Shown: one piece after another, positions 1 through 64,000 of the stretch | Numbering within the stretch: the stretch's first letter is position 1 | Layout of the letters: every line of letters begins with the position of its first letter | Assembly: GCF_012927165.1 (NCBI RefSeq) | Contig: NZ_JABBGA010000004.1 | Span: forward strand, 248,001-312,000 | Origin: Zoogloea dura | GTDB taxonomy: Bacteria; Pseudomonadota; Gammaproteobacteria; Burkholderiales; Rhodocyclaceae | Reading direction: 5' to 3' | Length of the DNA: 64,000 bases | Notes under the pieces: generated by a model | Told to the model about the DNA's origin: nothing | Seen by the model: the letters and a program-made list of their open reading frames with translations, nothing else | Database searches by the model: none | Program-made: the position numbers and the translations under genes

Positions 1-206
1 AGCAGCACGGCAACGAAGCCGATGGCCTGCTCAAGCGGGGTTTCCGCCTGGCCGAGGGCGATCATGCCGCCCACCAGCACCACGCCGTGCACGAAGTTCG
101 AGCCGGACATGAGGGGCGTGTGCAGGATCACCGGCACACGGGAGATCACCTCGTAACCCGTGAAGGCCGCGAGCATGAAGATATACAGTGCAACGAATCC
201 GTCCAT
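1..206 (-). CDS. pntAB: NAD(P) transhydrogenase alpha subunit, membrane part (partial)
   Basis: This is the N-terminal 68 residues of the small membrane subunit of proton-translocating transhydrogenase, which couples hydride transfer from NADH to NADP+ to proton entry across the inner membrane. The visible protein begins MDGFVALYIFMLAAFTGYEV and continues with a hydrophobic helix and the stretch TPLMSGSNFVHGVV, typical of this subunit. A GGAGGAC ribosome site lies 4-10 bases upstream of the ATG. It follows pntAA by 13 bases on the same strand, so the alpha subunit is split into two polypeptides, as in many Proteobacteria. The gene is cut by the window edge; pntB probably follows. Confidence 0.9.
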   Translation of the reverse strand, partial: MDGFVALYIFMLAAFTGYEVISRVPVILHTPLMSGSNFVHGVVLVGGMIALGQAETPLEQAIGFVAVL

Positions 207-219
207 GGTCGTCCTCCGC

Positions 220-1344
220 TTACATTCCAAGGGCCTGCTTCACGCCGGCATGCCGCAGCACCCCGTCGTGGGTGAGGCAGGCGCCAGCCATCACTTCGTC
301 CTCCCAGTCCAGGGCCAGGGCCCCGTCCTTGATGAAGGGCGAGATGAAGTTGAAGAGGTTCTTGGCGTACATCTCGGAGGCATGCACGGGCATGCGGCTG
401 GGGATGTGGGTGGGGCCGATGATCAGCACTTCGCCAACCCAGGTCTTCTCGCCCGCCACCGTGCCGGCCACGTTGCCGCCGGTTTCGGCGGCCATGTCCA
501 CCACCACCGAGCCCGGCTTCATGCGGGCCACCATGTCGGCGCTGACGATCTGCGGCGCCTTGCGCCCCGGGATCGCCGCCGTGGTGATGAGGGCATCGCA
601 CTCGGCGATGGCCTTGCCCAGCTTGTCGGCCTGCTGGCGCTTCTCGTCATCGGTGAGTTCCCGCGCATAGCCGCCGCTGCCGGCCGCCGACACGCCGGTG
701 TCCACGAACTTGGCGCCGAGGGATTCGATCTGTTCCTTGGTCTCCGGACGCACGTCATAGCCGGACACCATTGCGCCAAGACGCTTGGCGGTGGCGATGG
801 CCTGCAGGCCGGCCACGCCCGCGCCGATCACCAGCACCTTGGCCGGGCGGATGGTGCCGGCGGCATAGGTGAGCATCGGGAAGAACTTGGGGCTGTGGTC
901 CGCCGCGATCAGGGCGCATTCATAGCCCGCCACCGCAGCCTGGCTGGACAGCACATCCATGCTCTGGGCCCGGCTGATGCGGGGCAACAGTTCCAAAGCG
1001 AAACAGGTGATCTTCTTTTGGAGCAACAGCTCGACGCGTTCGCGGCTGGCCCAGGGCTGCTGCAGCCCGACCAGCACGCTGCCCGGCTTGAGCGTGTTGA
1101 GCGCATCCAGCCCGAGGGGCTGAACCTGCAGGAACAGATCAGCCTTTTGCAGCACGGCAGCCTGATCGGCAGCCAGCTCGGAGGCCCCGTAATCAGCATC
1201 ACGGTAATACGCTGACTCGCCAGCACCCGCCTGGAGCAGCAATGCTGCGCCAAGCCCTTGATATTTCTTGGCTACGTCCGGTACGAGCGCTACGCGGCGC
1301 TCCCCCGGCGTGAGCTCTTTGGTCACACCGATGACCAGAGGCAT
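220..1344 (-). CDS. pntAA: NAD(P) transhydrogenase alpha subunit, NAD(H)-binding part
   Basis: Soluble domain I of transhydrogenase, 374 aa, which binds NAD(H) on the cytoplasmic side and passes hydride to domain III of PntB. The alanine dehydrogenase/PNT N-terminal fold opens MPLVIGVTKELTPGERRVAL, the family motif RAQSMDVLSSQA is at about residues 125-136, and the dinucleotide-binding GAGVAG loop is at 174-179. The length suits the split form, in which the membrane helices are in a separate protein. The start is decided by a strong AAGGAGG site five bases upstream. It leads the operon with pntAB; its promoter must lie in the 152-base gap shared with the divergent corA. Confidence 0.96.
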   Translation of the reverse strand: MPLVIGVTKELTPGERRVALVPDVAKKYQGLGAALLLQAGAGESAYYRDADYGASELAADQAAVLQKADLFLQVQPLGLDALNTLKPGSVLVGLQQPWASRERVELLLQKKITCFALELLPRISRAQSMDVLSSQAAVAGYECALIAADHSPKFFPMLTYAAGTIRPAKVLVIGAGVAGLQAIATAKRLGAMVSGYDVRPETKEQIESLGAKFVDTGVSAAGSGGYARELTDDEKRQQADKLGKAIAECDALITTAAIPGRKAPQIVSADMVARMKPGSVVVDMAAETGGNVAGTVAGEKTWVGEVLIIGPTHIPSRMPVHASEMYAKNLFNFISPFIKDGALALDWEDEVMAGACLTHDGVLRHAGVKQALGM

Positions 1345-1496
1345 GGAACCTCCTTATAAGTAAGTGGAATTCTGCTATCGTCGCGAGAGGGGTTCGCCGA
1401 CGTAACACTATCTGACAGGAACTACCGGGAATTGCCGGGTAAAAACCCCGATCCTGAGCTCAAATCCGGCCAATTGATCCGAATATTGCAAACAAG

Positions 1497-2579
1497 ATGC
1501 GCAAGTCTAGCAAGAAACGAACCCATCTTCCCCGAAAGTTGGGGTTACCCCCAGGTACCCTGGTGCATGTGGGTGAGATCAAGACCGACAAGCCCAGCAT
1601 CACGCTGATCGAGTTCGACGCGGGCGGAATCACCGAGACGCACTTCGACTCCCTCGAGGCCTCCCGGCAGCATCAACCGGTGCGCGAGAAGCTGTGGCTC
1701 AACGTACACGGCCTGCATGACCCTGCCGTGATGGCGGAGATCGGCCGGCGCTTCAAGCTGCATCCGCTGGTCCAGGAAGACATCCTCAACACCCAGCAAC
1801 GCCCCAAGAGCGACGAGTTTGCCGACTACCTGTACATCGTCGTCCGTTGCTTCGACTTCGACCCGGAGCGCCATTGCCTGAACTCCGACCAGGTCAGCAT
1901 CGTGCTTGGACGCAATTTCGTGCTGACCTTCCAGGAACGCCCCACCGGCGCCTTCGAAGCCATCCGCGAACGCTTGCGCGCCGAGAACGGCGCCATGCGC
2001 AACCACGGCGCCGACTACCTGGCCTATGCCCTGCTTGACACCCTGGTGGACCGCTACTTCGTGATGCTCGACCATCTGACCGACGAGGCCGAAGAGCTGG
2101 AAGAACAGGCCCTGAATCATCCCAACCCGGCGCTGCTGGTGGACATCAACCGGGTCAAGCATGAGGCCTTGACGCTGCGCCGGGCCATCTGGCCACTGCG
2201 CGAAGTGCTCAACAACATGTCACGGGCCGACAACGGCTTCTTCAGCCCGGATACGCGGCTTTACCTGCGGGACATCTACGACCACACGGTGCACGTGCTG
2301 GAATCCCTCGAATCCGTGCGCGACCTACTCGCCGACCTGCTCGACATCTACCTGTCCAGCGTCAGCAACCGGCTGAACAGCGAGGTGCGCATCCTCACCG
2401 TGCTGACCACCCTGTTCATGCCGGCCACCCTGATCGCCGGCATCTTCGGCATGAACTTCCGCAGCATGCCCCTGCTCGAGGAGGCGGACGGCTTCCGCCT
2501 GGCCATGACCTTGATGGCGGGCGCAGCGGGGCTCATGGCGGCGGTGTTCTGGCGCCGCAACTGGCTGAAGACAAAATGA
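1497..2579 (+). CDS. corA: CorA family magnesium/cobalt transporter
   Basis: Pentameric divalent-cation channel of the inner membrane, 360 aa. A large mixed cytoplasmic domain and long helix (about residues 1-290) precede two C-terminal membrane helices. The signature selectivity motif GMN is at residues 318-320 (context GIFGMNF), at the end of the first helix, and the protein ends in the basic cytoplasmic tail WRRNWLKTK. Substrate by family: Mg2+, with Co2+/Ni2+ or Zn2+ possible in related branches. It is divergent from pntAA and convergent with the PP2C gene, from which a hairpin terminator separates it. Confidence 0.93.
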   Translation: MRKSSKKRTHLPRKLGLPPGTLVHVGEIKTDKPSITLIEFDAGGITETHFDSLEASRQHQPVREKLWLNVHGLHDPAVMAEIGRRFKLHPLVQEDILNTQQRPKSDEFADYLYIVVRCFDFDPERHCLNSDQVSIVLGRNFVLTFQERPTGAFEAIRERLRAENGAMRNHGADYLAYALLDTLVDRYFVMLDHLTDEAEELEEQALNHPNPALLVDINRVKHEALTLRRAIWPLREVLNNMSRADNGFFSPDTRLYLRDIYDHTVHVLESLESVRDLLADLLDIYLSSVSNRLNSEVRILTVLTTLFMPATLIAGIFGMNFRSMPLLEEADGFRLAMTLMAGAAGLMAAVFWRRNWLKTK

Positions 2580-2580
2580 A

Positions 2581-2602
2581 AACCGCCCGGTGACGGGCGG
2601 TT
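2581..2602. terminator. Bidirectional hairpin terminator between corA and the PP2C gene
   Basis: A perfect inverted repeat, AACCGCCCG-GTGA-CGGGCGGTT, starts right after the corA stop codon. On the minus strand the stem is followed by TTTTCATTTT, so it is the better terminator for transcription arriving from the PP2C side. On the plus strand the T tract is poor. Confidence 0.7.
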
Positions 2603-2640
2603 GAAAAGCACGCTGCAGTACTGCGGACCAGGCCTGAAGA

Positions 2641-3510
2641 TCAGGCCCCCAGCGCCGGGAAATCGGACTTGGGCCGGCTCGGCACCTCGACCAGCTTGAC
2701 CACGGCCAGTGAAATGTTGTCACCACCACCACGGGCCCGCTGACGCGCCAGTTCAATCAGGATGGAAGCCGCCTCGCGGGGTGAATTGTCGGCCAGGATG
2801 CGGCCAGCTTCTTCCTCGCCGATGTAGGCCCACAAGCCGTCGGAGCAGAGCAGGAACGCATCGCCGCCCACCAGGGGCGAGGCATGCCCGACATCCACCC
2901 GGGGCTCCCGCTCGGACCCCAGGCAGGACAGCAGCACGTTGCGGTTGGGATGACGCAATGCCCCCTCCGCGTCGAGACGCCCCTTGCGCACGAGCTCCTC
3001 GACCAGGGAATGATCAACGCTGCGTGTCACCAAGCTGCCGGACCTGAAATGGTAGAAGCGCGAATCACCGCAGTGAGCCCAGTCGGCCCGGTCCGGCTGC
3101 ATCATGAAGACCACAGCAGTGCTGTGCGGATCCTGCTCGCTGGTGAAGCGGGTGAGCTTGATGACGATATGGGCTTCGTCGATGATGCTGCGCAACAGGT
3201 CGGGCGCACTCTCGGAAGCCGGCGCAAAAGCCTCGAAGTTCTGGCGCGCCTTGAGGATGACCTGCTCCGCCGCCATGGCGCCGCCCGAGTGCCCCCCCAT
3301 GCCATCTGCCAGCACGGCCATGAGGGTACCCTTTCGATTGGGGTGGGCAAACACTGCGGCCCTGTCCTGCTGCTCGGTACGATCGCCCGTATGCTTGGCC
3401 ACGCAGGCTTCAGCCTGATAGCGCTTCTTGGGTGCCGTACTATCCGGCGCAGTCAGGGAGGTCACAGTGGGGTTGAGCATAGAGCATGCTGGCAAGCACC
3501 TGCTCCGCAT
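2641..3510 (-). CDS. PP2C-type serine/threonine protein phosphatase
   Basis: Mn2+/Mg2+-dependent protein phosphatase (PPM/Stp1 type), up to 289 aa, cytoplasmic. Metal-binding motifs are all present: GDRTEQQDR (residues 42-50), DGMGGH (69-74), CGDSR (147-151), SDGLW (223-227) and GGDN (262-265). The full aspartate set suggests an active enzyme. The exact start is unclear: ATG codons at 3510 and 3480 both lack a good ribosome site, and the conserved domain begins near residue 31. No Hanks-type kinase is adjacent, so its substrate cannot be read from context. Confidence 0.9.
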   Translation of the reverse strand: MRSRCLPACSMLNPTVTSLTAPDSTAPKKRYQAEACVAKHTGDRTEQQDRAAVFAHPNRKGTLMAVLADGMGGHSGGAMAAEQVILKARQNFEAFAPASESAPDLLRSIIDEAHIVIKLTRFTSEQDPHSTAVVFMMQPDRADWAHCGDSRFYHFRSGSLVTRSVDHSLVEELVRKGRLDAEGALRHPNRNVLLSCLGSEREPRVDVGHASPLVGGDAFLLCSDGLWAYIGEEEAGRILADNSPREAASILIELARQRARGGGDNISLAVVKLVEVPSRPKSDFPALGA

Positions 3511-3603
3511 AAAACGGAGGACGCCGGCCCGAAAATCCTTATATCAAGGGCTGCATTGCATGCAACCCTGCTAAGTGCAACGGCCGACAGCTTTCGGCAT
3601 TTC

Positions 3604-3618
3604 ACAAGTGTAACTTGT
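3604..3618. repeat. Inverted repeat ACAAGT-GTA-ACTTGT
   Basis: A perfect 6-bp-arm inverted repeat lies in the 130-base gap between the glcF stop and the PP2C start, with an AT-rich flank on the glcF side. No T tract follows on the minus strand, so it looks more like an operator for the PP2C gene than a glcF terminator. A second, imperfect dyad centred on TTGCATGCAA lies at 3556-3565. No known regulator can be assigned. Confidence 0.3.
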
Positions 3619-3640
3619 TAAATAAACTGAAGCCGTACAT

Positions 3641-4900
3641 TCATCCTGACTTTCTAACGTCATCCGTGATTTTTTCATCAATCAGCTCGATCCAATGCTG
3701 AATGGGTAGCTCCGTGGCACCACTCAAATGCTCGATGCAACCAATATTTGCAGAAGCAATCCTCTCGGCCCCCTTCGCCGTGAGCGCCGCCAGCTTGTTG
3801 GCCCTGAGCCGGCCGGAAAGTTCCGGCTGCAATATCGAATAGGTCCCTGCCGATCCGCAGCACAGATGCGCATCGGCCACGGCTGCCAGTTCATATCCGG
3901 CAGCCTCCAGCAAGCCCTCCACCACACCCCGGATGCGCTGCCCATGCTGCAGGCTGCAGGGTGACTGGAAAGCGATGCGCTGGCGCGGACGCGTGACAGC
4001 CCTCTGCGCCAGCACAGCCTTCAGGCGTTCCGCCCCGGCGGCCACGATCTCCGCCGGATCCCTGGCCAGTCCGGCAACCCGCGCCGCCTTGGCGGCATAG
4101 GCAGGATCATCCTTGAGCAGGTGGGCGTAATCCTTGACCTGCACGCCGCAGCCCGAGGCCGTGACCACGATGGCCTCGACCCGTCCGGCCGCAATCTCCG
4201 GCCACCAGGCATCGACGTTGCGGCGGGCATCCGCCCGACCTCCGTCGTGGTCCTGCAGATGAAAACGGACCGCACCGCAGCAGCCCGCCCCGGCCGCCTC
4301 GATCAGGGAGATGCCCAGCACATCCAGCACCCGCGCCGTGGCCGCATTGATGGAGGGACGCATCGCCGGTTGCACGCAACCCGCCAGCACCAGCATGCGC
4401 CGGGCATGGCGCGGCGCCGGCCAGACGCCCGCAGCCGCTGCGGCCGGCACCTTGGCCGACAAGGCACGGGGCAGCAGCGGCTTGAAGACACGCCCCAGGC
4501 TCATGGCGCTGCCGAACAGGCCGGTCCTCGGCACGAATTCCCGCAAGGCCCCACGCAGCACCCGGTCACTGCCGGTACGCGGCACCTGCTGCTCGACCAC
4601 GTACCGCCCGATGTCCGCCAGGCGGCCGTACTCGACCCCTGACGGGCAGGTCGTCTCGCAGGCACGGCAGGTCAGGCAGCGGTCCAGGTGCAGGCGGGTC
4701 CTGGCGGTGGCCTTCTGCCCTTCCAGCACCTGCTTGATCAGGTAGATGCGGCCGCGCGGGCCATCCAGCTCATCGCCGAGCAGTTGATAGGTCGGGCAGG
4801 TTGCCGTGCAGAAGCCGCAATGCACGCACTTGCGCAGGATCGCCTCGGCCTCGCGGCCTTCGGGCGTGTCCTTGATGAAGCCGGCCAGATTGGTCTGCAT
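3641..4900 (-). CDS. glcF: Glycolate oxidase iron-sulfur subunit
   Basis: Electron-transfer subunit of the membrane-associated glycolate oxidase GlcDEF, 419 aa. Two [4Fe-4S] cluster motifs are seen: CVHCGFCTATCP (Cys 25, 28, 31, 35) and CLTCRACETTCP (Cys 75, 78, 81, 85). Two CCG-domain motifs typical of heterodisulfide-reductase-like proteins follow (AGCCGAV and HLCCGSAGTY). The last gene of the glc block, it begins four bases after the glcE stop, so it is almost certainly co-transcribed and translationally coupled. Confidence 0.96.
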   Translation of the reverse strand: MQTNLAGFIKDTPEGREAEAILRKCVHCGFCTATCPTYQLLGDELDGPRGRIYLIKQVLEGQKATARTRLHLDRCLTCRACETTCPSGVEYGRLADIGRYVVEQQVPRTGSDRVLRGALREFVPRTGLFGSAMSLGRVFKPLLPRALSAKVPAAAAAGVWPAPRHARRMLVLAGCVQPAMRPSINAATARVLDVLGISLIEAAGAGCCGAVRFHLQDHDGGRADARRNVDAWWPEIAAGRVEAIVVTASGCGVQVKDYAHLLKDDPAYAAKAARVAGLARDPAEIVAAGAERLKAVLAQRAVTRPRQRIAFQSPCSLQHGQRIRGVVEGLLEAAGYELAAVADAHLCCGSAGTYSILQPELSGRLRANKLAALTAKGAERIASANIGCIEHLSGATELPIQHWIELIDEKITDDVRKSG

Positions 4901-4903
4901 GAT

Positions 4904-5968
4904 TCAAAGGCCCTCGTAGAGGCGACCCGGGTTGAACACCCCGGCCGGATCGAACGCATTCTTCAGGTTCCGCTGCAGCGCCAGCATGGCCGCAGGCAAG
5001 GGATGGAAGCACTGGCCATGGCGGTCGCCATGGCGGAACAGGGTGGCATGCCCGCCGAGCGCTTCGACACGCTGCCGGATGTCCGCAGCCGGCCGCTCGC
5101 TGCGCAGCCAGCGCTGGGCGCCGCCCCACTCCACCAGCTGCTCACCATCCAGCTCCAGCGCCAGTGCATCGCTCGGCAATGACAGGCGCCACAGGGGAAG
5201 CTCGCCGGCAAAGAAGGGATCGGTGTGATCGCGCAGGCCGCACCACAGCGCAGCCGCCGCCCCCTCGTCCAGGGCCTCACCCCCCAGGCGTGCCACGGCC
5301 GCCCCGACGGCAGCCGTGGCGCCGGACAGACGCAGGTACAGGCCGCCGCTCCGCCATGCAGACGCCGAGACGGGCAGCGGCTGGCCACCCCACACATTGA
5401 GGCGGTGCAGCGCATCGGCCTCATCGGTATCAAACCGCAGCGTGGCTTCGGCCAGCGGTCGCGGCAGAACCTTGAGCGACAGCTCGATGATCAGGCCGAG
5501 CGTTCCGAGGCTCCCCGCCAGGGCCCGCGACACATCGTAGCCGGCCACGTTCTTCATCACCTCGCCGCCAAAGCGCAACACGTCGCCACGACCGTCGATG
5601 AGGCGCGCACCCAGCACGAAATCGCGCACGCCCCCCACCGCCGCCCGCCGCGGCCCGGCCAGCCCGGCGGCCACGCAGCCGCCGATGGTGGCGCCGGCCG
5701 CGAAATGGGGTGGATCGAAAGCCAGCATCTGGCCCCGCTCCGCCAGCACGGCCTCCAACTCGGCCAGCGGCGTACCGGCTCGCACGCTGACGACCAGCTC
5801 GCTCGGTTCGTAATTGACGATGCCCCGGCAGGCGCCGGTCTCAAGCAGCTCGCCCACCGGCTCCCGGCCGTAGAAATCCTTGCTGCCGCCGCCACGGATG
5901 CGCAGCCGCCCGCCGCCGGCCGCCGCCTGGCGCACGCGCTCACTCCAGGCCTGGATCAGATCGTCCAT
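4904..5968 (-). CDS. glcE: Glycolate oxidase FAD-binding subunit
   Basis: Second FAD-linked subunit of glycolate oxidase (VAO/PCMH flavoprotein fold), about 354 aa from the chosen start. PCMH features include the N-terminal SGGLRIRGGGSKDFYG-like nucleotide region (here GGGRLRIRGGGSKDFYG), ATIGGCVAAGLAGPRR and NVAGYDVSRALAGSLGTLG. The start at 5968 (MDDLIQAW) is preferred because GGAGAC lies six bases upstream. An in-frame ATG at 6001 would add 11 residues without a ribosome site. It is shorter than GlcD, as usual for GlcE, and its first 29 bases overlap the small ORF upstream. Confidence 0.93.
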   Translation of the reverse strand: MDDLIQAWSERVRQAAAGGGRLRIRGGGSKDFYGREPVGELLETGACRGIVNYEPSELVVSVRAGTPLAELEAVLAERGQMLAFDPPHFAAGATIGGCVAAGLAGPRRAAVGGVRDFVLGARLIDGRGDVLRFGGEVMKNVAGYDVSRALAGSLGTLGLIIELSLKVLPRPLAEATLRFDTDEADALHRLNVWGGQPLPVSASAWRSGGLYLRLSGATAAVGAAVARLGGEALDEGAAAALWCGLRDHTDPFFAGELPLWRLSLPSDALALELDGEQLVEWGGAQRWLRSERPAADIRQRVEALGGHATLFRHGDRHGQCFHPLPAAMLALQRNLKNAFDPAGVFNPGRLYEGL

Positions 5969-6131
5969 TGCTGTCTCCATTGTTCTTTTCATTGTGTTCA
6001 TCGGCAGCGGGCGTCCGCCGCCGCCCGGCCAGCCGGCCCGCGGTTCGCAGGCCCATCCAGGTTCCGACCAGGGACAGCACCGGCACCGCCACGAACAGGA
6101 ACTGCAGCCAGCCCTCCGACAGCCCGTCCAT
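5940..6131 (-). CDS. Possible small single-span membrane protein within the glc operon
   Basis: A 63-residue frame sits between glcD and glcE. Its ATG shares a base with the glcD stop (TGATG), a classic coupling arrangement, and its end overlaps the glcE start by 29 bases. The sequence starts MDGLSEGWLQFLFVAVPVLS, giving one hydrophobic helix at about residues 8-28, then a basic stretch (TAGRLAGRRR) and a hydrophilic tail rich in N, D and E. That is the positive-inside pattern of a small membrane anchor. No family is recognised. It could tether GlcDEF to the membrane, or it may be a chance frame filling a 162-base gap. Confidence 0.45.
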   Translation of the reverse strand: MDGLSEGWLQFLFVAVPVLSLVGTWMGLRTAGRLAGRRRTPAADEHNEKNNGDSNGRSDPGLE

Positions 6132-7645
6132 CAGAAACGGGGCAGGTCCGGGTGGGCCTGGGGCGAGGTCCGCCCCATGCGCTCCCGCCCATACTCGGCG
6201 CAACGGTTGAGGGTGGGGATGGCCTTGCCCGGGTTGAGCAGGCCGGCTGGATCGAAGGCCGCCTTGACCCGGTGGAAGGCCTTGATCTCAGGCGTCGCAA
6301 ACTGGCTGCACATCTGGTTGATCTTCTCGATGCCGACGCCATGCTCGCCGGTGATGGTGCCCCCCAGGGCCACCGACAGCTCCAGGATCTCGGCCCCGAA
6401 GGCCTCGGCGGTGTGCTGGTCGCCCGGTTTGTTGGCATCGAAGAGGATCAGCGGATGGAGGTTGCCATCACCCGCATGAAAGACGTTGATACAGCGCATG
6501 GCGTACTTCCGCTCCATCGCCTGGATGGCCTTGAGCATCTCGCCGAGGCGCTTGCGGGGGATCGTGCCGTCCATGCAGTAGTAGTCCGGCGAGATCCGCC
6601 CCGCCGCCGGGAAGGCCGCCTTGCGCCCGGCCCAGAAACGCAGGCGCTCGGCCTCGTCACGGGAAACCCGGACTGCAGTGGCGCCGCTGTTCTCGAGGAT
6701 CGCCCGGACCCGCCCGATCTCCTCGGCCACCTCCTCCGGCGTGCCGTCGGATTCGCACAACAGGATGGCCTCGGCATCCAGCGGGTAGCCCGCCTTGACG
6801 AACTCCTCCACCGCCGCGGTGGCGGGCTGATCCATCATTTCCAGCCCGGCCGGAATGATGCCAGCGGCAATGATGGCGGCGACCGCATCACCCGCCTTGA
6901 CCACATCGTCGAAGGCCGCCAGCACGCACTGGGCCAGCTGGGGCTTGGGGGTGAGCTTGACGGTGACCTCGGTGACCACCGCCAGCATGCCCTCCGAGCC
7001 GGTCACCAGCGGCAGCAGGTCATAGCCCGGGGCGTCCAGGGCGAGGCTGCCAAACTCAACGATCTCGCCCTGGATGGTGACGCCGCGCACCTTCAGCAGG
7101 TTGTGGATGGTCAGCCCGTACTTGAGGCAATGCACCCCGCCGGAGTTCTCGGCCACGTTGCCGCCGATGGTGCAGGCGATCTGCGACGAAGGATCCGGTG
7201 CGTAGTAAAGGCCGAAGGGTGCGGCCGCTTCCGAGATGGCCAGGTTGCGCACCCCCGGCTGGACCACGGCACGGCGGGCATGCGCATCGACGCCCAGGAT
7301 CTTCCCGAAACGCGCCAGGGACAGCACCACGCCAAAGCGATGCGGCTGGGCGCCACCGGAGAGGCCGGTGCCGGCCCCCCGCGCCACCACCGGCACCTGC
7401 TGGGCCGCACAGATCTTCAGGATCTCGACCACCTGGGCCTCGGTCTCGGGCAGGACGACCACCAGCGGCACCTGGCGCAAGGCCGCCATGCCATCGCATT
7501 CGTAAGGCCGCAGGTCCTCGACCTCGTGGAGCAGGCCGGCCGGCGCCAGGACCCGCGACAGGGCCTGCACCAGGCGGGCCTTGTCCACCTGCGAGAAATC
7601 CCGCTCCACCGCCCCGAAGGCCGGCTCCTCGAACCTGTCCGCCAT
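6131..7645 (-). CDS. glcD: Glycolate oxidase catalytic FAD-linked subunit
   Basis: Catalytic flavoprotein that oxidises glycolate (and often D-lactate) to glyoxylate, 504 aa. The FAD-binding PCMH domain occupies roughly residues 50-230, with GAGTGLSGGAQP, the FAD-contacting PDPSSQIACTIGGNVAENSG region and KYGLTIHNLL. The C-terminal FAD-oxidase domain contains FHAGDGNLHPLI and the TGEHGVGIEK motif. The start at 7645 (MADRFEEP) is set by a GGAGAC site; an upstream in-frame ATG at 7744 would add a 33-residue unconserved leader. First gene of glcD-smallORF-glcE-glcF; its promoter must be in 7646-7813. Confidence 0.96.
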   Translation of the reverse strand: MADRFEEPAFGAVERDFSQVDKARLVQALSRVLAPAGLLHEVEDLRPYECDGMAALRQVPLVVVLPETEAQVVEILKICAAQQVPVVARGAGTGLSGGAQPHRFGVVLSLARFGKILGVDAHARRAVVQPGVRNLAISEAAAPFGLYYAPDPSSQIACTIGGNVAENSGGVHCLKYGLTIHNLLKVRGVTIQGEIVEFGSLALDAPGYDLLPLVTGSEGMLAVVTEVTVKLTPKPQLAQCVLAAFDDVVKAGDAVAAIIAAGIIPAGLEMMDQPATAAVEEFVKAGYPLDAEAILLCESDGTPEEVAEEIGRVRAILENSGATAVRVSRDEAERLRFWAGRKAAFPAAGRISPDYYCMDGTIPRKRLGEMLKAIQAMERKYAMRCINVFHAGDGNLHPLILFDANKPGDQHTAEAFGAEILELSVALGGTITGEHGVGIEKINQMCSQFATPEIKAFHRVKAAFDPAGLLNPGKAIPTLNRCAEYGRERMGRTSPQAHPDLPRF

Positions 7646-7813
7646 GCTCGTGTCTCCTGGTTGCCCTGCAGGCCCTGCCACCTTCTGCGCCGGGCGGCAC
7701 CCCGGTCGCTTCCCGGCCGGCAGGCATGGGCCATTGATCTGCATGTCCGGGAAGCCGCCACCAGTCTAGAAGAGGCCGCAGGAAGATGCCAAGTGGCCTG
7801 CGCCGGAAAGCGC

Positions 7814-9298
7814 TCAGGCGAACAGCGGCGGCGGCCGGAAGCCGCCCAGCAAGGGCTCAAGATCAGCAGCCACTTCCAGCAATGTCGCCTCCGCCCAGCG
7901 CCTCCCCACCACCTGTACCCCCACCGGCAGGCCGTCGAAGACCCCGACCGGCAGGACCGCCACCGGATTGCCGGTCACCGAGAACGGCACGGTCAGGCCG
8001 ATGGTTGCCTCCAGGTAAGGCAGGCGCCGGCCGGCCACGGTCAGCGCGGGCGGACGCGACAGCGCCCCCATCGGCCGCCCCGGGTAAGCCACGCAGCTGG
8101 CCACCGGGCACAACAGGGCATCCACTCCACCAAGGAAGGCCTCCAGCGCGATGATCGACTCTTCGCGCAGATTCAGTGCCTGGTTGTATTCCCGCAGATC
8201 GAGGCGCGCGCCACGGGCAAGCGCCCGCAGCAAGCGCTCCGAGGATGGCAGCACATGGGGCACCGAGCGCAACAAGGCACGCTGCCAGACCGGCAAGCCC
8301 AGACCGACCTCGACGCCCCCGATGAGGCCGAAGTTCTCCCGCAAGGCCTCCGGATCCAGCCCGGGAGGCACCACGCGGCTGACCTCGTGGCCCACGGCCC
8401 GCAGCCTGTCCGCCAAGGTCTCCATGGCAATCCGCGTCCGGTCGCAGAGCGGCAGGCCGAAGTCGGTCCACAAGGCCAGTCGCAGCGGTCTGCCCTGCCG
8501 CGGCAAGGGGACAGTCACGGACGCCACCGGCGGCACCTCCATATCCTCCCCGTCCGGCCCCGCCAGCAGCCCGTAGCCGAGTCTCAGGTCGGCCACGCTG
8601 CGGGCGAGCAGGCCAAAAGACAGCATGTGGCGCACACTGCGCGCGCCCCCGAACCGGGCCGGCAGGTGCGGGATATGCCCACTGCGGGGGATCCGGTTTT
8701 CGGTCGCCTTGAAGCCGGCCACGCCGCAATAGGCCGCCGGGATACGGATCGAGCCGGCCAGGTCGCTGCCTGGGTCGAGCAGGGACAGACCCGCCGCGAC
8801 GGCCACCGCCGCCCCGCCGCTGCTTCCTCCCGGCGTCAGATCCGGGTTCCAGGGGTTACGGGTCAGGCCGAACAAGGGGCTCCAACAATGCGGTGCGCCA
8901 GCCAGTTCGGGCAGATTGCTCTTGCCCAGGATGACCCCACCCGCTGCTCTCAGCCGGGCCACCACGGTCGCATCCCGCTCCGGCACGTAATCTGCAAGGG
9001 GGCGATGACTGGCGGTCGTGCGCAAGCCCCGGGTCGCAAAGGCGTCCTTGATCGAAAGGGGCACGCCGGCCAGCGGAGGCAGAGTCCGACCCTCCCGGCG
9101 AGCCTGATCGACACCACGGGCTGTCGCCCGAGCTCCGGCCGGATCCACACTTACCAGGGCATTGAGCTGGGGATTCAAGCGTCCGATACGCTCAAGAAAG
9201 GCTTCCAGCACCCTCTCTGCGGATACGCTCCCGTCACGGATCGCAGCAGCCAGCGAACTGGCATCCGAATCGAATGGGCCCGGACGCTGTAGTGTCAT
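7814..9298 (-). CDS. Amidase (amidase-signature family)
   Basis: Ser-cisSer-Lys hydrolase of 494 aa. The catalytic lysine is in PLSIKDAF, the cis-serine in the Gly/Ser-rich signature TPGGSSGGAAVAVAAG, and the nucleophile in GSDLAGSIRIPA. The signature family includes GatA, 6-aminohexanoate hydrolases and many broad-range amidases. No gatB or gatC is adjacent, so a tRNA amidotransferase role is unlikely, and the substrate is unknown. The start at 9298 (MTLQRPGPFDSD) follows a GAGGAT site; the frame is open 57 codons further upstream but that part is not domain-like. It lies between hyi and the glc genes on the same strand. Confidence 0.9.
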   Translation of the reverse strand: MTLQRPGPFDSDASSLAAAIRDGSVSAERVLEAFLERIGRLNPQLNALVSVDPAGARATARGVDQARREGRTLPPLAGVPLSIKDAFATRGLRTTASHRPLADYVPERDATVVARLRAAGGVILGKSNLPELAGAPHCWSPLFGLTRNPWNPDLTPGGSSGGAAVAVAAGLSLLDPGSDLAGSIRIPAAYCGVAGFKATENRIPRSGHIPHLPARFGGARSVRHMLSFGLLARSVADLRLGYGLLAGPDGEDMEVPPVASVTVPLPRQGRPLRLALWTDFGLPLCDRTRIAMETLADRLRAVGHEVSRVVPPGLDPEALRENFGLIGGVEVGLGLPVWQRALLRSVPHVLPSSERLLRALARGARLDLREYNQALNLREESIIALEAFLGGVDALLCPVASCVAYPGRPMGALSRPPALTVAGRRLPYLEATIGLTVPFSVTGNPVAVLPVGVFDGLPVGVQVVGRRWAEATLLEVAADLEPLLGGFRPPPLFA

Positions 9299-9512
9299 GC
9301 CGATATCCTCAGAATGGAGAAAAGTGTCGGCCCGACAGTGCCTCCCGGTCTTGAACCGAAACGCCGCCGCGGTCCTCCAGAAGCCGGCGGGACCAAAGTG
9401 CGAGGCGCGCAGCGCTGACGGCACCCGACAGGCCCGGAAGGCGGAATCATCAGCCCGTTGCGTAAGCAATGCGGCAGCCCGGGCGGCGGCAGGTGGAGGG
9501 GACCCGGCCCCA

Positions 9513-10295
9513 TCAGGTCCGCATCAGCGCATCCAGCCAACCGAAGCTGTCTTCACTGCGGCCGCTGGGCGCATACTCACAGCCGATCCAGCCCTGGTAA
9601 CCAATGGCGTCCAGATGACGGAACAGGAAGGGGAAATTGATCTCCCCGGTACCCGGCTCATGGCGCCCGGGGTTGTCGGCCAGCTGGATGTGCCCCACCC
9701 AGGGCAGGTTGCGCATCAGGGTGAGGGCCAGGTCGCCCTCCATCACCTGGGCGTGGTAGATGTCGTACTGCAGGAACAGGTTGGAACGGCCGGCGGCGTC
9801 CAGCAGCGCCAGCGCGGGCACCGTGCGATCCACGAAGAAACGCGGCGTGTCGCGGGAGTTGAGGGGCTCCAGCAGCACCTGGCGTCCGGCCCCCGCCAGG
9901 GCATCGGCGGCGAAGCGCAGATTGTCCACCAGGGTGTCTCTCAGCACCGCCTCGGTGATGCCCTCGGGGCGCAGCCCGGCCAGGCAGTTCACCCGAGGGC
10001 AGTTCAGGCTCTCGGCCCAGGTGGCCGCCCTGGCGACACCCTCCCGAAACTCGGCGATGCGTTCCGGCAGGCAGGCGATGCCCCGCTCTCCGACAGCCCA
10101 GTTGCCGGCGGGAAAATTGAACAACACCACCGCCACACCCGCCTCGCGGGCCGCGGCAGCCACCTCGTCGGGCGGGAATTCATAGGGAAAGTGGAACTCC
10201 ACCGCCTTGAACCCGCAAGCTGCGGCGGCGGCAAAGCGCTCCAGGAACGGTCGATCGAGGAACAGGAAAGACAGGTTGGCGGCGAAACGGGGCAT
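9513..10295 (-). CDS. hyi: Hydroxypyruvate isomerase family protein
   Basis: TIM-barrel sugar-phosphate-isomerase-like enzyme, 260 aa, the length of E. coli Hyi. It should interconvert hydroxypyruvate and tartronate semialdehyde, or act on a related 3-oxo acid (the OtnI branch). Family features are MPRFAANLSFLF at the start, the strand VLLEPLNSRDTP with the metal-ligand Glu, QYDIYHAQVMEGD, GHIQLADNPGRHEPGTGEIN and the second metal Glu in GCEYAP. The frame is open upstream to 10364 but homology begins at 10295. Proximity to glcDEF suggests shared use of glyoxylate-derived C3 intermediates. It is divergent from pcnB. Confidence 0.85.
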   Translation of the reverse strand: MPRFAANLSFLFLDRPFLERFAAAAACGFKAVEFHFPYEFPPDEVAAAAREAGVAVVLFNFPAGNWAVGERGIACLPERIAEFREGVARAATWAESLNCPRVNCLAGLRPEGITEAVLRDTLVDNLRFAADALAGAGRQVLLEPLNSRDTPRFFVDRTVPALALLDAAGRSNLFLQYDIYHAQVMEGDLALTLMRNLPWVGHIQLADNPGRHEPGTGEINFPFLFRHLDAIGYQGWIGCEYAPSGRSEDSFGWLDALMRT

Positions 10296-10396
10296 GGGCG
10301 GGCGCAACGAGGACAAAGGGATATTGTCGCCGATCCTGCCCCTCCGCGAAAACCATCCGGGCACGGCATGAAATCAAACGGCGGCCTGCGATGGGT

Positions 10397-10402
10397 TATC
10401 AT
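10397..10402 (+). promoter_or_regulatory. Candidate -10 element of pcnB
   Basis: TATCAT lies 38 bases upstream of the pcnB ATG in the 144-base divergent gap with hyi, in the context GGGTTATCATCGCGCCC. No convincing -35 sequence is found 16-18 bases upstream. Confidence 0.35.
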
Positions 10403-10439
10403 CGCGCCCTTGACCCAAAAACCAAACCCAAGCCAACCA

Positions 10440-11774
10440 ATGATCCGCAAACTGCTGCGCCGGGTATTCCGCCGCGCCGCACCCGCCAACCGAGTTCTCG
10501 AACCTGCAGTCATTCCGGTCGGCCGTCACGGCGTGCGCCGGGAGCAGATATCTCCCGCCGCCAACAAGGTCTGCACGACCCTGCAGGAGGCCGGCCACAA
10601 GGCCTACGTGGTGGGAGGCGCGGTCCGCGACATCATCGTCGGTCAGACGCCCAAGGATTTCGACGTGGCCACCAGTGCCACGCCCGAAGAGGTTCGCGCC
10701 CTGTTCCGGCGCTCCCGCATCATCGGCCGCCGCTTCAAGATCGTGCACGTGATGAGCGGCCAGGAGACCATCGAGGTCTCCACCTTCCGCGCCATGCAGG
10801 ATGCGGAATCCACCGAAACCGACGAGCACGGCCGGGTTCTGCGCGACAACGTCTTCGGCTCCATGGCCGAGGACGCCACCCGCCGCGACTTCACGGTCAA
10901 TGCCCTGTACTACGACCCTAGCGACGAGACCGTGGTTGACTACCACCACGGCGTCGCCGACCTGCAGCAACGCACCCTGCGCATGATCGGCGACCCTCGC
11001 GTGCGCTACCGCGAAGACCCGGTGCGCATGCTGCGCGCCGCCCGCCTGGGCGCCAAGCTGGGCCTCACCATAGACCCCGCCGCGCGGGCGCCGATCCGCG
11101 AGATGGCCGAACTCCTCGAAAACGTGCCGCCAGCGCGCCTCTTCGACGAGATGCTCAAGCTGCTGATGTCCGGCCATGCGGTCAAGTGCCTGCGCCAGCT
11201 TCGCGAGGAAGGCCTGCACCACGGCCTGCTGCCCCTGCTCGACGTGATCCTCGAACAGCCGATGGGCGAGCGCTTCGTCTGGCTGTCCCTCGAGAACACC
11301 GACGAACGCGTACGCCAGGGCAAGCCCATCTCCCCCGGCTTCCTCTTCGCCACCCTGCTGTGGCACGAGGTTCTCGCCGACTGGGAAGCCCGCAAGGCCA
11401 AGGGCGAACACTCCCAGCCCGCACTCTTCGACGCGATGGATGCGGTGCTCGACCAACAATCGGGCAAGCTCGCCATCACCCGCCGAATCGCCGGCGACAT
11501 CAAGGAGATCTGGGCGCTGCAGCCGCGCTTCGAGAAGCGCGCCGGCAAGACCCCGTACCGCCTGCTGGAACAGGTCCGTTACCGCGCCGCCTGGGACTTC
11601 CTCCGACTGCGCGCCCAGTCCGGCGAGCTGCCGATGGAGCTGCCCGACTGGTGGGAAGCCTTTGCCGACGCCCATCCCGAAGCCCGCGAGAACATGCTGC
11701 TGCCCGATCGCGGCAACGCCCCCAAGAAACGTCGCCGGCGCCGCAAGCCTGCCGCTGAAGCCGCTGGCGAATGA
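10440..11774 (+). CDS. pcnB: Poly(A) polymerase I
   Basis: Adds 3' poly(A) tails that mark RNAs for decay, 444 aa. The class II nucleotidyltransferase core is plain: GGAVRDIIVGQTPKDFDVAT holds the GG motif and the catalytic DxD pair, followed by RRSRIIGRRFKIVHV and EDATRRDFTVNAL. An RNA-binding, tRNA-nucleotidyltransferase-like region follows (EDPVRMLRAARLGAKL). The very basic C-terminal tail (KKRRRRRKP) is typical of bacterial PcnB and separates it from CCA-adding enzymes. The frame stays open far upstream, but homology starts with MIRKLLRRVF. folK starts inside its stop codon (ATGA). Confidence 0.96.
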   Translation: MIRKLLRRVFRRAAPANRVLEPAVIPVGRHGVRREQISPAANKVCTTLQEAGHKAYVVGGAVRDIIVGQTPKDFDVATSATPEEVRALFRRSRIIGRRFKIVHVMSGQETIEVSTFRAMQDAESTETDEHGRVLRDNVFGSMAEDATRRDFTVNALYYDPSDETVVDYHHGVADLQQRTLRMIGDPRVRYREDPVRMLRAARLGAKLGLTIDPAARAPIREMAELLENVPPARLFDEMLKLLMSGHAVKCLRQLREEGLHHGLLPLLDVILEQPMGERFVWLSLENTDERVRQGKPISPGFLFATLLWHEVLADWEARKAKGEHSQPALFDAMDAVLDQQSGKLAITRRIAGDIKEIWALQPRFEKRAGKTPYRLLEQVRYRAAWDFLRLRAQSGELPMELPDWWEAFADAHPEARENMLLPDRGNAPKKRRRRRKPAAEAAGE

Positions 11775-12274
11775 GCGCGCAACGCCCCTGTGCCAGGGCC
11801 TTCGTGGCCCTCGGCGCCAATATCGGGGAGCCGGTACAGCACCTGCGCGCGGCCGTCCGCGACCTCGATGCCCTGCCCGGCACCCGGGTCGTGGCGCGCT
11901 CCTCCCTCTACCGCAGCGCGCCGGTCGGGCTCCTCAACCAGCCGGACTTCATCAACGCGGTGGTGGCCGTGGACACCACCCTGGCGCCCCTCGAGCTGCT
12001 CCGCCAGCTGCTGGCCATCGAAGCCGTGCACGGCCGGGTGCGAAGCATCCCCAACGCACCGCGCACCCTCGATCTGGATCTGCTGCTGCACGGCGACAGC
12101 GTGCTGGGCGATGCGGAACTGACCCTGCCCCACCCGCGCATGCACCAGCGCGCCTTCGTACTGCTGCCGCTGCTCGAGATTGCTCCCGACACCCGCCTCC
12201 CCGGCCTGGGCCTGGCCCGCGACTTTCTCGACCAGGTGGCCGGTCAGGACATTCACCGCTTCGAGGCCCTGTGA
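11771..12274 (+). CDS. folK: 2-amino-4-hydroxy-6-hydroxymethyldihydropteridine pyrophosphokinase
   Basis: HPPK of folate synthesis, 167 aa, transfers pyrophosphate from ATP to 6-hydroxymethyl-dihydropterin. Signatures are FVALGANIGEPVQHLRAAV at the N-terminus, SSLYRSAPVGLLNQPDFINAV, and the PROSITE-type motif RTLDLDLLLHGD with the Mg2+-binding aspartates, followed by LPHPRMHQRAFVLLPL. The ATG overlaps the pcnB stop by four bases, the usual pcnB-folK coupling in Beta- and Gammaproteobacteria. Confidence 0.97.
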   Translation: MSAQRPCARAFVALGANIGEPVQHLRAAVRDLDALPGTRVVARSSLYRSAPVGLLNQPDFINAVVAVDTTLAPLELLRQLLAIEAVHGRVRSIPNAPRTLDLDLLLHGDSVLGDAELTLPHPRMHQRAFVLLPLLEIAPDTRLPGLGLARDFLDQVAGQDIHRFEAL

Positions 12275-12355
12275 GATGAAGCCGCGCCAGACCCACCGTG
12301 TGCGCCGCCTCCCCGGGGCAGCGCAGGACATGGTGGCCGGCCGGACCTGACCGAT

Positions 12356-12697
12356 ATGCCGATCTGGATGCAAACCGCGCTGCTGCTGGCAGCATCGAAC
12401 GTGTTCATGACCTTTGCCTGGTACGGGCATCTCAAGAACCTGAGTACCTCCCCGTGGTACATCGCAGCCCTGGTGAGCTGGGGGATCGCCCTCTTCGAAT
12501 ACCTGCTGCAGGTGCCGGCCAACCGCATCGGCGCGCAGGAACTCAACCTGGCCCAGCTCAAGATCATGCAGGAGGCGATCACCCTCGCGATCTTCGTGCC
12601 CTTCGCCATTTTCTACATGCAGCAGCCCCTCAAGCTTGACTATCTGTGGGCCGCCCTGTGTATCCTAGGGGCCGTTTACTTCATCTTCCGTGCCTGA
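12356..12697 (+). CDS. DUF486 family small membrane protein
   Basis: A 113-residue protein with four predicted membrane helices (about residues 5-22, 33-52, 71-89 and 94-112), of the DUF486 group within the drug/metabolite transporter superfamily. Characteristic text is NVFMTFAWYGHLK near the start, FEYLLQVPANRIG in the middle and AVYFIFRA at the end. Only half the size of an EamA exporter, so it would have to act as an oligomer. No substrate is known for the family. It lies between folK (81-base gap) and dgk (17-base gap), probably in the same transcript. Confidence 0.85.
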   Translation: MPIWMQTALLLAASNVFMTFAWYGHLKNLSTSPWYIAALVSWGIALFEYLLQVPANRIGAQELNLAQLKIMQEAITLAIFVPFAIFYMQQPLKLDYLWAALCILGAVYFIFRA

Positions 12698-12714
12698 AGG
12701 GCTGAAGGACCCCC

Positions 12715-13347
12715 ATGCTCGAAAAAGCCCGTTACATCGTCGTGGAAGGCCCCATCGGAGCCGGCAAGACCACCCTGGCCCGGCGTCTCGCCGACCGGCT
12801 CGGTGCCGACACCCTTCTCGAAAACCCGGCAGACAACGCCTTCCTCGGGCGCTTCTACCAGAACATGGAACGCTGGGGCCTGCCGACCCAGATCGCCTTC
12901 CTGTTCCAGCGCAGCGAGCAGCTCGCCAGCTTTGAGCAGGAGACCCACAAGCGGGTCATCTCCGACTTCCTGATCGACAAGGATCCACTCTTCGCCGAAC
13001 TCAACCTCGCCGACGACGAACTCAAGCTCTACCGCCAGCTCTACGAGCGCCTCAAGCCGAATGCCCGCAAGCCCGACCTGGTGATCTACCTGCAGGCCCA
13101 GCCCGACATCCTGATCGACCGGGTGCGCAAGCGCGGGGTCGAATCCGAGCGCAAGATCAGCGAGCCCTACCTGCAGCGTGTCGCCGAGCGCTACGCCACC
13201 TTTTTCCATCACTACGACGCCGCACCGCTGTTCATCGTCAATGCGGAGTCCCTCAATCCGGTGGACAAGGACGAAGACTTCGAACTGCTCTTCTCCCGCC
13301 TGCTGGCCATGCGCAGCTACCGGGAATTCTTCGGCTACGCCGCCTGA
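12715..13347 (+). CDS. Deoxynucleoside kinase (dAdo/dGuo/dCyd kinase family)
   Basis: P-loop kinase of 210 aa that phosphorylates deoxyribonucleosides for salvage. Walker A is VVEGPIGAGKTT at about residues 9-20, the substrate-binding ENPADNAFLGRFYQN follows, then SDFLIDKDPLFAEL (DRS-like region) and a C-terminal LID region IDRVRKRGVESERKIS. The gene sits between folK and panB in many Betaproteobacteria, so position and sequence agree. Exact nucleoside preference cannot be read. Confidence 0.9.
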   Translation: MLEKARYIVVEGPIGAGKTTLARRLADRLGADTLLENPADNAFLGRFYQNMERWGLPTQIAFLFQRSEQLASFEQETHKRVISDFLIDKDPLFAELNLADDELKLYRQLYERLKPNARKPDLVIYLQAQPDILIDRVRKRGVESERKISEPYLQRVAERYATFFHHYDAAPLFIVNAESLNPVDKDEDFELLFSRLLAMRSYREFFGYAA

Positions 13348-13441
13348 CCCCACCCCCGCCCTTCGCCCGGCCCCTCGGCCATCACGCCCCTTGTGCCCTG
13401 CACAAGATTGGGGTTAACTCCTGCCGCGAGGAGAACCAGCA

Positions 13442-15093
<1,652 letters not shown>

Positions 15094-15108
15094 GGCCCTG
15101 CAGGCGGC

Positions 15109-15588
15109 TCAGACGGAGCGGATGAAATTTGCCTCGACGCGGCAATCTCCGCCCTCGCACAGGCGCCGGACCTGGCCGAAGCACTCGGCCAGCGCCATGC
15201 AGGTGCGGATGTCTTCCACCAGGAACTGCCGCAATGCAATGCACAAGGCCATTTCGCTGACGCCCTCCTCGGAGGCCGAGGCGGCACGGATCGACCTCAG
15301 CACGACGGGGTAGACCGGATCCTCGCCAAGCATCACCGCCAACCTCACCCGGATATGCGGTGCGTTGCCCGAAAGCTCGGGATGCAGCTCCAGCCTCCTG
15401 CACGCCTGCAGGATGCACTCCCTCACCACCCGGTGGTGTCCCTTGCGCTGGTCCATGGCAATACGCTGCAGGCTCTCCTCCCAGACGGCAGGAATCCGGC
15501 TGCGGGCGCCTGCACGCTCCCGCCAGGCCTGCCAGGCGAGGACAGCCAAGGCCAGAAGGCCAATCAGGGCGAATAAGTGCATGTTCAT
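15109..15588 (-). CDS. Hypothetical membrane-anchored protein of the signalling locus
   Basis: About 159 aa, family not recognised. A single hydrophobic helix at residues 3-21 (HLFALIGLLALAVLAWQAW) is followed by a soluble, mainly helical domain with several cysteines, including CILQACRRL, MALCIALRQF, RTCMALAECFG and CEGGDCRVE. The start at 15588 is favoured by GGGAG nine bases upstream over an ATG at 15618. It lies 72 bases downstream of the first regulator gene, on the same strand, and may be the last member of that block. The helix-then-domain plan suggests an inner-membrane anchor with a cytoplasmic domain. No function is claimed. Confidence 0.65.
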   Translation of the reverse strand: MNMHLFALIGLLALAVLAWQAWRERAGARSRIPAVWEESLQRIAMDQRKGHHRVVRECILQACRRLELHPELSGNAPHIRVRLAVMLGEDPVYPVVLRSIRAASASEEGVSEMALCIALRQFLVEDIRTCMALAECFGQVRRLCEGGDCRVEANFIRSV

Positions 15589-15660
15589 GGTCCGGCGCTC
15601 CCAAAGCGGTACTTGCACTGCAAGCTTAGGGTGGGCGGACCCGCAGACCGTGCAATTAAT

Positions 15661-16422
15661 TCACGGTGACCGAGAGAATTTGCGAGGCAGCAGATCAGGG
15701 TGGGCCAGCGCGGTACCGGACGAATCCTCCACCTGCTCCAGGCGATAGCCGCTTCCATACGAAGCACTCAGGCGGAAACCTCGCCCGGGATGGATGTCCA
15801 GCTTGCGCCGGATCCGGCTCACATGCGTGTCCACCGTTCTTGAAACCGCCACCAGGCGGCTTCCCCACACCACTTCGAGCAGCTTTTCGCGGGACAACAG
15901 GCGGCCCGGATTGCGGAAGAAAAAGACACTGAGCTCGAACTCCTTGTCGGTGAGCACAACCCGACGGTCTTCAATGAAGGCCTGCTTGCTCACCATATCG
16001 AAACGATAGGGCGGCAGTTCGAGCAGTCCCCTGCGGGCAGCCATTCGTCCTTCGCTTCGACGCAACAAGGCACAACTGCGGGCAACGAGCTCCCTACCGC
16101 GCGCAACGGTGATGTAATCGTCAGCGCCCTGCTCCAGCATCTCGGCAAGGCGCGCCTCGTTGTCCTCACAGTTGTAGAGGATGACGGACGCTCCACCGCT
16201 GGGCCTGGACTGCAGCCACCGGAAGGCCGCCTCCACCTCCCGGGCTTGCTGGTCCAGGAGGAAGAGCTGGAATTCCGCCTCCAGGGCTTCGCTGGTCAGC
16301 TCGAAAGCGTCCATGAACACCTGGACGCGCAGCCCCGCGAGTTCAAGCCTGCGTATCAGCGGCGCTGGTGCCGCCCCCGACCCCGCGCTCAGCAGGGCCA
16401 CATTTCTGCACGTCCGGGTCAT
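15661..16422 (-). CDS. OmpR-like regulator with degenerate receiver domain
   Basis: 253 aa: N-terminal receiver-like domain (about 1-125) plus C-terminal winged helix (about 135-235) with the OmpR-type segments LTDKEFELSVFFFRNPGRLL, SRTVDTHVSRIRRKL and GSGYRLE. The receiver keeps an aspartate at the phosphorylation position (FLLDQQ, Asp57) but lacks the N-terminal acidic pair that binds Mg2+ (NVALLSAGSG in place of the usual ILLVEDD). The conserved lysine-proline is also gone (YITVARGREL in place of YLVKPF). DNA binding is likely, but phosphorylation is doubtful. A 7-bp direct repeat of period 10 lies 64-80 bases upstream of the ATG. Confidence 0.88.
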   Translation of the reverse strand: MTRTCRNVALLSAGSGAAPAPLIRRLELAGLRVQVFMDAFELTSEALEAEFQLFLLDQQAREVEAAFRWLQSRPSGGASVILYNCEDNEARLAEMLEQGADDYITVARGRELVARSCALLRRSEGRMAARRGLLELPPYRFDMVSKQAFIEDRRVVLTDKEFELSVFFFRNPGRLLSREKLLEVVWGSRLVAVSRTVDTHVSRIRRKLDIHPGRGFRLSASYGSGYRLEQVEDSSGTALAHPDLLPRKFSRSP

Positions 16423-16485
16423 CGACTACCCTAAAGGATATTGCCACCCCGGACATCCTACGCAAATTATTGAAGCGTAAAGCGT

Positions 16486-16502
16486 TTTGACTAAATTTGA
16501 CT
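16486..16502. promoter_or_regulatory. Direct repeat TTTGACT-AAA-TTTGACT, possible OmpR-type box
   Basis: Two perfect 7-bp direct repeats have a 10-bp period, so they face the same side of the helix, the pattern bound by tandem winged-helix regulators. They are upstream of the regulator gene that starts at 16422. On the minus strand the AATAAT at 16466-16471 could serve as a -10. A second short repeat AAGCGTA/AAGCGTT adjoins at 16473-16486. Assignment to the local regulators is an inference. Confidence 0.4.
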
Positions 16503-16534
16503 CTACTGACGACACCCCGGCCGTGCCACAAGGC

Positions 16535-17320
16535 TCAGGCCGAGCAGGCCTGCACACCCGTGGAGTGATGTCCGGAGGTGGAATCGCCCGGCTCATCCAG
16601 AGAGATGGTGACCAGCTCCGACACCCAGGGCTGACGCGAACGCTCCAGGCGATAGCCGGTACCGTAGACTGCGGACAGATGGAATTCATTGCCCCTCAGC
16701 AGCGCCAGCTTGCGCCGCAGGCGGCTGACGTGGGTATCGATGGTCCGGGACTCCATCGGCCGGGACACCTGCCAGATCATCTCGTGGATGTGCCCCCGGG
16801 AAATCATGCGGCCGATATTGCGGAACAGGAAGAGCCCCAGGTCGAATTCCCTCTCGGTCAGATCGATCACTTCGCCCCGCAACCATACCGTCCTGGTCTG
16901 CAGGTCGAAACGGTAGGATCCGAAGACGAGTTCGGACTCCAAGCGGAACAGATCCGGATGGCGCCGCCGCAACACGGCGCCGATGCGCCCCACCAGCTCA
17001 CGGCCCGCCAGGGGACGGGAGATGTAGTCCTCGGCCCCCGCTGCCAGCACTTCCGACAGCAGCTCCTCATCGTCGATGCAGTTGATCAGCATCACCGGCA
17101 AATCGCTGCCTGGAAGGGCACGCACCCGCTGCACGAAAGAGGCGCAGTCGTCGCCGAGCAAGACACCATCGGCCAGCACCAGATCGAAGCTCTCCCGGCT
17201 CAGGGCCCGGCGCAGCTTCTGCTCCTGATCAAAACCATGGATCGCATGCCCCACCCCCTGCAACAGCCCGGACAAGGCCTCGGCCAATTGCACTTCGCCG
17301 ATCAGCAGCGCCAGTCGCAT
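16535..17320 (-). CDS. OmpR-like regulator with degenerate receiver domain
   Basis: 261 aa from the chosen start, which follows GAGGGGAAG; an ATG at 17347 is possible but has no such site. Receiver about 1-120, winged helix about 130-230 with LTEREFDLGLFLFRNIGRMI, SRTIDTHVSRLRRKL and YGTGYRLERS. It keeps the aspartate in LVLADG but the N-terminal acidic pair is absent (RLALLIGEVQ), and the lysine-proline is arginine-proline (YISRPLAGREL). The winged helix resembles that of the next gene downstream, which suggests a duplication. The tail after the winged helix (about 35 residues) is hydrophilic and not conserved. Confidence 0.88.
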   Translation of the reverse strand: MRLALLIGEVQLAEALSGLLQGVGHAIHGFDQEQKLRRALSRESFDLVLADGVLLGDDCASFVQRVRALPGSDLPVMLINCIDDEELLSEVLAAGAEDYISRPLAGRELVGRIGAVLRRRHPDLFRLESELVFGSYRFDLQTRTVWLRGEVIDLTEREFDLGLFLFRNIGRMISRGHIHEMIWQVSRPMESRTIDTHVSRLRRKLALLRGNEFHLSAVYGTGYRLERSRQPWVSELVTISLDEPGDSTSGHHSTGVQACSA

Positions 17321-17417
17321 CAATACTTCCCCTCGGAACAGGATCACCAGAACGGAGGGGGATGCTAGACAGGTATGCCCCGGACAAGAAATGCTGACCG
17401 ATTCTCACCGCTTTCAG

Positions 17418-18113
17418 TCAGAGCAGGCGGGCGTGCTCGGTGAAGGTATAGCCACGCCCGTAGTCCGACACCACCGGCAGGCGCAGACCACAGCGAGACT
17501 GGGCCTTCGAGCGCAGCCGGCTGACCATGGCCTCGAGACGGTGGGCGCTGTAGTCAGGCTCGTCGCCGGCCAGCAGGACGACCAGGTCATCCTTGCGGGC
17601 GTGCCGTTCGGGATCAGCGAAAAGCGCGGCGAGAAAACGGGTCTCGCCCACATTGAGCAGAAAGGTGCCGCCATTCGGCGCGGTGAGGAGGCGACGCTCG
17701 CCATCCAGGTACCAGGGCTGAGGCAGCATGCCGGAAGCCAGCGGAGCCAGGTTGCCCTGCAGGCGGCGATGCACGCTGAGCAGGGTGGCCTCCAGCTCCT
17801 CCGGATCCACCGGCTTGACCAGGTAGGCATCGGCACCATCCCGCAGGCTGGCGATGCGCAGCTCCCGCTCGCCGCGCCCGGTGCACATCACGATGCCCGA
17901 GCGGATGTAGCGCCGTGCCTGGCGGCAGAAGCTCAAGCCGTCACCGTCCGGCAGGTTGATGTCGAGGACCAGCAGGTCATAGGGGCGGGCCAGCCGGGCG
18001 TCCGCCTCCCGGATGGTACCGGCAACACACACCGAAAACCCCGCCCCGGACAGGAAGGCGGAAATCTCGGCACACAGGTCGCGGTCATCCTCTACCAGAA
18101 GCACCGAGATCAT
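17418..18113 (-). CDS. Response regulator with canonical receiver
   Basis: 231 aa. The receiver has every phosphorylation residue: LLVEDDRDL (acid pair), LLVLDINLPDGDGL (phospho-acceptor Asp about 54) and AYLVKPVD (Lys). The C-terminal half is a divergent winged helix (about 135-228) ending SDYGRGYTFTEHA, with MVSRLRSKAQ as the likely recognition helix. Its ATG overlaps the kinase stop by four bases (ATGA), so it is the cognate partner of the 7TMR-DISM kinase. It stands apart from the next two regulators, whose receivers are degenerate. Confidence 0.92.
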   Translation of the reverse strand: MISVLLVEDDRDLCAEISAFLSGAGFSVCVAGTIREADARLARPYDLLVLDINLPDGDGLSFCRQARRYIRSGIVMCTGRGERELRIASLRDGADAYLVKPVDPEELEATLLSVHRRLQGNLAPLASGMLPQPWYLDGERRLLTAPNGGTFLLNVGETRFLAALFADPERHARKDDLVVLLAGDEPDYSAHRLEAMVSRLRSKAQSRCGLRLPVVSDYGRGYTFTEHARLL

Positions 18114-20161
18114 GCCGGCACCTCCTTGCCAGTCACCTCCGGAAGCCCCTTCGGACCAGCTGGCAGGCGCAGGGTGAACCAGGTCTCCCCGTCACGATGC
18201 CCTCCCACCAGCGCCCCTCCATGGACACGCGCCACGTGGCTGGCCAGGGCCAAGCCGATACCGAAGCCGCCTTTGGCGCTGACCGTCTTGCGGCTGCGGC
18301 GGAACACCTGGAACGGACGCTCGGCCAGATCCGGCGGCAGCCCTTCCCCCGCGTTGATCACCCGATAGATCACCATGCCGGCGGTGGCCTCCACCTCCAG
18401 GCGGATCGGCGTTCCCTCCGGCGAGTACTTGGCAGCGTTGTCGAGCAGGTTGGACAAGGCCAGCACCACCAGCTCGGCGTCCATCGACACGTCCTGCTCG
18501 GGAGCCCCCCTTTTCTGGAAGCGCAGATCTCGCCCACCGTGCAGTGCCCGGATTTCGTCCAGCGCCCGCAGGGCCGGCAGGCTGACCGGTTCGAGGGCGA
18601 AATCCGGCTCGAAATCGGGCTGACCGATGCGCTGCAGGCGCAGATGGCGATCGATCAGGCCGCTCATGCGCTGGGCCGCATGATTGAGCCGGGCAAGACG
18701 TTCGGCATTCTCCGGCACCACCTCGGGCAGGCTGCGGCGCAGGTTGCCCAGGCCGGTGAGCAACACCCCGAGGGGGCTGCGCAGTTCATGGGCGACGAAT
18801 GCGAAGAACAGGGACTGCTCGTTGCGCAGGCGCTCCTCCTGCTCAGCCAGGGAGCGCTGGGCGGTGGCCTCGCCATCTGCCGCCTCCCGCGCCTGGCGCT
18901 CATCCCGCAGCTCCGACAGGATGCCGAAGTGCAGGAAGATCGCGTAGGCGATGAGCGCCGGCGCCGCCGTCTCGAAGGTGGAGTTCCAGGTCAGCAGGCC
19001 GAGGGCCCTCGATACATGCACCAGCATCAGGCCGGTAAAACACAGATAGGCACCGAGCATCCAGCCCGCCCCCAGGTGCCCGTCCCGCAGATTGCGGTAG
19101 CACGCCATCACGCCCACCACGGCGATGAAGGGCTGCAGCCACTGCACCACCGGCATCACGTGCACATAGAGGCCCAGTGGAACACTCGCTGCACTCAGCA
19201 CGATGGCAGCCGCGAGATAAGGCAGGACCCGGTCGAAAGCCGGAAAGTGCTCGGCCAGGCGCAAAGGCTTGCGCACCAGCAGCATCGAGAAACCATAGAA
19301 GACGCAATGCAGCACCCGGGTCAGGCCATGGGCTACCCAATCGCTCTCCGGAAAGAAATACTGGGCCAGCAATCCATTGGCGGCCGCCACCGCCACTGCC
19401 ATCATGAACATGAAGGCGGCAAAGGCCAGATAAAGCCGCTGGCCGGTCCAGAACCAGTTGACCAGGTTCATCGCCGACACCGTGAGCACCAGCCCGATGG
19501 CCATCCCGATGCCGAGCAGGTCGCGCTGGACCTGCACACGGAAGGACCACGGCTGCCAGACCGTGAAGGCCGTGGACATGCTCGTGCTGGCCTTGATCCG
19601 GACATAGAACACCTGCGGCGCGCCGTCCGGCAGTTCCAGCGGAAACACCGCCGTGCGATAGACGATGGCCCGCGCATTGACCGGGAAGCGATCTCCTGCC
19701 CGCAGCTCCTCCCAGCTGGTCCCGGCCTGCCGCCGCGCGTAGAAGCGGACGTCGTCCAGGTAGGGGGCACGGGATTCCAGCCACCACTCGACCGGTGCCA
19801 GAGGCGCGCGTCGCAGGCACAGGCGGACCCACACCACGTCCCGGGTGTAGCCAAGCGCCAGGCCATCGGCTTTCAGCGGCGCGAATCGCTCCTGGAACGC
19901 CGCGGCGGACACCTCCTCGATGCCCAGCCGGCCACCGCCATCACGGTAGATCTCCAGGTCGGCCCCGTTCAGGAGGCGTTGCCCCTCGTCATCGGCCAGC
20001 ACCGCGCTCGACGGGGTACAGGCCAGGCAGGCAGAGGCCAGCAGGATCAGCAGCGCTGCAACCAGGACGTGCAGCGGCAGGCTGCGAAAGGCGGGTCCGG
20101 CGAGGCGAGCCCTCACCCAGAACGAGAATCCCGACGAAGATTGGATATGACGGAGCAGCAT
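18110..20161 (-). CDS. 7TMR-DISM-type hybrid-less sensor histidine kinase
   Basis: 683 aa inner-membrane sensor. An N-terminal hydrophobic segment (about 29-48) acts as signal or anchor. Next come a periplasmic 7TMR-DISM extracellular domain (about 60-205, with VVWVRLCLRR and YLDDVRFYARR), seven membrane helices (about 215-420), a short coiled coil, and the HisKA H-box FVAHELRSPLGVLL at about residue 460. The ATPase has NLLDNAAKYSPEG (N-box) and GGFGIGLALASH (G-box). There is no receiver in the same chain. DISM sensors usually perceive small molecules, often carbohydrates, at the periplasmic face. The ligand is unknown. It is first in a minus-strand run of kinase, three regulators and a membrane-anchored unknown. 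Confidence 0.93.
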   Translation of the reverse strand: MLLRHIQSSSGFSFWVRARLAGPAFRSLPLHVLVAALLILLASACLACTPSSAVLADDEGQRLLNGADLEIYRDGGGRLGIEEVSAAAFQERFAPLKADGLALGYTRDVVWVRLCLRRAPLAPVEWWLESRAPYLDDVRFYARRQAGTSWEELRAGDRFPVNARAIVYRTAVFPLELPDGAPQVFYVRIKASTSMSTAFTVWQPWSFRVQVQRDLLGIGMAIGLVLTVSAMNLVNWFWTGQRLYLAFAAFMFMMAVAVAAANGLLAQYFFPESDWVAHGLTRVLHCVFYGFSMLLVRKPLRLAEHFPAFDRVLPYLAAAIVLSAASVPLGLYVHVMPVVQWLQPFIAVVGVMACYRNLRDGHLGAGWMLGAYLCFTGLMLVHVSRALGLLTWNSTFETAAPALIAYAIFLHFGILSELRDERQAREAADGEATAQRSLAEQEERLRNEQSLFFAFVAHELRSPLGVLLTGLGNLRRSLPEVVPENAERLARLNHAAQRMSGLIDRHLRLQRIGQPDFEPDFALEPVSLPALRALDEIRALHGGRDLRFQKRGAPEQDVSMDAELVVLALSNLLDNAAKYSPEGTPIRLEVEATAGMVIYRVINAGEGLPPDLAERPFQVFRRSRKTVSAKGGFGIGLALASHVARVHGGALVGGHRDGETWFTLRLPAGPKGLPEVTGKEVPA

Positions 20162-20416
20162 GCGGGCGCAAGGTTAGCCCAATCCGGGGCACTCACGTAG
20201 ACCCTTACCGAAACTCACCGCAGCCAGACCGCCCGCCAGCCGCAAACGCCCGCCCCGCAACGCGGGCCGGAATTTGCCCGGCGCCTCGGGAGCATTGCCA
20301 AAATAGGCGCTCCGCCCCTTGCGCTCCCGCCGACTTGGCTCCAAGCTATATGAATCGGGAAGCCCGTGGAGCGAGGCCGCGAGGCATGCCGAAGCCAACA
20401 ATAAGGAGGGTAGATA

Positions 20417-20860
20417 ATGGCAGCAACGGTTCAGCAGATCATTCAGAAAAAAGGCGACACCACCTATTCGGTTGCGCCGGACACCACAGTGCTGCAGGCC
20501 CTCAAGCTCATGGCCGAACGTAATGTGAGCGCGGTGCTGGTCACCGAAGGGGAGCGTCTCGTGGGAATCTTCACCGAGCGGGACTACGCTCGCAAGGTGG
20601 TGCTCAAGGGGCTGGCCTCCAAGGACACCAAGGTGGGTGACCTGATGACCCAGAACGTCCTGACGATTTCTCCTGCCCATACGGTCGATGACTGCATGGC
20701 CATCATGACCAACAACCACATCCGCCACCTGCCGGTGGTCGACAAGGGGCAGCTTACCGGCATCGTCAGCATCGGCGATGCGGTCAAGTCGGTGATGGAG
20801 CAGCAGCAGGCCACCATTGAGCAACTGTCCGGCTACATCGCCGGTGGTCTGAGCACCTGA
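20417..20860 (+). CDS. Two-CBS-domain protein
   Basis: 147 aa made almost entirely of a tandem CBS pair (Bateman module), about residues 12-65 and 78-130. Typical CBS signatures are NVSAVLVTEGERLVGIFTERD and NNHIRHLPVVDKGQLTGIVS, with MTQNVLTISP opening the second repeat. Such stand-alone modules bind adenine nucleotides and modulate partner proteins. No partner is evident. AAGGAGGG is seven bases upstream of the ATG, giving strong translation. It is divergent from the sensor-kinase locus and convergent with the QseC-like kinase. Confidence 0.93.
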   Translation: MAATVQQIIQKKGDTTYSVAPDTTVLQALKLMAERNVSAVLVTEGERLVGIFTERDYARKVVLKGLASKDTKVGDLMTQNVLTISPAHTVDDCMAIMTNNHIRHLPVVDKGQLTGIVSIGDAVKSVMEQQQATIEQLSGYIAGGLST

Positions 20861-20872
20861 AAACCCCCGGCA

Positions 20873-20898
20873 GGCCGGAGCGGTTCAAGTCTCCGGCC
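20873..20898. terminator. Possible hairpin between convergent genes
   Basis: GGCCGGA and TCCGGCC form a 7-bp stem around a 12-base loop that includes the stop codon of the minus-strand kinase gene. No T tract follows in either direction, so this is weak evidence for termination. Confidence 0.25.
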
Positions 20899-22264
20899 CT
20901 GCCCCCGGAGATGGGAAGCGGACGGTGACGGCCAGCCCGGCACCACCTTCCCGTTCAAGCCCTGGCCTGAAGTCCAGGCTCGCCCCGAGAATCCTGACGA
21001 TACGCGCGACGATGGAGAGGCCCAGCCCGCAGCCTTCCGCATCCTGATCCTGCCCACGGGCAAAGCGCGTCAGCACCTGCTCCTGCATGTCCGGCACAAT
21101 GCCCGGCCCGTCGTCCTCCACCCGCAGGCTGTGCGTCGCCTGATCCACGACGACCCTCACCCTGCCGCCGTCCGGGGTGTAGCGCAGGGCATTGTCCACC
21201 AGATTGCGCAGCAGAACCTCCAGCCACCAGCGATTACCCGCCACCTCGAGGGCATCCGGAGCCTCCAGGGACAGGCTCTGCCCGCGCTTGATGGCGTGGT
21301 TCGCCAGCACGGAACAGACCTGCCCCGCCACATCCACCAGGTCCGCCCGCATGCCTCCCGCCAGCGCCGCATCCGGATCGAGGCGGGCCAGGGTCAGCAA
21401 CTGCTCGACCAGGTGAGTCATCCGCTCGACCCCCGACAGCACCTGCGACAAGGCATGGCGCCGCCCGCCCTCGTCGTCGCTACGGCTCGCCACCTGGGCC
21501 TGGATCCGCAAGGCCGCCAGCGGGGTGCGCAGTTCATGGGCCGCATCGGCAGTGAAGCGCTTCTCGTTGTCGAGCGCCTCTGCCAGCCGCGTCACCAGCG
21601 CATCCAGCGAGGTGACCAGGGGCGCGATCTCGGCCGGCAAGGGGCCCTTGACCTGCACCGGCTGCAGGCAGCCCGGCTCCAGCCCGCCCACCGCCCGCGC
21701 CACCGCATCGAGCGGGGCCAGCGCCCGCCCGACGACGATCCAGATCGCCAGCGCGATGAGTGGCAGGCCGATCAGGATGGGGGCCAGCAGGTGCAGGGCG
21801 ATCTCGCCGGCCAGCCGGTAACGCGCGTCATGGTTCTGCCCGACGATCACCCGGTAGGGGCTGTGGCCATGGTCCATCGCGTAGAAGCGCCACAGGACGC
21901 CATCCACCTCCTGCTCGTCGAAACCCGGTGACCGGGTGGCTGGCACCTCCGGCATCTCGGAAGAGCGCACGAGCAGGCTCCACTCGCCGGACTCCTGCCG
22001 CCGCCAGGCCTGGAAGGCCACCGGCAACGGGTAGTCGTGCTGATGCTCGACCATCTCCTCTGCCACCTGGGGTGAGTCGCCGGTAGCCACGATGGCCAGC
22101 AGGGTTTCCGCCACCTGCTCCAGCTGGGCGTCGAAGAGCTCGTCCGCCTCGCCGTGCGCCGTGCGGAAGGCCACCACCGCGGACAGCCCCCACAGCACCG
22201 CCACCACCCCGATCAGCAGGGCCAGCAGACGCCGCCGCAACGAGTACACCGGCAAGCGCGGCAT
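20885..22264 (-). CDS. QseC/PmrB-like sensor histidine kinase
   Basis: 459 aa inner-membrane kinase. Membrane helix 1 is at about 12-32 (LLALLIGVVAVLWGLSAVVA), a periplasmic sensor of about 130 residues follows, helix 2 is at about 160-180, then HAMP. HisKA has AAHELRTPLAAL, and the ATPase has NLVDNALRYTPDGG and GCGLGLSIVARIV. The ATG shares a base with the response-regulator stop (TGATG), so the pair is coupled. The divergent neighbour is a metal RND efflux operon, so a metal signal is likely, but the sensor domain has no obvious metal motif. Confidence 0.92.
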   Translation of the reverse strand: MPRLPVYSLRRRLLALLIGVVAVLWGLSAVVAFRTAHGEADELFDAQLEQVAETLLAIVATGDSPQVAEEMVEHQHDYPLPVAFQAWRRQESGEWSLLVRSSEMPEVPATRSPGFDEQEVDGVLWRFYAMDHGHSPYRVIVGQNHDARYRLAGEIALHLLAPILIGLPLIALAIWIVVGRALAPLDAVARAVGGLEPGCLQPVQVKGPLPAEIAPLVTSLDALVTRLAEALDNEKRFTADAAHELRTPLAALRIQAQVASRSDDEGGRRHALSQVLSGVERMTHLVEQLLTLARLDPDAALAGGMRADLVDVAGQVCSVLANHAIKRGQSLSLEAPDALEVAGNRWWLEVLLRNLVDNALRYTPDGGRVRVVVDQATHSLRVEDDGPGIVPDMQEQVLTRFARGQDQDAEGCGLGLSIVARIVRILGASLDFRPGLEREGGAGLAVTVRFPSPGAGPET

Positions 22265-22929
22265 CAGAGGGGCGCCTCGCCGACCAGATAGCCCACCCCT
22301 CTCACGGTACGGATCAATTCGCTGCCCAGCTTGCGGCGCAGGTGATGAACATGCACTTCAAGGGCATTGCTCTCCACGATCTCACCCCAGGCATAGAGAC
22401 GCTCCTCGAGGATCCGGCGGGTCAGGACGCGGCCAGCCCCGGCCAGCAGCATGTGGAGCAGATCGAACTCCCGCCCCGTGAGCGCCACCGGCTGGCCGCC
22501 GCGGGTCACCGTACGACCGGCCGGATCGAGGACGATGTCACCATGGCGCAGGCACGCCTCGGCCCGCCCGCTGGCGCGGCGGATCAGGGCCCGCAGGCGG
22601 GCCGCCAGCTCATCCAGATCGAAGGGCTTGACCACGTAGTCGTCGGCACCACAATCCAGCGCCCCGACCTTGTCCGCCACCCCGTCGCGGGCGGTGAGGA
22701 CCAGCACCGGCAAGTCCTTGCCGCCCGCCCTCAGGGCGGAAAGCACACCCATCCCGTCACGTCGCGGCAGGCCGAGGTCGAGCACCAGCGCGGTGAAGCT
22801 CTCGGCGGTCAATGCCGCCAGCGCCGCCTCGCCATCCCGTACCCAGTCCACAGCAAAACCCATTCCCGCCAGCCCGGCCTGGATACCATCACCCAGCAGC
22901 CTGTCGTCTTCGACCAGCAATATCCTCAT
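22264..22929 (-). CDS. QseB/PmrA-like OmpR-family response regulator
   Basis: 221 aa from MRILLVEDD; an ATG nine bases earlier is possible. The receiver is canonical: ILLVEDDRLLGDG, ALVLDLGLPRRDG (phospho-Asp about 51) and DDYVVKPFDLDELAARL. The winged helix (about 125-218) carries LTGREFDLLHMLL, SNALEVHVHHLRRKLG and IRTVRGVGYLVGE, close to QseB, PmrA and CopR-type regulators. The intergenic region with the RND operon contains a CTTAAT-N5-CTTAAG box of the type recognised by PmrA/QseB, so it probably controls efflux and its own operon. Confidence 0.93.
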   Translation of the reverse strand: MRILLVEDDRLLGDGIQAGLAGMGFAVDWVRDGEAALAALTAESFTALVLDLGLPRRDGMGVLSALRAGGKDLPVLVLTARDGVADKVGALDCGADDYVVKPFDLDELAARLRALIRRASGRAEACLRHGDIVLDPAGRTVTRGGQPVALTGREFDLLHMLLAGAGRVLTRRILEERLYAWGEIVESNALEVHVHHLRRKLGSELIRTVRGVGYLVGEAPL

Positions 22930-22996
22930 CCCATCCACCCGGTATCCAGTTGCCCGCCAGCGTCACGGAGCCATCTCTCAATCATGCCCGCCCCGG

Positions 22997-23013
22997 CTTA
23001 ATGTTGTCTTAAG
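22997..23013 (+). promoter_or_regulatory. PmrA/QseB-type response-regulator box
   Basis: CTTAAT-GTTGT-CTTAAG fits the YTTAAK-N5-YTTAAK direct-repeat pattern known for PmrA/QseB-class regulators. It lies between the divergent response-regulator gene and the RND adaptor gene. The second half-site falls exactly where a -35 would be for GATTAT at 23031-23036, the geometry of promoters activated by this family. Confidence 0.65.
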
Positions 23014-23036
23014 CTGGCAGACACAGACTGGATTAT
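23008..23036 (+). promoter_or_regulatory. Candidate promoter of the RND efflux operon
   Basis: The box half-site CTTAAG (23008-23013) replaces a -35, followed by a 17-base spacer and GATTAT (23031-23036). Transcription would begin near 23043, 14 bases before the first adaptor ATG. The weak -35 fits dependence on an activator. Confidence 0.5.
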
Positions 23037-23056
23037 CCCTCTCGCCCGCCTCCCGA

Positions 23057-24148
23057 ATGATGATGCAAGGCACTTCTCCCCTTCCCCTGCTGATAAGCCT
23101 GGCAGCGCTGCTGGGCAGCCCCGTCGTCCAGGCTGGCGAATTCGTTCCGGTCACGGCGGCCCAGAGCAAGGCCCTGGGCATTGTCGTGCAGTCCGCCAAG
23201 CCCCCCGGGCAGGCCCTGGCAGCCGGACTGCCGGCCAGCATCGAGATCCCCAACGGGCAGCAGCGGGTCATCGCCGCGCCCCTCGCCGGCATCGTCGAAA
23301 GCCTCGAGACCTCGCCCGGCATGGTGGTCAGGAAAGGCCAGGTGCTGGCCCGCCTGGCCAGTCCGCAAGCCCTCGAACTGCAGCGCGACCGCATCCAGGC
23401 CGACGCCCAGGCCGCCCTGGCCAGGCAGACCCTGCAGCGGGATGAACAGCTCTTCCGCGAAGGCCTGATCGCCGAGTCGCGCCTGCAAGCCAGCCGCGCC
23501 AACGCCACCCAGGCCGTCGCCCAGGCCACAGAGAGGCGCCAGGAGTCGAGCCTGGCCCAGCACAGCGGCGGCCATACCCTTAGCCTCACCGCCCCCATCG
23601 CCGGCACGGTGCTCGAACAGCAGGTCACGGTCGGCCAGCGGGTCGAGCAGGCCGCCCCGCTCTATCGCATCGCCCGCCTCGACCCCCTGGTCGTGGACAT
23701 CCAGGTGCCGCTGGCCATCGCCGCACGGGTCCGGGTCGGTGCGCCGATCCGCATCCCGTCCACCGGCGCCGCCGGTGAAGTGATCGCCGTAGGGCGGGCC
23801 GTCGATCCGGCCAGCCAGAGCGTCCGCGTGCGCGGCACCATCAACCGCGGCGCCGACAGCCTGCGCCCCGGCCAGGCCACCGCAGCCGACCTGGTCCTGC
23901 CCGAAGGCCCCCGGAGCACCACCGACAGCCAGGTACCGGCATCCGCCGTGCTGCACCACCGGGACAAGTCATGGATCTTTGTGACGGCCCGGGAAGGGGA
24001 TGCCACCGGTTATCGGGCGCTGCCCGTCACCGTCGGCGGCCGCGTCGGTGACGCCGCGCTGGTCTCCGGCCTGCCCGCCGAGGCGCAGGTCGTGACCAGC
24101 GGCGTCGCCGCCCTCAAGGCCAACTGGCTCGGCATCGGGAAAGAATGA
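23057..24148 (+). CDS. RND efflux periplasmic adaptor (CzcB/CusB-like)
   Basis: Membrane-fusion protein of a tripartite metal efflux pump, 363 aa. The N-terminal signal is about residues 1-29 (PLLISLAALLGSPVVQA then GEF). Barrel-sandwich (lipoyl-like) halves are IAAPLAGIVESLETSPGMVV and LSLTAPIAGTVLEQQVTVGQ, flanking a helical hairpin at about 115-175. A beta-barrel and membrane-proximal domain follow (RVGAPIRIPSTG to the C-terminus). No His- or Met-rich metal-binding extension is seen. Three consecutive ATGs (23057, 23060, 23063) leave the exact start open. It is followed by the pump after four bases. Confidence 0.9.
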   Translation: MMMQGTSPLPLLISLAALLGSPVVQAGEFVPVTAAQSKALGIVVQSAKPPGQALAAGLPASIEIPNGQQRVIAAPLAGIVESLETSPGMVVRKGQVLARLASPQALELQRDRIQADAQAALARQTLQRDEQLFREGLIAESRLQASRANATQAVAQATERRQESSLAQHSGGHTLSLTAPIAGTVLEQQVTVGQRVEQAAPLYRIARLDPLVVDIQVPLAIAARVRVGAPIRIPSTGAAGEVIAVGRAVDPASQSVRVRGTINRGADSLRPGQATAADLVLPEGPRSTTDSQVPASAVLHHRDKSWIFVTAREGDATGYRALPVTVGGRVGDAALVSGLPAEAQVVTSGVAALKANWLGIGKE

Positions 24149-24152
24149 GGCC

Positions 24153-27235
<3,083 letters not shown>

Positions 27236-27239
<4 letters not shown>

Positions 27240-27556
27240 ACAGCACCACCGATGCGAGGGTCGTACTGACCCTCGTGATGCCCGTCGAAGTCGAAGACGT
27301 CCTGCTCGAAACCTTGCTGGAGCACCCCGAACTCGCCCCGGGCTTCACCTCCCACCGGGTCGAGGGGCTCGGCCAGCGGGTCACCTTCATCGGCACCGCC
27401 GAGCACGTGCGCGGCAGCGCCGCCCACTGCCGGGTGCAGCTGGTGATCCCCCGCGACGATGCCGAGCGCCTGCTCGACATCCTGCGCAGCCGCTTCGCCA
27501 CCAGCCGGGTCTTCTTCTGGATGGTGCCGGTCCTGGCCAGCGGGAGGCTCGCATGA
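27236..27556 (+). CDS. DUF3240 family protein
   Basis: 106 aa soluble, ferredoxin-like/PII-like small protein, typically found inside heavy-metal RND operons between the pump and the outer-membrane factor. Recognisable text is VVLTLVMPVEVEDVLLETLL at the start, FTSHRVEGLGQRV and CRVQLVIPRDDAERLLDILR, ending near FFWMVPV. ATGA overlaps on both sides tie it to the pump and to the TolC-like gene. Its biochemical role is unknown; a regulatory or metal-sensing accessory is an inference from context. Confidence 0.85.
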
Positions 27557-28830
27557 AGCCCATCTGGATCGCGCTCCTGGTGCTGGCGGCGCCGTTCTCC
27601 GCCCGGCCCGGCGAGGCTATCGAAGCAAGCGACCTGCCCCCTGCCGCGCAAGCCATGGCGGTGCTGCTTGCCAGCCCGATGGTCAGCGCCGCTGGCGCCG
27701 GCATCGAGGCGGAGGAGGCCCGTGCCCGCCGCCTCGCCGCCGGCAGCCACGAATGGACCGTACGCCTCACCGAGCAGCAGCGGCGCGTGCGCAATACCCC
27801 CGACGGGCGCTTCAACGAATGGGATGTGGGCATCGACCGGGCCTTCCGCCTGCCGGGCAAGGGCGACCTCGACCGGCAACTGGGCGCCGCCGGCGTGGCG
27901 AGCGCACGCATCGCCCGCGGCGACGCCCTTCATGAAGCGGGACGCGGCCTGCTGGCCAGCTGGTTCGAGGGGCTGCGGGAGCTCAGCAGCGCCGAGCAGT
28001 GGCGTCGCCAGCGGGATGTGCTGGCCCGCCAGGCCCAGGTGGTGGCGCGGCGGGTCCAGCTCGGTGATGCGCCCCGCCTGGAAGGCCTGCAGGCCGAGGC
28101 CGCCCTGGCCCAGGCCGATGCCCAGTATGTCCAGGCCAGCGGACGCGCCCAGCTCGCGGCCGCGCGCCTGCGCCGCCAGTACCCCGGCCTGAACCTCCCC
28201 GACGCCGTGGTGGAGCGCCCTCCCGAGCCCGTCGAAGGCACGGAGAGCGAGTGGATCCAGGCCATCCTGGAGCACAACCATGAACTGGGCGTCGCCCGGG
28301 CCCAAAGCGCCCGCTCCCGGGTCGGCGCCAGCCGGGCCGACGCGGAGCGGATCCCCGATCCCAGCCTGGGCGTGCGGCTGGCCCGCGAGCGGGATGGCGA
28401 GGAGCGCCTCGTCGGCATGACCCTGAGCATCCCCCTCCCCGGTGCCGGCCGCGCCGCCGATGCAGATGCGGCCATCGCGGAAGCACGCGTCAGCGCCCAT
28501 CGCGAGGCCGCGGTGCTGCGCCGGGTCGAGAGCGAAGCGGCCGCCCTGCATCGCCGGGCCCTTTCCAGCCGTGCCGGCTGGCTGCGCCAGCTCGACGCCG
28601 CCGAAGCCCTGGGGCGCAGCGCCGACCTGACCGAAAAGGCCTGGCAGCTCGGCGAGGGCAGCCTCAGCGACACGCTCAATGCCCGGCGCCTGGCCCACGA
28701 GGCGCACCTGTCCGCCCAGCTGGCCCGGCTCGAGGCCAGCGAGGCCCGCTACAGCCTGCTGCTGGACGCCCATCGCCTGTGGCCCCTGGACGTGCGCGAC
28801 ACGGATCAGGACGACCACGATCACCACTGA
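27553..28830 (+). CDS. TolC-family outer-membrane efflux protein (CzcC-like)
   Basis: 425 aa outer-membrane channel of the RND system. A signal peptide spans about residues 1-22 (IWIALLVLAAPFSARPGEA), then two OEP repeats rich in long Ala/Arg/Glu helices, with DRAFRLPGKGD, HNHELGVARAQSARSRVGASRADA, PDPSLGVRLARERDGEERL and MTLSIPLPGAGRAADADAA. The C-terminus ends with a short acidic, His-containing tail DTDQDDHDHH, which might bind metal. It is the last gene of the adaptor-pump-DUF3240-OMF unit. Confidence 0.88.
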   Translation: MKPIWIALLVLAAPFSARPGEAIEASDLPPAAQAMAVLLASPMVSAAGAGIEAEEARARRLAAGSHEWTVRLTEQQRRVRNTPDGRFNEWDVGIDRAFRLPGKGDLDRQLGAAGVASARIARGDALHEAGRGLLASWFEGLRELSSAEQWRRQRDVLARQAQVVARRVQLGDAPRLEGLQAEAALAQADAQYVQASGRAQLAAARLRRQYPGLNLPDAVVERPPEPVEGTESEWIQAILEHNHELGVARAQSARSRVGASRADAERIPDPSLGVRLARERDGEERLVGMTLSIPLPGAGRAADADAAIAEARVSAHREAAVLRRVESEAAALHRRALSSRAGWLRQLDAAEALGRSADLTEKAWQLGEGSLSDTLNARRLAHEAHLSAQLARLEASEARYSLLLDAHRLWPLDVRDTDQDDHDHH

Positions 28831-28876
28831 GGCAGGGGCTGGCGCCATTCGACGCTTGGCGGCGGTTAGAGACGGT

Positions 28877-28882
28877 TAGAAT
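28877..28882 (+). promoter_or_regulatory. Candidate -10 of the exonuclease-like gene
   Basis: TAGAAT in GACGGTTAGAATGGGGCC, with TTGGCG at 28856-28861 (15-base spacer, short) as a possible -35. Use of this promoter would exclude the ATG at 28881 and favour the GTG at 28911 as the start codon. Confidence 0.35.
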
Positions 28883-28910
28883 GGGGCCGCCCATTTCATC
28901 AGCATTCAAC

Positions 28911-29450
28911 GTGCCGCCGACTCTGCCCCCCATCATCGACGTCGAGGCATCCGGCTTCGGCACCGCCAGCTACCCGATCGAGGTCGGCGTGGCCCTGCCC
29001 GATGGCCGGACCTACTGCTCGCTGGTACGCCCCCTCGCGCAGTGGACGCACTGGGACGACAGCGCCGAGCAGGTGCATCGGGTCAGCCGCAACACACTTG
29101 TGAAACACGGGCGGCCCCCGGAAGACGTGGCCGACGAGGTCAATGATCTGCTCGCCGGCCAGACCGTCTATTGCGACGCCTGGTACCACGACCTCACCTG
29201 GCTGAGCCGCCTCTTCGAAGCCACCGGACGGGTCCAGGCCTTTCGCCTGGACGACATCCGCTGTCTGCTGAACGAAGCCCAGGCCGACCACTGGAACAGC
29301 ACCAGGACCCGCATCCAGGCCGACCTCGGCCTCCACCGGCACCGCGCCAGCAACGACGCGCGGATACTCCAGGCCACCCTGCAGCGGGTCCGCCTCGACC
29401 ATCCGGCACCCGGCCGGATGCCGGGCAGCGCTCAGAAGGAAATGCGGTAG
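28911..29450 (+). CDS. DEDD-type 3'-5' exonuclease-like protein
   Basis: 179 aa from a GTG start (an ATG at 28881 would add 10 residues). The RNase H-like exonuclease fold is suggested by PIIDVEASGFG (Exo I with Asp and Glu), YCDAWYHDLTWLSRLFEATG (Exo II region) and HRASNDARILQATL (Exo III with His and Asp). The family includes RNase T, DnaQ and oligoribonuclease-like proteins. Substrate unknown. It ends tail-to-tail with the next gene, with 19 bases of overlap. It comes after the RND operon but has its own apparent promoter. Confidence 0.75.
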   Translation: MPPTLPPIIDVEASGFGTASYPIEVGVALPDGRTYCSLVRPLAQWTHWDDSAEQVHRVSRNTLVKHGRPPEDVADEVNDLLAGQTVYCDAWYHDLTWLSRLFEATGRVQAFRLDDIRCLLNEAQADHWNSTRTRIQADLGLHRHRASNDARILQATLQRVRLDHPAPGRMPGSAQKEMR

Positions 29451-29773
29451 CTGGCGCTGGTCGGCCCAAGGATCCAGTTGCCCGCCCGCACACCGATATA
29501 GGCGCCGGCCGCGTTCCAGGCCATGTCCTTCCAGGAGAAGCGGTTGCAGTCCTGCTGCGAATCGTAGAGCTCCTTGGCAAGGCCCGGCACCAGGGCCAGG
29601 CCGACCGACGTCAAGGTATCGTCGGAGAGCCGCGAAGCCCCCACGCCCAGGGCCAGGGACACGCCGAAATGGGCGGCCTTGTCGCTGCCGGCCCAGTCGT
29701 CATGATGGGCACCGCAGGCTTTTGCGCCACCGGCAAAGCCGGCCAGCAGGATCAGGATGGTCAGGTTTTTCAA
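29432..29773 (-). CDS. YfiM/DUF2279-like exported protein
   Basis: 113 aa. A hydrophobic N-terminus (NLTILILLAGFAGGAKAC) looks like a signal, possibly a lipoprotein signal with Cys20. The segment DWAGSDKAAHFGVSLALGVG matches the DKxxHF motif of the YfiM/DUF2279 group, followed by GLALVPGLAKELYDS and WKDMAWNAAGAYIGV. Function of the family is not known. It is the downstream neighbour of the cytochrome c' gene on the same strand, with a 114-base gap. Confidence 0.75.
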   Translation of the reverse strand: MKNLTILILLAGFAGGAKACGAHHDDWAGSDKAAHFGVSLALGVGASRLSDDTLTSVGLALVPGLAKELYDSQQDCNRFSWKDMAWNAAGAYIGVRAGNWILGPTSASYRISF

Positions 29774-29887
29774 GCATCACCTCGTGACAAATGGATTGTG
29801 CACCGCATGATACGTGTGCAACCCTTCCCTTGCACCCAGACTGGCACAGCCGCCCCTGCTGCCATTCCCGCCGTGGAGGCCTGCGCC

Positions 29888-30355
29888 TCACTCGTCCTTG
29901 CGGAACTTGTCGTGACAGGCTTTGCAGGACTCCCCGGTCTTGCCGAACTGGGTCTTGATGGCGGCGGCATCGCCGGTCGCGGCCACCTTCTGCAGCTCGT
30001 TGGCTTCCTTGATGAAGGCCAGCGCCAGCTTCCTGACCTCGTCGGGCTGCTGGAAGAACTCCGGTTTGACGCGGGTCTTCTGGCCGCCGACATCCTTGTC
30101 GGTGCCCGGTCCGTAGAGAGCCCCCATGCCCGAGTTCGCAGTGGCGGCGATCACGTTGGCTGCGGCGAGAACCTGGTCCTTGTTGAAGCTGCCCGGGTTG
30201 TCGATGACCTGCTGCTTGATCTTGCCCATGTTCCAGGACATGAACGCGTAACCCGCCTTGCGGAACTTGATCTGGTCTTCCGGTTTGGCCTGGGCACTGG
30301 CACCGGCGGCCAGGCCCGCCGCGGCCAGGCCAAACAGCACGTGCTTGATCTTCAT
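29888..30355 (-). CDS. Cytochrome c'
   Basis: 155 aa periplasmic four-helix-bundle cytochrome. The Sec signal is residues 1-22 (HVLFGLAAAGLAAGASAQA), and mature protein starts near AKPEDQIKFRKAGYAFMSWN. The heme attachment motif is C-terminal, CKACHDKFR, as required for class II cytochrome c'. In this family the fifth ligand is that His and the sixth site is open, binding NO or CO. The likely role is NO buffering or detoxification. The start at 30355 follows GAGGGAG; the frame is open to 30505. It is divergent from the MipA-like gene. Confidence 0.93.
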   Translation of the reverse strand: MKIKHVLFGLAAAGLAAGASAQAKPEDQIKFRKAGYAFMSWNMGKIKQQVIDNPGSFNKDQVLAAANVIAATANSGMGALYGPGTDKDVGGQKTRVKPEFFQQPDEVRKLALAFIKEANELQKVAATGDAAAIKTQFGKTGESCKACHDKFRKDE

Positions 30356-30405
30356 GAAATGACTCCCTCGTTGATGGCATGCTGCCGTTGCAGGAAATAC
30401 GGACT

Positions 30406-30428
30406 GGCCGGCCCTGCGCGCGCCGGCC
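30406..30428. repeat. Inverted repeat GGCCGGC-N9-GCCGGCC
   Basis: A 7-bp GC-only stem lies in the 200-base divergent region between the cytochrome c' gene and the MipA-like gene. It could be a transcript hairpin or chance in GC-rich DNA. Confidence 0.25.
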
Positions 30429-30555
30429 GGCGGATTATTCCACAAGAATCCGGACACGCTGTCGGCCTTGCCGCCATGACAATCCAGCCAGTCTTCGGGA
30501 ACCACGCTCCAGGTTTACGATCCGAGCGTCATTGTTCAATCCACGGGATCCCATC

Positions 30556-31335
30556 GTGCGCCACTTTGCCGCCTCTCTCGCAGCCCTCTGCCTGCCAGCC
30601 CTCTCCGCCTTTGCCAACGAACGGATCGACCTGCAGACCGAAGCCGCGATCCCACGCAGCGGCAATCTGTACGGTATGGGTATCGGGGTGCTACCCGCCA
30701 CCTCCGGCTCCGATGAACTGAGAGCCATGGTGCTACCGGTCATTCAAGCCAGCTATGCCGAGCGCTTCTACATCAATGCCCTGCGCGCCGGAGTCTGGCT
30801 TATCGATTCGGACGATCGCCGGGTGCGCCTCGGACTCGCCGCCGACGCCCGATTCGGCTGGAAAGCCGGGGATGGACGACGTACCCGCGGCATGGACGAC
30901 CGCGACTTCTCGGTGGATATCGGCCCGGCGCTGCGGTGGCAGACGGACTACGGCACCGTCAATGCCCAGTGGGGCTTTGACGCGGGCTCGGCCAGCAAAG
31001 GGCAGAGTGCCCAGTTGCAGTTCGTGCGGGCCATCATCCGGGGCCCGGGCCTGCGTCTCAACGGCGTGCTCGGCGTCACCTGGAACGATCGCCGCATGAA
31101 CGACTATTACTTCGGCGTTTCGGCACGCGAGGCGACCCCGGACCGCCCGGCCTATCAGGCCTCTGCCGGCGTCCAGTGGCAGGCCGGAGTCAACGGAGCC
31201 TGGCCGGTTGGAGACCGGGGCTCGCTGCTGTTCGGCCTGATGGCCACCCGCCTGGGTAACGCCCAGGCGGACAGTCCGATCGTCGAAACCCGCATCCAGC
31301 CGCTGGCCTACGCAGGCTATGGCTGGACCTTCTAG
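30556..31335 (+). CDS. MipA/OmpV family outer-membrane protein
   Basis: 259 aa from a GTG start. A signal peptide (RHFAASLAALCLPALSAFA) precedes a beta-barrel with alternating strands, for example FYINALRAGVWLIDSDDRRV, RDFSVDIGPALRWQTDYGTV and LRLNGVLGVTWNDRRMNDYY. It ends in an aromatic residue (YAGYGWTF), as outer-membrane barrels do. MipA/OmpV proteins are scaffolds or small porins. TACGAT around 30515-30520 may be the -10. It is convergent with the DUF3365 gene, nine bases apart. Confidence 0.83.
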   Translation: MRHFAASLAALCLPALSAFANERIDLQTEAAIPRSGNLYGMGIGVLPATSGSDELRAMVLPVIQASYAERFYINALRAGVWLIDSDDRRVRLGLAADARFGWKAGDGRRTRGMDDRDFSVDIGPALRWQTDYGTVNAQWGFDAGSASKGQSAQLQFVRAIIRGPGLRLNGVLGVTWNDRRMNDYYFGVSAREATPDRPAYQASAGVQWQAGVNGAWPVGDRGSLLFGLMATRLGNAQADSPIVETRIQPLAYAGYGWTF

Positions 31336-31344
31336 GCCCTCTGC

Positions 31345-31911
31345 TCAGAGCGGGCGGCGGACCGTCAAGGCACCACGGATCTGCCCCTTGGCGTAGCCAA
31401 AAGCCCTGTCTCCGGGGTAGGTGCCCTCCAGCACCTGCTTGAGGGCCGGCTCGATCGACTCCACCGGGCCGTGGCACTTGAGGCACACGTCCCCCACCGG
31501 GATCGCCCGCATGTAGCGGAACACCGGCTTGCCGTTCTCGGTGAACACCTCGCCGACTTCAAGCGTCTCCACTTTTTCGCCATTGGCGGCGCGGATGTTG
31601 AAGTCGGCGAGTTGGCGGGCCTCCCAAAGGTCCGGCGTACCGGTGGCCTGGTTGCGGGTCTTCAGGCTCACCCGGCTCATCGCCCAGCCGGTCTTGACCG
31701 ACTGCTCCTTGAGCAACTGCGGCGCGGCGTCCTTGCACACCGGGATGGCCGCCACAGCCCCCTTGCCGGCAACTGTCTCCTGCATCATGGCAACCACCTT
31801 CGGCAGCACCGGCAAGGCGTTCTTGCGCGTGTCGAGCTTGAGGGCCTCGAGATCATGGGCCAGGGCGACGCCCGACAGACAGAGGGTCAATGTGAAAGCG
31901 GCACGAAACAT
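31345..31911 (-). CDS. DUF3365/Tll0287-like heme-binding periplasmic protein
   Basis: 188 aa with a signal peptide at 1-18 (FRAAFTLTLCLSGVALA). The DUF3365 domain fills the rest: VCKDAAPQLL near residue 78, SRVSLKTRNQATGTPDLWEARQ split by short loops, and one c-type heme motif CLKCHGP in GDVCLKCHGPVES. The C-terminus DRAFGYAKGQIRGALTV is typical. The family resembles PAS-like heme sensors and is often fused to kinases or chemoreceptors. Here it stands alone, so it may be a periplasmic redox or gas-binding protein. A 24-bp palindrome is just upstream of its start. Confidence 0.85.
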   Translation of the reverse strand: MFRAAFTLTLCLSGVALAHDLEALKLDTRKNALPVLPKVVAMMQETVAGKGAVAAIPVCKDAAPQLLKEQSVKTGWAMSRVSLKTRNQATGTPDLWEARQLADFNIRAANGEKVETLEVGEVFTENGKPVFRYMRAIPVGDVCLKCHGPVESIEPALKQVLEGTYPGDRAFGYAKGQIRGALTVRRPL

Positions 31912-31921
31912 GGCGACACCT

Positions 31922-31945
31922 TTAAATTAGAAAACACTAATATAA
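31922..31945. promoter_or_regulatory. 24-bp palindromic operator-like site
   Basis: TTAAATTAG-AAAACA-CTAATATAA: 9-bp arms with one mismatch, in an AT-rich island between the divergent DUF3365 gene (start 31911) and DUF2789 gene (start 32066). It begins 11 bases upstream of the DUF3365 ATG and overlaps any promoter for it, so a dimeric repressor or activator site is likely. No family can be named with confidence. Confidence 0.55.
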
Positions 31946-32065
31946 AGGAAATCCTGGCCGGCGGCCATGCCGGATCTATTCTGGATGCAAGGCGGGGATG
32001 TCCGGGAAACCAATCCTGCCCGCGGCAGACCAACAACAGCCATCCCTCAACCCACGGAGCACGCC

Positions 32066-32302
32066 ATGGAATCCCAGACCCACAGCATTGCCAATCTTTT
32101 CGCCCAACTCGGGCTGCCCGACGATGCGCTGGCCATCGATGCCTTCATCGTCAGCCATTCCCTGCCCCACGACATCCAGCTGTTCGATGCGCCCTTCTGG
32201 AGCGCCGCCCAGGCGGCCTTCCTGAAAACCGAGATTGCGGAGGACGCGGACTGGAGCCCTGTGATCGACACCCTGGACGCGCGCCTGCGCGCCAGGCAGT
32301 AA
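32066..32302 (+). CDS. DUF2789 family protein
   Basis: 78 aa small cytoplasmic protein matching DUF2789: MESQTHSIANLFAQLGLPDD at the start, then AIDAFIVSHSLPHDIQLFDA and FWSAAQAAFLKTEIAEDADW. ACGGAG nine bases upstream is a modest ribosome site. Family function unknown. It is divergent from the DUF3365 gene and convergent with the HD-GYP gene 15 bases away. Confidence 0.87.
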   Translation: MESQTHSIANLFAQLGLPDDALAIDAFIVSHSLPHDIQLFDAPFWSAAQAAFLKTEIAEDADWSPVIDTLDARLRARQ

Positions 32303-32317
32303 GGAGCAGGCCGGAGA

Positions 32318-33541
32318 TCAGGCCGGGAACAGGAAGCGCTGGGGATCGACGCCCCATTTGTCCGGCGCCTCCGCCGAAACAATGCGGTCCCCGCCGCCGC
32401 TGCCCAGCTTGCGTCCCAGATCGAGCATCTCCGGCTTGATGTAGCCGTTGGAGCGGGTGCTGAAGAAGACCCGCAGCTTGGGCGTGAGCAGGCTGCCGTC
32501 GTTCTGCTCCACCACCACCCCCAGCCGCCCCGACTCCAGCCGCACCAGGCTGCCCACCGGGTAGATGCCGACGCAGCGCATGAAGGCCTGCAGCAGCTTC
32601 TGGTCGAAGTGATCGGCGCTCCACTCCCACATCTTGCGCAGCGCCTCGGCGGCCGGCATGCCCTTGTGGTAGCAGCGATCGGCGGTGATCGCGTCGTACA
32701 CATCGACGATCGCCGCCATCCGCGCCATGGTCGAGATCTGGTCGCCCGCCAGGCGGTCGGGGTAGCCCTTGCCGTCAAGCCGCTCGTGGTGGTGACGGGT
32801 GATGTCGAGGGGAATGGGGCCGATCCCCGGTGTATTCACCAGCACGGCGTGACCATCGCCGGGGTGCTGGCGGATCAGGTCGAACTCCGCATCGGTCAGC
32901 CGCCCCGGCTTGTTGAGCACCTCGTCCGGCACCTTCATCTTGCCGATATCGTGGAGCAGCCCACCAATACCACCCTGACGCAACTCATCACCTTCGAGCC
33001 CCAGGGAGCGGCCGAAGGCGATCATCAGGGTGCACACGCTGACCGAATGCAGGAAGGTGTAGTCGTCCTTGTTCTTGATGCCGATCAGGCCCAGCAGCGC
33101 CCCGCTGTTGCGCAACACCGAGCCCGTGATGGCCTCGACCACCGGCTCGGCATCCTCGAGGGACACCGCCTTGCCCAAGCGCACGTCGCTCATCATGGTG
33201 CGCACCACCTTGTGGGCCTGCTCATGCACCTTGCGGGCACGCGCCAGCTCCTCGTGCACGGTGGCGCGGACATGCGGGGTCTCGGGTGCGGCCAGGGCGG
33301 CGATGATCTCCTGCTCGACCGCCTGCTTCACCTCGTCGGCCGCCACCGCGTCACGGTCATCGATGCCCTTGTCGGTATCGATGTACACGTGCTGGATGCC
33401 GGAATCGACGATGCGGCGCAGATCCCCCTCGTCCTTCAGCTTGAACTGGGCCCGCCAGAACGGGTGGGACATCCAGTCGCCGCACATTTCTTGAATGAAC
33501 ATGCCCGGCTTGAGCCGGGACACGGGAATCTTCTTCAGCAT
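32318..33541 (-). CDS. HD-GYP domain c-di-GMP phosphodiesterase
   Basis: 407 aa. An N-terminal DUF3391 domain (about 1-120, KKIPVSRLKPGMFIQEMCGD) precedes an HD-GYP domain (about 155-335). Metal and signature residues are present: GLLHDIGKMKVPDEVLNKPG, QHPGDGH, HHERLDGKGYPDRL and DVYDAITADRCYHKG. The intact HD pair and GYP triad suggest active hydrolysis of c-di-GMP to pGpG or GMP. No membrane segment. A lone gene between convergent DUF2789 and divergent uppP. Confidence 0.93.
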   Translation of the reverse strand: MLKKIPVSRLKPGMFIQEMCGDWMSHPFWRAQFKLKDEGDLRRIVDSGIQHVYIDTDKGIDDRDAVAADEVKQAVEQEIIAALAAPETPHVRATVHEELARARKVHEQAHKVVRTMMSDVRLGKAVSLEDAEPVVEAITGSVLRNSGALLGLIGIKNKDDYTFLHSVSVCTLMIAFGRSLGLEGDELRQGGIGGLLHDIGKMKVPDEVLNKPGRLTDAEFDLIRQHPGDGHAVLVNTPGIGPIPLDITRHHHERLDGKGYPDRLAGDQISTMARMAAIVDVYDAITADRCYHKGMPAAEALRKMWEWSADHFDQKLLQAFMRCVGIYPVGSLVRLESGRLGVVVEQNDGSLLTPKLRVFFSTRSNGYIKPEMLDLGRKLGSGGGDRIVSAEAPDKWGVDPQRFLFPA

Positions 33542-33666
33542 CCGGGTGAGGCCACGTGGCCTGGTGATCTGATTGACAAGGCAGTAACGGCGCAGGAATA
33601 CCCGGCTTGAGTATCAGAATGCTGCTTAGCCGCAGCTTCGACACAAAAGGGCTCATGCACTGTCGC

Positions 33667-33672
33667 TATAAT
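33667..33672 (+). promoter_or_regulatory. Candidate -10 of uppP
   Basis: Perfect TATAAT, in GTCGCTATAATGCCGGC, lies 36 bases before the uppP ATG. No clear -35 is seen 16-18 bases upstream. The same TAxAATGCCGG context recurs upstream of aroG. Confidence 0.55.
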
Positions 33673-33707
33673 GCCGGCTTCTTTTTGCACTGCACACAAA
33701 CAACTTC

Positions 33708-34532
33708 ATGGACATCACCTTGCTCATCAAGGCGCTGATCCTCGGCGTGGTCGAAGGCCTCACCGAGTTTCTGCCCATCTCCAGCACCGGCCACCTCATC
33801 CTGGCCGGCGACCTGCTCAACTTCAATGATGACCGGGGCAAGCTGTTCGAGATCGTGATCCAGTCCGGCGCCATTCTGGCAGTGGTCTGGGAATACCGGG
33901 AACGCATCATGAAAACCTTCTCCGGGCTCGGCCGCCAGCGGGAAGCCAACCGCCTGGTCCTCAACCTTTTCATCGCCTTCCTGCCTCTGGCCGTCCTCGG
34001 GCTGGCCTTCGGCAAGGCCATCAAGGCCTCGCTGTTCGCCCCCCTGCCGGTGGCCACCGCCTTCATCCTCGGCGCCTTCGTCATTCTGTGGGCCGAACGC
34101 CGCACCCACACGGTCAGGATTCACAGTGTCGACGAAATGACCCCCCTCGACGCCGTCAAGATGGGCATCGCCCAGGCCTGCGCACTGATTCCGGGCACCT
34201 CCCGCTCGGGCTCCACCATCATCGGCGGCATGCTGTTCGGCTTCTCGCGCCACGCCGCCACCGAATTCTCCTTCTTCCTGGCCATCCCGACCTTGGGGGT
34301 CGCAACGGTCTACCAGCTCTACAAGGAGCGGGCGCTGCTCAGCGCCGACGACCTGGGCATGTGGGTGGTGGGCTTCATCGCCGCCTTTGCCTCGGCCTTC
34401 CTGTGCGTGCGCTGGCTGCTGCGTTACATCTCCAACCACGACTTCGTGCCCTTCGCGTGGTACCGCATCGCCTTCGGCATCGTGGTGCTCGCCACCTGGC
34501 ACTTCGGCCTGGTGGAATGGACCGCCCACTGA
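33708..34532 (+). CDS. uppP: Undecaprenyl-diphosphatase
   Basis: 274 aa polytopic inner-membrane enzyme that recycles undecaprenyl pyrophosphate to the phosphate carrier used for peptidoglycan and polysaccharide export. Both catalytic motifs are seen: [17 protein letters not shown] (about 18-34) and [13 protein letters not shown] (about 163-175). Eight or so membrane helices fit the length. BacA family; loss confers bacitracin sensitivity. It overlaps the next gene by 16 bases. Confidence 0.97.
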
Positions 34533-35473
34533 GCAACGCCCCCGACCGCACCGACCCGGGCCTTGCCGGGCCGTGGGGCGTCGCGGGCAGCTTGATCGAA
34601 ATCCAAGACGAGGCACGCCGGCGGAGCCTGCCCCTGCGCATCTACCTGCCCGACGCCCCCCGCCTCAATGGCCTGGTGCTGTTCTCCCACGGCCTCGGCG
34701 GTTCGCGTGACGGCGGGCAGGCCTGGCTGAGCCACTGGGCCAGCCACGGCATCGCCGCCATTGCCGTGCAACACCCGGGCAGCGACCTCAGCCTGCTCGG
34801 CGAGGGCCGCTCGCCGCTGGCGCTGCGGCAGGCCTTCCGGGCGGCGATGAGCCCGCAACACCTGGCCCTCCGGCTCGACGACCTGTGCTTCGTGCTGGCC
34901 GCCATCGGTACGCATCCGGACTTGCCCGCCAGCCTGGCAAGCGCGCCGGGCATCGGCCTGTGCGGCCACTCCTTCGGGGCGGTGACCACCCAGCTGCTGG
35001 CCGGCGAGCAGCGCCCGAAGCATCCGGCCCGGCCAGTCGACCAACGGGTCCGGGCGGCGCTGGCCCTCAGCCCGTCGGCCCGCGAGCCCGAGCAGGCGCC
35101 GGGGCTGGCGCAGCGCTTCGGCACCATCCAGCTGCCCTTCATGAGCCTGACCGGCACGCGGGACGACGGCATGGGCCTGTCCGACATCACCACCGAGAAC
35201 CGCCAGTTGCCCTTCCGCCACATGGCGCCGGGGCACAAATACCTGCTGGTCTTCGACGGCGGCACCCACCTGGATTTTGCCGGCCAGGCCAGCGACGCAG
35301 AGGGCTCGGTGTTCCGCCTGCGGCGCAATCCCCCGCCCTTCAGCGCCAATCTGCTGGCCGCCTCCACCGCCTTCTGGCTGGCCCACCTGGCAGACCACCG
35401 CCCCAGCCTCGACTGGCTCCACACCACCCTGCCGCAGCGCCTGCGGCCCGACGACCGCTTCGAGACCCGATGA
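34517..35473 (+). CDS. Alpha/beta hydrolase, dienelactone-hydrolase/PAF-acetylhydrolase-like
   Basis: 318 aa cytoplasmic hydrolase of the predicted dienelactone hydrolase group (COG4188-like). The oxyanion region is [16 protein letters not shown], the nucleophile elbow [12 protein letters not shown], the acid is probably in TGTRDDGMG, and the His in [10 protein letters not shown]. The start lies inside uppP (16-base overlap); the frame is open further upstream, but only as a shadow of uppP. It ends in an ATGA overlap with the next hydrolase. Substrate unknown. Confidence 0.85.
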
Positions 35474-36045
35474 TCATCTACCTCCACGGCTTCCGCTCCG
35501 GCCCCCAGTCCTGGAAGGCCCGCAGCCTCGGCGCCCGGATGGCCGCACTGGGGCTGGCCGATCAGCTGTGGTGCGACCAACTGCCGGTCTCGCCGTGCGC
35601 CGCCATCGCCCTGGCCGAAGCGCAGATCGCCCGCTGCAGCACGGCCCCCACCCTGGTGGGCAGCTCCTTGGGCGGCTACTACGCCACCTACTTGGCCAAC
35701 CAGCACGGCTGCCGTGCCGTGCTGGTCAACCCAGCGGTGCTGGCGCCCCTTTCCCTGTCGGCCTACGTGGGCGTCCAGACCCACATGTACACCGGCGAGC
35801 CCTTCGAACTGACCGAAGCCCACATCGCCGAGCTGCGCAGTCTGGAGGTCGCGCAGCTGGCACAGCCGGAGAACTACTGGCTGCTGGCGGAGACCGGCGA
35901 CGAAGTGCTGGACTACCGCCACGCGGTGGCCCGCTACGCCGGCAGCCGCCAGACCGTGCTGGAAGGCGGCGACCACAGCTTCACCCGCTGGGATGCCTGG
36001 CTGGACGAGATTATCCATTTTGCAGGACTGCTGCCGACCCCATGA
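35470..36045 (+). CDS. YqiA/YcfP-type esterase
   Basis: 191 aa alpha/beta hydrolase of the YqiA group: [17 protein letters not shown] at the N-terminus, nucleophile elbow VGSSLGGYYATYLA, then NPAVLAPLSL, acid in AETGDEVLDYRHA and catalytic His in GGDHSFTRWD. E. coli YqiA hydrolyses palmitoyl-CoA and short p-nitrophenyl esters. It overlaps neighbours on both sides by four bases (ATGA), so three genes are translated as a coupled chain. Confidence 0.9.
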   Translation: MIIYLHGFRSGPQSWKARSLGARMAALGLADQLWCDQLPVSPCAAIALAEAQIARCSTAPTLVGSSLGGYYATYLANQHGCRAVLVNPAVLAPLSLSAYVGVQTHMYTGEPFELTEAHIAELRSLEVAQLAQPENYWLLAETGDEVLDYRHAVARYAGSRQTVLEGGDHSFTRWDAWLDEIIHFAGLLPTP

Positions 36046-36905
36046 CGACACTCCCCGAAGGCTTCGACGCGCGCCGTTTCAAGGCCCTGGAGCGCAGCGG
36101 CTTCAACCGCATCGCCACCCGCTACGCCGACGGCGCACCACTGCGCGCCAGCCTGCAGGCGGCCCTGCTCGACGCCGCCGCCCTGCAAGCCGGCGAGCAC
36201 GTGCTGGACCTCGCTGCCGGCCCCGGCCTGCTGGCCCGCGATGCCCTGCGCCAGGTTCAGCCCGGTGGCCGGGTGGTGGCCAGCGACATTGCCGAGGGCA
36301 TGCTCGCCGAAGGCTGCCAGCGTGCCAGCGCGGAAGGCCTGCCGGCCCTGCTTGCCGCAGCCTGCGACGCCGAGCACCTGGCCTTTGCCGACAGATCCTT
36401 CGACACCGTCCTGGTCGGCCTGGGGCTGTTCATCTTTCCCGAGCCGGCCCGGGCCCTGGCCGAACTGCGCCGGGTCATCCGCCCGGGCGGCCGGATTGCC
36501 CTGTCGGTGTGGGGGCATCGCGAGTCCGTGCCGCTGATCAGCCGCGCCCAGGACTGTATCGCCCGCCTGCTGCCAGCCCCGCGGGTGGCGCGGCCGTCGG
36601 TCTTCCGCCTCGGCGAGCCGGCCGTGCTGGAGGCCCTGCTGCGGGACGCCGGCTTCGGCTCGATCCGTATCGAAGCCCACACCCTGCGCTGCCGCTTTGC
36701 CAATGCCGACGCCTACTGGCAGGCCTTTCTCGACCTGGCCGGCGGCGCCGCCGAAGCGCTGGCACGCCTCCCGGACGCCACCCAGGCCTTGCTGCGCAGC
36801 GAAGTCGCCGCCGAACTCGCACCTCACCGCGTGGTGGATGGAAGCGGGGACGGCATGGCCTGCGAGGTCGAGGGAGAAGTCCTGATCGCCACCGCCTGGC
36901 GCTAG
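36042..36905 (+). CDS. Class I SAM-dependent methyltransferase
   Basis: 287 aa UbiE/Methyltransf_11-like protein. Motif I is VLDLAAGPGLLARDALR at about 52-68, post-motif VVASDIAEGMLAEGC, motif II-like DTVLVGLGLFIFPEPARAL and motif III LRRVIRPGGRIALSVWG. It is a small-molecule methylase fold, with no hint of the acceptor. Its stop codon interlocks with that of the convergent photolyase gene: both are read from the palindromic CTAG at 36902-36905. Confidence 0.85.
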   Translation: MTTLPEGFDARRFKALERSGFNRIATRYADGAPLRASLQAALLDAAALQAGEHVLDLAAGPGLLARDALRQVQPGGRVVASDIAEGMLAEGCQRASAEGLPALLAAACDAEHLAFADRSFDTVLVGLGLFIFPEPARALAELRRVIRPGGRIALSVWGHRESVPLISRAQDCIARLLPAPRVARPSVFRLGEPAVLEALLRDAGFGSIRIEAHTLRCRFANADAYWQAFLDLAGGAAEALARLPDATQALLRSEVAAELAPHRVVDGSGDGMACEVEGEVLIATAWR

Positions 36906-38353
36906 GCGTCGCCCTCGTCCGCCGCCGCGCTGTCGGCTCCCTTCACCACTGCAAAGCGGGCCAGGGTGCGCTCGCGGGCTCGGGCGTGGTCCACGATGGG
37001 CGCCGGGTAGTCGCTACCGATCTGGCAGCCGGCCAGCTTCTGGTCGATGGGCGGCAGGGTCCACGGGGCATGGATGTACTTGTCCGGCACCTTTGCCAGC
37101 TCCGGCAGGTAGCGGCGGATGAAGGCTCCGTCGGGATCGAAGCGCTCCGACTGGGTCACCGGGTTGAAGATGCGGAAGTAAGGCTGGGCATCACAGCCGG
37201 TGGACGCCGCCCACTGCCAGCCGCCGTTGTTGGCGGCCAGGTCGAAATCGTTGAGATGCTCGGCGAAATAACACTCGCCGAGGCGCCAGTCGATGCCCAG
37301 GTCCTTGGTCAGGAAGGAGGCCACGATCATCCGCAGGCGGTTGTGCATGTAGCCGCTGTGGTTGATCTGACGCATCGCCGCGTCGATCACCGGATAGCCC
37401 GTGCGGCCCTCACACCAGGCCTCGAACAGGGCCGGCGCCGCCTCCCAGGCCACCTTATCGTACTCGGGACGGAAGCTGGCGCCCACCACGCGGGGGTGGT
37501 GCCACAGGATCTGGAAGTAGAAGTCACGCCAGATCAGCTCGGACAGCCAGGTCTCCGCGCCCTCCCCGCCCGCCTCCTGGGCGGCCCGCGCCAGTTCGCG
37601 GATCGACACGGTGCCGAAGCGCAGATGCACGGAGAGATAGGACACGCCCTTCACCGCCGGGAAATCCCGGCGAGCCTTATAACGCCCCATGCGCTTCAGA
37701 AAAGCCTCAAACAGGCGCCGCCCCGCCGCCATGCCGGGCTCGATGCCTAGCTCGGCCAGGTTGGTCGGCTCGAAGCCCAGGCTCTCCAGGGATGGCAGGA
37801 CCTCGCCGGCCGGCGGGAGCGCCAGATGCCCGGCGTATTTGTCGATCGGGTAGGCCTTGAGATGAAAGTCGGTGAGGGTCTTGAGCCAGGCCCGCTTGTA
37901 GGGCGTGAACACCGAGAAGGGCGAGCCGCCCTGGGTCAGCACCTCGCTCTTCTCGAAGATCACCTGGTCCTTGAAATCCCGGAAGGCGCAGCCCAGCACC
38001 CGCAGCCTGTCGGCCACCTCCGCGTCGCGGGCCAGGGCGGCGGGCTCGTAATCCCGGTTGGCAAAGACCGCATCGACGCCCAGCGAGGCCGCCAGCGCCG
38101 GGATGCAATCCCGCGCCGCGGCGTGGCGCACAATGAGGCCGCCGCCCCGGGCCCGCAGGGCTGCGTCCAGTTCGGCGACGCTGCCATGGATGAACTCCAC
38201 CCGCCGATCGGCACGGCGCGGCAGCACATCGAGGATCTCCGTATCGAAGACAAAGGCGCAATACACCCGCTCATGGGACTTGAGGGCGTGGTGGAGCGCT
38301 GCATGATCGAAGTCGCGCAGATCGCGACGAAACCAGACAAGAGCGGCAGACAT
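36902..38353 (-). CDS. phr: Deoxyribodipyrimidine photo-lyase
   Basis: Light-driven repair of cyclobutane pyrimidine dimers, 483 aa from [20 protein letters not shown]. The N-terminal alpha/beta antenna domain is about 1-130. The FAD-binding helical domain contains [40 protein letters not shown] and [20 protein letters not shown], the conserved set of class I CPD photolyases with the Trp electron-transfer residues. The frame continues upstream to 38425 but homology starts at 38353. Divergent from yqgE. Confidence 0.95.
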
Positions 38354-38412
38354 GGAACCAATGGCACGGGCAATGGACTGAAGGGACGCAAGCATGCCCC
38401 AAAAGTTGCCAC

Positions 38413-38418
38413 TACAAT
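38413..38418 (+). promoter_or_regulatory. Candidate -10 of the yqgE-pyr operon
   Basis: TACAAT in CCACTACAATCGCGC, 28 bases before the yqgE GTG. No strong -35. It lies in the 92-base divergent gap with phr. Confidence 0.35.
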
Positions 38419-38445
38419 CGCGCACCTCGGCTTAAAATAACGCCC

Positions 38446-39012
38446 GTGACTACGACGACCATCAATCTGACCGACCACTTTCTGATTGCCATGCCTGCCA
38501 TGGCCGATCCGAATTTTTCGCGCACCCTTACCTACATCGCCGAGCACAACGAGAACGGCGCCATGGGGGTCATCGTGAACCGTCCCACCGACATGCGGCT
38601 GGCGACGCTGTTCGAGCGCATCGACATCCCCTTCGAGCAACCAGACTTTGCCGATCTGCCGGTGTATTTCGGCGGCCCGGTGCAGTCCGACCGGGGCTTC
38701 GTGCTGCACCGCCCGGCGGGCAAGTGGCATTCCACCCTGACGGTCAGCGATGACATCGGCCTGACCAGCTCGCGCGACGTGCTGCAGTCCCTCGCCGCCG
38801 ACGGGAAACCCGCCGAGGTCCTGGTGGCCCTCGGCTACGCCGGCTGGTCGTCCGGCCAGCTCGAGCACGAACTGGCCCAGAACGCCTGGCTCACCGTGCC
38901 CGCCGACCTGACCATCGTCTTCGACCTTCCCCCCGAGGAACGCCTCGCCGCGGCCATGCAGCTCCTCGGCGTGGATTTCGCCAAGCTTTCGGACGTCGCC
39001 GGACACGCCTGA
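38446..39012 (+). CDS. YqgE/AlgH family protein
   Basis: 188 aa from a GTG start. The family pattern is clear: [71 protein letters not shown] and [20 protein letters not shown]. Function is not settled; AlgH was linked to alginate and virulence control in Pseudomonas. It is immediately followed (no gap) by ruvX, the standard yqgE-yqgF pairing. Confidence 0.95.
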
Positions 39013-39441
39013 GTGGGAACCGTCATTGGCTTCGACTTCGGCCTGGCGCGCATCGGCGTGGCCGTGGGTGAAACGGAAACCGGCCATGCCCACCCCCTGG
39101 CGGTGATCTCCGACGAGGCCAATGCGGCCCGCTTCGCGGCCATCGAAAAGCTGCTGGCCGAATGGAGACCCGCCTCCCTGGTGGTCGGGCTGCCGGTTCA
39201 CCTCGACGGCACCGAACACGCCATGACGGTCCGCTGCCGGCGCTTCGCCAACCAGCTCCACGGCCGCTACGGCCTGCCGGTGGCCCTGGTGGACGAGCGC
39301 CTGTCCTCCGCCGAGGCCGAGGAGCGCCTCGCCGAGGCCGGGCACCACGGCTGGCGCAAGCAAAAGCCCCGGCTGGATTCCGCGGCCGCCCAGATCATCC
39401 TGCTCCAGTACTTTGAAAGTGCCCGACATGCAGCTTCCTGA
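39013..39441 (+). CDS. ruvX: RuvX/YqgF Holliday junction resolvase-like nuclease
   Basis: 142 aa RNase H-fold protein implicated in pre-16S rRNA 5' end processing. [19 protein letters not shown] carries the first Asp, followed by [29 protein letters not shown] and the C-terminal [13 protein letters not shown] with the last acidic residue. The GTG start directly abuts the yqgE stop. Its end overlaps the pyrR start by 14 bases. Confidence 0.95.
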
Positions 39442-39928
39442 AGCCGATCAGCTCATCGCCGCGCTGGCCGAGTCCATGCGCCCCCGCGTCACCCCCGACA
39501 CCTGCCTGGTGGGCATCCACACAGGCGGCGTGTGGCTGGCCGAGCGCCTTCACGCCCTGCTCGGTCTGTCCCAGCCGCTGGGCAGCATCGACGTGAGCTT
39601 CTACCGCGACGACTACTCGGCCAAAGGCCTGCATCCCCAGCCCCGGGGCTCGCGCATCCCCTTCGACGTCGAAAGCAGCCACATCGTTATCGTCGACGAC
39701 GTGCTCTACACCGGCCGCACCACCCGCGCCGCCCTCAACGAACTGTTCGACTACGGCCGTCCCGCCCGGGTGGACCTGGCGGTGCTAGTCGACCGCGGCG
39801 GTCGCGAGCTGCCCATCGCGGCGAGCTTCTGTGCCCTGACCCTGCCGGCTCCCCTGCCCGCCGGGCAAAACCTCCAACTTGAGCGCGACGACTCCGGCGC
39901 CCTCACCCTGAGGCTGATCCATGCGTAA
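39428..39928 (+). CDS. pyrR: PyrR, pyrimidine operon regulator / uracil phosphoribosyltransferase-like
   Basis: 166 aa type I phosphoribosyltransferase. The PRPP loop is [18 protein letters not shown] (about 87-104); [19 protein letters not shown] and DVSFYRDDY are also family features. In Gram-positives PyrR binds pyr mRNA; in Proteobacteria the enzyme activity or the regulatory role is less clear. I see no attenuator-like hairpin between it and pyrB, which it overlaps by eight bases. The start is taken at ATG 39428 rather than TTG 39413. Confidence 0.93.
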
Positions 39929-40880
39929 TCCCCAACTCAACAAGCACGGCGAACTGCAGCACCTGCTGACCCTCGACGGCCTGCCCCGCGCCATCATCAC
40001 CCAGATCCTCGACACCGCCGCGCCCTTCACCGAAGTGGCCGAGCGGGAGGTCAAGAAGCTGCCCCTGCTGCGCGGCAAGAGCGTCTTCAACCTGTTCTTC
40101 GAGAACAGCACGCGCACCCGCACCACCTTCGAGATCGCCGCCAAGCGCCTGTCCGCCGACGTGATCAACCTCAACGTGGCCACCTCGTCCACCAAGAAGG
40201 GCGAGACCCTGCTCGACACGGTGGACAACCTGTGCGCCATGCACGCCGACATGTTCGTGGTGCGCCACGAGTCCAGCGGCGCGCCCTACCTGATCGCCCA
40301 ACACCTGGAGAACACCGGGCGCGACCACATCCACGTGGTCAACGCCGGCGACGGGCGGCATGCCCACCCCACCCAGGGCCTGCTGGATATGTACACCATC
40401 CGGCACTACAAGAAGGAATTCCACAACCTCACCGTGGCCATCGTCGGTGACGTGCTGCACTCCCGGGTCGCCCGCTCGCAGATCGCCGCGCTGACCACCC
40501 TCGGCGTGCCCGAAGTCCGCGTCATCGGCCCCAAGACCCTGCTCCCCACCGATGTCGAGAAGATGGGCGTGCGCGTCTTCCACAGCATGGAAGAAGGCCT
40601 CAGGGGGGTGGACGTGGTGATGATGCTGCGCCTGCAGAACGAACGCATGAACGGCGCCCTGCTGCCCAGCCCACAGGAGTTCTTCAAGGTCTGGGGCCTC
40701 ACCGCCGAGAAGCTGGCCCTGGCCAAGCCCGATGCCATCGTGATGCACCCCGGCCCCATGAACCGCGGCGTCGAGATCGACTCCGCGGTGGCCGATGGCG
40801 GGCAGGCCGTGATCCTGCCCCAGGTCACCTTCGGCATCGCGGTACGCATGGCCGTGATGAGCATGTTGGGCAGCCACTGA
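39921..40880 (+). CDS. pyrB: Aspartate carbamoyltransferase catalytic subunit
   Basis: 319 aa, condenses carbamoyl phosphate and aspartate in the second step of UMP synthesis. The carbamoyl-phosphate motif [19 protein letters not shown] is present, with [36 protein letters not shown] and [13 protein letters not shown]. No pyrI regulatory chain is nearby; instead a PyrC-like protein follows after 20 bases, as in class A ATCases of Pseudomonas, which pair PyrB with an inactive dihydroorotase homologue. Confidence 0.97.
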
Positions 40881-40900
40881 GCAGAGACAGGTTCCAGAGA

Positions 40901-42184
40901 ATGAACATCCATATCCAGAACGGCCGGCTGATCGACCCGGCCAACAAGATCGACGCCCGGCATGACCTGTTCATCGTCGACGGCAAGATCGCCGGAGTGG
41001 GCGCCGCCCCTGCCGGCTTCAGCGCCCAGCACAGCATCGACGCCAGCGGCCTGGTGGTGGCCCCCGGGCTGATCGACCTGGCCGCCCGCCTGCGCGAGCC
41101 CGGCTTCGAATACAAGGCCACCCTCGAGTCCGAGATGGATGCGGCGATGGCCGGCGGCGTCACCAGCCTGGCCATCCCGCCCGACACCGATCCGGTGCTG
41201 GACGAGCCCGGCCTGGTGGAAATGCTCTGCTACCGGGCCAAGAAGCTCAACCGCGCCCACGTTTACCCGGTGGGTGCCCTGACCATCGGCCTCAAGGGCG
41301 AGCAGCTTTCCGAGATGGCGGAGCTGGTCGAGGCCGGCTGCGTGGCCTTCAGCCAGGCCAACACCCCCATTCTCGACACCCGCGTCCTGGGCCGCGCCAT
41401 GCAGTACGCCGCGACCTTCGGCTTCCGGGTCTGGCTGCAGCCCCTCGACATCTTCCTGGCCAAGGGCGGTGTCGCCCACGACGGCGAGGTGGCCTCCCGC
41501 CTGGGCCTGCCCGGCATCCCGGCCAGCTCCGAGATCATTGCGCTGTACACCTATCTGCGCCTGGCCCGCCAGACCGGCGCCCGCCTGCACATCACCCGCC
41601 TGTCCTGTGCCGAGAGCCTGGACCTGATCGAGCGGGCACGCACCGAAGGCGTGGATGTGACCTGTGACGTGGCCGCCCATTACCTGCACCTCAGCGACAT
41701 GGACATCGGCTATTTCAATCCGCATTGCCATGTGATCCCGCCCTACCGCAGCCAGCGCGACCGCCAGGCCCTGGCCCAAGCCGTGGCGGATGGCCGCATC
41801 AACGCCATCTGCTCCGACCACACCCCGGTGGACGACGACGCCAAGCAGGCCCCCTTCAGTGAGTCCGAGCCGGGCAACACCGGGCTCGAGCTGCTGCTGC
41901 CCCTGACGCTCAAGTGGGCTGCCGAGTACAAGCTGCCGCTGATCGATGCGCTGGCCCGCATCACCTCCGAGGCAGCGAAGATCGCCGGGATTGCCAAGGG
42001 GGGCCACCTCAGTGTCGGCGCCCGCGCAGACGTGTGCATCTTCAACCCCGATGCCCACCAGCTGATCAGCCGGAGCATGCTCAGGAGCCAGGGCAAGAAC
42101 ACCCCCTTCCTGGGCCTGGAACTGCCTGGCAAGGTCCACTACACCTTGGTCGAGGGCTCGGTGATGTACGACACCTCAAATTAA
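40901..42184 (+). CDS. Dihydroorotase-like protein, probably catalytically inactive
   Basis: 427 aa amidohydrolase fold, by position and sequence a PyrC homologue (PyrX or PyrC'). The first metal motif, DxHxH in active enzymes, reads PGLIDLAARLREPG, so both histidines are gone. The third-His region reads WLQPLDIFLAKGG where active forms have a His/Glu/Asp motif. Later features remain: ARLHITRLSCAES and ICSDHTPVDDDAKQ. Loss of these zinc ligands matches the inactive homologue that holds Pseudomonas ATCase dodecamers together. A functional dihydroorotase should be encoded elsewhere. A strong terminator follows. Confidence 0.9.
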   Translation: MNIHIQNGRLIDPANKIDARHDLFIVDGKIAGVGAAPAGFSAQHSIDASGLVVAPGLIDLAARLREPGFEYKATLESEMDAAMAGGVTSLAIPPDTDPVLDEPGLVEMLCYRAKKLNRAHVYPVGALTIGLKGEQLSEMAELVEAGCVAFSQANTPILDTRVLGRAMQYAATFGFRVWLQPLDIFLAKGGVAHDGEVASRLGLPGIPASSEIIALYTYLRLARQTGARLHITRLSCAESLDLIERARTEGVDVTCDVAAHYLHLSDMDIGYFNPHCHVIPPYRSQRDRQALAQAVADGRINAICSDHTPVDDDAKQAPFSESEPGNTGLELLLPLTLKWAAEYKLPLIDALARITSEAAKIAGIAKGGHLSVGARADVCIFNPDAHQLISRSMLRSQGKNTPFLGLELPGKVHYTLVEGSVMYDTSN

Positions 42185-42222
42185 CAAATATTTTAATTTC
42201 GACAATTTATAAAAACAAAATC

Positions 42223-42249
42223 GGCGCCGTAGGCGCCTTTTTTGTTTTT
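42223..42249 (+). terminator. Rho-independent terminator of the pyr operon
   Basis: GGCGCC-GTA-GGCGCC followed by TTTTTTGTTTTT, preceded by an AT-rich stretch with AAAAACAAAA. This ends the yqgE-ruvX-pyrR-pyrB-pyrC' unit. Confidence 0.9.
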
Positions 42250-42409
42250 GTGAAGTTAAATTTGTCACAGATTGTGAATGAAACACTCAACTACATAAAT
42301 AAAGAGCCCCTCCCGCCGTAACGGACATACAGCCCGGAGTGGGCCCATACGAAAACCATAAACCACCCGTTACCGGATCCCGCGTGCGCGTCTTCCGGGG
42401 AGAGAGATT
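42250..42409 (+). promoter_or_regulatory. AT-rich region upstream of the diguanylate cyclase gene
   Basis: The 42185-42310 stretch is markedly AT-rich for this genome. TCACA-GAT-TGTGA (42271-42283) is a perfect short inverted repeat, with TTGTCA overlapping it as a possible -35. No convincing -10 at the right distance. Probably the promoter region of the downstream GGDEF gene. Confidence 0.35.
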
Positions 42410-43444
42410 GTGATCAGCGCGTCTGTCGAGAAAGCCGCGGAACGCCTCCGCAAGGCCGTTCCCATCATGGTGAAACATGGCATTCCGGTGACACCAGTCA
42501 ATTACGCACTCTGGTACACCTACGTCTCCAACGACGACCCCACCCTCAACCGCCGCATCGACGACATCGTCGCCACCTACGGCACGGTGCCCTTCAGCCG
42601 GGCCGCAGACCTCTTTCGCGAGCATGTCTCGCCGGACGGCGAGCACGACGCCGCCCTCACCCGGGTCAAGGAAGATCTCGAAAAGATGGTCCAGGGCATC
42701 GGCCAGGAACTCAACGCGAGCCTCAGCGGTACCCGTGACTTCAACAGTCTGCTGGACGAATGCAGCCGGGACCTGCGCAGCCCGCCCGGCACCGGCAACA
42801 GCTTCGAGGACGTTTTCGGGACGGTGGAGAAGCTCCTGCAAGGCTCCACCGCCATGCACGAAAGCAGCGCCCGCTTCGAGCAGAAACTGAAATCCGCCAA
42901 CGCCGAAATCCGCCGCCTGCGCGACGAAATGGAAGCCCTCCGCCACAACGTCATGCATGACGAACTGACAGGGGTCAACAATCGCCGGGCCTTCGACACC
43001 GAACTGGCCCAGCTCACCCCACAAGCTGCACGTGGCGTGCCCCTGCATCTGGCCATGCTGGATATCGACCACTTCAAGCAATTCAACGACCGCTTTGGCC
43101 ACCAGGTGGGCGACCGCGTGCTGGGTGTGGTCGGCAAGCAACTCAACGACACCGGCAGGCTGGGGGTCTCGGCCTACCGCTATGGAGGCGAAGAGTTCGC
43201 CCTGGTCTTCTGTGGCGGCACAGCCCATCAGGCAGTCGATCTGTGCGAGAACCTCCGCGTGTCCATCGAGCGCCTGGCACTCAAGGACAATCGCAGCGGT
43301 GAACGCCTCGCCCAGATCAGCATTTCGATCGGCATGGCCAGCTATAGGGCCGGTGAGAGCACCGAAGAATTCATCGCCCGTGCCGACCACTCGCTGTACA
43401 AGGCCAAGCAGAGCGGACGCAACCGCCTGTGCCGGGAAGAATGA
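42410..43444 (+). CDS. GGDEF diguanylate cyclase
   Basis: 344 aa soluble protein from a GTG start. The N-terminal helical sensor region (about 1-175; ERLRKAVPIMVKHGIPVTPV opens it) leads through a coiled coil into the GGDEF domain (about 180-340): DELTGVNNRRAFD, DIDHFKQFNDRFGHQVGD, active site YRYGGEEFALVF, and ADHSLYKAKQSGRNR. The RxxD inhibitory site five residues before GGEEF is missing (RLGV instead), so product feedback is unlikely. No membrane segment, so localisation is cytoplasmic. Followed by a strong terminator. Confidence 0.95.
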   Translation: MISASVEKAAERLRKAVPIMVKHGIPVTPVNYALWYTYVSNDDPTLNRRIDDIVATYGTVPFSRAADLFREHVSPDGEHDAALTRVKEDLEKMVQGIGQELNASLSGTRDFNSLLDECSRDLRSPPGTGNSFEDVFGTVEKLLQGSTAMHESSARFEQKLKSANAEIRRLRDEMEALRHNVMHDELTGVNNRRAFDTELAQLTPQAARGVPLHLAMLDIDHFKQFNDRFGHQVGDRVLGVVGKQLNDTGRLGVSAYRYGGEEFALVFCGGTAHQAVDLCENLRVSIERLALKDNRSGERLAQISISIGMASYRAGESTEEFIARADHSLYKAKQSGRNRLCREE

Positions 43445-43475
43445 ACCCACAGCATGCCAACGGCACGCATCCATG

Positions 43476-43506
43476 AAAAAGCCCGCCGGACTCCGGCGGG
43501 CTTTTT
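43476..43506. terminator. Bidirectional rho-independent terminator
   Basis: AAAAAGCCCGCCGG-ACT-CCGGCGGGCTTTTT forms a nine-base GC stem flanked by A and T runs, serving both the GGDEF gene (plus) and the TRAP genes (minus). Confidence 0.93.
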
Positions 43507-43533
43507 GACTTCAGGGCAGGGACTCGGGCCAGC

Positions 43534-45054
43534 TTACTTTTTGTCGCCCTGTAGCGCCTTCTCGAGCGCCTTTGCGGCATCGTCTTCGGGCGCGGCCGGT
43601 GCTTCAGCCCCCGGCGCAGGCCGCTCACCTTCCTTCTCCTCCGCATCGAACTGCACAGGCGCATCCTCCTGAGGCGGCTCGTCCGGCACGGTGATCTCGA
43701 CCTGGTCCGTATCCACCACCTGCTGGGTATCCAGGCTCATGGTCACCAGTTGCGGAAAGGCGATCAGGATACCCACCATGATGATCTGGATCACGACGAA
43801 GGGCACTGCCCCCCAGTAGATCTGGGTGGTCTTGACCGAAGCCGGGGCCACCGAGCGCAGGTAGAACAAGGCAAAGCCGAAGGGCGGATGCATGAACGAG
43901 GTCTGCATGTTCACACCCAGCAGCACACCGAACCAGATCAGGTCGATCCCCAGCTTCTCGGCCACCGGCGCCAGCAGTGGCACCACGATGAAGGACAGCT
44001 CGAAGAAGTCCAGGAAGAAGGCCAGCAGGAAGATCAGGATGTTCACCACGACCAGGAAGCCCACCTGGCCGCCAGGCAGATCCGCCAGCAGGTGCTCCAC
44101 CCACAGGTGGCCCTCCACACCATAGAAGGTCAGCGAAAAGACCCGGGCACCGATCAGGATGAAGATCACGAAGGTGGTCAGCTTGGCGGTGCTCTCCATG
44201 GCTTGCTTGAGCAATGTGACTGTGATGCGCTTGCGCAGCAGCGCCATCACCAAAGCGCCAAACGCCCCCATCGCACCACCCTCCGTCGGCGTCGCGATAC
44301 CCAGGAAGATGGTACCCAGAACAAGGAAGATCAGCATCAGCGGCGGAACCAGGGTGGTCAGCACCCGCAGCATCAGCTTGCCACCGCGCAGCACGCGTGC
44401 TTCCGGCGGAAGGGCTGGCGCGGCCGACGGCTTGAGGATGGCAACCAGCGCCACATAGGCCACATAAAAAGCCGTCAGGACCAGGCCGGGGATCAGCGCC
44501 CCCTGGTACATGTCGCCCACCGAACGGCCGAGCTGGTCGGCCATGATGATCAGCACCAGCGAAGGCGGGATGATCTGGGCCAGCGTGCCGGATGCCGCGA
44601 TGACCCCGGTGGCGAGACGCTGATCGTAGCCGTAGCGCATCATGATCGGCAGGGAGATCAGGCCCATGGAGATCACCGACGCGGCCACCACACCCGTGGT
44701 GGCCGCCAGGATCGCTCCGACGAAGATCACGGCAAAGGCCAGGCCGCCGCGCACCGGCCCGAACAATTGGCCAATGGTATCGAGCAGATCCTCTGCCATC
44801 CCCGATCGTTCAAGGATTAGCCCCATGAAGGTGAAGAAGGGAATGGCCAGCAGGGTGTCGTTCGACATGACCCCGAAGATACGGTCAGGCAAGGCCTGGA
44901 ACAGGGCCGGGGTGAGCATGCCGAGTTCGATCCCGATCAGACCGAAAACGATGCCGTTGGCCGCCAGCGCAAACGCCACCGGATAGCCAAACAACATGAA
45001 CAGGACCAGCGACCCGAACATCAGGGGCGCCATGTTGGCGGCGATGAATTCCAT
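43534..45054 (-). CDS. TRAP transporter large permease (DctM-like)
   Basis: 506 aa, larger than the usual 425-450. The transport core of about 12 helices includes GYPVAFALAANGIVFGLIGI, FFTFMGLILERSGMAEDLLD, GVVAASVISMGLISLPIMMR and the conserved ASGTLAQIIPPSLVLIIMAD. The C-terminal 65 residues after the last helix form an unusual acidic, proline- and alanine-rich cytoplasmic tail (EITVPDEPPQEDAPVQFDAE and on). The protein belongs to the mannitol/chloroaromatic-type TRAP group. It abuts dctQ with no gap. No DctP binding protein is in the window. Confidence 0.93.
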   Translation of the reverse strand: MEFIAANMAPLMFGSLVLFMLFGYPVAFALAANGIVFGLIGIELGMLTPALFQALPDRIFGVMSNDTLLAIPFFTFMGLILERSGMAEDLLDTIGQLFGPVRGGLAFAVIFVGAILAATTGVVAASVISMGLISLPIMMRYGYDQRLATGVIAASGTLAQIIPPSLVLIIMADQLGRSVGDMYQGALIPGLVLTAFYVAYVALVAILKPSAAPALPPEARVLRGGKLMLRVLTTLVPPLMLIFLVLGTIFLGIATPTEGGAMGAFGALVMALLRKRITVTLLKQAMESTAKLTTFVIFILIGARVFSLTFYGVEGHLWVEHLLADLPGGQVGFLVVVNILIFLLAFFLDFFELSFIVVPLLAPVAEKLGIDLIWFGVLLGVNMQTSFMHPPFGFALFYLRSVAPASVKTTQIYWGAVPFVVIQIIMVGILIAFPQLVTMSLDTQQVVDTDQVEITVPDEPPQEDAPVQFDAEEKEGERPAPGAEAPAAPEDDAAKALEKALQGDKK

Positions 45055-45645
45055 TTAGACGTTCTCCCCGCGCTGCTGCTTGATGGCCTTCGCGAGTTCT
45101 TCCTCGGCGGAGGGGGTATGTTTCTTGGCGTTGGGATCCTCGATCAGGCCATTCAGGAAAGCTATCCGCTTGATGAACTCGGACACCGCCTGGAGGATCA
45201 GCAGCCCGAAGCCCAGCGGCACGAGGGCGCGTACCGGCCAGATGATCAGGCCGCCAGCGTTGGAGGAATACTCGTTGTTGAGGTAGGAGTTGATGAAGAT
45301 CGGCCAGGACAGATAGAGCACGGCGACCGCCATCGGAGCCAGGAAGAACAAGGTGCCGATGATGTCGATCCAGGCATGGGCACGGGGTGAGAGATGGCCG
45401 GAAATGACGTCGATACGGACGTGCTCATTGCGCATCAGGGTATAGCCGGCACACAAGAGGAAAATCGCCGAAAACAGATACCACTGGATCTCCAGCAGGC
45501 CGTTCGAGCTGTAATTGAAGGCATAACGCACGAAGGCATTGACCGCACTGATGAGGGTGACGACCAGAACCAGCCAGACCGCCGCCTTTCCGACGCGCTC
45601 AGTCAGGGCATCAATTCCTCGAGATAGTTTGAGCAGGGCTTGCAC
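45055..45645 (-). CDS. TRAP transporter small permease (DctQ-like)
   Basis: 196 aa inner-membrane protein with four helices (about 20-40, 55-75, 95-115 and 135-160): VWLVLVVTLISAVNAFVRYA, LLEIQWYLFSAIFLLCAGYT, RIDVISGHLSPRAHAWIDII. It partners with DctM to import an organic acid or similar anion using a sodium gradient. The start is set by AAGGAGG (45654-45660), eight bases before GTG at 45645; a GTG at 45654 would overlap the ribosome site. Substrate cannot be inferred without the binding protein. Confidence 0.92.
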   Translation of the reverse strand: MQALLKLSRGIDALTERVGKAAVWLVLVVTLISAVNAFVRYAFNYSSNGLLEIQWYLFSAIFLLCAGYTLMRNEHVRIDVISGHLSPRAHAWIDIIGTLFFLAPMAVAVLYLSWPIFINSYLNNEYSSNAGGLIIWPVRALVPLGFGLLILQAVSEFIKRIAFLNGLIEDPNAKKHTPSAEEELAKAIKQQRGENV

Positions 45646-45760
45646 GTCCCACACCTCCTTGTAGTTTTAGACCCATATCTTGGTGTTGCATCACAGGGCT
45701 GGACGCGCCTGCACCTTGAGGCCGGATTATCGGCGAGATTGCCGCTCCAACAATCAGGGA

Positions 45761-45780
45761 TTACGCCTACCGTTACGTAA
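45761..45780. promoter_or_regulatory. Inverted repeat TTACG-N10-CGTAA upstream of the TRAP genes
   Basis: Arms of five bases with an internal TTACGTAA palindrome (45773-45780), in the 200-base gap between dctQ (minus) and the histidine phosphatase gene (plus). It may be an operator; the owner is not known. Confidence 0.3.
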
Positions 45781-45855
45781 GGACTGCCATACCCTGTCGG
45801 CACGGCCTCTGCATGCGATACTTCAGGCCCCTAGCGCCCCTCAATTCATAGTCGC

Positions 45856-46503
45856 ATGAGCACCCGTATCTGCCTTGTCCGCCATGGTGAAACAGCCTGG
45901 AATGCCGAACGCCGCCTCCAGGGCCATATCGACATTCCCCTCAATGAAAAGGGCCATGCCCAGGCCCGCGCCACCGCGGCCGGCCTTGCCGGTGAACGCT
46001 TCTCCGCGGCGTATTGCTCGGATCTGCAACGGGCCCGCCAGACTGCCGACAGCATCGTTACCCGTTGCGGGCTGGCGCCCGAATTCGACGCGCAATTGCG
46101 GGAGCGTCACTACGGCGCGTTCCAGTCCCTGACCTACGACGAAGCCCGGGCCCGTTTCCCGGAGGCCTACAGGCACTTCGAAAGCCGCGACCCTGCCTTT
46201 GTGTTTCCGGATGGAGGAGAGAGCCTGCGGGAATTCGCGGCACGCATTCACGACGTCCTCCACCGCATCGCCCGAGCCCACCAGGGCGGGCAGGTACTGG
46301 TGGTGACCCACGGTGGCGTCCTCGACATTGCGCACCGCCTGGCCACCGGCAAGCCCCTGGACGCACCGCGGGATTTCACGATCCCGAACGCTGCGCTCAA
46401 CTGGATCGAATGGCACGGAGACTCCGCAACTGATTGGTCGCTCATCGCCTGGGCCCGCCAGGATCACCTCACTGACAGCCTCGACGAGCTCCCCGACGCC
46501 TGA
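45856..46503 (+). CDS. Histidine phosphatase family protein (phosphoglycerate mutase-like)
   Basis: 215 aa. RHG signature RICLVRHGETAWNAERRLQG at residues 4-23 with catalytic His, HxDIPLNEKGHAQA, second Arg/His region SDLQRARQTADSIV and late His in VVTHGGVLDIAHRL. Such proteins hydrolyse small phosphates (alpha-ribazole phosphate, fructose bisphosphate, phosphoglycerate); the call between GpmB and CobC types is not possible here. Divergent from the TRAP genes. Confidence 0.9.
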   Translation: MSTRICLVRHGETAWNAERRLQGHIDIPLNEKGHAQARATAAGLAGERFSAAYCSDLQRARQTADSIVTRCGLAPEFDAQLRERHYGAFQSLTYDEARARFPEAYRHFESRDPAFVFPDGGESLREFAARIHDVLHRIARAHQGGQVLVVTHGGVLDIAHRLATGKPLDAPRDFTIPNAALNWIEWHGDSATDWSLIAWARQDHLTDSLDELPDA

Positions 46504-46584
46504 GAACTGCTCATTCTGGGTTCAAGATTTCCTGCCATTTGTCGTATGCACTCTCTGCCCCCCATTCCGGTCAGAGAGTGCACC

Positions 46585-48624
46585 ATGTTCAAGCTCAATC
46601 GCCTGTCCCTAGTCCGTCAGATCACCATCGCCGGCACGCTCGTGAGCCTGGCCGTCTTTGCGGTCCTGATCGGCTTCACCTCCCACTACACGCAAACGGC
46701 CGCCCTGGCCAAGACGGACGAGGAACTCTCGCATCAGATCGAGAGCATCGTCCGCATGCTCGAACTCAGCCACGACAGCGCCGTCGCCCATGCCAGCAAG
46801 GGTCTCGATCGGGTCCGGGACAGCCTCGGCCCCCTGCGCATCGGCCCTGAGACTCAGACCCAGGGCAGCTATCAGCTTCCCGTCGTGCGCAGCGGTGACA
46901 AGGTGGTGAATGGCAACATCGCCCTGCTCGAGAGCCTGCGCAAGCAGACCGACTCTGATCCCGCCCTGCTGCTGCGCTCAGGCGACGAGTTCGTGCGCTC
47001 GGCCACCCTCCTCAAGACCAAGGACGGCAAAAGCACCGAAGGCACCCCCATTCCCTCGGGCAGCCCGGAGCACAAGGCCCTCCTGGCCGGAAAGACCTAC
47101 GCCGGCGTCGTCAAGCGCTCGGGCAAGTACTACGTCTCTGCCATCGAGCCCATCAAGGACGGCGACGGCAAGGTGGTGGGCGCCCTCGCCTCCCGGGTCA
47201 GCATCCAGCAGGACATGGATCGACTGATGCAGGCCGTTGCGTCCATCAAGTCGGGACAAAGTGGCTATGCCTACATCCTGACCAGCGAGAGCGACCCCAC
47301 CAAGTCTGAATTCATCTTCCATCCGACACTGACCGGCAAGACCATTGGTGAGCTCGCCCAGCCCACCCTCATCAAGATTGCCGAAGAGCAGATCAGCAAG
47401 AAGCAGGGGCACCTGACCTACGCCTGGCCCCACACGCCCGGCGGTTCCGATCTGGGCGACAAGATCGTCGTATACCGCTCATCCCCGTCCTGGGGCTGGG
47501 TGGTATCCACCGGTAGCTTCGTCGACGAATTCACCGTCGAGGCGCGCAAGCTCCGCAACACCCTGATCGCCCTGTGCCTCGGCGGCGCCCTCATCCTGGC
47601 GGGCACCCTTTACGCCATCACGCGCAACCGGCTGGCACCGATCAAGGACATGCTCGAGGCCAGCCGACGCATCGGCGAGGGCGATCTGACCGTGCGCTTT
47701 GCCCAGACTCCGGCCAACAGCGCAAATGAACTGGACCGGATCGCCCATGCCCTGGGTGGAACCGTCAGCAAGATGGGCCAGCTGATTGGCGATGTCATCC
47801 AGACCAGCAACACGGTCAAGGACGCAGCCCGTGAGGTCCGCAGGGGATCCGACCAGGTAGTGAGCGGCACCACCGCCCAGAGCGAGGCCGCCGCCGCGCT
47901 GGCTGCCGCCATCGAGGAACTGTCGGTCAGCATCACCCAGGTCTCCGACAGCGCCGCCATCGCCCGCGACTTCACCCAGCAGGCACAAGGCCACGCCGAT
48001 GACGGCAGCAACAAGGTGCGCGTCGTGATCAGCGGCATGGATCGCATCGCCAGCGAGATAGGCAAGGCCGGTGAAGCCGTCAATCTGCTATCCGAACGCT
48101 CCGCCCGCATCTCCAACATCGGCAAGATCATCAACGAGATCGCCGACCAGACCAACCTGCTGGCCCTCAACGCGGCAATCGAGGCCGCCCGGGCCGGCGA
48201 AAGCGGCCGGGGCTTCGCCGTGGTAGCCGACGAAGTGCGCAAGCTGGCCGAGCGCACCGCCAGCTCGACCCGCGAGATTTCGACCACGGTGACCGAGGTG
48301 CAGGGCGAGGCCCAGCGCGTCGTCACGATGATCGCCGGAGTGGCCCGCGAGGTGCAGGGCGGGGTCCAGTCCGCCACCGCCTCCGGAGAAGTCCTGGAGA
48401 CCATCCGCAATGAGAGCGGGCGCACAACCGGCGCCGTGCTGGACATTGCCAGCGCCACCCACGAACAGAGCGCCGCCAGTCAGGAAGTGGCGCGGGGGGT
48501 GGAGCGGATCGCCCGGATGGCCGAGCAGAACAACCAGATCACCCTTCACACCCATGAACAGACCGCCACGCTCGAGCGTCTGGCCAGTGACCTGGAGGCC
48601 AAGGTCAGCCATTTCCGCGTCTGA
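46585..48624 (+). CDS. Methyl-accepting chemotaxis protein with Cache sensor
   Basis: 679 aa chemoreceptor. Membrane helix 1 is about 10-30 and helix 2 about 317-337 ([20 protein letters not shown]). Between them is a large periplasmic double-Cache-like sensor (Cache_3-Cache_2 style) with [25 protein letters not shown] and [22 protein letters not shown] follows, then the signalling hairpin with [20 protein letters not shown] and [18 protein letters not shown]. The start at 46585 follows AGAGAGTG; an ATG at 46546 would add 13 residues. No che genes are near, so it is an orphan receptor. No C-terminal CheR pentapeptide is seen. Confidence 0.95.
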
Positions 48625-48650
48625 CTCCCACACCCCGCTACCCAGGCGGG

Positions 48651-48681
48651 GCATCCGGGGCTTTCGGCAAGCCCCGGATGC
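48651..48681. promoter_or_regulatory. Strong 13-bp hairpin upstream of glyA
   Basis: GCATCCGGGGCTT-TCGGC-AAGCCCCGGATGC, a perfect 13-bp stem. A T-rich tail does not follow directly. It may end the chemoreceptor transcript; it also overlaps the -35 region of the likely glyA promoter. Confidence 0.6.
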
Positions 48682-48683
48682 CG

Positions 48684-48692
48684 TGCTAAACT
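48684..48692 (+). promoter_or_regulatory. Extended -10 of glyA
   Basis: TGC-TAAACT, an extended -10 element 33 bases before the glyA ATG. The -35 would fall in the hairpin loop (TTCGGC at 48663-48668, 18-base spacer), a poor match. Confidence 0.4.
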
Positions 48693-48724
48693 CCGCTTTT
48701 GACTCACGCACCCGCCGGATAGCC

Positions 48725-49975
48725 ATGTTTTCCAAGCAAAATACCCTCGCCAAGGTCGATCCTGAACTGTGGCAAGCCATTGAGGCCGAAAACCGCCGTC
48801 AGGAAGATCACATCGAACTGATCGCCTCCGAAAACTACGTGAGCGCCGCCGTCATGGAAGCCCAGGGCTCCCAGCTCACCAACAAGTACGCGGAAGGCTA
48901 TCCGGGCAAGCGCTATTACGGCGGCTGTGAATTCGTCGATCTGGCCGAGCAGCTCGCCATCGACCGCCTCAAGACCCTGTTTGGCGCTGAGGCTGCCAAC
49001 GTCCAGCCCAATTCCGGCTCCCAGGCCAACCAGGCCGTGCTGATGGCCTTCGCCAAGCCAGGCGACACCATCATGGGCATGAGCCTGGCCGAGGGTGGTC
49101 ACCTGACCCACGGCATGCCGCTGAACATGTCCGGCAAGTGGTTCAACGTCGTCGCCTACGGCCTCGACAAGAACGAAGAGATCGATTACGACAAGATGGA
49201 AGCGCTGGCCCGCGAGCACAAGCCGCGCATCATCATCGCCGGCGCCTCCGCTTACTCCCTGCGCATCGACTTCGAGCGCTTCGCAAAGATCGCCAAGGAA
49301 ATCGGCGCCATCTTCTGGGTGGACATGGCCCACTACGCAGGCCTCATCGCCGCAGGCTACTACCCCAACCCGGTGCCTCACGCCGACGTGGTCACCTCGA
49401 CCACCCACAAGACCCTGCGCGGCCCGCGCGGCGGCATCATCCTGATGAAGGCCGAGCACGAGAAGGCGCTCAACTCCGCCATCTTCCCGGGCCTGCAGGG
49501 CGGCCCGCTGATGCACGTGATCGCCGGCAAGGCCGTCGCCTTCAAGGAGGCGGCGACCCCCGAGTTCAAGCACTACCAGGAACAGGTGCTCGCCAATGCC
49601 CGCGTGATGGCCCGGGTGCTGGGTGAAGAACGCGGCCTGCGCATCATCTCCGGCCGTACCGAGAGCCACGTCTTCCTGCTCGACCTGCAGTCCAAGAACA
49701 TCACCGGCAAGGAAGCCGAAGCCGCCCTCGGCCGCGCCCACATCACGGTCAACAAGAACTCCATCCCCAACGATCCGCAGAAGCCCTTCGTCACCTCCGG
49801 CATCCGCATCGGCTCGCCGGCCATGACCACCCGGGGCTTCACCGAGATCGAGGCCGAGCGCGTTGCCCATCTGATCGCCGACGTGCTCGACAATCCCAAC
49901 GACGAATCCACCCTCGAGAACGTGCGCACCAAGGTTGCCGAGCTGTGCCGCAAGTTCCCGGTGTACGGCGCCTGA
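48725..49975 (+). CDS. glyA: Serine hydroxymethyltransferase
   Basis: 416 aa PLP enzyme interconverting serine and glycine while loading tetrahydrofolate with a one-carbon unit. Conserved segments are [52 protein letters not shown], the PLP-lysine motif [15 protein letters not shown] and [13 protein letters not shown]. Length is normal. It is followed after 32 bases by nrdR and then ribD, the usual glyA-nrdR-ribD order in Beta- and Gammaproteobacteria. Confidence 0.98.
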
Positions 49976-50007
49976 GCCGTATCAGCAGCAGGCAGGGACG
50001 CTAGCGC

Positions 50008-50487
50008 ATGCACTGCCCTTTCTGCGGCGCCGAAAATACGCAGGTCACCGACACCCGTGAAAACGAAGACGGTGACATCGTACGGCGCCGCCGTCGCTGC
50101 CTGTCCTGCGACAAGCGTTTCACCACCTATGAACGCATCGATCTCAAGATGCCCCAGGTGGTCAAGAAGAACGGCAGCCGGGCTGATTTCAGCCGCGACA
50201 AGCTGCTGGGCAGCCTGAAGCTGGCCCTGCGCAAACGCCCGGTCACCGCCGAGAACGTAGACGCCGCTGTAGACCGCATCGAAGCCAAGCTCCTTGCCTC
50301 CGGCGAACGCGAGATCGCCTCCGAACGCATCGGCGAACTGGTCATGCGTGAGCTCAAGAAGCTCGACAAGGTCGCCTACATCCGCTTTGCCTCCGTCTAT
50401 CGTGCCTTCGAGGACGTGGATGAATTCTCCGAAGTGATCCGCGAAGTCACCACCCGTCCCCGCGGACGTCCCCCAAAAGCGACCTGA
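50008..50487 (+). CDS. nrdR: Transcriptional repressor NrdR
   Basis: 159 aa regulator of ribonucleotide reductase genes. An N-terminal zinc ribbon [17 protein letters not shown] with second Cys pair [13 protein letters not shown], then an ATP-cone domain [20 protein letters not shown]. Binds NrdR boxes upstream of nrd genes when dATP-loaded. The Arg-rich loop [13 protein letters not shown] is typical. The gene is followed by ribD after five bases. Confidence 0.98.
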
Positions 50488-50492
50488 TTCCC

Positions 50493-51581
50493 ATGAGCGC
50501 CACCGCCGACGATTTCCGGTGGATGGCCCGCGCCCTCGAACTGGCAGCGCGCGGACTGTTCACGACCACCCCAAACCCACGTGTCGGCTGCGTGATCGTC
50601 CGGGATGGCCAGATGGTCGGAGAGGGCTGGCACGTCCGTGCCGGCGAGGCCCACGCCGAAGTCCACGCCCTGGCCATGGCTGGGGAATCCGCCCGCGGCG
50701 CAACGGCCTACGTAACCCTCGAGCCCTGCTCCCACCACGGACGGACACCGCCCTGCGCCGATGCGCTGATCAAGGCGGGCGTGCAGCGCGTGGTGGTGGC
50801 CATGAGCGACCCCAACCCGCTGGTGTCCGGGCGTGGCCTGCAGCGCCTGCGGGATGCCGGCATCGACACGCTGGCCGGCATCCAGGAAGGCGAAGCCCGC
50901 GAGCTGAACATCGGCTTCATCTCGCGCATGACCCGCGGCCGCCCCTGGCTGCGCCTCAAGGCCGCCGCCACGCTCGACGGCAAGACCGCGCTGGAGAATG
51001 GCGTCTCTCAATGGATCACCGGCGAAGACGCACGGCGTGACGCGCATCGCTGGCGCGCCCGCTCCTGCGCCGTCCTCACCGGCATCGGAACGGTCCGCGA
51101 CGACGATCCCCAGCTCAACGTACGCGCGGTTGCCACCGAACGTCAGCCCCTGCGGGTGGTCGTCGATGCGCGCCTCGACACGCCGCTCAATGCCCGCCTG
51201 CTCGATGGCGGCCCGGTGCTGATCGCCGCCGCCGTAGACAATCCGGAACGCATCGCCGCCCTGCAGCGCCGGGGGGCCGACGTGGTCGTGCTACCGAACG
51301 ATGGCGGCAAGGTGGATCTGAATGCCCTGATGCTCGAACTCGGGCGCCGGGGGCTGAATGAAGTCACCGCCGAAAGCGGGTTCAAGCTCAACGGCTCGCT
51401 GCTGCGGGAAGGCTGCGTCGACGAGATCGTGCTCTACCTGGCGCCATTCCTGGTCGGCGACGCCGCACGCGGCCTGTTCAACCTGCCGGCCCTGAACGCC
51501 CTCGCCGACAAACGCCCGCTGAACATCCGGGATGTGCGCTTGGTCGGCCAGGACCTGCGCATCCTGGCCCGCCCAGCCTGA
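50493..51581 (+). CDS. ribD: Riboflavin biosynthesis deaminase/reductase
   Basis: 362 aa bifunctional enzyme. The N-terminal pyrimidine deaminase (about 1-145) has zinc ligands in GEAHAEVHAL and EPCSHHGRTPPCADALI. The C-terminal reductase (about 150-360) contains LRLKAAATLDGKTALENGVS, ITGEDARRDAHRWRARSCAV, and NEVTAESGFKLNGSLLREGC. It catalyses deamination and side-chain reduction in riboflavin synthesis. No FMN riboswitch is present; the rest of the rib pathway would follow elsewhere, because the next gene is on the other strand. Confidence 0.97.
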   Translation: MSATADDFRWMARALELAARGLFTTTPNPRVGCVIVRDGQMVGEGWHVRAGEAHAEVHALAMAGESARGATAYVTLEPCSHHGRTPPCADALIKAGVQRVVVAMSDPNPLVSGRGLQRLRDAGIDTLAGIQEGEARELNIGFISRMTRGRPWLRLKAAATLDGKTALENGVSQWITGEDARRDAHRWRARSCAVLTGIGTVRDDDPQLNVRAVATERQPLRVVVDARLDTPLNARLLDGGPVLIAAAVDNPERIAALQRRGADVVVLPNDGGKVDLNALMLELGRRGLNEVTAESGFKLNGSLLREGCVDEIVLYLAPFLVGDAARGLFNLPALNALADKRPLNIRDVRLVGQDLRILARPA

Positions 51582-51611
51582 GAGTGCGCCAGGCCGGGCC
51601 GGGGCCCCGCA

Positions 51612-52361
51612 TCAGCGGGTCGCACATACCGGACAGGACGGGTCGCGGCCCAGACGGATCGTCCGCCAGTCCATGGCCAGCGTATCCAGCAGCAGCAAAC
51701 GCCCCACCAGCGGCTCGCCGCAACCTGCCAGCAGCTTGAGCGCCTCGGCGGCCTGGACTGCGCCGACGATGCCTGTAAGCGGCGCGAAGACCCCCATCAC
51801 CGCACAGCGGATCTCCTCGACATCCTCCCCCTCCGGAAAGAGGCAGTGATAGCAGGGGCTATCGGCCTGCCGCAGGTCGAATACAGAGACCTGCCCGTCA
51901 AAACGGATCGCCGCGCCGGACACCAACGGCCGACCTCTGGCCACACAGGCCCGGTTGATGGCATGGCGGGTGACGAAATTGTCCGAGCAATCCAGCACCA
52001 CGTCGGCCAGACCGACCTCCTCCTCGAGCGCATCGCCCTCCAGGCGATGGGCCAGCGGCACGACCTTCACTTCCGGATTCAGGCGGGCCAGCGTATCGCT
52101 GCCCGACTCGACCTTGAGCCGCCCTACGCCCTCCTGGCTGTGCAGGATCTGGCGCTGCAGATTGGTCAGATCCACCGTATCGCCGTCTGCCAGGACGAGG
52201 GTACCGACCCCCGCGGCCGCCAGGTACATCGCCGCCGGAGAGCCCAGCCCTCCGGCCCCGACGACCAGGACACGGGCATTCACGATGGCATCCTGGCCCT
52301 CGATACCGATCTGGGGAAGCAGGATATGGCGCGAATAGCGCAGCAGCTGATCGTCATTCAT
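51612..52361 (-). CDS. MoeB/ThiF-like adenylyltransferase (E1-like)
   Basis: 249 aa E1-like enzyme that would adenylate the C-terminus of a ubiquitin-like sulfur carrier (MoaD or ThiS). The nucleotide motif VLVVGAGGLGSPAAMYLAAA, DGDTVDLTNLQRQILH, DCSDNFVTRHAINRAC, the catalytic-Cys region RCAVMGVFAPLTG and two zinc Cys pairs (CYHC and CPVC) are all present. The length fits MoeB without the rhodanese extension of MOCS3/ThiI fusions. No moaD or thiS is adjacent, so molybdopterin versus thiamine use is undecided. The start at 52361 (MNDDQLLRYSRHI) is preferred to 52388. Confidence 0.9.
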   Translation of the reverse strand: MNDDQLLRYSRHILLPQIGIEGQDAIVNARVLVVGAGGLGSPAAMYLAAAGVGTLVLADGDTVDLTNLQRQILHSQEGVGRLKVESGSDTLARLNPEVKVVPLAHRLEGDALEEEVGLADVVLDCSDNFVTRHAINRACVARGRPLVSGAAIRFDGQVSVFDLRQADSPCYHCLFPEGEDVEEIRCAVMGVFAPLTGIVGAVQAAEALKLLAGCGEPLVGRLLLLDTLAMDWRTIRLGRDPSCPVCATR

Positions 52362-52433
52362 GGGTGATGGACAAAGACAGGGGCGCAAACCTGCACCCAG
52401 GGGAAAGAAACAACAGGATGAGCCGTGACCGGC

Positions 52434-52886
52434 CTACTTGTACTCTCGGAGATCCGGCGGCGTGTCGTCGTGATCCCCGTGAGGATGGGCCGAGTAGGCA
52501 TGGACATAGACTTCGTGGGACTGCTTGATCAGGCGTTCCGGAGAGCGCAGGTTGTGCACCTGGGTGTCCTCCACGTAATAGATCAGGGCCCGGTGCAAGC
52601 GGATCAGCAAGGTCCGCTCCAGTTGGAAACCCGCCGTGACCAGCGCCTCCTCCAGCAGCTCAAGGGTGAAGTCGAGTACGTTGTAGTGGACGATCAGGCT
52701 CAGGGCATCGCGTCCCGCCTCAACCTGCACCCCGCGCAACGCGGCAAGCGAACGTCCGGCCTGCACGACCTGGTCGGCCGGCCATTGCTTGAAACGGATC
52801 TCCCGGGTCTTCAGCACGCCGGCGCCAGCGTGCTGCGGGTTGCCATGCCTGCGGCCAGCCAGCTTGTAAGCAGTCTCTCGTCGCAT
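52434..52886 (-). CDS. Conserved-looking hypothetical protein between ctpA and the MoeB-like gene
   Basis: 150 aa, no family recognised. Basic N-terminus (RRETAYKLAGRRHGNPQHAG), then a compact alpha/beta region with AALRGVQVEAGRDALSLIVH, LDFTLELLEEALVTAGFQLE and LLIRLHRALIYYVEDTQVHN. The C-terminus is rich in His, Asp and Pro (HAYSAHPHGDHDDTPPD). No signal or membrane segment. It starts 21 bases after the ctpA stop and precedes the MoeB-like gene by 72 bases, so it is probably in one operon with both. The His/Asp tail could bind metal, but this is speculation. Confidence 0.7.
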   Translation of the reverse strand: MRRETAYKLAGRRHGNPQHAGAGVLKTREIRFKQWPADQVVQAGRSLAALRGVQVEAGRDALSLIVHYNVLDFTLELLEEALVTAGFQLERTLLIRLHRALIYYVEDTQVHNLRSPERLIKQSHEVYVHAYSAHPHGDHDDTPPDLREYK

Positions 52887-52907
52887 TCAGGGCCCCCGCC
52901 GTCCGGA

Positions 52908-54329
52908 TCACTTGCCGCTATTCTGGAGGATCTGCAGCCCCTTGAGCAAATTCACCGCTTGGGCCAGTTGATAGTCGTCCTTGCCGGCAATCTCGAAGGG
53001 CGGCCTGGATTCGTCCGCCTCGTCCTTCTTGTCCTTGTCCTTGTCCTTGCCCTTGGGGGCCGCATCCTTCCTGGGCGCAGCTGGGGCAGCTTCGCTGCGC
53101 GGCACTTCCGGATCCTTGCCGTTGCTCAGGTGGCGCTCGAGATCCGCCTCGCGCAGGCGCTCGCGGGATGCCCCGTTAGGGGTCTCCTCGACAAGGATGT
53201 CCGGGACGATGCCCTTGGCCTGGATGGACCGGCCGTTGGGTGTGAAATAACGGGCGGTGGTGAGCTTGATGGCCGAGTTGCTGTTGAGCGGGATGATGGT
53301 CTGCACCGAACCCTTGCCGAAGCTCTGGGTGCCCATCACTACGGCGCGCTTGTGATCCTGCAGGGCCCCGGCCACGATCTCTGACGCCGACGCCGAACCG
53401 CCATTGACGAGTACCACCATTGGCACGGTCTTGATGGAGGCCGGGACATTACGCATGTAATCGTCGCGCACGCCGCGCAGGTAGTCCTCCGGCACCGCCA
53501 GATACTTACGCTTGGCGTCCTCGGTGCGGCCATCAGTGGACACCACCAGGGCCTTGGGCGGCAGGAATGCCGCCGACACGCCCACTGCGCCGTGCAGGAG
53601 GCCACCCGGGTCATTACGCAGGTCGAGCACCAGCCCCTTCAGCTCACCCTGCCTGGCAAGCTTCTCCAGGTGCTGCACGAGCGAGGCCGCCGTCTGCTCC
53701 TGGAACTGCACGACCCGCACATACGCGTAGCCGGGTTCGACCATCTTCGACTTGACGCTCTGGACCTTGATGACTTCCCGCACCAGCGTGACGACGATGG
53801 GCTTGGCCTCCCCCTTCCGTGCGATGGTCAGCACGATGGAGGTCTTGGGCTTGCCGCGCATCTTCTTGACCGCGTCGTTGAGGGACAGCCCCTTCACCGA
53901 GGTATCGTCGAGCTTGATGATCAGGTCACCGGCCTTGATGCCGGCCCGGAAGGCGGGAGTGTCCTCGATCGGAGAGATCACCTTGACGTAGCCGTCCTCG
54001 GAGCCCACCTCGATGCCCAGGCCACCGAATTCGCCCTGGGTGCCGACCTGCAGCTCCTTGAAGGCCTCCGCATCCAGGTAGGCCGAATGGGGATCGAGGT
54101 TGGACAACATGCCGCTGATCGCGTGGGTGATCAGCTTCTTGTCTTCCACCGGCTCCACGTAGCCCTGCTTGATGGCATTGAAGACATCGGCGAGATTGCG
54201 CAACTCCTCAACCGGCAGCGGTGCGAGCGCGGAATTCTTGTCCGCGTTGGCCGAAAAATTAAGGCTGATCAGGACACCCGCACAAAGCCCGGTGAAGACC
54301 AGGCCGGCCTGTTGCAGTTTGCTGCGCAT
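52908..54329 (-). CDS. ctpA: S41 family C-terminal processing peptidase
   Basis: 473 aa periplasmic serine protease (CtpA/Prc type). A signal or anchor is at about 5-28 (QQAGLVFTGLCAGVLISLNF). The PDZ domain is about 95-180 (FGGLGIEVGSEDGYVKVISP). The S41 core has the catalytic Ser in NGGSASASEIVAGALQ and Lys in GTQSFGKGSVQ, with LDLRNDPGGLLHGAV. The C-terminal 90 residues form a Lys/Asp/Ala-rich linker (AAPRKDAAPKGKDKDKDKKD) that ends in a short conserved stretch. Acts on cell-envelope proteins such as peptidoglycan hydrolases. Confidence 0.95.
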   Translation of the reverse strand: MRSKLQQAGLVFTGLCAGVLISLNFSANADKNSALAPLPVEELRNLADVFNAIKQGYVEPVEDKKLITHAISGMLSNLDPHSAYLDAEAFKELQVGTQGEFGGLGIEVGSEDGYVKVISPIEDTPAFRAGIKAGDLIIKLDDTSVKGLSLNDAVKKMRGKPKTSIVLTIARKGEAKPIVVTLVREVIKVQSVKSKMVEPGYAYVRVVQFQEQTAASLVQHLEKLARQGELKGLVLDLRNDPGGLLHGAVGVSAAFLPPKALVVSTDGRTEDAKRKYLAVPEDYLRGVRDDYMRNVPASIKTVPMVVLVNGGSASASEIVAGALQDHKRAVVMGTQSFGKGSVQTIIPLNSNSAIKLTTARYFTPNGRSIQAKGIVPDILVEETPNGASRERLREADLERHLSNGKDPEVPRSEAAPAAPRKDAAPKGKDKDKDKKDEADESRPPFEIAGKDDYQLAQAVNLLKGLQILQNSGK

Positions 54330-54650
54330 AAAGTCTCCGTCGTGATGCCGGAGGGCTGGCTCCGGTCACCTTCTCGCGCCCGCCATGGGCTTTTCAGAAA
54401 GGGAGAGAAGTATAAACCGGAAAGGTTCCGCACTCCCCCGCCAGCCCCAACCCCACCCGTCGGCGCAGACAGACCCGCGCCCGCGACCCGGCCGGCGGAG
54501 GCAGCTGCGCACCCGCAGCGCGAAAAGTGGTATTTTACGCGGTCTGCCGATGCCATCATCGGCTGGACCAGCCACGCATAAAACCCTGGTCAGTTCGTTT
54601 CGACAAGGCCCGACCCAGACTTTTCGCCCCCCAGCTCTCCCGCGCCATTC
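54330..54650. promoter_or_regulatory. Divergent intergenic region of ctpA and the ArsR-family gene
   Basis: 321 bases with no supportable gene. On the minus side, TATACT (54409-54414) is a possible ctpA -10. On the plus side, TATTTT (54531-54536) is a possible -10 for the ArsR gene, followed by a perfect GCCGATG-CCAT-CATCGGC hairpin (54546-54563) and a GGCTGG-A-CCAGCC dyad (54561-54573). That dyad is in the place an ArsR autorepressor might bind, but the distance to the start codon (115 bases) is long. Confidence 0.4.
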
Positions 54651-54965
54651 GTGAAGACCGACATCGTAGACCTCATCGCCAAGCAGGAGCACATCGAGAC
54701 CGCCGCGCGGGCCCTCAAGGCCATCTCGCACCCCTTGCGCCTCAAGATCCTGTGCGTGGTGGGGAGCGAGGAAGTCTGCGTGCAGGACATCGTCGAAGCC
54801 GTCGGCACATCTCAAAGCAACATCTCGCAGCACCTGGCCATCCTGCGCGACAAGGAAGTCCTGCTCACCCGCAAGGATGCCAACCGGGTGTATTACCGGG
54901 TCGGCGACCCCCGCACACTGCAGTTGATCGGCATGATGCGCGAAGTGTTCTGCCGGGACGACTGA
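54651..54965 (+). CDS. ArsR-family regulator with YgaV/BigR-like cysteine pair
   Basis: 104 aa winged-helix repressor from a GTG start. The recognition region is IVEAVGTSQSNISQHLAILR (47-66) and wing DANRVYYRVGD. Cysteines are at 35 (LKILCVVG), 43 and 101 (EVFCRDD). Cys35 and Cys101 are 66 residues apart, matching the redox pair of SqrR (41/107) and BigR (42/108) and the YgaV arrangement, which respond to persulfide. The ELCVCDL metal motif of ArsR/SmtB is absent. A rhodanese gene follows 24 bases later, strengthening a sulfur-sensing role. This is inference from spacing and context. Confidence 0.88.
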   Translation: MKTDIVDLIAKQEHIETAARALKAISHPLRLKILCVVGSEEVCVQDIVEAVGTSQSNISQHLAILRDKEVLLTRKDANRVYYRVGDPRTLQLIGMMREVFCRDD

Positions 54966-54989
54966 CCCTTCAAGCTCCGGAGTCTTTCA

Positions 54990-55403
54990 GTGGAATTCAT
55001 CCAGCAACACTGGTATTGGGCTGCGCTCGCAGCCGTCAGCGGCACGCTGCTCATCGTCACCTCGGTGCGCGGCAGCCGGGGAATCAGCCCGGCCCGGGCC
55101 ACCCAGCTCATCAACCGTGACGACGCCGTCGTCATCGACGTACGGGATGCCGGCGAATATGCCGCGGGCCACCTCCTGAACGCCCAGCACATCCCCCTCG
55201 GCGAGCTCGAGAAGCGCCTTGGCGAACTCGACAAGCTGAAGGACAAGCCTGTTATCCTCAATTGCCAGAGCGGCAATCGTTCAGCCTCCGCCTGCGACAT
55301 CCTGCGCAAGGCCGGCTTCACGCAGGTGCACAACCTCGAAGGTGGCATCGCTGCCTGGGAGCAGGCCGGCATGCCGGTCAGTCGCAACAAGAAAAAGAAG
55401 TGA
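54990..55403 (+). CDS. Membrane-anchored rhodanese domain protein
   Basis: 137 aa from a GTG start. An N-terminal helix (about 6-24, QHWYWAALAAVSGTLLIVTS) anchors it in the membrane. A single rhodanese domain (about 35-130) has the active-site cysteine loop NCQSGNRSASACD, with INRDDAVVIDVRDAGEYAAG before it and HNLEGGIAAWEQAGMPV after. It should transfer sulfane sulfur or handle persulfide. It sits in the conserved rhodanese-grxC-secB-gpsA row and is probably co-transcribed with the ArsR gene. Confidence 0.93.
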   Translation: MEFIQQHWYWAALAAVSGTLLIVTSVRGSRGISPARATQLINRDDAVVIDVRDAGEYAAGHLLNAQHIPLGELEKRLGELDKLKDKPVILNCQSGNRSASACDILRKAGFTQVHNLEGGIAAWEQAGMPVSRNKKKK

Positions 55404-55408
55404 GCATC

Positions 55409-55678
55409 ATGGAACCCAAGATCCTCATGTACGCCACGGCCGTCTGCCCCTACTGCGTGCGGGCCGAGGGCCTTCTGCGCCGCAAGGGCGTGACCGACAT
55501 CGAAAAGGTCCGCATCGACACCGACCCCGAACGCCGGGACGAGATGATGACCCGCACCGGCCGCCGGACCGTGCCGCAAATCTACATCGGCGACTATCAC
55601 GTGGGCGGCTGTGACGAACTGTTCGCCCTCGACCACGCTGGAAAGCTCGATCCGCTGCTTCGCGGCGAAGCGGTCTGA
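55409..55678 (+). CDS. grxC: Glutaredoxin 3
   Basis: 89 aa dithiol glutaredoxin, active site ATAVCPYCVRAEGLL at about 9-23 (CPYC), TVPQIYIGDYHVGGCDELFA with the cis-Pro and GSH-binding GG. It reduces disulfides using glutathione. It starts five bases after the rhodanese stop and precedes secB by 35 bases, the widespread grxC-secB order. Confidence 0.97.
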   Translation: MEPKILMYATAVCPYCVRAEGLLRRKGVTDIEKVRIDTDPERRDEMMTRTGRRTVPQIYIGDYHVGGCDELFALDHAGKLDPLLRGEAV

Positions 55679-55713
55679 TCAGTTATCCCCCTTTCATCCA
55701 CGGAAAAACCACC

Positions 55714-56181
55714 ATGTCCGAAACCGCACAACAACCCGTCTTCTCCATCGAAAAGCTCTACGTCAAGGATCTGTCCGTGGAGGTGCCGAACGCCCCCAAG
55801 ATCTTCCTGGAGCGTGAAACCCCCCAGATCAACGTGCAACTGCGCACCGAAGGCAACCCGGTCGATGAAGGCGTGTTCGAAGTGAACCTGACCGTCACCG
55901 TCACCGCCCAGCTGCCCGAAGACAAGACCGTGTTCCTGGTTGAAGTGGCCCAGGCCGGCATCTTCCAGATCCGCAACGTGCCGCAGGAAGACCTGGAGCC
56001 GATCATGATGATCGGCTGCGCCAACATCCTCTTCCCCTACGCCCGCGAAGCCGTCTCCGACGCCGTGGCCCGCGCCGGCTTCCAGCCCGTGATCCTCGCT
56101 CCGGTCAACTTCGAGGCGCTGTACCAGCAGAACCGCCAGCAGGCCGCCGAACAGGCCGGCGCAGAAGCGACCATCCAGTAA
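55714..56181 (+). CDS. secB: Protein-export chaperone SecB
   Basis: 155 aa tetrameric cytosolic chaperone that holds precursors unfolded for SecA. FSIEKLYVKDLSVEVPNAPK, LTVTVTAQLPEDKTVFLVEV, LFPYAREAVSDAVARAGFQP and LAPVNFEALYQQ are diagnostic. Its last base is also the first base of the next gene (TAATG). Confidence 0.98.
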   Translation: MSETAQQPVFSIEKLYVKDLSVEVPNAPKIFLERETPQINVQLRTEGNPVDEGVFEVNLTVTVTAQLPEDKTVFLVEVAQAGIFQIRNVPQEDLEPIMMIGCANILFPYAREAVSDAVARAGFQPVILAPVNFEALYQQNRQQAAEQAGAEATIQ

Positions 56182-56633
56182 TGACCCTGCGCCGCTCCCT
56201 TGTCGCGGCGCTGTGGACCCTGCCGTTCGCCTTCGCGGCGGCAGGCGCAGGCGCTTCGGACTTCCGCTCCCTCGCCGAACCGGCGATCCTGTACGACGCG
56301 CCGTCCAAGCAGGGCAAGCCGCTCTTCGTGATCCAGCGCCACACCCCGGTCGAGACCGTGGTGAACATCGACCGCTGGGTCAAGGTCCGCGAGCCGGCCG
56401 GAAGCCTGCTCTGGCTGGAACGCCGCCAGCTCTCCGAAAAGCGCACCCTGATCGTCACTGCCCCTCGGGCCGAGATCCGCCAGAAACCCGACGCCGCATC
56501 GCCGCTGGCCTTTGAAGCCATCAAGGACGTGGTGCTCGAGCTCGCCGACAAGCCGGCGGATGGCTGGGTCAAGGTCAAGCACCGGGATGGCACCGCCGGA
56601 TTCATTCGCATCAATCAGGTCTGGGGGCTCTGA
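56181..56633 (+). CDS. Exported SH3-domain protein
   Basis: 150 aa. A signal peptide of about 26 residues ([21 protein letters not shown]) precedes two bacterial SH3-like modules: about 30-85 ([20 protein letters not shown] ... WVKVREPAG) and about 95-150 ([20 protein letters not shown] ... [14 protein letters not shown]). Likely periplasmic and peptidoglycan- or protein-binding. Found between secB and gpsA in many Betaproteobacteria. No catalytic motif. Confidence 0.88.
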
Positions 56634-56638
56634 ACGCC

Positions 56639-57619
56639 ATGCGTATTGCCGTTTTCGGCGCAGGTGCCTGGGGCACGGCGCTGGCCATCGCCTTCAGCCG
56701 CAACCACGCCATCACCCTGTGGAGCCGCGAAGCCTCCGAGATCGAGGCCCTGCGCAAGGACGGAGAGAACCACCGCTACCTGCCGGGCATCCGCCTTCCG
56801 GAGGGCATGCACTTCACCCACGACCTGGCCGAAGCCGCCCAGGCCGACCTGCACCTGGTCGTCACCCCGCTGGCGGGCCTGCGCGACACCGCGCGCGCGC
56901 TGCGCCTGGCCGCCCCGGACACCCCGCTGCTGTGGGCCTGCAAGGGCCTGGAGGCCGGAACCACCAAGCTGCCGCACCAGATCGTCGCCGAAGAACTGGG
57001 GCCAGACGCGCCCTGCGGCGTCCTCAGCGGCCCCAGCTTTGCCGCCGAGGTGGCCCAGGGCCTGCCGGCCGCCATCACCCTGGCGGCGGGCAACATCGAC
57101 TTCGCCAGCCACTGGGTGCAGGCACTCCATAACAACCGCCTGCGCCTCTACGCCAACGATGACCTGGTCGGCGCCGAAGTGGGCGGTGCCGTCAAGAACG
57201 TCATGGCGATCGCCGCCGGCGTGGCCGACGGCATGGGCTTCGGCCTCAACGCACGGGCCGCCCTGATCACCCGCGGGCTCGCCGAGATCACCCGCCTGGG
57301 CATCGCGCTTGGTGCCCGCCGGGACACCTTCATGGGACTTGCCGGCCTCGGCGACCTGGTGCTCACCTGCACCGGCGACCTGTCCCGCAATCGCCGGGTC
57401 GGCCTGATGCTGGCCGAAGGAAAGACCCTGCCCGACATCCTTCAGGCCCTCGGGCACGTGGCCGAAGGCGTCAGCACCGCCCGTGAGGTGGCTGCCCTGT
57501 CAACACGCCTGGGGGTGGACATGCCCATCACGCTGGCCGTTGCTGGCGTGCTTGCCGGCACCCTGTCGGCGCGGGATGCCGTGGAACAACTGCTGGCGCG
57601 GGACCCGAAACAGGAATAA
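56639..57619 (+). CDS. gpsA: Glycerol-3-phosphate dehydrogenase [NAD(P)+]
   Basis: 326 aa, reduces dihydroxyacetone phosphate to sn-glycerol 3-phosphate for phospholipids. The Rossmann motif [20 protein letters not shown] is at 3-22, then [53 protein letters not shown]-like segment with the catalytic lysine, and [20 protein letters not shown]. Length is normal. It is convergent with trmL. Confidence 0.97.
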
Positions 57620-57646
57620 GCCCCCGGCCTGCTTGCGCTTGTCGAG

Positions 57647-58111
57647 TCAGGCGCCACCGGCAAAGCCATGCTGACGCCAGGCTTCGTAGACCACCACGGC
57701 GGCGGCATTGGAGAGATTCAGACTGCGGTTGCCCGGCTGCATCGGGATACGCAGGCGGCGATCACTTCCGAACTCCTGGTGCAGCGCTTCGGGCAAGCCA
57801 CAGGACTCGGACCCGAAGACGAACACGTCGCCCGCCTCAAACGCCACCTCCGCGTAGCTCCGCCCGCCATGGGAGGTCAGCGCGAACATGCGGCGGCCTG
57901 CCAGGGCCTCGCGGCATGTGGCCCAGTCCGCGTGCACGGTCACCACCGCCATGTCCCGGTAATCCAGGCCGGCCCGGATGAGCTGCTTTTCCTCGAGAGT
58001 GAAGCCCAGTGGCTGGACGAGATGCAGGCGCGCCCCGGAATTGGCGCACATGCGCATGATGTTGCCGGTATTGGGAGGGATCTCCGGCTGATGCAGGACA
58101 ACATGGAACAT
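57647..58111 (-). CDS. trmL: tRNA (cytidine/uridine-2'-O-)-methyltransferase
   Basis: 154 aa SPOUT (trefoil-knot) enzyme that 2'-O-methylates the wobble base of tRNA-Leu isoacceptors. MFHVVLHQPEIPPNTGNIMR at the start (NTGN motif), LVQPLGFTLEEKQLIRAGLD, VFGSESCGLPEALHQE and the knot signature IPMQPGNRSLNLSNAAAVVV are all seen. It overlaps nothing; the gap to comF is 33 bases. Confidence 0.97.
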   Translation of the reverse strand: MFHVVLHQPEIPPNTGNIMRMCANSGARLHLVQPLGFTLEEKQLIRAGLDYRDMAVVTVHADWATCREALAGRRMFALTSHGGRSYAEVAFEAGDVFVFGSESCGLPEALHQEFGSDRRLRIPMQPGNRSLNLSNAAAVVVYEAWRQHGFAGGA

Positions 58112-58144
58112 GGGCGCGGATTGTGCCCGGCTGCCAGCCTTCCA

Positions 58145-58825
58145 TCAAGCCGGCGGCGGCGTACGGGCCACGATCCGGTTCTCAACCCGGGCAGCCCCCG
58201 CCGCCTTCAAGCTCAGCGCCAGCTCGGCCAGGGTCGCCCCGGTCGTCATCACATCATCAAGCACCACGATGCGCAGCCCCTTCAGAGGCCGCCTGACTCT
58301 GAACGCTCCGCGCATGTTGGCCACCCGTTCGCCCCAGGGCAGTCCTGCCTGGGGACGGGTATCCAGGTCGCGCACCACCCCGTCCAGCAAGACCGGCAAG
58401 CCCCAGCGTCGTGCCAGCGGCCTGGCCAGCTCAGCGGCCTGATTGAAGCCCCGCTGACGCAGGCGGGCTTCGTGCAGGGGCATCGGCACCACGAGGTCCG
58501 CCTCGGGAACCGGCTGCCGGGCCAGCAGGTCGATGAGCAGGCGAAGCACGGCGAGCCGGTGCGCGTACTTCAGGGCCTGAACGATGCGGTCCACCGGAAA
58601 GGCATAGTCGAGCGCAGCCAGGGTCGCCTCATAGGGCCGCACATGGGCCAGGCAGGCACCGCAGGTCTGCGCCTCCAAGGCCGGCAACGCGCACACTGGA
58701 CAACGCGCCAGCCCGATGCCCGGCAGGCTTTCCAGGCAGGCCCGGCACAGCACGCCGTCGCCGCTTCCGGCGCCGCAGGCGAAACACTGCTGTGGCAGCA
58801 GGATACGCAGCGCGGTATCCAGCAT
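58145..58825 (-). CDS. comF: ComF-family phosphoribosyltransferase-like protein
   Basis: 226 aa from MLDTALRILLPQQCFACGAG; GGCAGGGGCGG lies just upstream. An N-terminal double zinc-finger region has four Cys pairs (CFAC, CRAC, CPVC, CGAC within residues 14-60). The type I PRTase domain includes VVPMPLHEARLRQRGFNQAA and the PRPP loop VVLDDVMTTGATLAELAL. ComF proteins aid DNA uptake in competent species; here it is the solitary homologue next to the bio genes, with no other com gene in view. The frame is open upstream to 58855. Confidence 0.92.
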   Translation of the reverse strand: MLDTALRILLPQQCFACGAGSGDGVLCRACLESLPGIGLARCPVCALPALEAQTCGACLAHVRPYEATLAALDYAFPVDRIVQALKYAHRLAVLRLLIDLLARQPVPEADLVVPMPLHEARLRQRGFNQAAELARPLARRWGLPVLLDGVVRDLDTRPQAGLPWGERVANMRGAFRVRRPLKGLRIVVLDDVMTTGATLAELALSLKAAGAARVENRIVARTPPPA

Positions 58826-58888
58826 ACCGCCCCTGCCAAGTGCATGATTTGACAACTCCGGACCCCTTCAGGGAAACTAAAAGGCTTC

Positions 58889-58903
58889 GTAATTTATAAT
58901 TAC
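58889..58903 (+). promoter_or_regulatory. Palindrome overlapping the bioB -10
   Basis: GTAAT-TTATA-ATTAC, a perfect inverted repeat with five-base arms, contains the consensus TATAAT (58895-58900) 26 bases before the bioB ATG. No matched -35 exists at 16-18 bases upstream (TTGACA at 58849 is 40 bases away). A repressor could bind here to regulate biotin synthesis. Confidence 0.5.
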
Positions 58904-58926
58904 AGCTACAACAAGGGTGCAAGACC

Positions 58927-59913
58927 ATGACCGCAACCATCGCCCAGGCAGAGAACCCCACCACCGCCAACGCCCCCGCCCGCAAGCGCTGGAGCGTCGC
59001 CGAAGTCGAGGCCTTGTTCGCCCTGCCTTTCAATGATCTCCTGTTCCGCGCCCAGCAGGTGCACCGCGAGAACTTTGACCCCAACGCTGTCCAGCGCTCC
59101 ACCCTGCTGTCCATCAAGACCGGCGGCTGCTCGGAAGACTGTGGCTACTGTTCCCAGTCGTCCCGCTACGACACCGGCCTCGAGAAGGAAGCCCTGCTGC
59201 CGCTGAACGAGGTGCTCGACAACGCCCGCGCCGCCAAGGCCAAGGGCGCATCGCGCTTCTGCATGGGCGCCGCTTGGCGCGGCCCGAAGGAGAAGGACCT
59301 GGCCCCCGTGCTCGACATGGTCCGGGAGGTCAAGAAGCTGGGCCTCGAGACCTGCGTCACCCTGGGCATGCTGCGGGATGGCCAGGCCGAGCAGCTCAAG
59401 GACGCCGGCCTTGACTACTACAACCACAACATCGACACCTCGCCCGAGTTCTACGGCCAGATCATCACCACCCACACGCTGCAGGACCGCCTCGACACCC
59501 TCGACAAGGTGCGCGATGCCGGCATCAACGTGTGCTGCGGCGGCATCGTCGGCCTCGGCGAGACCAAGAAGAGCCGCGCAGCCCTGATCGCCGAGCTGGC
59601 CAACATGAACCCGCCGCCCGACTCCGTGCCCATCAACAACCTGGTACAGGTCGAAGGCACGCCCCTCGGCCAGAACGAAGCCATCGACCCCTTCGATTTC
59701 GTGCGCGTGATCGCCGCCGCCCGAATCACCATGCCCAAGAGCTACGTGCGCCTGTCCGCCGGCCGCCAGGAGCTCGGCGACGGCACCCAGGCCCTGTGCT
59801 TCATGGCCGGCGCCAACTCGATCTTCTACGGCGAGCGCCTGCTCACCACCGACAACCCCGACGCCGACGCCGACGACAAGCTGTTCGCCCGCCTGGGCCT
59901 CAAGTCCGTCTAA
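58927..59913 (+). CDS. bioB: Biotin synthase
   Basis: 328 aa radical-SAM enzyme inserting sulfur into dethiobiotin. The SAM cluster is in [16 protein letters not shown] (CxxxCxxC) at about 62-77. Other signatures are [57 protein letters not shown] and [16 protein letters not shown]. The [2Fe-2S] ligands are expected at Cys and Arg in these regions. bioC follows after 15 bases. bioF, bioD and bioA are not in the window. Confidence 0.98.
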
Positions 59914-59928
59914 GGCACGGCGCATTCG

Positions 59929-60813
59929 ATGAGCATGCCGGACTTCCAGCTCGACCCGCGGCTCGTGCGCCGTCGGGCCGGGCGCGCTGCGGCCGGCTAT
60001 GCCACCGTGGACGCCCTGGCGCGGGAAGTCTCCCGCCGCATGGGCGAGCGCCTCGAATACATCCGCGTCGAACCCCGGCGCATCCTCGACCTGGGCTGTG
60101 GCCCGGGTGCCGACCTGCCGACCCTCGGCGAACGCTACCCCGGAATACCCCGGATCGCCATCGACGCGGCGCCGGCCATGCTGACCCAGGCCCGCGGCGA
60201 GCAAGGGCTGCTCAAGCGCCTGATGCGCCTTGGCAAACCCGCCGACCCCGACTTCGTCTGCGCCGACGCCGCCGCCCTGCCGCTCGCCCGCGGCAGCGTG
60301 TCGCTGGCGTGGTCGAACCTGATGCTGAACTGGCTGCACGATCCGTTGCCAGCCCTCAAGGAGCTTCACCGGGTACTTGAAGTCGGCGGCCTGCTGATGT
60401 TCTCGACCCTCGGCCCCGACACCCTCAAGGAGCTTCGCGCTGCGCTGCCGCCCTCGCAGCACGAGCACCTGCACCGCTTCATCGACATGCACGACCTGGG
60501 TGACGCCCTGATCGGCGCCGGCTTCTCCGACCCGGTGATGGACATGGAGATGATCACCGTCACCTACACCCGCCTCGACGACCTGTTCCGCGACCTGCGC
60601 GACAGCGGCTGCAACAACGCTGCCGAAGCCCGCCCCCGCGGCCTCACCGGCCGATCCCACTGGCAGCAGTTGCGGGCCGCCTACGAGGCCCTGCGCCGCG
60701 ACGGGCGCCTGCCTGCCAGCGTGGAGGTGGTCTACGGCCACGCCTGGAAGGCCGCCCCGAAAGTGGCGGAAGACGGACGCTCGGTCATCCAGTTCCAGCG
60801 CAAGCCGGCCTGA
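59929..60813 (+). CDS. bioC: Malonyl-ACP O-methyltransferase
   Basis: 294 aa SAM-dependent methylase that caps malonyl-ACP so fatty acid synthesis can build pimeloyl-ACP. Motif I is RILDLGCGPGADLPTLGERY (about 46-65), followed by AIDAAPAMLTQARGE, DAAALPLARGSVSLAWSNLM and LNWLHDPLPALKELHRVLEV. Its length is longer than E. coli BioC (251), with an N-terminal extension typical of Betaproteobacteria. Coupled with bioB, so the assignment is firm; the demethylating esterase is not here. Confidence 0.93.
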   Translation: MSMPDFQLDPRLVRRRAGRAAAGYATVDALAREVSRRMGERLEYIRVEPRRILDLGCGPGADLPTLGERYPGIPRIAIDAAPAMLTQARGEQGLLKRLMRLGKPADPDFVCADAAALPLARGSVSLAWSNLMLNWLHDPLPALKELHRVLEVGGLLMFSTLGPDTLKELRAALPPSQHEHLHRFIDMHDLGDALIGAGFSDPVMDMEMITVTYTRLDDLFRDLRDSGCNNAAEARPRGLTGRSHWQQLRAAYEALRRDGRLPASVEVVYGHAWKAAPKVAEDGRSVIQFQRKPA

Positions 60814-60816
60814 GCC

Positions 60817-61464
60817 ATGCAGCCCATCTGGCTCTTCGACCTCGACAACACCCTCCATAACGCCAGTCCGCACATCTTCCCGCACATCAACCGGAGCATG
60901 ACGGCCTACCTGATGCGCCATCTGCAACTGGACGAGCGGAGCGCCAATCGGCTGCGCATGGAGTACTGGAAGCGCTACGGCGCCACCCTCACCGGCCTGA
61001 TGCGCCACCACGGCACCGATCCGGCGCACTTCCTGCACGACACTCACCAGTTCCCCGACCTGTCGCGCATGGTGGTCTTCAACACCGCGGTACGCCATCT
61101 GCTGCGCCGCCTTCCGGGCAGGAAGATCATCTTCTCCAACGGCCCGCAGCACTACGCCGAGGCCGTCCTCGCCGAGATGGGCATCCGGCCGCTGTTTGCC
61201 GATGTCTACTCTGTCGAGCGCATGCGCTTCCACCCCAAGCCCAAGCTCGCCGGCTTCCAGCACCTGATCCGCGACCACCGGATCAACCCACGGCACTGCA
61301 TCATGGTCGAGGACAGTGCCGAAAATCTGCGCACCGCCAAGCGCCTCGGCATGCGCACCGTCTGGATCAGCCGCAGCCTGCGCCAGCCGGACTTCGTCGA
61401 TTGCCAGCTGACTTCCGTGCTCGGACTGGCGCGACACGCGATCTGGGCCCGCACTTCGAGGTAA
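60817..61464 (+). CDS. HAD-family pyrimidine 5'-nucleotidase
   Basis: 215 aa. HAD motif I is WLFDLDNTLHNAS (Asp 8 and 10), motif II FSNGP, motif III Lys in RFHPKPKLAGF and motif IV VEDSAENLRTAKRLGMRTV. The cap domain and IFPHINRSMTAYLMRHLQLD fit the SDT1/pyrimidine 5'-nucleotidase subfamily. It dephosphorylates pyrimidine nucleoside monophosphates in yeast homologues. It follows bioC after three bases, so it is in the same operon, though its role there is unclear. Confidence 0.9.
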   Translation: MQPIWLFDLDNTLHNASPHIFPHINRSMTAYLMRHLQLDERSANRLRMEYWKRYGATLTGLMRHHGTDPAHFLHDTHQFPDLSRMVVFNTAVRHLLRRLPGRKIIFSNGPQHYAEAVLAEMGIRPLFADVYSVERMRFHPKPKLAGFQHLIRDHRINPRHCIMVEDSAENLRTAKRLGMRTVWISRSLRQPDFVDCQLTSVLGLARHAIWARTSR

Positions 61465-61467
61465 AAT
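61462..61467 (+). promoter_or_regulatory. Candidate -10 of aroG
   Basis: TAAAAT in CGAGGTAAAATGCCGG, overlapping the end of the nucleotidase gene, 34 bases before the aroG ATG. Same TAxAATGCCGG context as at uppP. No good -35. Confidence 0.4.
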
Positions 61468-61500
61468 GCCGGATTACGCTACTGAACCAGCGAGTCCGCC

Positions 61501-62577
61501 ATGCCCTTCTCCAAGACCGAAAACCTGAATATCGCGGCCTTCGACCGGATGCCCTCACCGGACGAGATCACGGCCACCCTGCCACTCTCCGACAGGGCCG
61601 CCCAGGTCGTCACCGAAGGCCGCCGCACCCTCCAGGACATCCTCGACCGCAAGGACCCGCGCATCTTCGTGGTCGTCGGCCCCTGCTCCATCCACGACCC
61701 GGTCGCAGGCATCGACTATGCCCGTCGCCTCAAGGTCCTGGCCGATGAGGTCGCCGACACCCTGGTGCTGGTCATGCGCGTGTACTTCGAGAAACCGCGC
61801 ACCTCCACCGGCTGGAAGGGCTACATCAACGACCCCTACATGGACGACTCCTTCCGCATCGATGAAGGCATGCAGAAGGCGCGCCAGTTCCTGCGCGACG
61901 TGAACGAGGCCGGCCTGCCCACCGGCACCGAAGCCCTCGACCCCATCGCTCCCCAGTACTACGGTGACCTGATCGCCTGGACCGCGATCGGCGCCCGCAC
62001 CTCCGAATCCCAGACCCACCGTGAGATGGCCTCCGGCCTGTCCACCCCGGTCGGCTTCAAGAACGGCACCGACGGCTCCCTCGATGCCGCCGTCAACGGC
62101 ATCCTGTCCGCCTCCCACCCCCACAGCTTTCTGGGCATCAACGGCCAGGGCCAGTCCTCCGTCATCCGCACCCGCGGCAACGGCTATGGCCACGTGGTGC
62201 TGCGCGGCGGCGGCGGCCGCCCCAACTACGACACGGTGTCGGTCTCCCTGGCCGAGAAGGCCCTTGAAAAGGCCAAGCTCCCCGCCAACATCGTGATCGA
62301 CTGCTCCCACGCCAACTCCTGGAAGAACCCGGACTACCAGCCCCTGGTGATGCGCGACGTGGCCCACCAGATCCGCGAGGGCAACCAGTCCATCGTCGGC
62401 CTGATGATCGAAAGCCACATCGAAGCCGGCAACCAGCCCATCCCCGCCGATCTCTCCCAGCTCCGCTACGGCTGCTCGGTGACCGACGCCTGCGTGGACT
62501 GGAGCACCACCGAGACCATGATCCGCGGCACCCGCGACATCCTGCGCGACATCCTGCCAAAGCGGAGCGCTGCCTGA
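61501..62577 (+). CDS. aroG: 3-deoxy-7-phosphoheptulonate synthase, class I
   Basis: 358 aa DAHP synthase, first step of the shikimate pathway: condenses PEP and erythrose 4-phosphate. AroG/F/H-type signatures: VVVGPCSIHDPVAGIDYARR, RVYFEKPRTSTGWKGYINDP, EALDPIAPQYYGDLIAWTAI, ARTSESQTHREMASGLSTPV, FKNGTDGSLDAAVNGI and VIDCSHANSWKNPDYQPLV. Feedback type (Phe, Tyr or Trp) cannot be read. serB begins inside its stop codon (TGATG). Confidence 0.97.
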   Translation: MPFSKTENLNIAAFDRMPSPDEITATLPLSDRAAQVVTEGRRTLQDILDRKDPRIFVVVGPCSIHDPVAGIDYARRLKVLADEVADTLVLVMRVYFEKPRTSTGWKGYINDPYMDDSFRIDEGMQKARQFLRDVNEAGLPTGTEALDPIAPQYYGDLIAWTAIGARTSESQTHREMASGLSTPVGFKNGTDGSLDAAVNGILSASHPHSFLGINGQGQSSVIRTRGNGYGHVVLRGGGGRPNYDTVSVSLAEKALEKAKLPANIVIDCSHANSWKNPDYQPLVMRDVAHQIREGNQSIVGLMIESHIEAGNQPIPADLSQLRYGCSVTDACVDWSTTETMIRGTRDILRDILPKRSAA

Positions 62578-63407
62578 TGAATCTGGTAGTCCAGGGCCCC
62601 AAGGTCGAAACCCGCGCCCTGAAGGATCTGGCCGCACTCAGTGGCTCCGGAGGCCTCGGCCGGATTGGCCCCAATGCCTTCCGGCTGCTCGGCGCCCAGC
62701 CCCACGAGGGGCTGGCTGCCTACTGCGACGAACACCAGCTGGATTTTGCCTTCGTCCCGGAGAACCGCCGCCTGAAGGACTTCCGGCTCTTCGTCACCGA
62801 CATGGACTCGACCCTCATCACCATCGAGTGCATCGACGAAATTGCCGACATGCAGGGTCTCAAGACCGAAGTCGCGGCCATCACCGAAGCAGCCATGCGG
62901 GGGGAACTCGACTTCCGGGAATCCCTGACGCGTCGCGTCGCCCTGCTTGAAGGGCTCCCGGAGAATGCGCTCGCAAGAGTCTTCAACGAGCGGCTTCAAC
63001 TCACCCCGGGCGCGGAAAGGCTGATCGACGGTCTCAAACGAGCCGGCATCGTCACGGTGCTGGTATCGGGGGGCTTCACCTACTTCACCGACCGGCTACA
63101 AAAGCAGCTGGGCTTCGATTACGCCGTCGCCAATCAGCTCGAAGTCCGGGCAGGCAGGCTGACCGGCAAGGTCAAGGGTGATGTCATCGACGGCGAGGCC
63201 AAGCGCCACACCCTGCAGGTGGTACGCAAACACCACGGCTTCGCCCCCGAAACCGTGATCGCTGCCGGCGACGGCGCCAACGATCTACCCATGCTGACCG
63301 AAGCCGGCGTCGGCATCGCCTACCACGCCAAACCGGTGGTGCGCGAAAAAGCCAGCTACGCGCTCAACTACAGCGGCCTGGACGGCATCCTCAACCTGTT
63401 CGGCTGA
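62577..63407 (+). CDS. serB: Phosphoserine phosphatase
   Basis: 276 aa HAD enzyme for the last step of serine synthesis. Motif I is FVTDMDSTLITIECIDEIAD (about 78-97), motif II VLVSGGFTYFTDRLQKQLGF, motif III Lys in KVKGDVIDGEAKRHTL and motif IV AAGDGANDLPMLTEAGVGIA. An N-terminal ACT-like domain of about 70 residues is shorter than in E. coli (322 aa). Coupled to aroG by a TGATG overlap, an unusual pairing of shikimate and serine genes. Confidence 0.96.
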   Translation: MNLVVQGPKVETRALKDLAALSGSGGLGRIGPNAFRLLGAQPHEGLAAYCDEHQLDFAFVPENRRLKDFRLFVTDMDSTLITIECIDEIADMQGLKTEVAAITEAAMRGELDFRESLTRRVALLEGLPENALARVFNERLQLTPGAERLIDGLKRAGIVTVLVSGGFTYFTDRLQKQLGFDYAVANQLEVRAGRLTGKVKGDVIDGEAKRHTLQVVRKHHGFAPETVIAAGDGANDLPMLTEAGVGIAYHAKPVVREKASYALNYSGLDGILNLFG

Positions 63408-63638
63408 ACGCCGCGCAGGGAGGAGCAGGAATTGGTGCGACTGGCACGAGCGTTCCGTCGCAGAAAGCCGAAGGGCCCTTTCCCGGAGACGTACTGACCG
63501 GTTCAATCCGTCTCCCGCGCGGCCTTCCCGACCTCTTCACTCGCGACCAGTGCAGTTGCATCCTAGCGACCACCTGAAGTGCCGTCCGTGGAAGAACTCA
63601 CATGCTGCAGAACAGCATTGATTATGTTGTCGAAATTC

Positions 63639-63667
63639 TTTACACCCGTTTCGGTGCCGTATATATT
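63639..63667 (+). promoter_or_regulatory. Sigma-70-like promoter of the NlpC/P60 gene
   Basis: TTTACA (63639-63644), a 17-base spacer and TATATT (63662-63667). This is the best -35/-10 pair in the window. Transcription should start near 63674, which is the A of the likely start codon. Confidence 0.6.
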
Positions 63668-63673
63668 GGCGGG

Positions 63674-64000
63674 ATGCCTATCAAGAAGACGATACTCGGC
63701 TTTTTTGTAGCGATCGCGTGCTCCGGCGCGGCATTCGCAGCGGAGCTCCCCCAGTTTCGGGGGGAAGAGCCTACTCCCCAGCCGTCCATGTTCGAACGCT
63801 ACACGGAATCCGTCCGTTCACTGGTGGACCGTAGCCTCAACCTGCTCGGCGTACCCTATCGCCTCGGTGGCACCAGCCCGCTTACCGGCTTCGACTGCAG
63901 CGGCTTCGTCGGCAAGGTTTTCGCCGACGCCCTCGGTTTCGGCATGCCCCGCACCGCCAGCGAAATGTCCCAGATGGGCGAGAAAGTCAGCATCGCCGAG
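63674..64000 (+). CDS. NlpC/P60 family cysteine peptidase (partial)
   Basis: 109 residues before the window end. A signal peptide (PIKKTILGFFVAIACSGAAF, then AAE) sends it to the periplasm. The NlpC/P60 catalytic domain starts at about 55, with GVPYRLGGTSPLTGFDCSGF holding the catalytic Cys, then GMPRTASEMSQMG. Such enzymes cut gamma-D-Glu-meso-DAP bonds in peptidoglycan. The frame is open to an ATG at 63602, but the signal peptide and promoter placement favour 63674. The 3' end is outside the window. Confidence 0.88.
   Translation, partial: MPIKKTILGFFVAIACSGAAFAAELPQFRGEEPTPQPSMFERYTESVRSLVDRSLNLLGVPYRLGGTSPLTGFDCSGFVGKVFADALGFGMPRTASEMSQMGEKVSIAE

Follow-up and report, generated by a model that had tools for sequence, protein, structure and literature searches.

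Gene content of the locus

How does a two-component system signal when two of the three regulators encoded beside its kinase lack most of the phosphorylation site? This question is raised by the window, a 64,000-nucleotide stretch of DNA from Zoogloea dura, which belongs to a genus of sludge bacteria. In it, a kinase gene (HK) and a regulator gene (RR1) are followed by two further regulator genes (RR2 and RR3) and a gene for a small protein (UNK). All five lie on the minus strand, where the original prediction had placed them.

HK (18110..20161) encodes a 7TMR-DISM sensor histidine kinase. Its four domains, 7TMR-DISMED2, 7TMR-DISM_7TM, HisKA, and HATPase_c, all exceed the Pfam cut-offs and together assign it to this kinase family; its translation contains what we take to be the H-box (HELRSPL) and the N-box. 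Homologues at E 1e-40 are present in 6 of 23 Zoogloea genomes. HK overlaps RR1 (17418..18113) through ATGA. RR1 is an OmpR-type regulator with a canonical receiver, in which the conserved quintet is complete (E8, D9, D51, T78, and K100; Pfam Response_reg, E 8e-20), and an atypical output domain, which at 24.3 bits falls just under the Trans_reg_C cut-off of 26.2. The whole protein matches the OmpR model at E 3e-26, yet with 92 bits against that model's cut-off of 331. The receiver is identical in three species (dN/dS 0), with dS of 0.41-0.67. The predicted coupling of the kinase by ATGA to a canonical regulator is upheld.

RR2 (16535..17320) and RR3 (15661..16422) encode winged-helix regulators with pseudo-receivers, the corresponding quintets being I,G,D,N,R and S,A,D,N,V. 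Both lack the acidic pair (LLIGE in RR2, LLSAG in RR3) and the Lys (SRP and TVAR, respectively) and retain the acceptor Asp, as originally predicted; missed at that time was that an Asn, with a Cys after it, stands in place of the conserved Thr in both. With both acidic positions, the Thr, and the Lys gone, Pfam and the quintet alignment agree with the prediction that the kinase and its intact partner regulator are accompanied by two regulators with pseudo-receivers. RR2 and RR3 match Trans_reg_C clearly (E 8e-17 and 6e-19, respectively). Response_reg matches RR2 at E 4e-9 and RR3 at E 0.035, under the cut-off. The AlphaFold2 model of RR3 (pLDDT 78, pTM 0.50) has OmpR/PhoB regulators as its best Foldseek matches, so both proteins have the winged helix and receiver fold of the OmpR/PhoB family, the RR3 receiver being sub-threshold by sequence and assigned through its model.

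RR2 belongs to a single clade of 21 degenerate regulators. The full quintet is missing in all 21, and 20 have Cys after Asn at the former Thr position. RR2 and RR3 are not aspartate-less receivers, since both have the acceptor Asp; it is present in 16 of the 21 clade members in all and is Glu or Ala in the other five. The table from which these counts come has 21 degenerate rows, 13 RR1 rows, and 66 rows of other OmpR-type receivers, many of these last being close copies, and the full quintet is present in 66/66 of the others. RR2 and RR3 have open frames in three species, with receiver dN/dS of 0.07-0.11 for RR2 and 0.22-0.35 for RR3, the fastest changing, and below 0.2 in every DNA-binding domain. 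Judged from these alignments, the degeneracy is neither chance nor simple decay, because the frames are open, dN/dS is far below 1, and the other OmpR-type receivers keep the full quintet. RR2 and RR3 are probably phosphorylation-independent, indirect signs being the Glu or Ala at the acceptor position in 5 of 21 relatives and the retained dimer-face residues (see below).

UNK (15109..15588, ATG at 15588) encodes a small protein that is probably N-terminally membrane-anchored. Its AlphaFold2 model (pLDDT 84.9) has an N-terminal helix at residues 2-26 and weak winged-helix matches, the best at E 0.03. No Pfam or NCBIfam family matched up to E 1, no PDB entry matched in the fold search at E <=0.001, and none matched by sequence below E 0.25. 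UNK is present in 23/23 Zoogloea genomes, and a 399-genome sample of the order (at most nine candidates scored per genome) gave only the window's genome and one weak partial match. On this sampling UNK is genus-specific, being known only from Zoogloea.

Distribution and descent

A degenerate regulator gene lies directly after RR1 in 13/13 Zoogloea RR1 loci, six of which also contain the kinase. This linkage to RR1 is not random, in agreement with the original prediction. In the seven kinase-less loci RR1 retains its Asp and has lost Thr and Lys; Z. oleivorans is one of the kinase-less species. Kinase loss and RR1 decay are one event in the tree, so the six and seven loci are not statistically independent. 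The locus lacks any regulator in nine Zoogloea genomes. In G156, a genome 72% complete, the contig begins at RR1.

The exact order of kinase plus three regulators was found only in the window, Zoogloea SB3, and UWPOB_ZOOG1. None of 13 loci in other genera of the family has a degenerate neighbour, although two of these loci (L192 and L194) lie close to the downstream end of their contig. One family-wide search scored no more than nine candidates in each genome and another no more than three, repeats at places already known not included. SB3 enters only the operator set and the comparisons across three species.

The degenerate regulators lie nearest in the tree to a canonical orphan OmpR-type regulator found family-wide, with which they share a larger clade. 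The copy of this regulator in the window's own genome (L002) is 43% identical to RR2; it differs in having a full quintet and no HK or RR1 gene within its 3.7 kb. Its neighbours, assigned by eye, are presumably mscL and a metallo-beta-lactamase-fold gene. The tree rejects RR2 and RR3 as duplicates of RR1 and does not support them as recent duplicates of each other, since they occupy separate branches of the degenerate clade. This tree was built from rows cut to 235 aa; it omits 16 loci of the orphan regulator, most of them close copies, and includes a single copy of RRb, a neighbouring regulator. A separate rooted tree took in the 10 RR1-like rows from the 13 family loci that were strong enough.

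Predicted operators

Comparison of the loci predicts an RR1 operator before RR2, GGTGAGAATC GGTCAGCATT (17390..17409, minus strand), with a predicted -10 element, TAGCAT (17362..17367), 22 bp past the repeat. In 14/14 RR1-linked loci (the 13 RR1 loci and SB3) the degenerate gene has this arrangement upstream: a direct repeat of 10 bp (GGTSAGNATT x2) and then TAnnnT, at a spacing of exactly 22 bp. It is present at 0/6 degenerate genes without RR1, three of these being close relatives. A predicted variant precedes RR3, AGTCAAATTT AGTCAAAACG (16483..16502), and has a like geometry with N22-TAnnnT in 3/3 species; comparison of geometry gives TAGGAT (16455..16460) as the predicted -10 element. Before HK lies a weak predicted copy, GGTGAGTTTC GGTAAGGGTC (20200..20219) followed by N23-TAACCT, which was found by geometry and has a matrix score of 10.9, near background. 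All of these predicted elements are on the minus strand.

A repeat precedes HK in 7/7 kinase loci, with a spacing of 22 in four and 23 in three. Clear N22 copies are present in G151, G164, and G167 and a weaker one in G163; 4/7 copies score no more than 10.6-12.0, and sites at >=10 are expected by chance 1.2 times per 64 kb. In the window's clade the HK promoter has the spacing of 23, and some 10 nt separate its -10 element from the annotated ATG. A genome of another genus, G008, has tandem repeat copies beside an HK-RR1-HK cluster with no degenerate gene; these face a divergent gene and lack N22-TAnnnT. The matrix was built without the HK-upstream and G008 copies, and without SB3, G157, and G165. 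Because repeats precede HK in all seven kinase loci and occur in G008 where there is no degenerate gene, the predicted operator tracks RR1, not the degenerate gene.

A pattern search of 24 genomes at <=1 mismatch gave 16 exact matches in the 12 RR1-bearing Zoogloea genomes, with 16/16 inside the module; the 11 RR1-less Zoogloea genomes gave none. A relaxed geometry applied to 1.57 of the 5.83 Mb of the window's genome gave three hits, only before HK, RR2, and RR3, against none in one simulation of equal size. Both patterns were composed after these sites had been inspected, so the in-module hits follow in part from this design, and what counts as independent is the lack of hits elsewhere. With one mismatch allowed, the 23 Zoogloea genomes have 15 matches away from the module, versus five for a reversed control in 24 genomes. 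Because of these matches and a further strong matrix site without the geometry in the window's genome (C1:525663, score 20.3), targets beyond the module are possible.

By hand count the RR3 site deviates in 5 of 15 specified bases, and it may belong to RR2 or another regulator. It is the sole exact GTCAAAN4GTCAAA in the genome; this motif was rejected as the mark of a wider regulon, with three matches at <=1 mismatch versus eight in the reversed control. Base 4 of the operator is G in seven and C in seven of the 14 loci and co-varies with the RR1 recognition helix, which has His in kinase loci and Pro or Ala in kinase-less loci. This co-variation was set aside as evidence because it amounts to a single split and G008 combines Arg with a G-type site.

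Dimer face

The D101-R115 bridge (PhoB numbering) is part of the usual dimer face. D101, E111, R115, and R122 are retained in 21/21 degenerate regulators, while RR1 has Ala101 and Thr115 in 13/13, changing two usual dimer-face residues. On this alignment the D101-R115 bridge cannot form between RR1 and a degenerate regulator in either direction, because RR1 has neither residue and the degenerate set keeps both; one other contact, of RR1 Arg91 with E111, is possible. Heterodimers of RR1 with the degenerate regulators, which had been suggested originally, are disfavoured by these residues. The shared target set proposed with them did not appear either: the exact RR1-type operator matches in Zoogloea are all in the module, as are the relaxed-geometry hits in the 27% of the window's genome scanned.

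Proposed cascade and alternatives

We propose, with a probability of roughly 55%, a two-tier transcription cascade through which RR1 controls how much of the phosphorylation-independent regulators is made. HK would phosphorylate RR1, and RR1-P would bind the tandem 10-bp direct repeats, which cover the -35 region and end shortly before the -10 element, at promoters of its own locus. From the comparison of sites its action would be weak at HK-RR1, as autoregulation, and strong at RR2, and may extend to the RR3 variant. RR2 and RR3 would need no phosphorylation to dimerise by the usual alpha4-beta5-alpha5 face; their activity would therefore be set by the amount made, and they would carry the output to their targets. 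In kinase-less Zoogloea, RR1 has become a pseudo-receiver too, with the predicted operator before the degenerate gene retained, so that no member of the circuit has its phosphorylation site complete. UNK, the neighbouring genus-specific gene, may be transcribed together with RR3. The confinement of all exact matches and relaxed hits (the latter from 27% of the genome) to the module points to this cascade. Linkage in 13/13 loci, the N22 operator (14/14 versus 0/6), the dimer face (21/21), and purifying selection are in its favour; the orientation in G008, the acceptor Asp kept in RR2 and RR3, the weak HK copies, the one-mismatch matches outside the module, the deviating RR3 site, the dependence of the six and seven loci on one event, and the state of the G156 assembly weigh against it.

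The repeats could instead be the degenerate regulators' own operators, used in autoregulation, with RR1 acting on other, unseen targets. The best sites do lie directly before degenerate genes, the different half-site within a like geometry at the RR3 promoter would suit RR2 acting on RR3, and 4/7 HK copies are weak. We nevertheless consider this reading rather unlikely, given the clear sites before HK in G151, G164, and G167, the copies in G008 with no degenerate gene at its HK locus, and the absence of sites at 6/6 degenerate genes without RR1. The branched circuit of the original prediction, in which RR1 has targets in common with the degenerate regulators and in part acts on them as a heterodimer, agrees with their tight linkage, and CmrR-CmrT pull-downs offer a precedent for a heterodimer of a typical and a pseudo-receiver regulator, as described in PMC12548384. 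It appears doubtful here, as RR1 lacks D101 and R115 in 13/13 whereas the degenerate set has both in 21/21, and two scans, neither designed to find one, gave no second class of shared site.

That the degenerate regulators are relics, decaying duplicates with little function, is very unlikely: the fast change of the RR3 receiver (dN/dS 0.22-0.35) and the nine Zoogloea genomes without a regulator at the locus fit decay, but against it stand frames that are open, DNA-binding domains that all have dN/dS below 0.2, a dimer face whose residues are kept in 21/21, and a retained promoter geometry. A phosphatase or titration role, a class of model outlined for CmrT in PMC12632262, would have the degenerate receivers adjust the flow of phosphate by binding to HK or RR1. 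We give it scarcely any weight, since degenerate regulators still stand beside RR1 in seven kinase-less loci and RR2 and RR3 retain a typical DNA-binding domain.

A stepwise conversion of a two-component system into a phosphorylation-free cascade within one genus can be suggested tentatively, at well short of even odds. Output would first have been handed to pseudo-receivers of an unrelated orphan-regulator lineage, whose genes are the main detected targets of the phospho-regulator. The kinase would then have been lost and the phospho-regulator have become a pseudo-receiver as well in one lineage, with operator and target gene kept. The Asn-Cys might give the dead site a new input, for example a thiol-based one.

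Comparison with known systems

A literature search for Zoogloea and two-component systems listed no paper on this system. In one model given in a review (PMC12632262), a two-component system changes the amount of a constitutively active pseudo-receiver. If true, the Zoogloea cascade would be a further, probably unrelated, genus-wide case of amount control, with predicted operators before the pseudo-receiver genes. Because it offers such operators, along with near relatives in which the kinase is present or missing, footprinting and promoter swaps could test the model. The loci are also a natural series for following the receivers' loss of phosphorylation.

ChxR of Chlamydia and HP1043/HsrA of Helicobacter are, like RR2 and RR3, OmpR-type pseudo-receiver regulators, and are described as dimeric without phosphorylation (PMC12632262). 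They are orphans by that review's count, whereas RR2 and RR3 sit under a two-component pair. For CosR/CosS of Campylobacter, PMC3938529 describes that species without the kinase gene have an OmpR-type regulator lacking the phosphorylation residue, which resembles the receiver decay of RR1 in the kinase-less lineage. CosR is, however, an essential regulator that loses its acceptor Asp, while RR1 of kinase-less Zoogloea keeps Asp, loses Thr and Lys, and retains a neighbouring pseudo-receiver gene with a predicted operator.

The CmrRST system of Clostridioides difficile comprises the kinase CmrS, the typical regulator CmrR, and the pseudo-receiver CmrT (PMC12694794, PMC12548384). As reported there, the typical regulator binds before its own operon, and regulation beyond the locus falls mainly to the pseudo-receiver. 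The same gene set, a kinase with a canonical and a pseudo-receiver OmpR-type regulator in one locus, occurs in the six Zoogloea kinase loci and SB3. The active sites differ: CmrT has D to E and DGD and retains T and K (PMC12548384), whereas RR2 and RR3 keep D and have lost T and K. The CmrR site is described as an inverted repeat before the operon; in Zoogloea, direct repeats are predicted before each pseudo-receiver gene, and activation of that gene by the typical regulator is suggested by the comparative pattern of predicted operators. The window moreover has two pseudo-receivers, and Zoogloea also has a kinase-less lineage. By gene make-up, the proposed Zoogloea cascade may be likened to CmrRST as a parallel, probably unrelated beyond the OmpR family.

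Gene organisation and receiver residues

The gene module lies on the minus strand, flanked by panC and a CBS-domain gene (names assigned by eye). HK (18110-20161) encodes a 7TMR-DISM histidine kinase and is overlapped by the gene for the canonical OmpR-type regulator RR1 (17418-18113), the ATGA coupling noted in the original prediction. The DNA-binding domain of RR1 is atypical, scoring slightly under the Pfam cut-off. RR2 (16535-17320) and RR3 (15661-16422) encode winged-helix regulators with broken receivers, and UNK (15109-15588) a small protein whose N-terminus is hydrophobic. Both receivers had been described as lacking the acidic pair and the Lys while retaining the acceptor Asp; residue comparison confirmed this and revealed that the Thr is gone too. 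All 66 of the 66 other OmpR-type receivers compared, a set that includes many close copies, have the full quintet (two acidic residues, acceptor Asp, Thr and Lys). RR2, RR3 and their relatives, 21 degenerate regulators in all, have Asn at the Thr position in 19 cases, followed by Cys in 20; this Asn-Cys may serve as a new input or lock the structure. The DxGxG motif of the kinase G1 box usually begins with Asp; the HK box (VINAGEGLPP) has Asn at this position, and VIN.G also occurs in several relatives.

Distribution

Zoogloea supplies the nearest named matches, and the window is assigned to this genus. The region between UNK and the CBS gene differs among 23 genus genomes. The order HK-RR1-RR2-RR3 is found in two, those of the window and UWPOB_ZOOG1 (G158), as well as in SB3, which was not recognised among the 23 and is counted apart. 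G167 has HK-RR1-degenerate regulator, its kinase divided between two contig ends. Seven genomes have RR1 and a degenerate regulator without a kinase (G150, G151, G153, G156, G157, G162 and G165; the G156 assembly, 72% complete, has RR1 at the start of the contig), three a sole degenerate regulator (G036, G155, G164) and nine no regulator; one is unreadable (G161). G151, G163 and G164 carry HK-RR1-degenerate regulator at another location, away from this gap. A kinase match at 1e-40 exists in 6/23 genomes and, among the seven with a kinase-less locus, only in G151, distant from that locus. No degenerate regulator was found in 13 family loci from other genera, fetched by HK or RR1 similarity, of which 11 contain an RR1-like gene (the contig ends just downstream in L192 and L194). 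Members of the degenerate-regulator clade adjoin other histidine kinases at loci L087 and L092; the clade has thus joined other two-component loci.

UNK is found in all 23 genus genomes, with panC no more than about 2 kb downstream in 19/19 named loci; G166 has an additional partial copy on a short contig that lacks panC. A sample of 399 genomes from the order yielded no clear instance of UNK. In its predicted structure (pLDDT 84.9) the N-terminus forms a helix that probably anchors the protein in the membrane; structural matches to winged-helix proteins are weak (best Foldseek E 0.03). In the RR3-UNK gap (about 15647-15666), three species share GTGAATTAATTGCACGG unchanged directly at the stop of RR3, and in two of them it is included in an inverted repeat, CCGTG...CACGG.

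Descent, selection and dimer face

The 21 degenerate regulators form a single clade, nested in a larger clade with the family's canonical orphan regulator, whose copy in the window's genome (L002) is 43% identical to RR2; RR1 falls in a different part of the tree. An RR1 tree was rooted by adding ten relatives of other genera, nine of which form the root. All six members of the kinase-bearing RR1 clade (support 92/88) have the full quintet, whereas none of the seven in the kinase-less clade (support 100/99) does: Thr has become Leu, Val or Met, Lys has become Arg, His or Ala, and Tyr at K-3 has become Cys, with Asp retained. The kinase-less RR1 of G151 keeps two acidic residues (Glu-Glu). This split is one event, a striking contrast and not a statistical association. 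The window, SB3 and UWPOB_ZOOG1 share an identical RR1 receiver despite dS of 0.41-0.67. In the same comparison the RR2 receiver has a dN/dS of 0.07-0.11 and that of RR3 0.22-0.35, against 0.09-0.16 in the DNA-binding domains of these two regulators.

PhoB positions on the alpha4-beta5-alpha5 face, with their roles in PhoB, were mapped through a PhoB-like protein of the window's genome. D101, E111, R115 and R122 are kept in 21/21 degenerate regulators, which therefore look made to dimerise among themselves. Positions 101 and 115 of RR1 are instead Ala and Thr in 13/13, so the heterodimers originally proposed between RR1 and the degenerate regulators look unlikely, at least through the standard face.

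A predicted operator and its likely binder

OmpR-type activators usually use tandem 10-11 bp direct repeats near the -35 region. Two 10-bp direct repeats (consensus GGTSAGNATT) precede the degenerate gene at 14/14 RR1-linked loci, exactly 22 bp upstream of a TAnnnT element in each, and are absent before 6/6 degenerate genes without RR1. The RR3 promoter region has the same geometry with another half-site in 3/3 species. A predicted copy lies upstream of HK in 7/7 cases. Those of G151, G164 and G167 are clear, scoring 20.5-28.3 at a spacing of 22. The other four are weak: G163 scores 12.0, also with spacing 22, and the window, SB3 and G158 score 10.6-10.9 with spacing 23, in a range where scores of at least 10 are expected by chance 1.2 times per 64 kb of random sequence. 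At 20161-20219, the predicted HK promoter and annotated ATG would make a nearly leaderless mRNA; HK may therefore be translated from a more internal start codon, or else the predicted promoter is not genuine.

Searching 24 genomes with up to one mismatch gave 16 exact matches in 12 RR1-bearing Zoogloea, every one inside the module, none in 11 RR1-less Zoogloea and six in G008, a member of another genus. Of 17 one-mismatch matches in Zoogloea, 15 fall outside the module and two inside it. As the reversed pattern, used as control, matched five times across the full set of 24 genomes, a few of these 15 may be genuine. When 1.57 of the 5.83 Mb of the window's genome was scanned with a relaxed geometry, three places were found, upstream of HK, RR2 and RR3; the matrix alone additionally flags C1:525663 (20.3), where the geometry is absent. 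Since the patterns were devised with the sites already known, it is the absences elsewhere that carry weight.

As the operator occurs together with RR1, RR1 is most likely its binder. In Zoogloea the clear targets of RR1 would then be the genes for the degenerate regulators, joined in some species by the operon of RR1 itself. The best explanation of the observed genes, residues, descent, site conservation and site specificity is a two-tier cascade, to which we assign a probability of roughly 0.55: HK would act on RR1, RR1 would bind and activate to raise the amount of RR2 and RR3, and these would act independently of phosphorylation. The operator might instead be an autoregulatory site of the degenerate regulators, which its absence before such genes lacking RR1 leaves improbable. 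G008 has HK-RR1-HK and no degenerate regulator; tandem operator copies adjoin the first kinase, oriented toward the divergent gene and without N22-TAnnnT. This orientation and the weak HK copies make the cascade somewhat less probable and autoregulation somewhat more so. Other G008 copies precede genes for an SBP_bac_3 protein, a dCache hybrid kinase and an HD-domain protein; together with those adjoining HK (loci L230, L231 and L184 in all), they suggest a wider ancestral regulon.

Comparison with known systems

A 2025 review gives CmrT and FrzS as the sole non-orphans among its 20 atypical regulators, CmrT belonging to an otherwise normal two-component system (PMC12632262). According to a further study, the majority of genes outside the cmr locus are controlled by CmrT, not CmrR, the same division of labour as proposed here for RR2/RR3 and RR1 (PMC12694794). 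The kinase-less RR1 is paralleled by Campylobacter CosR, which lacks its phosphorylation residue in those species that have no kinase gene (PMC3938529). The component parts of the module are of known kinds; new are their arrangement, the dedicated predicted operators and the graded loss series.
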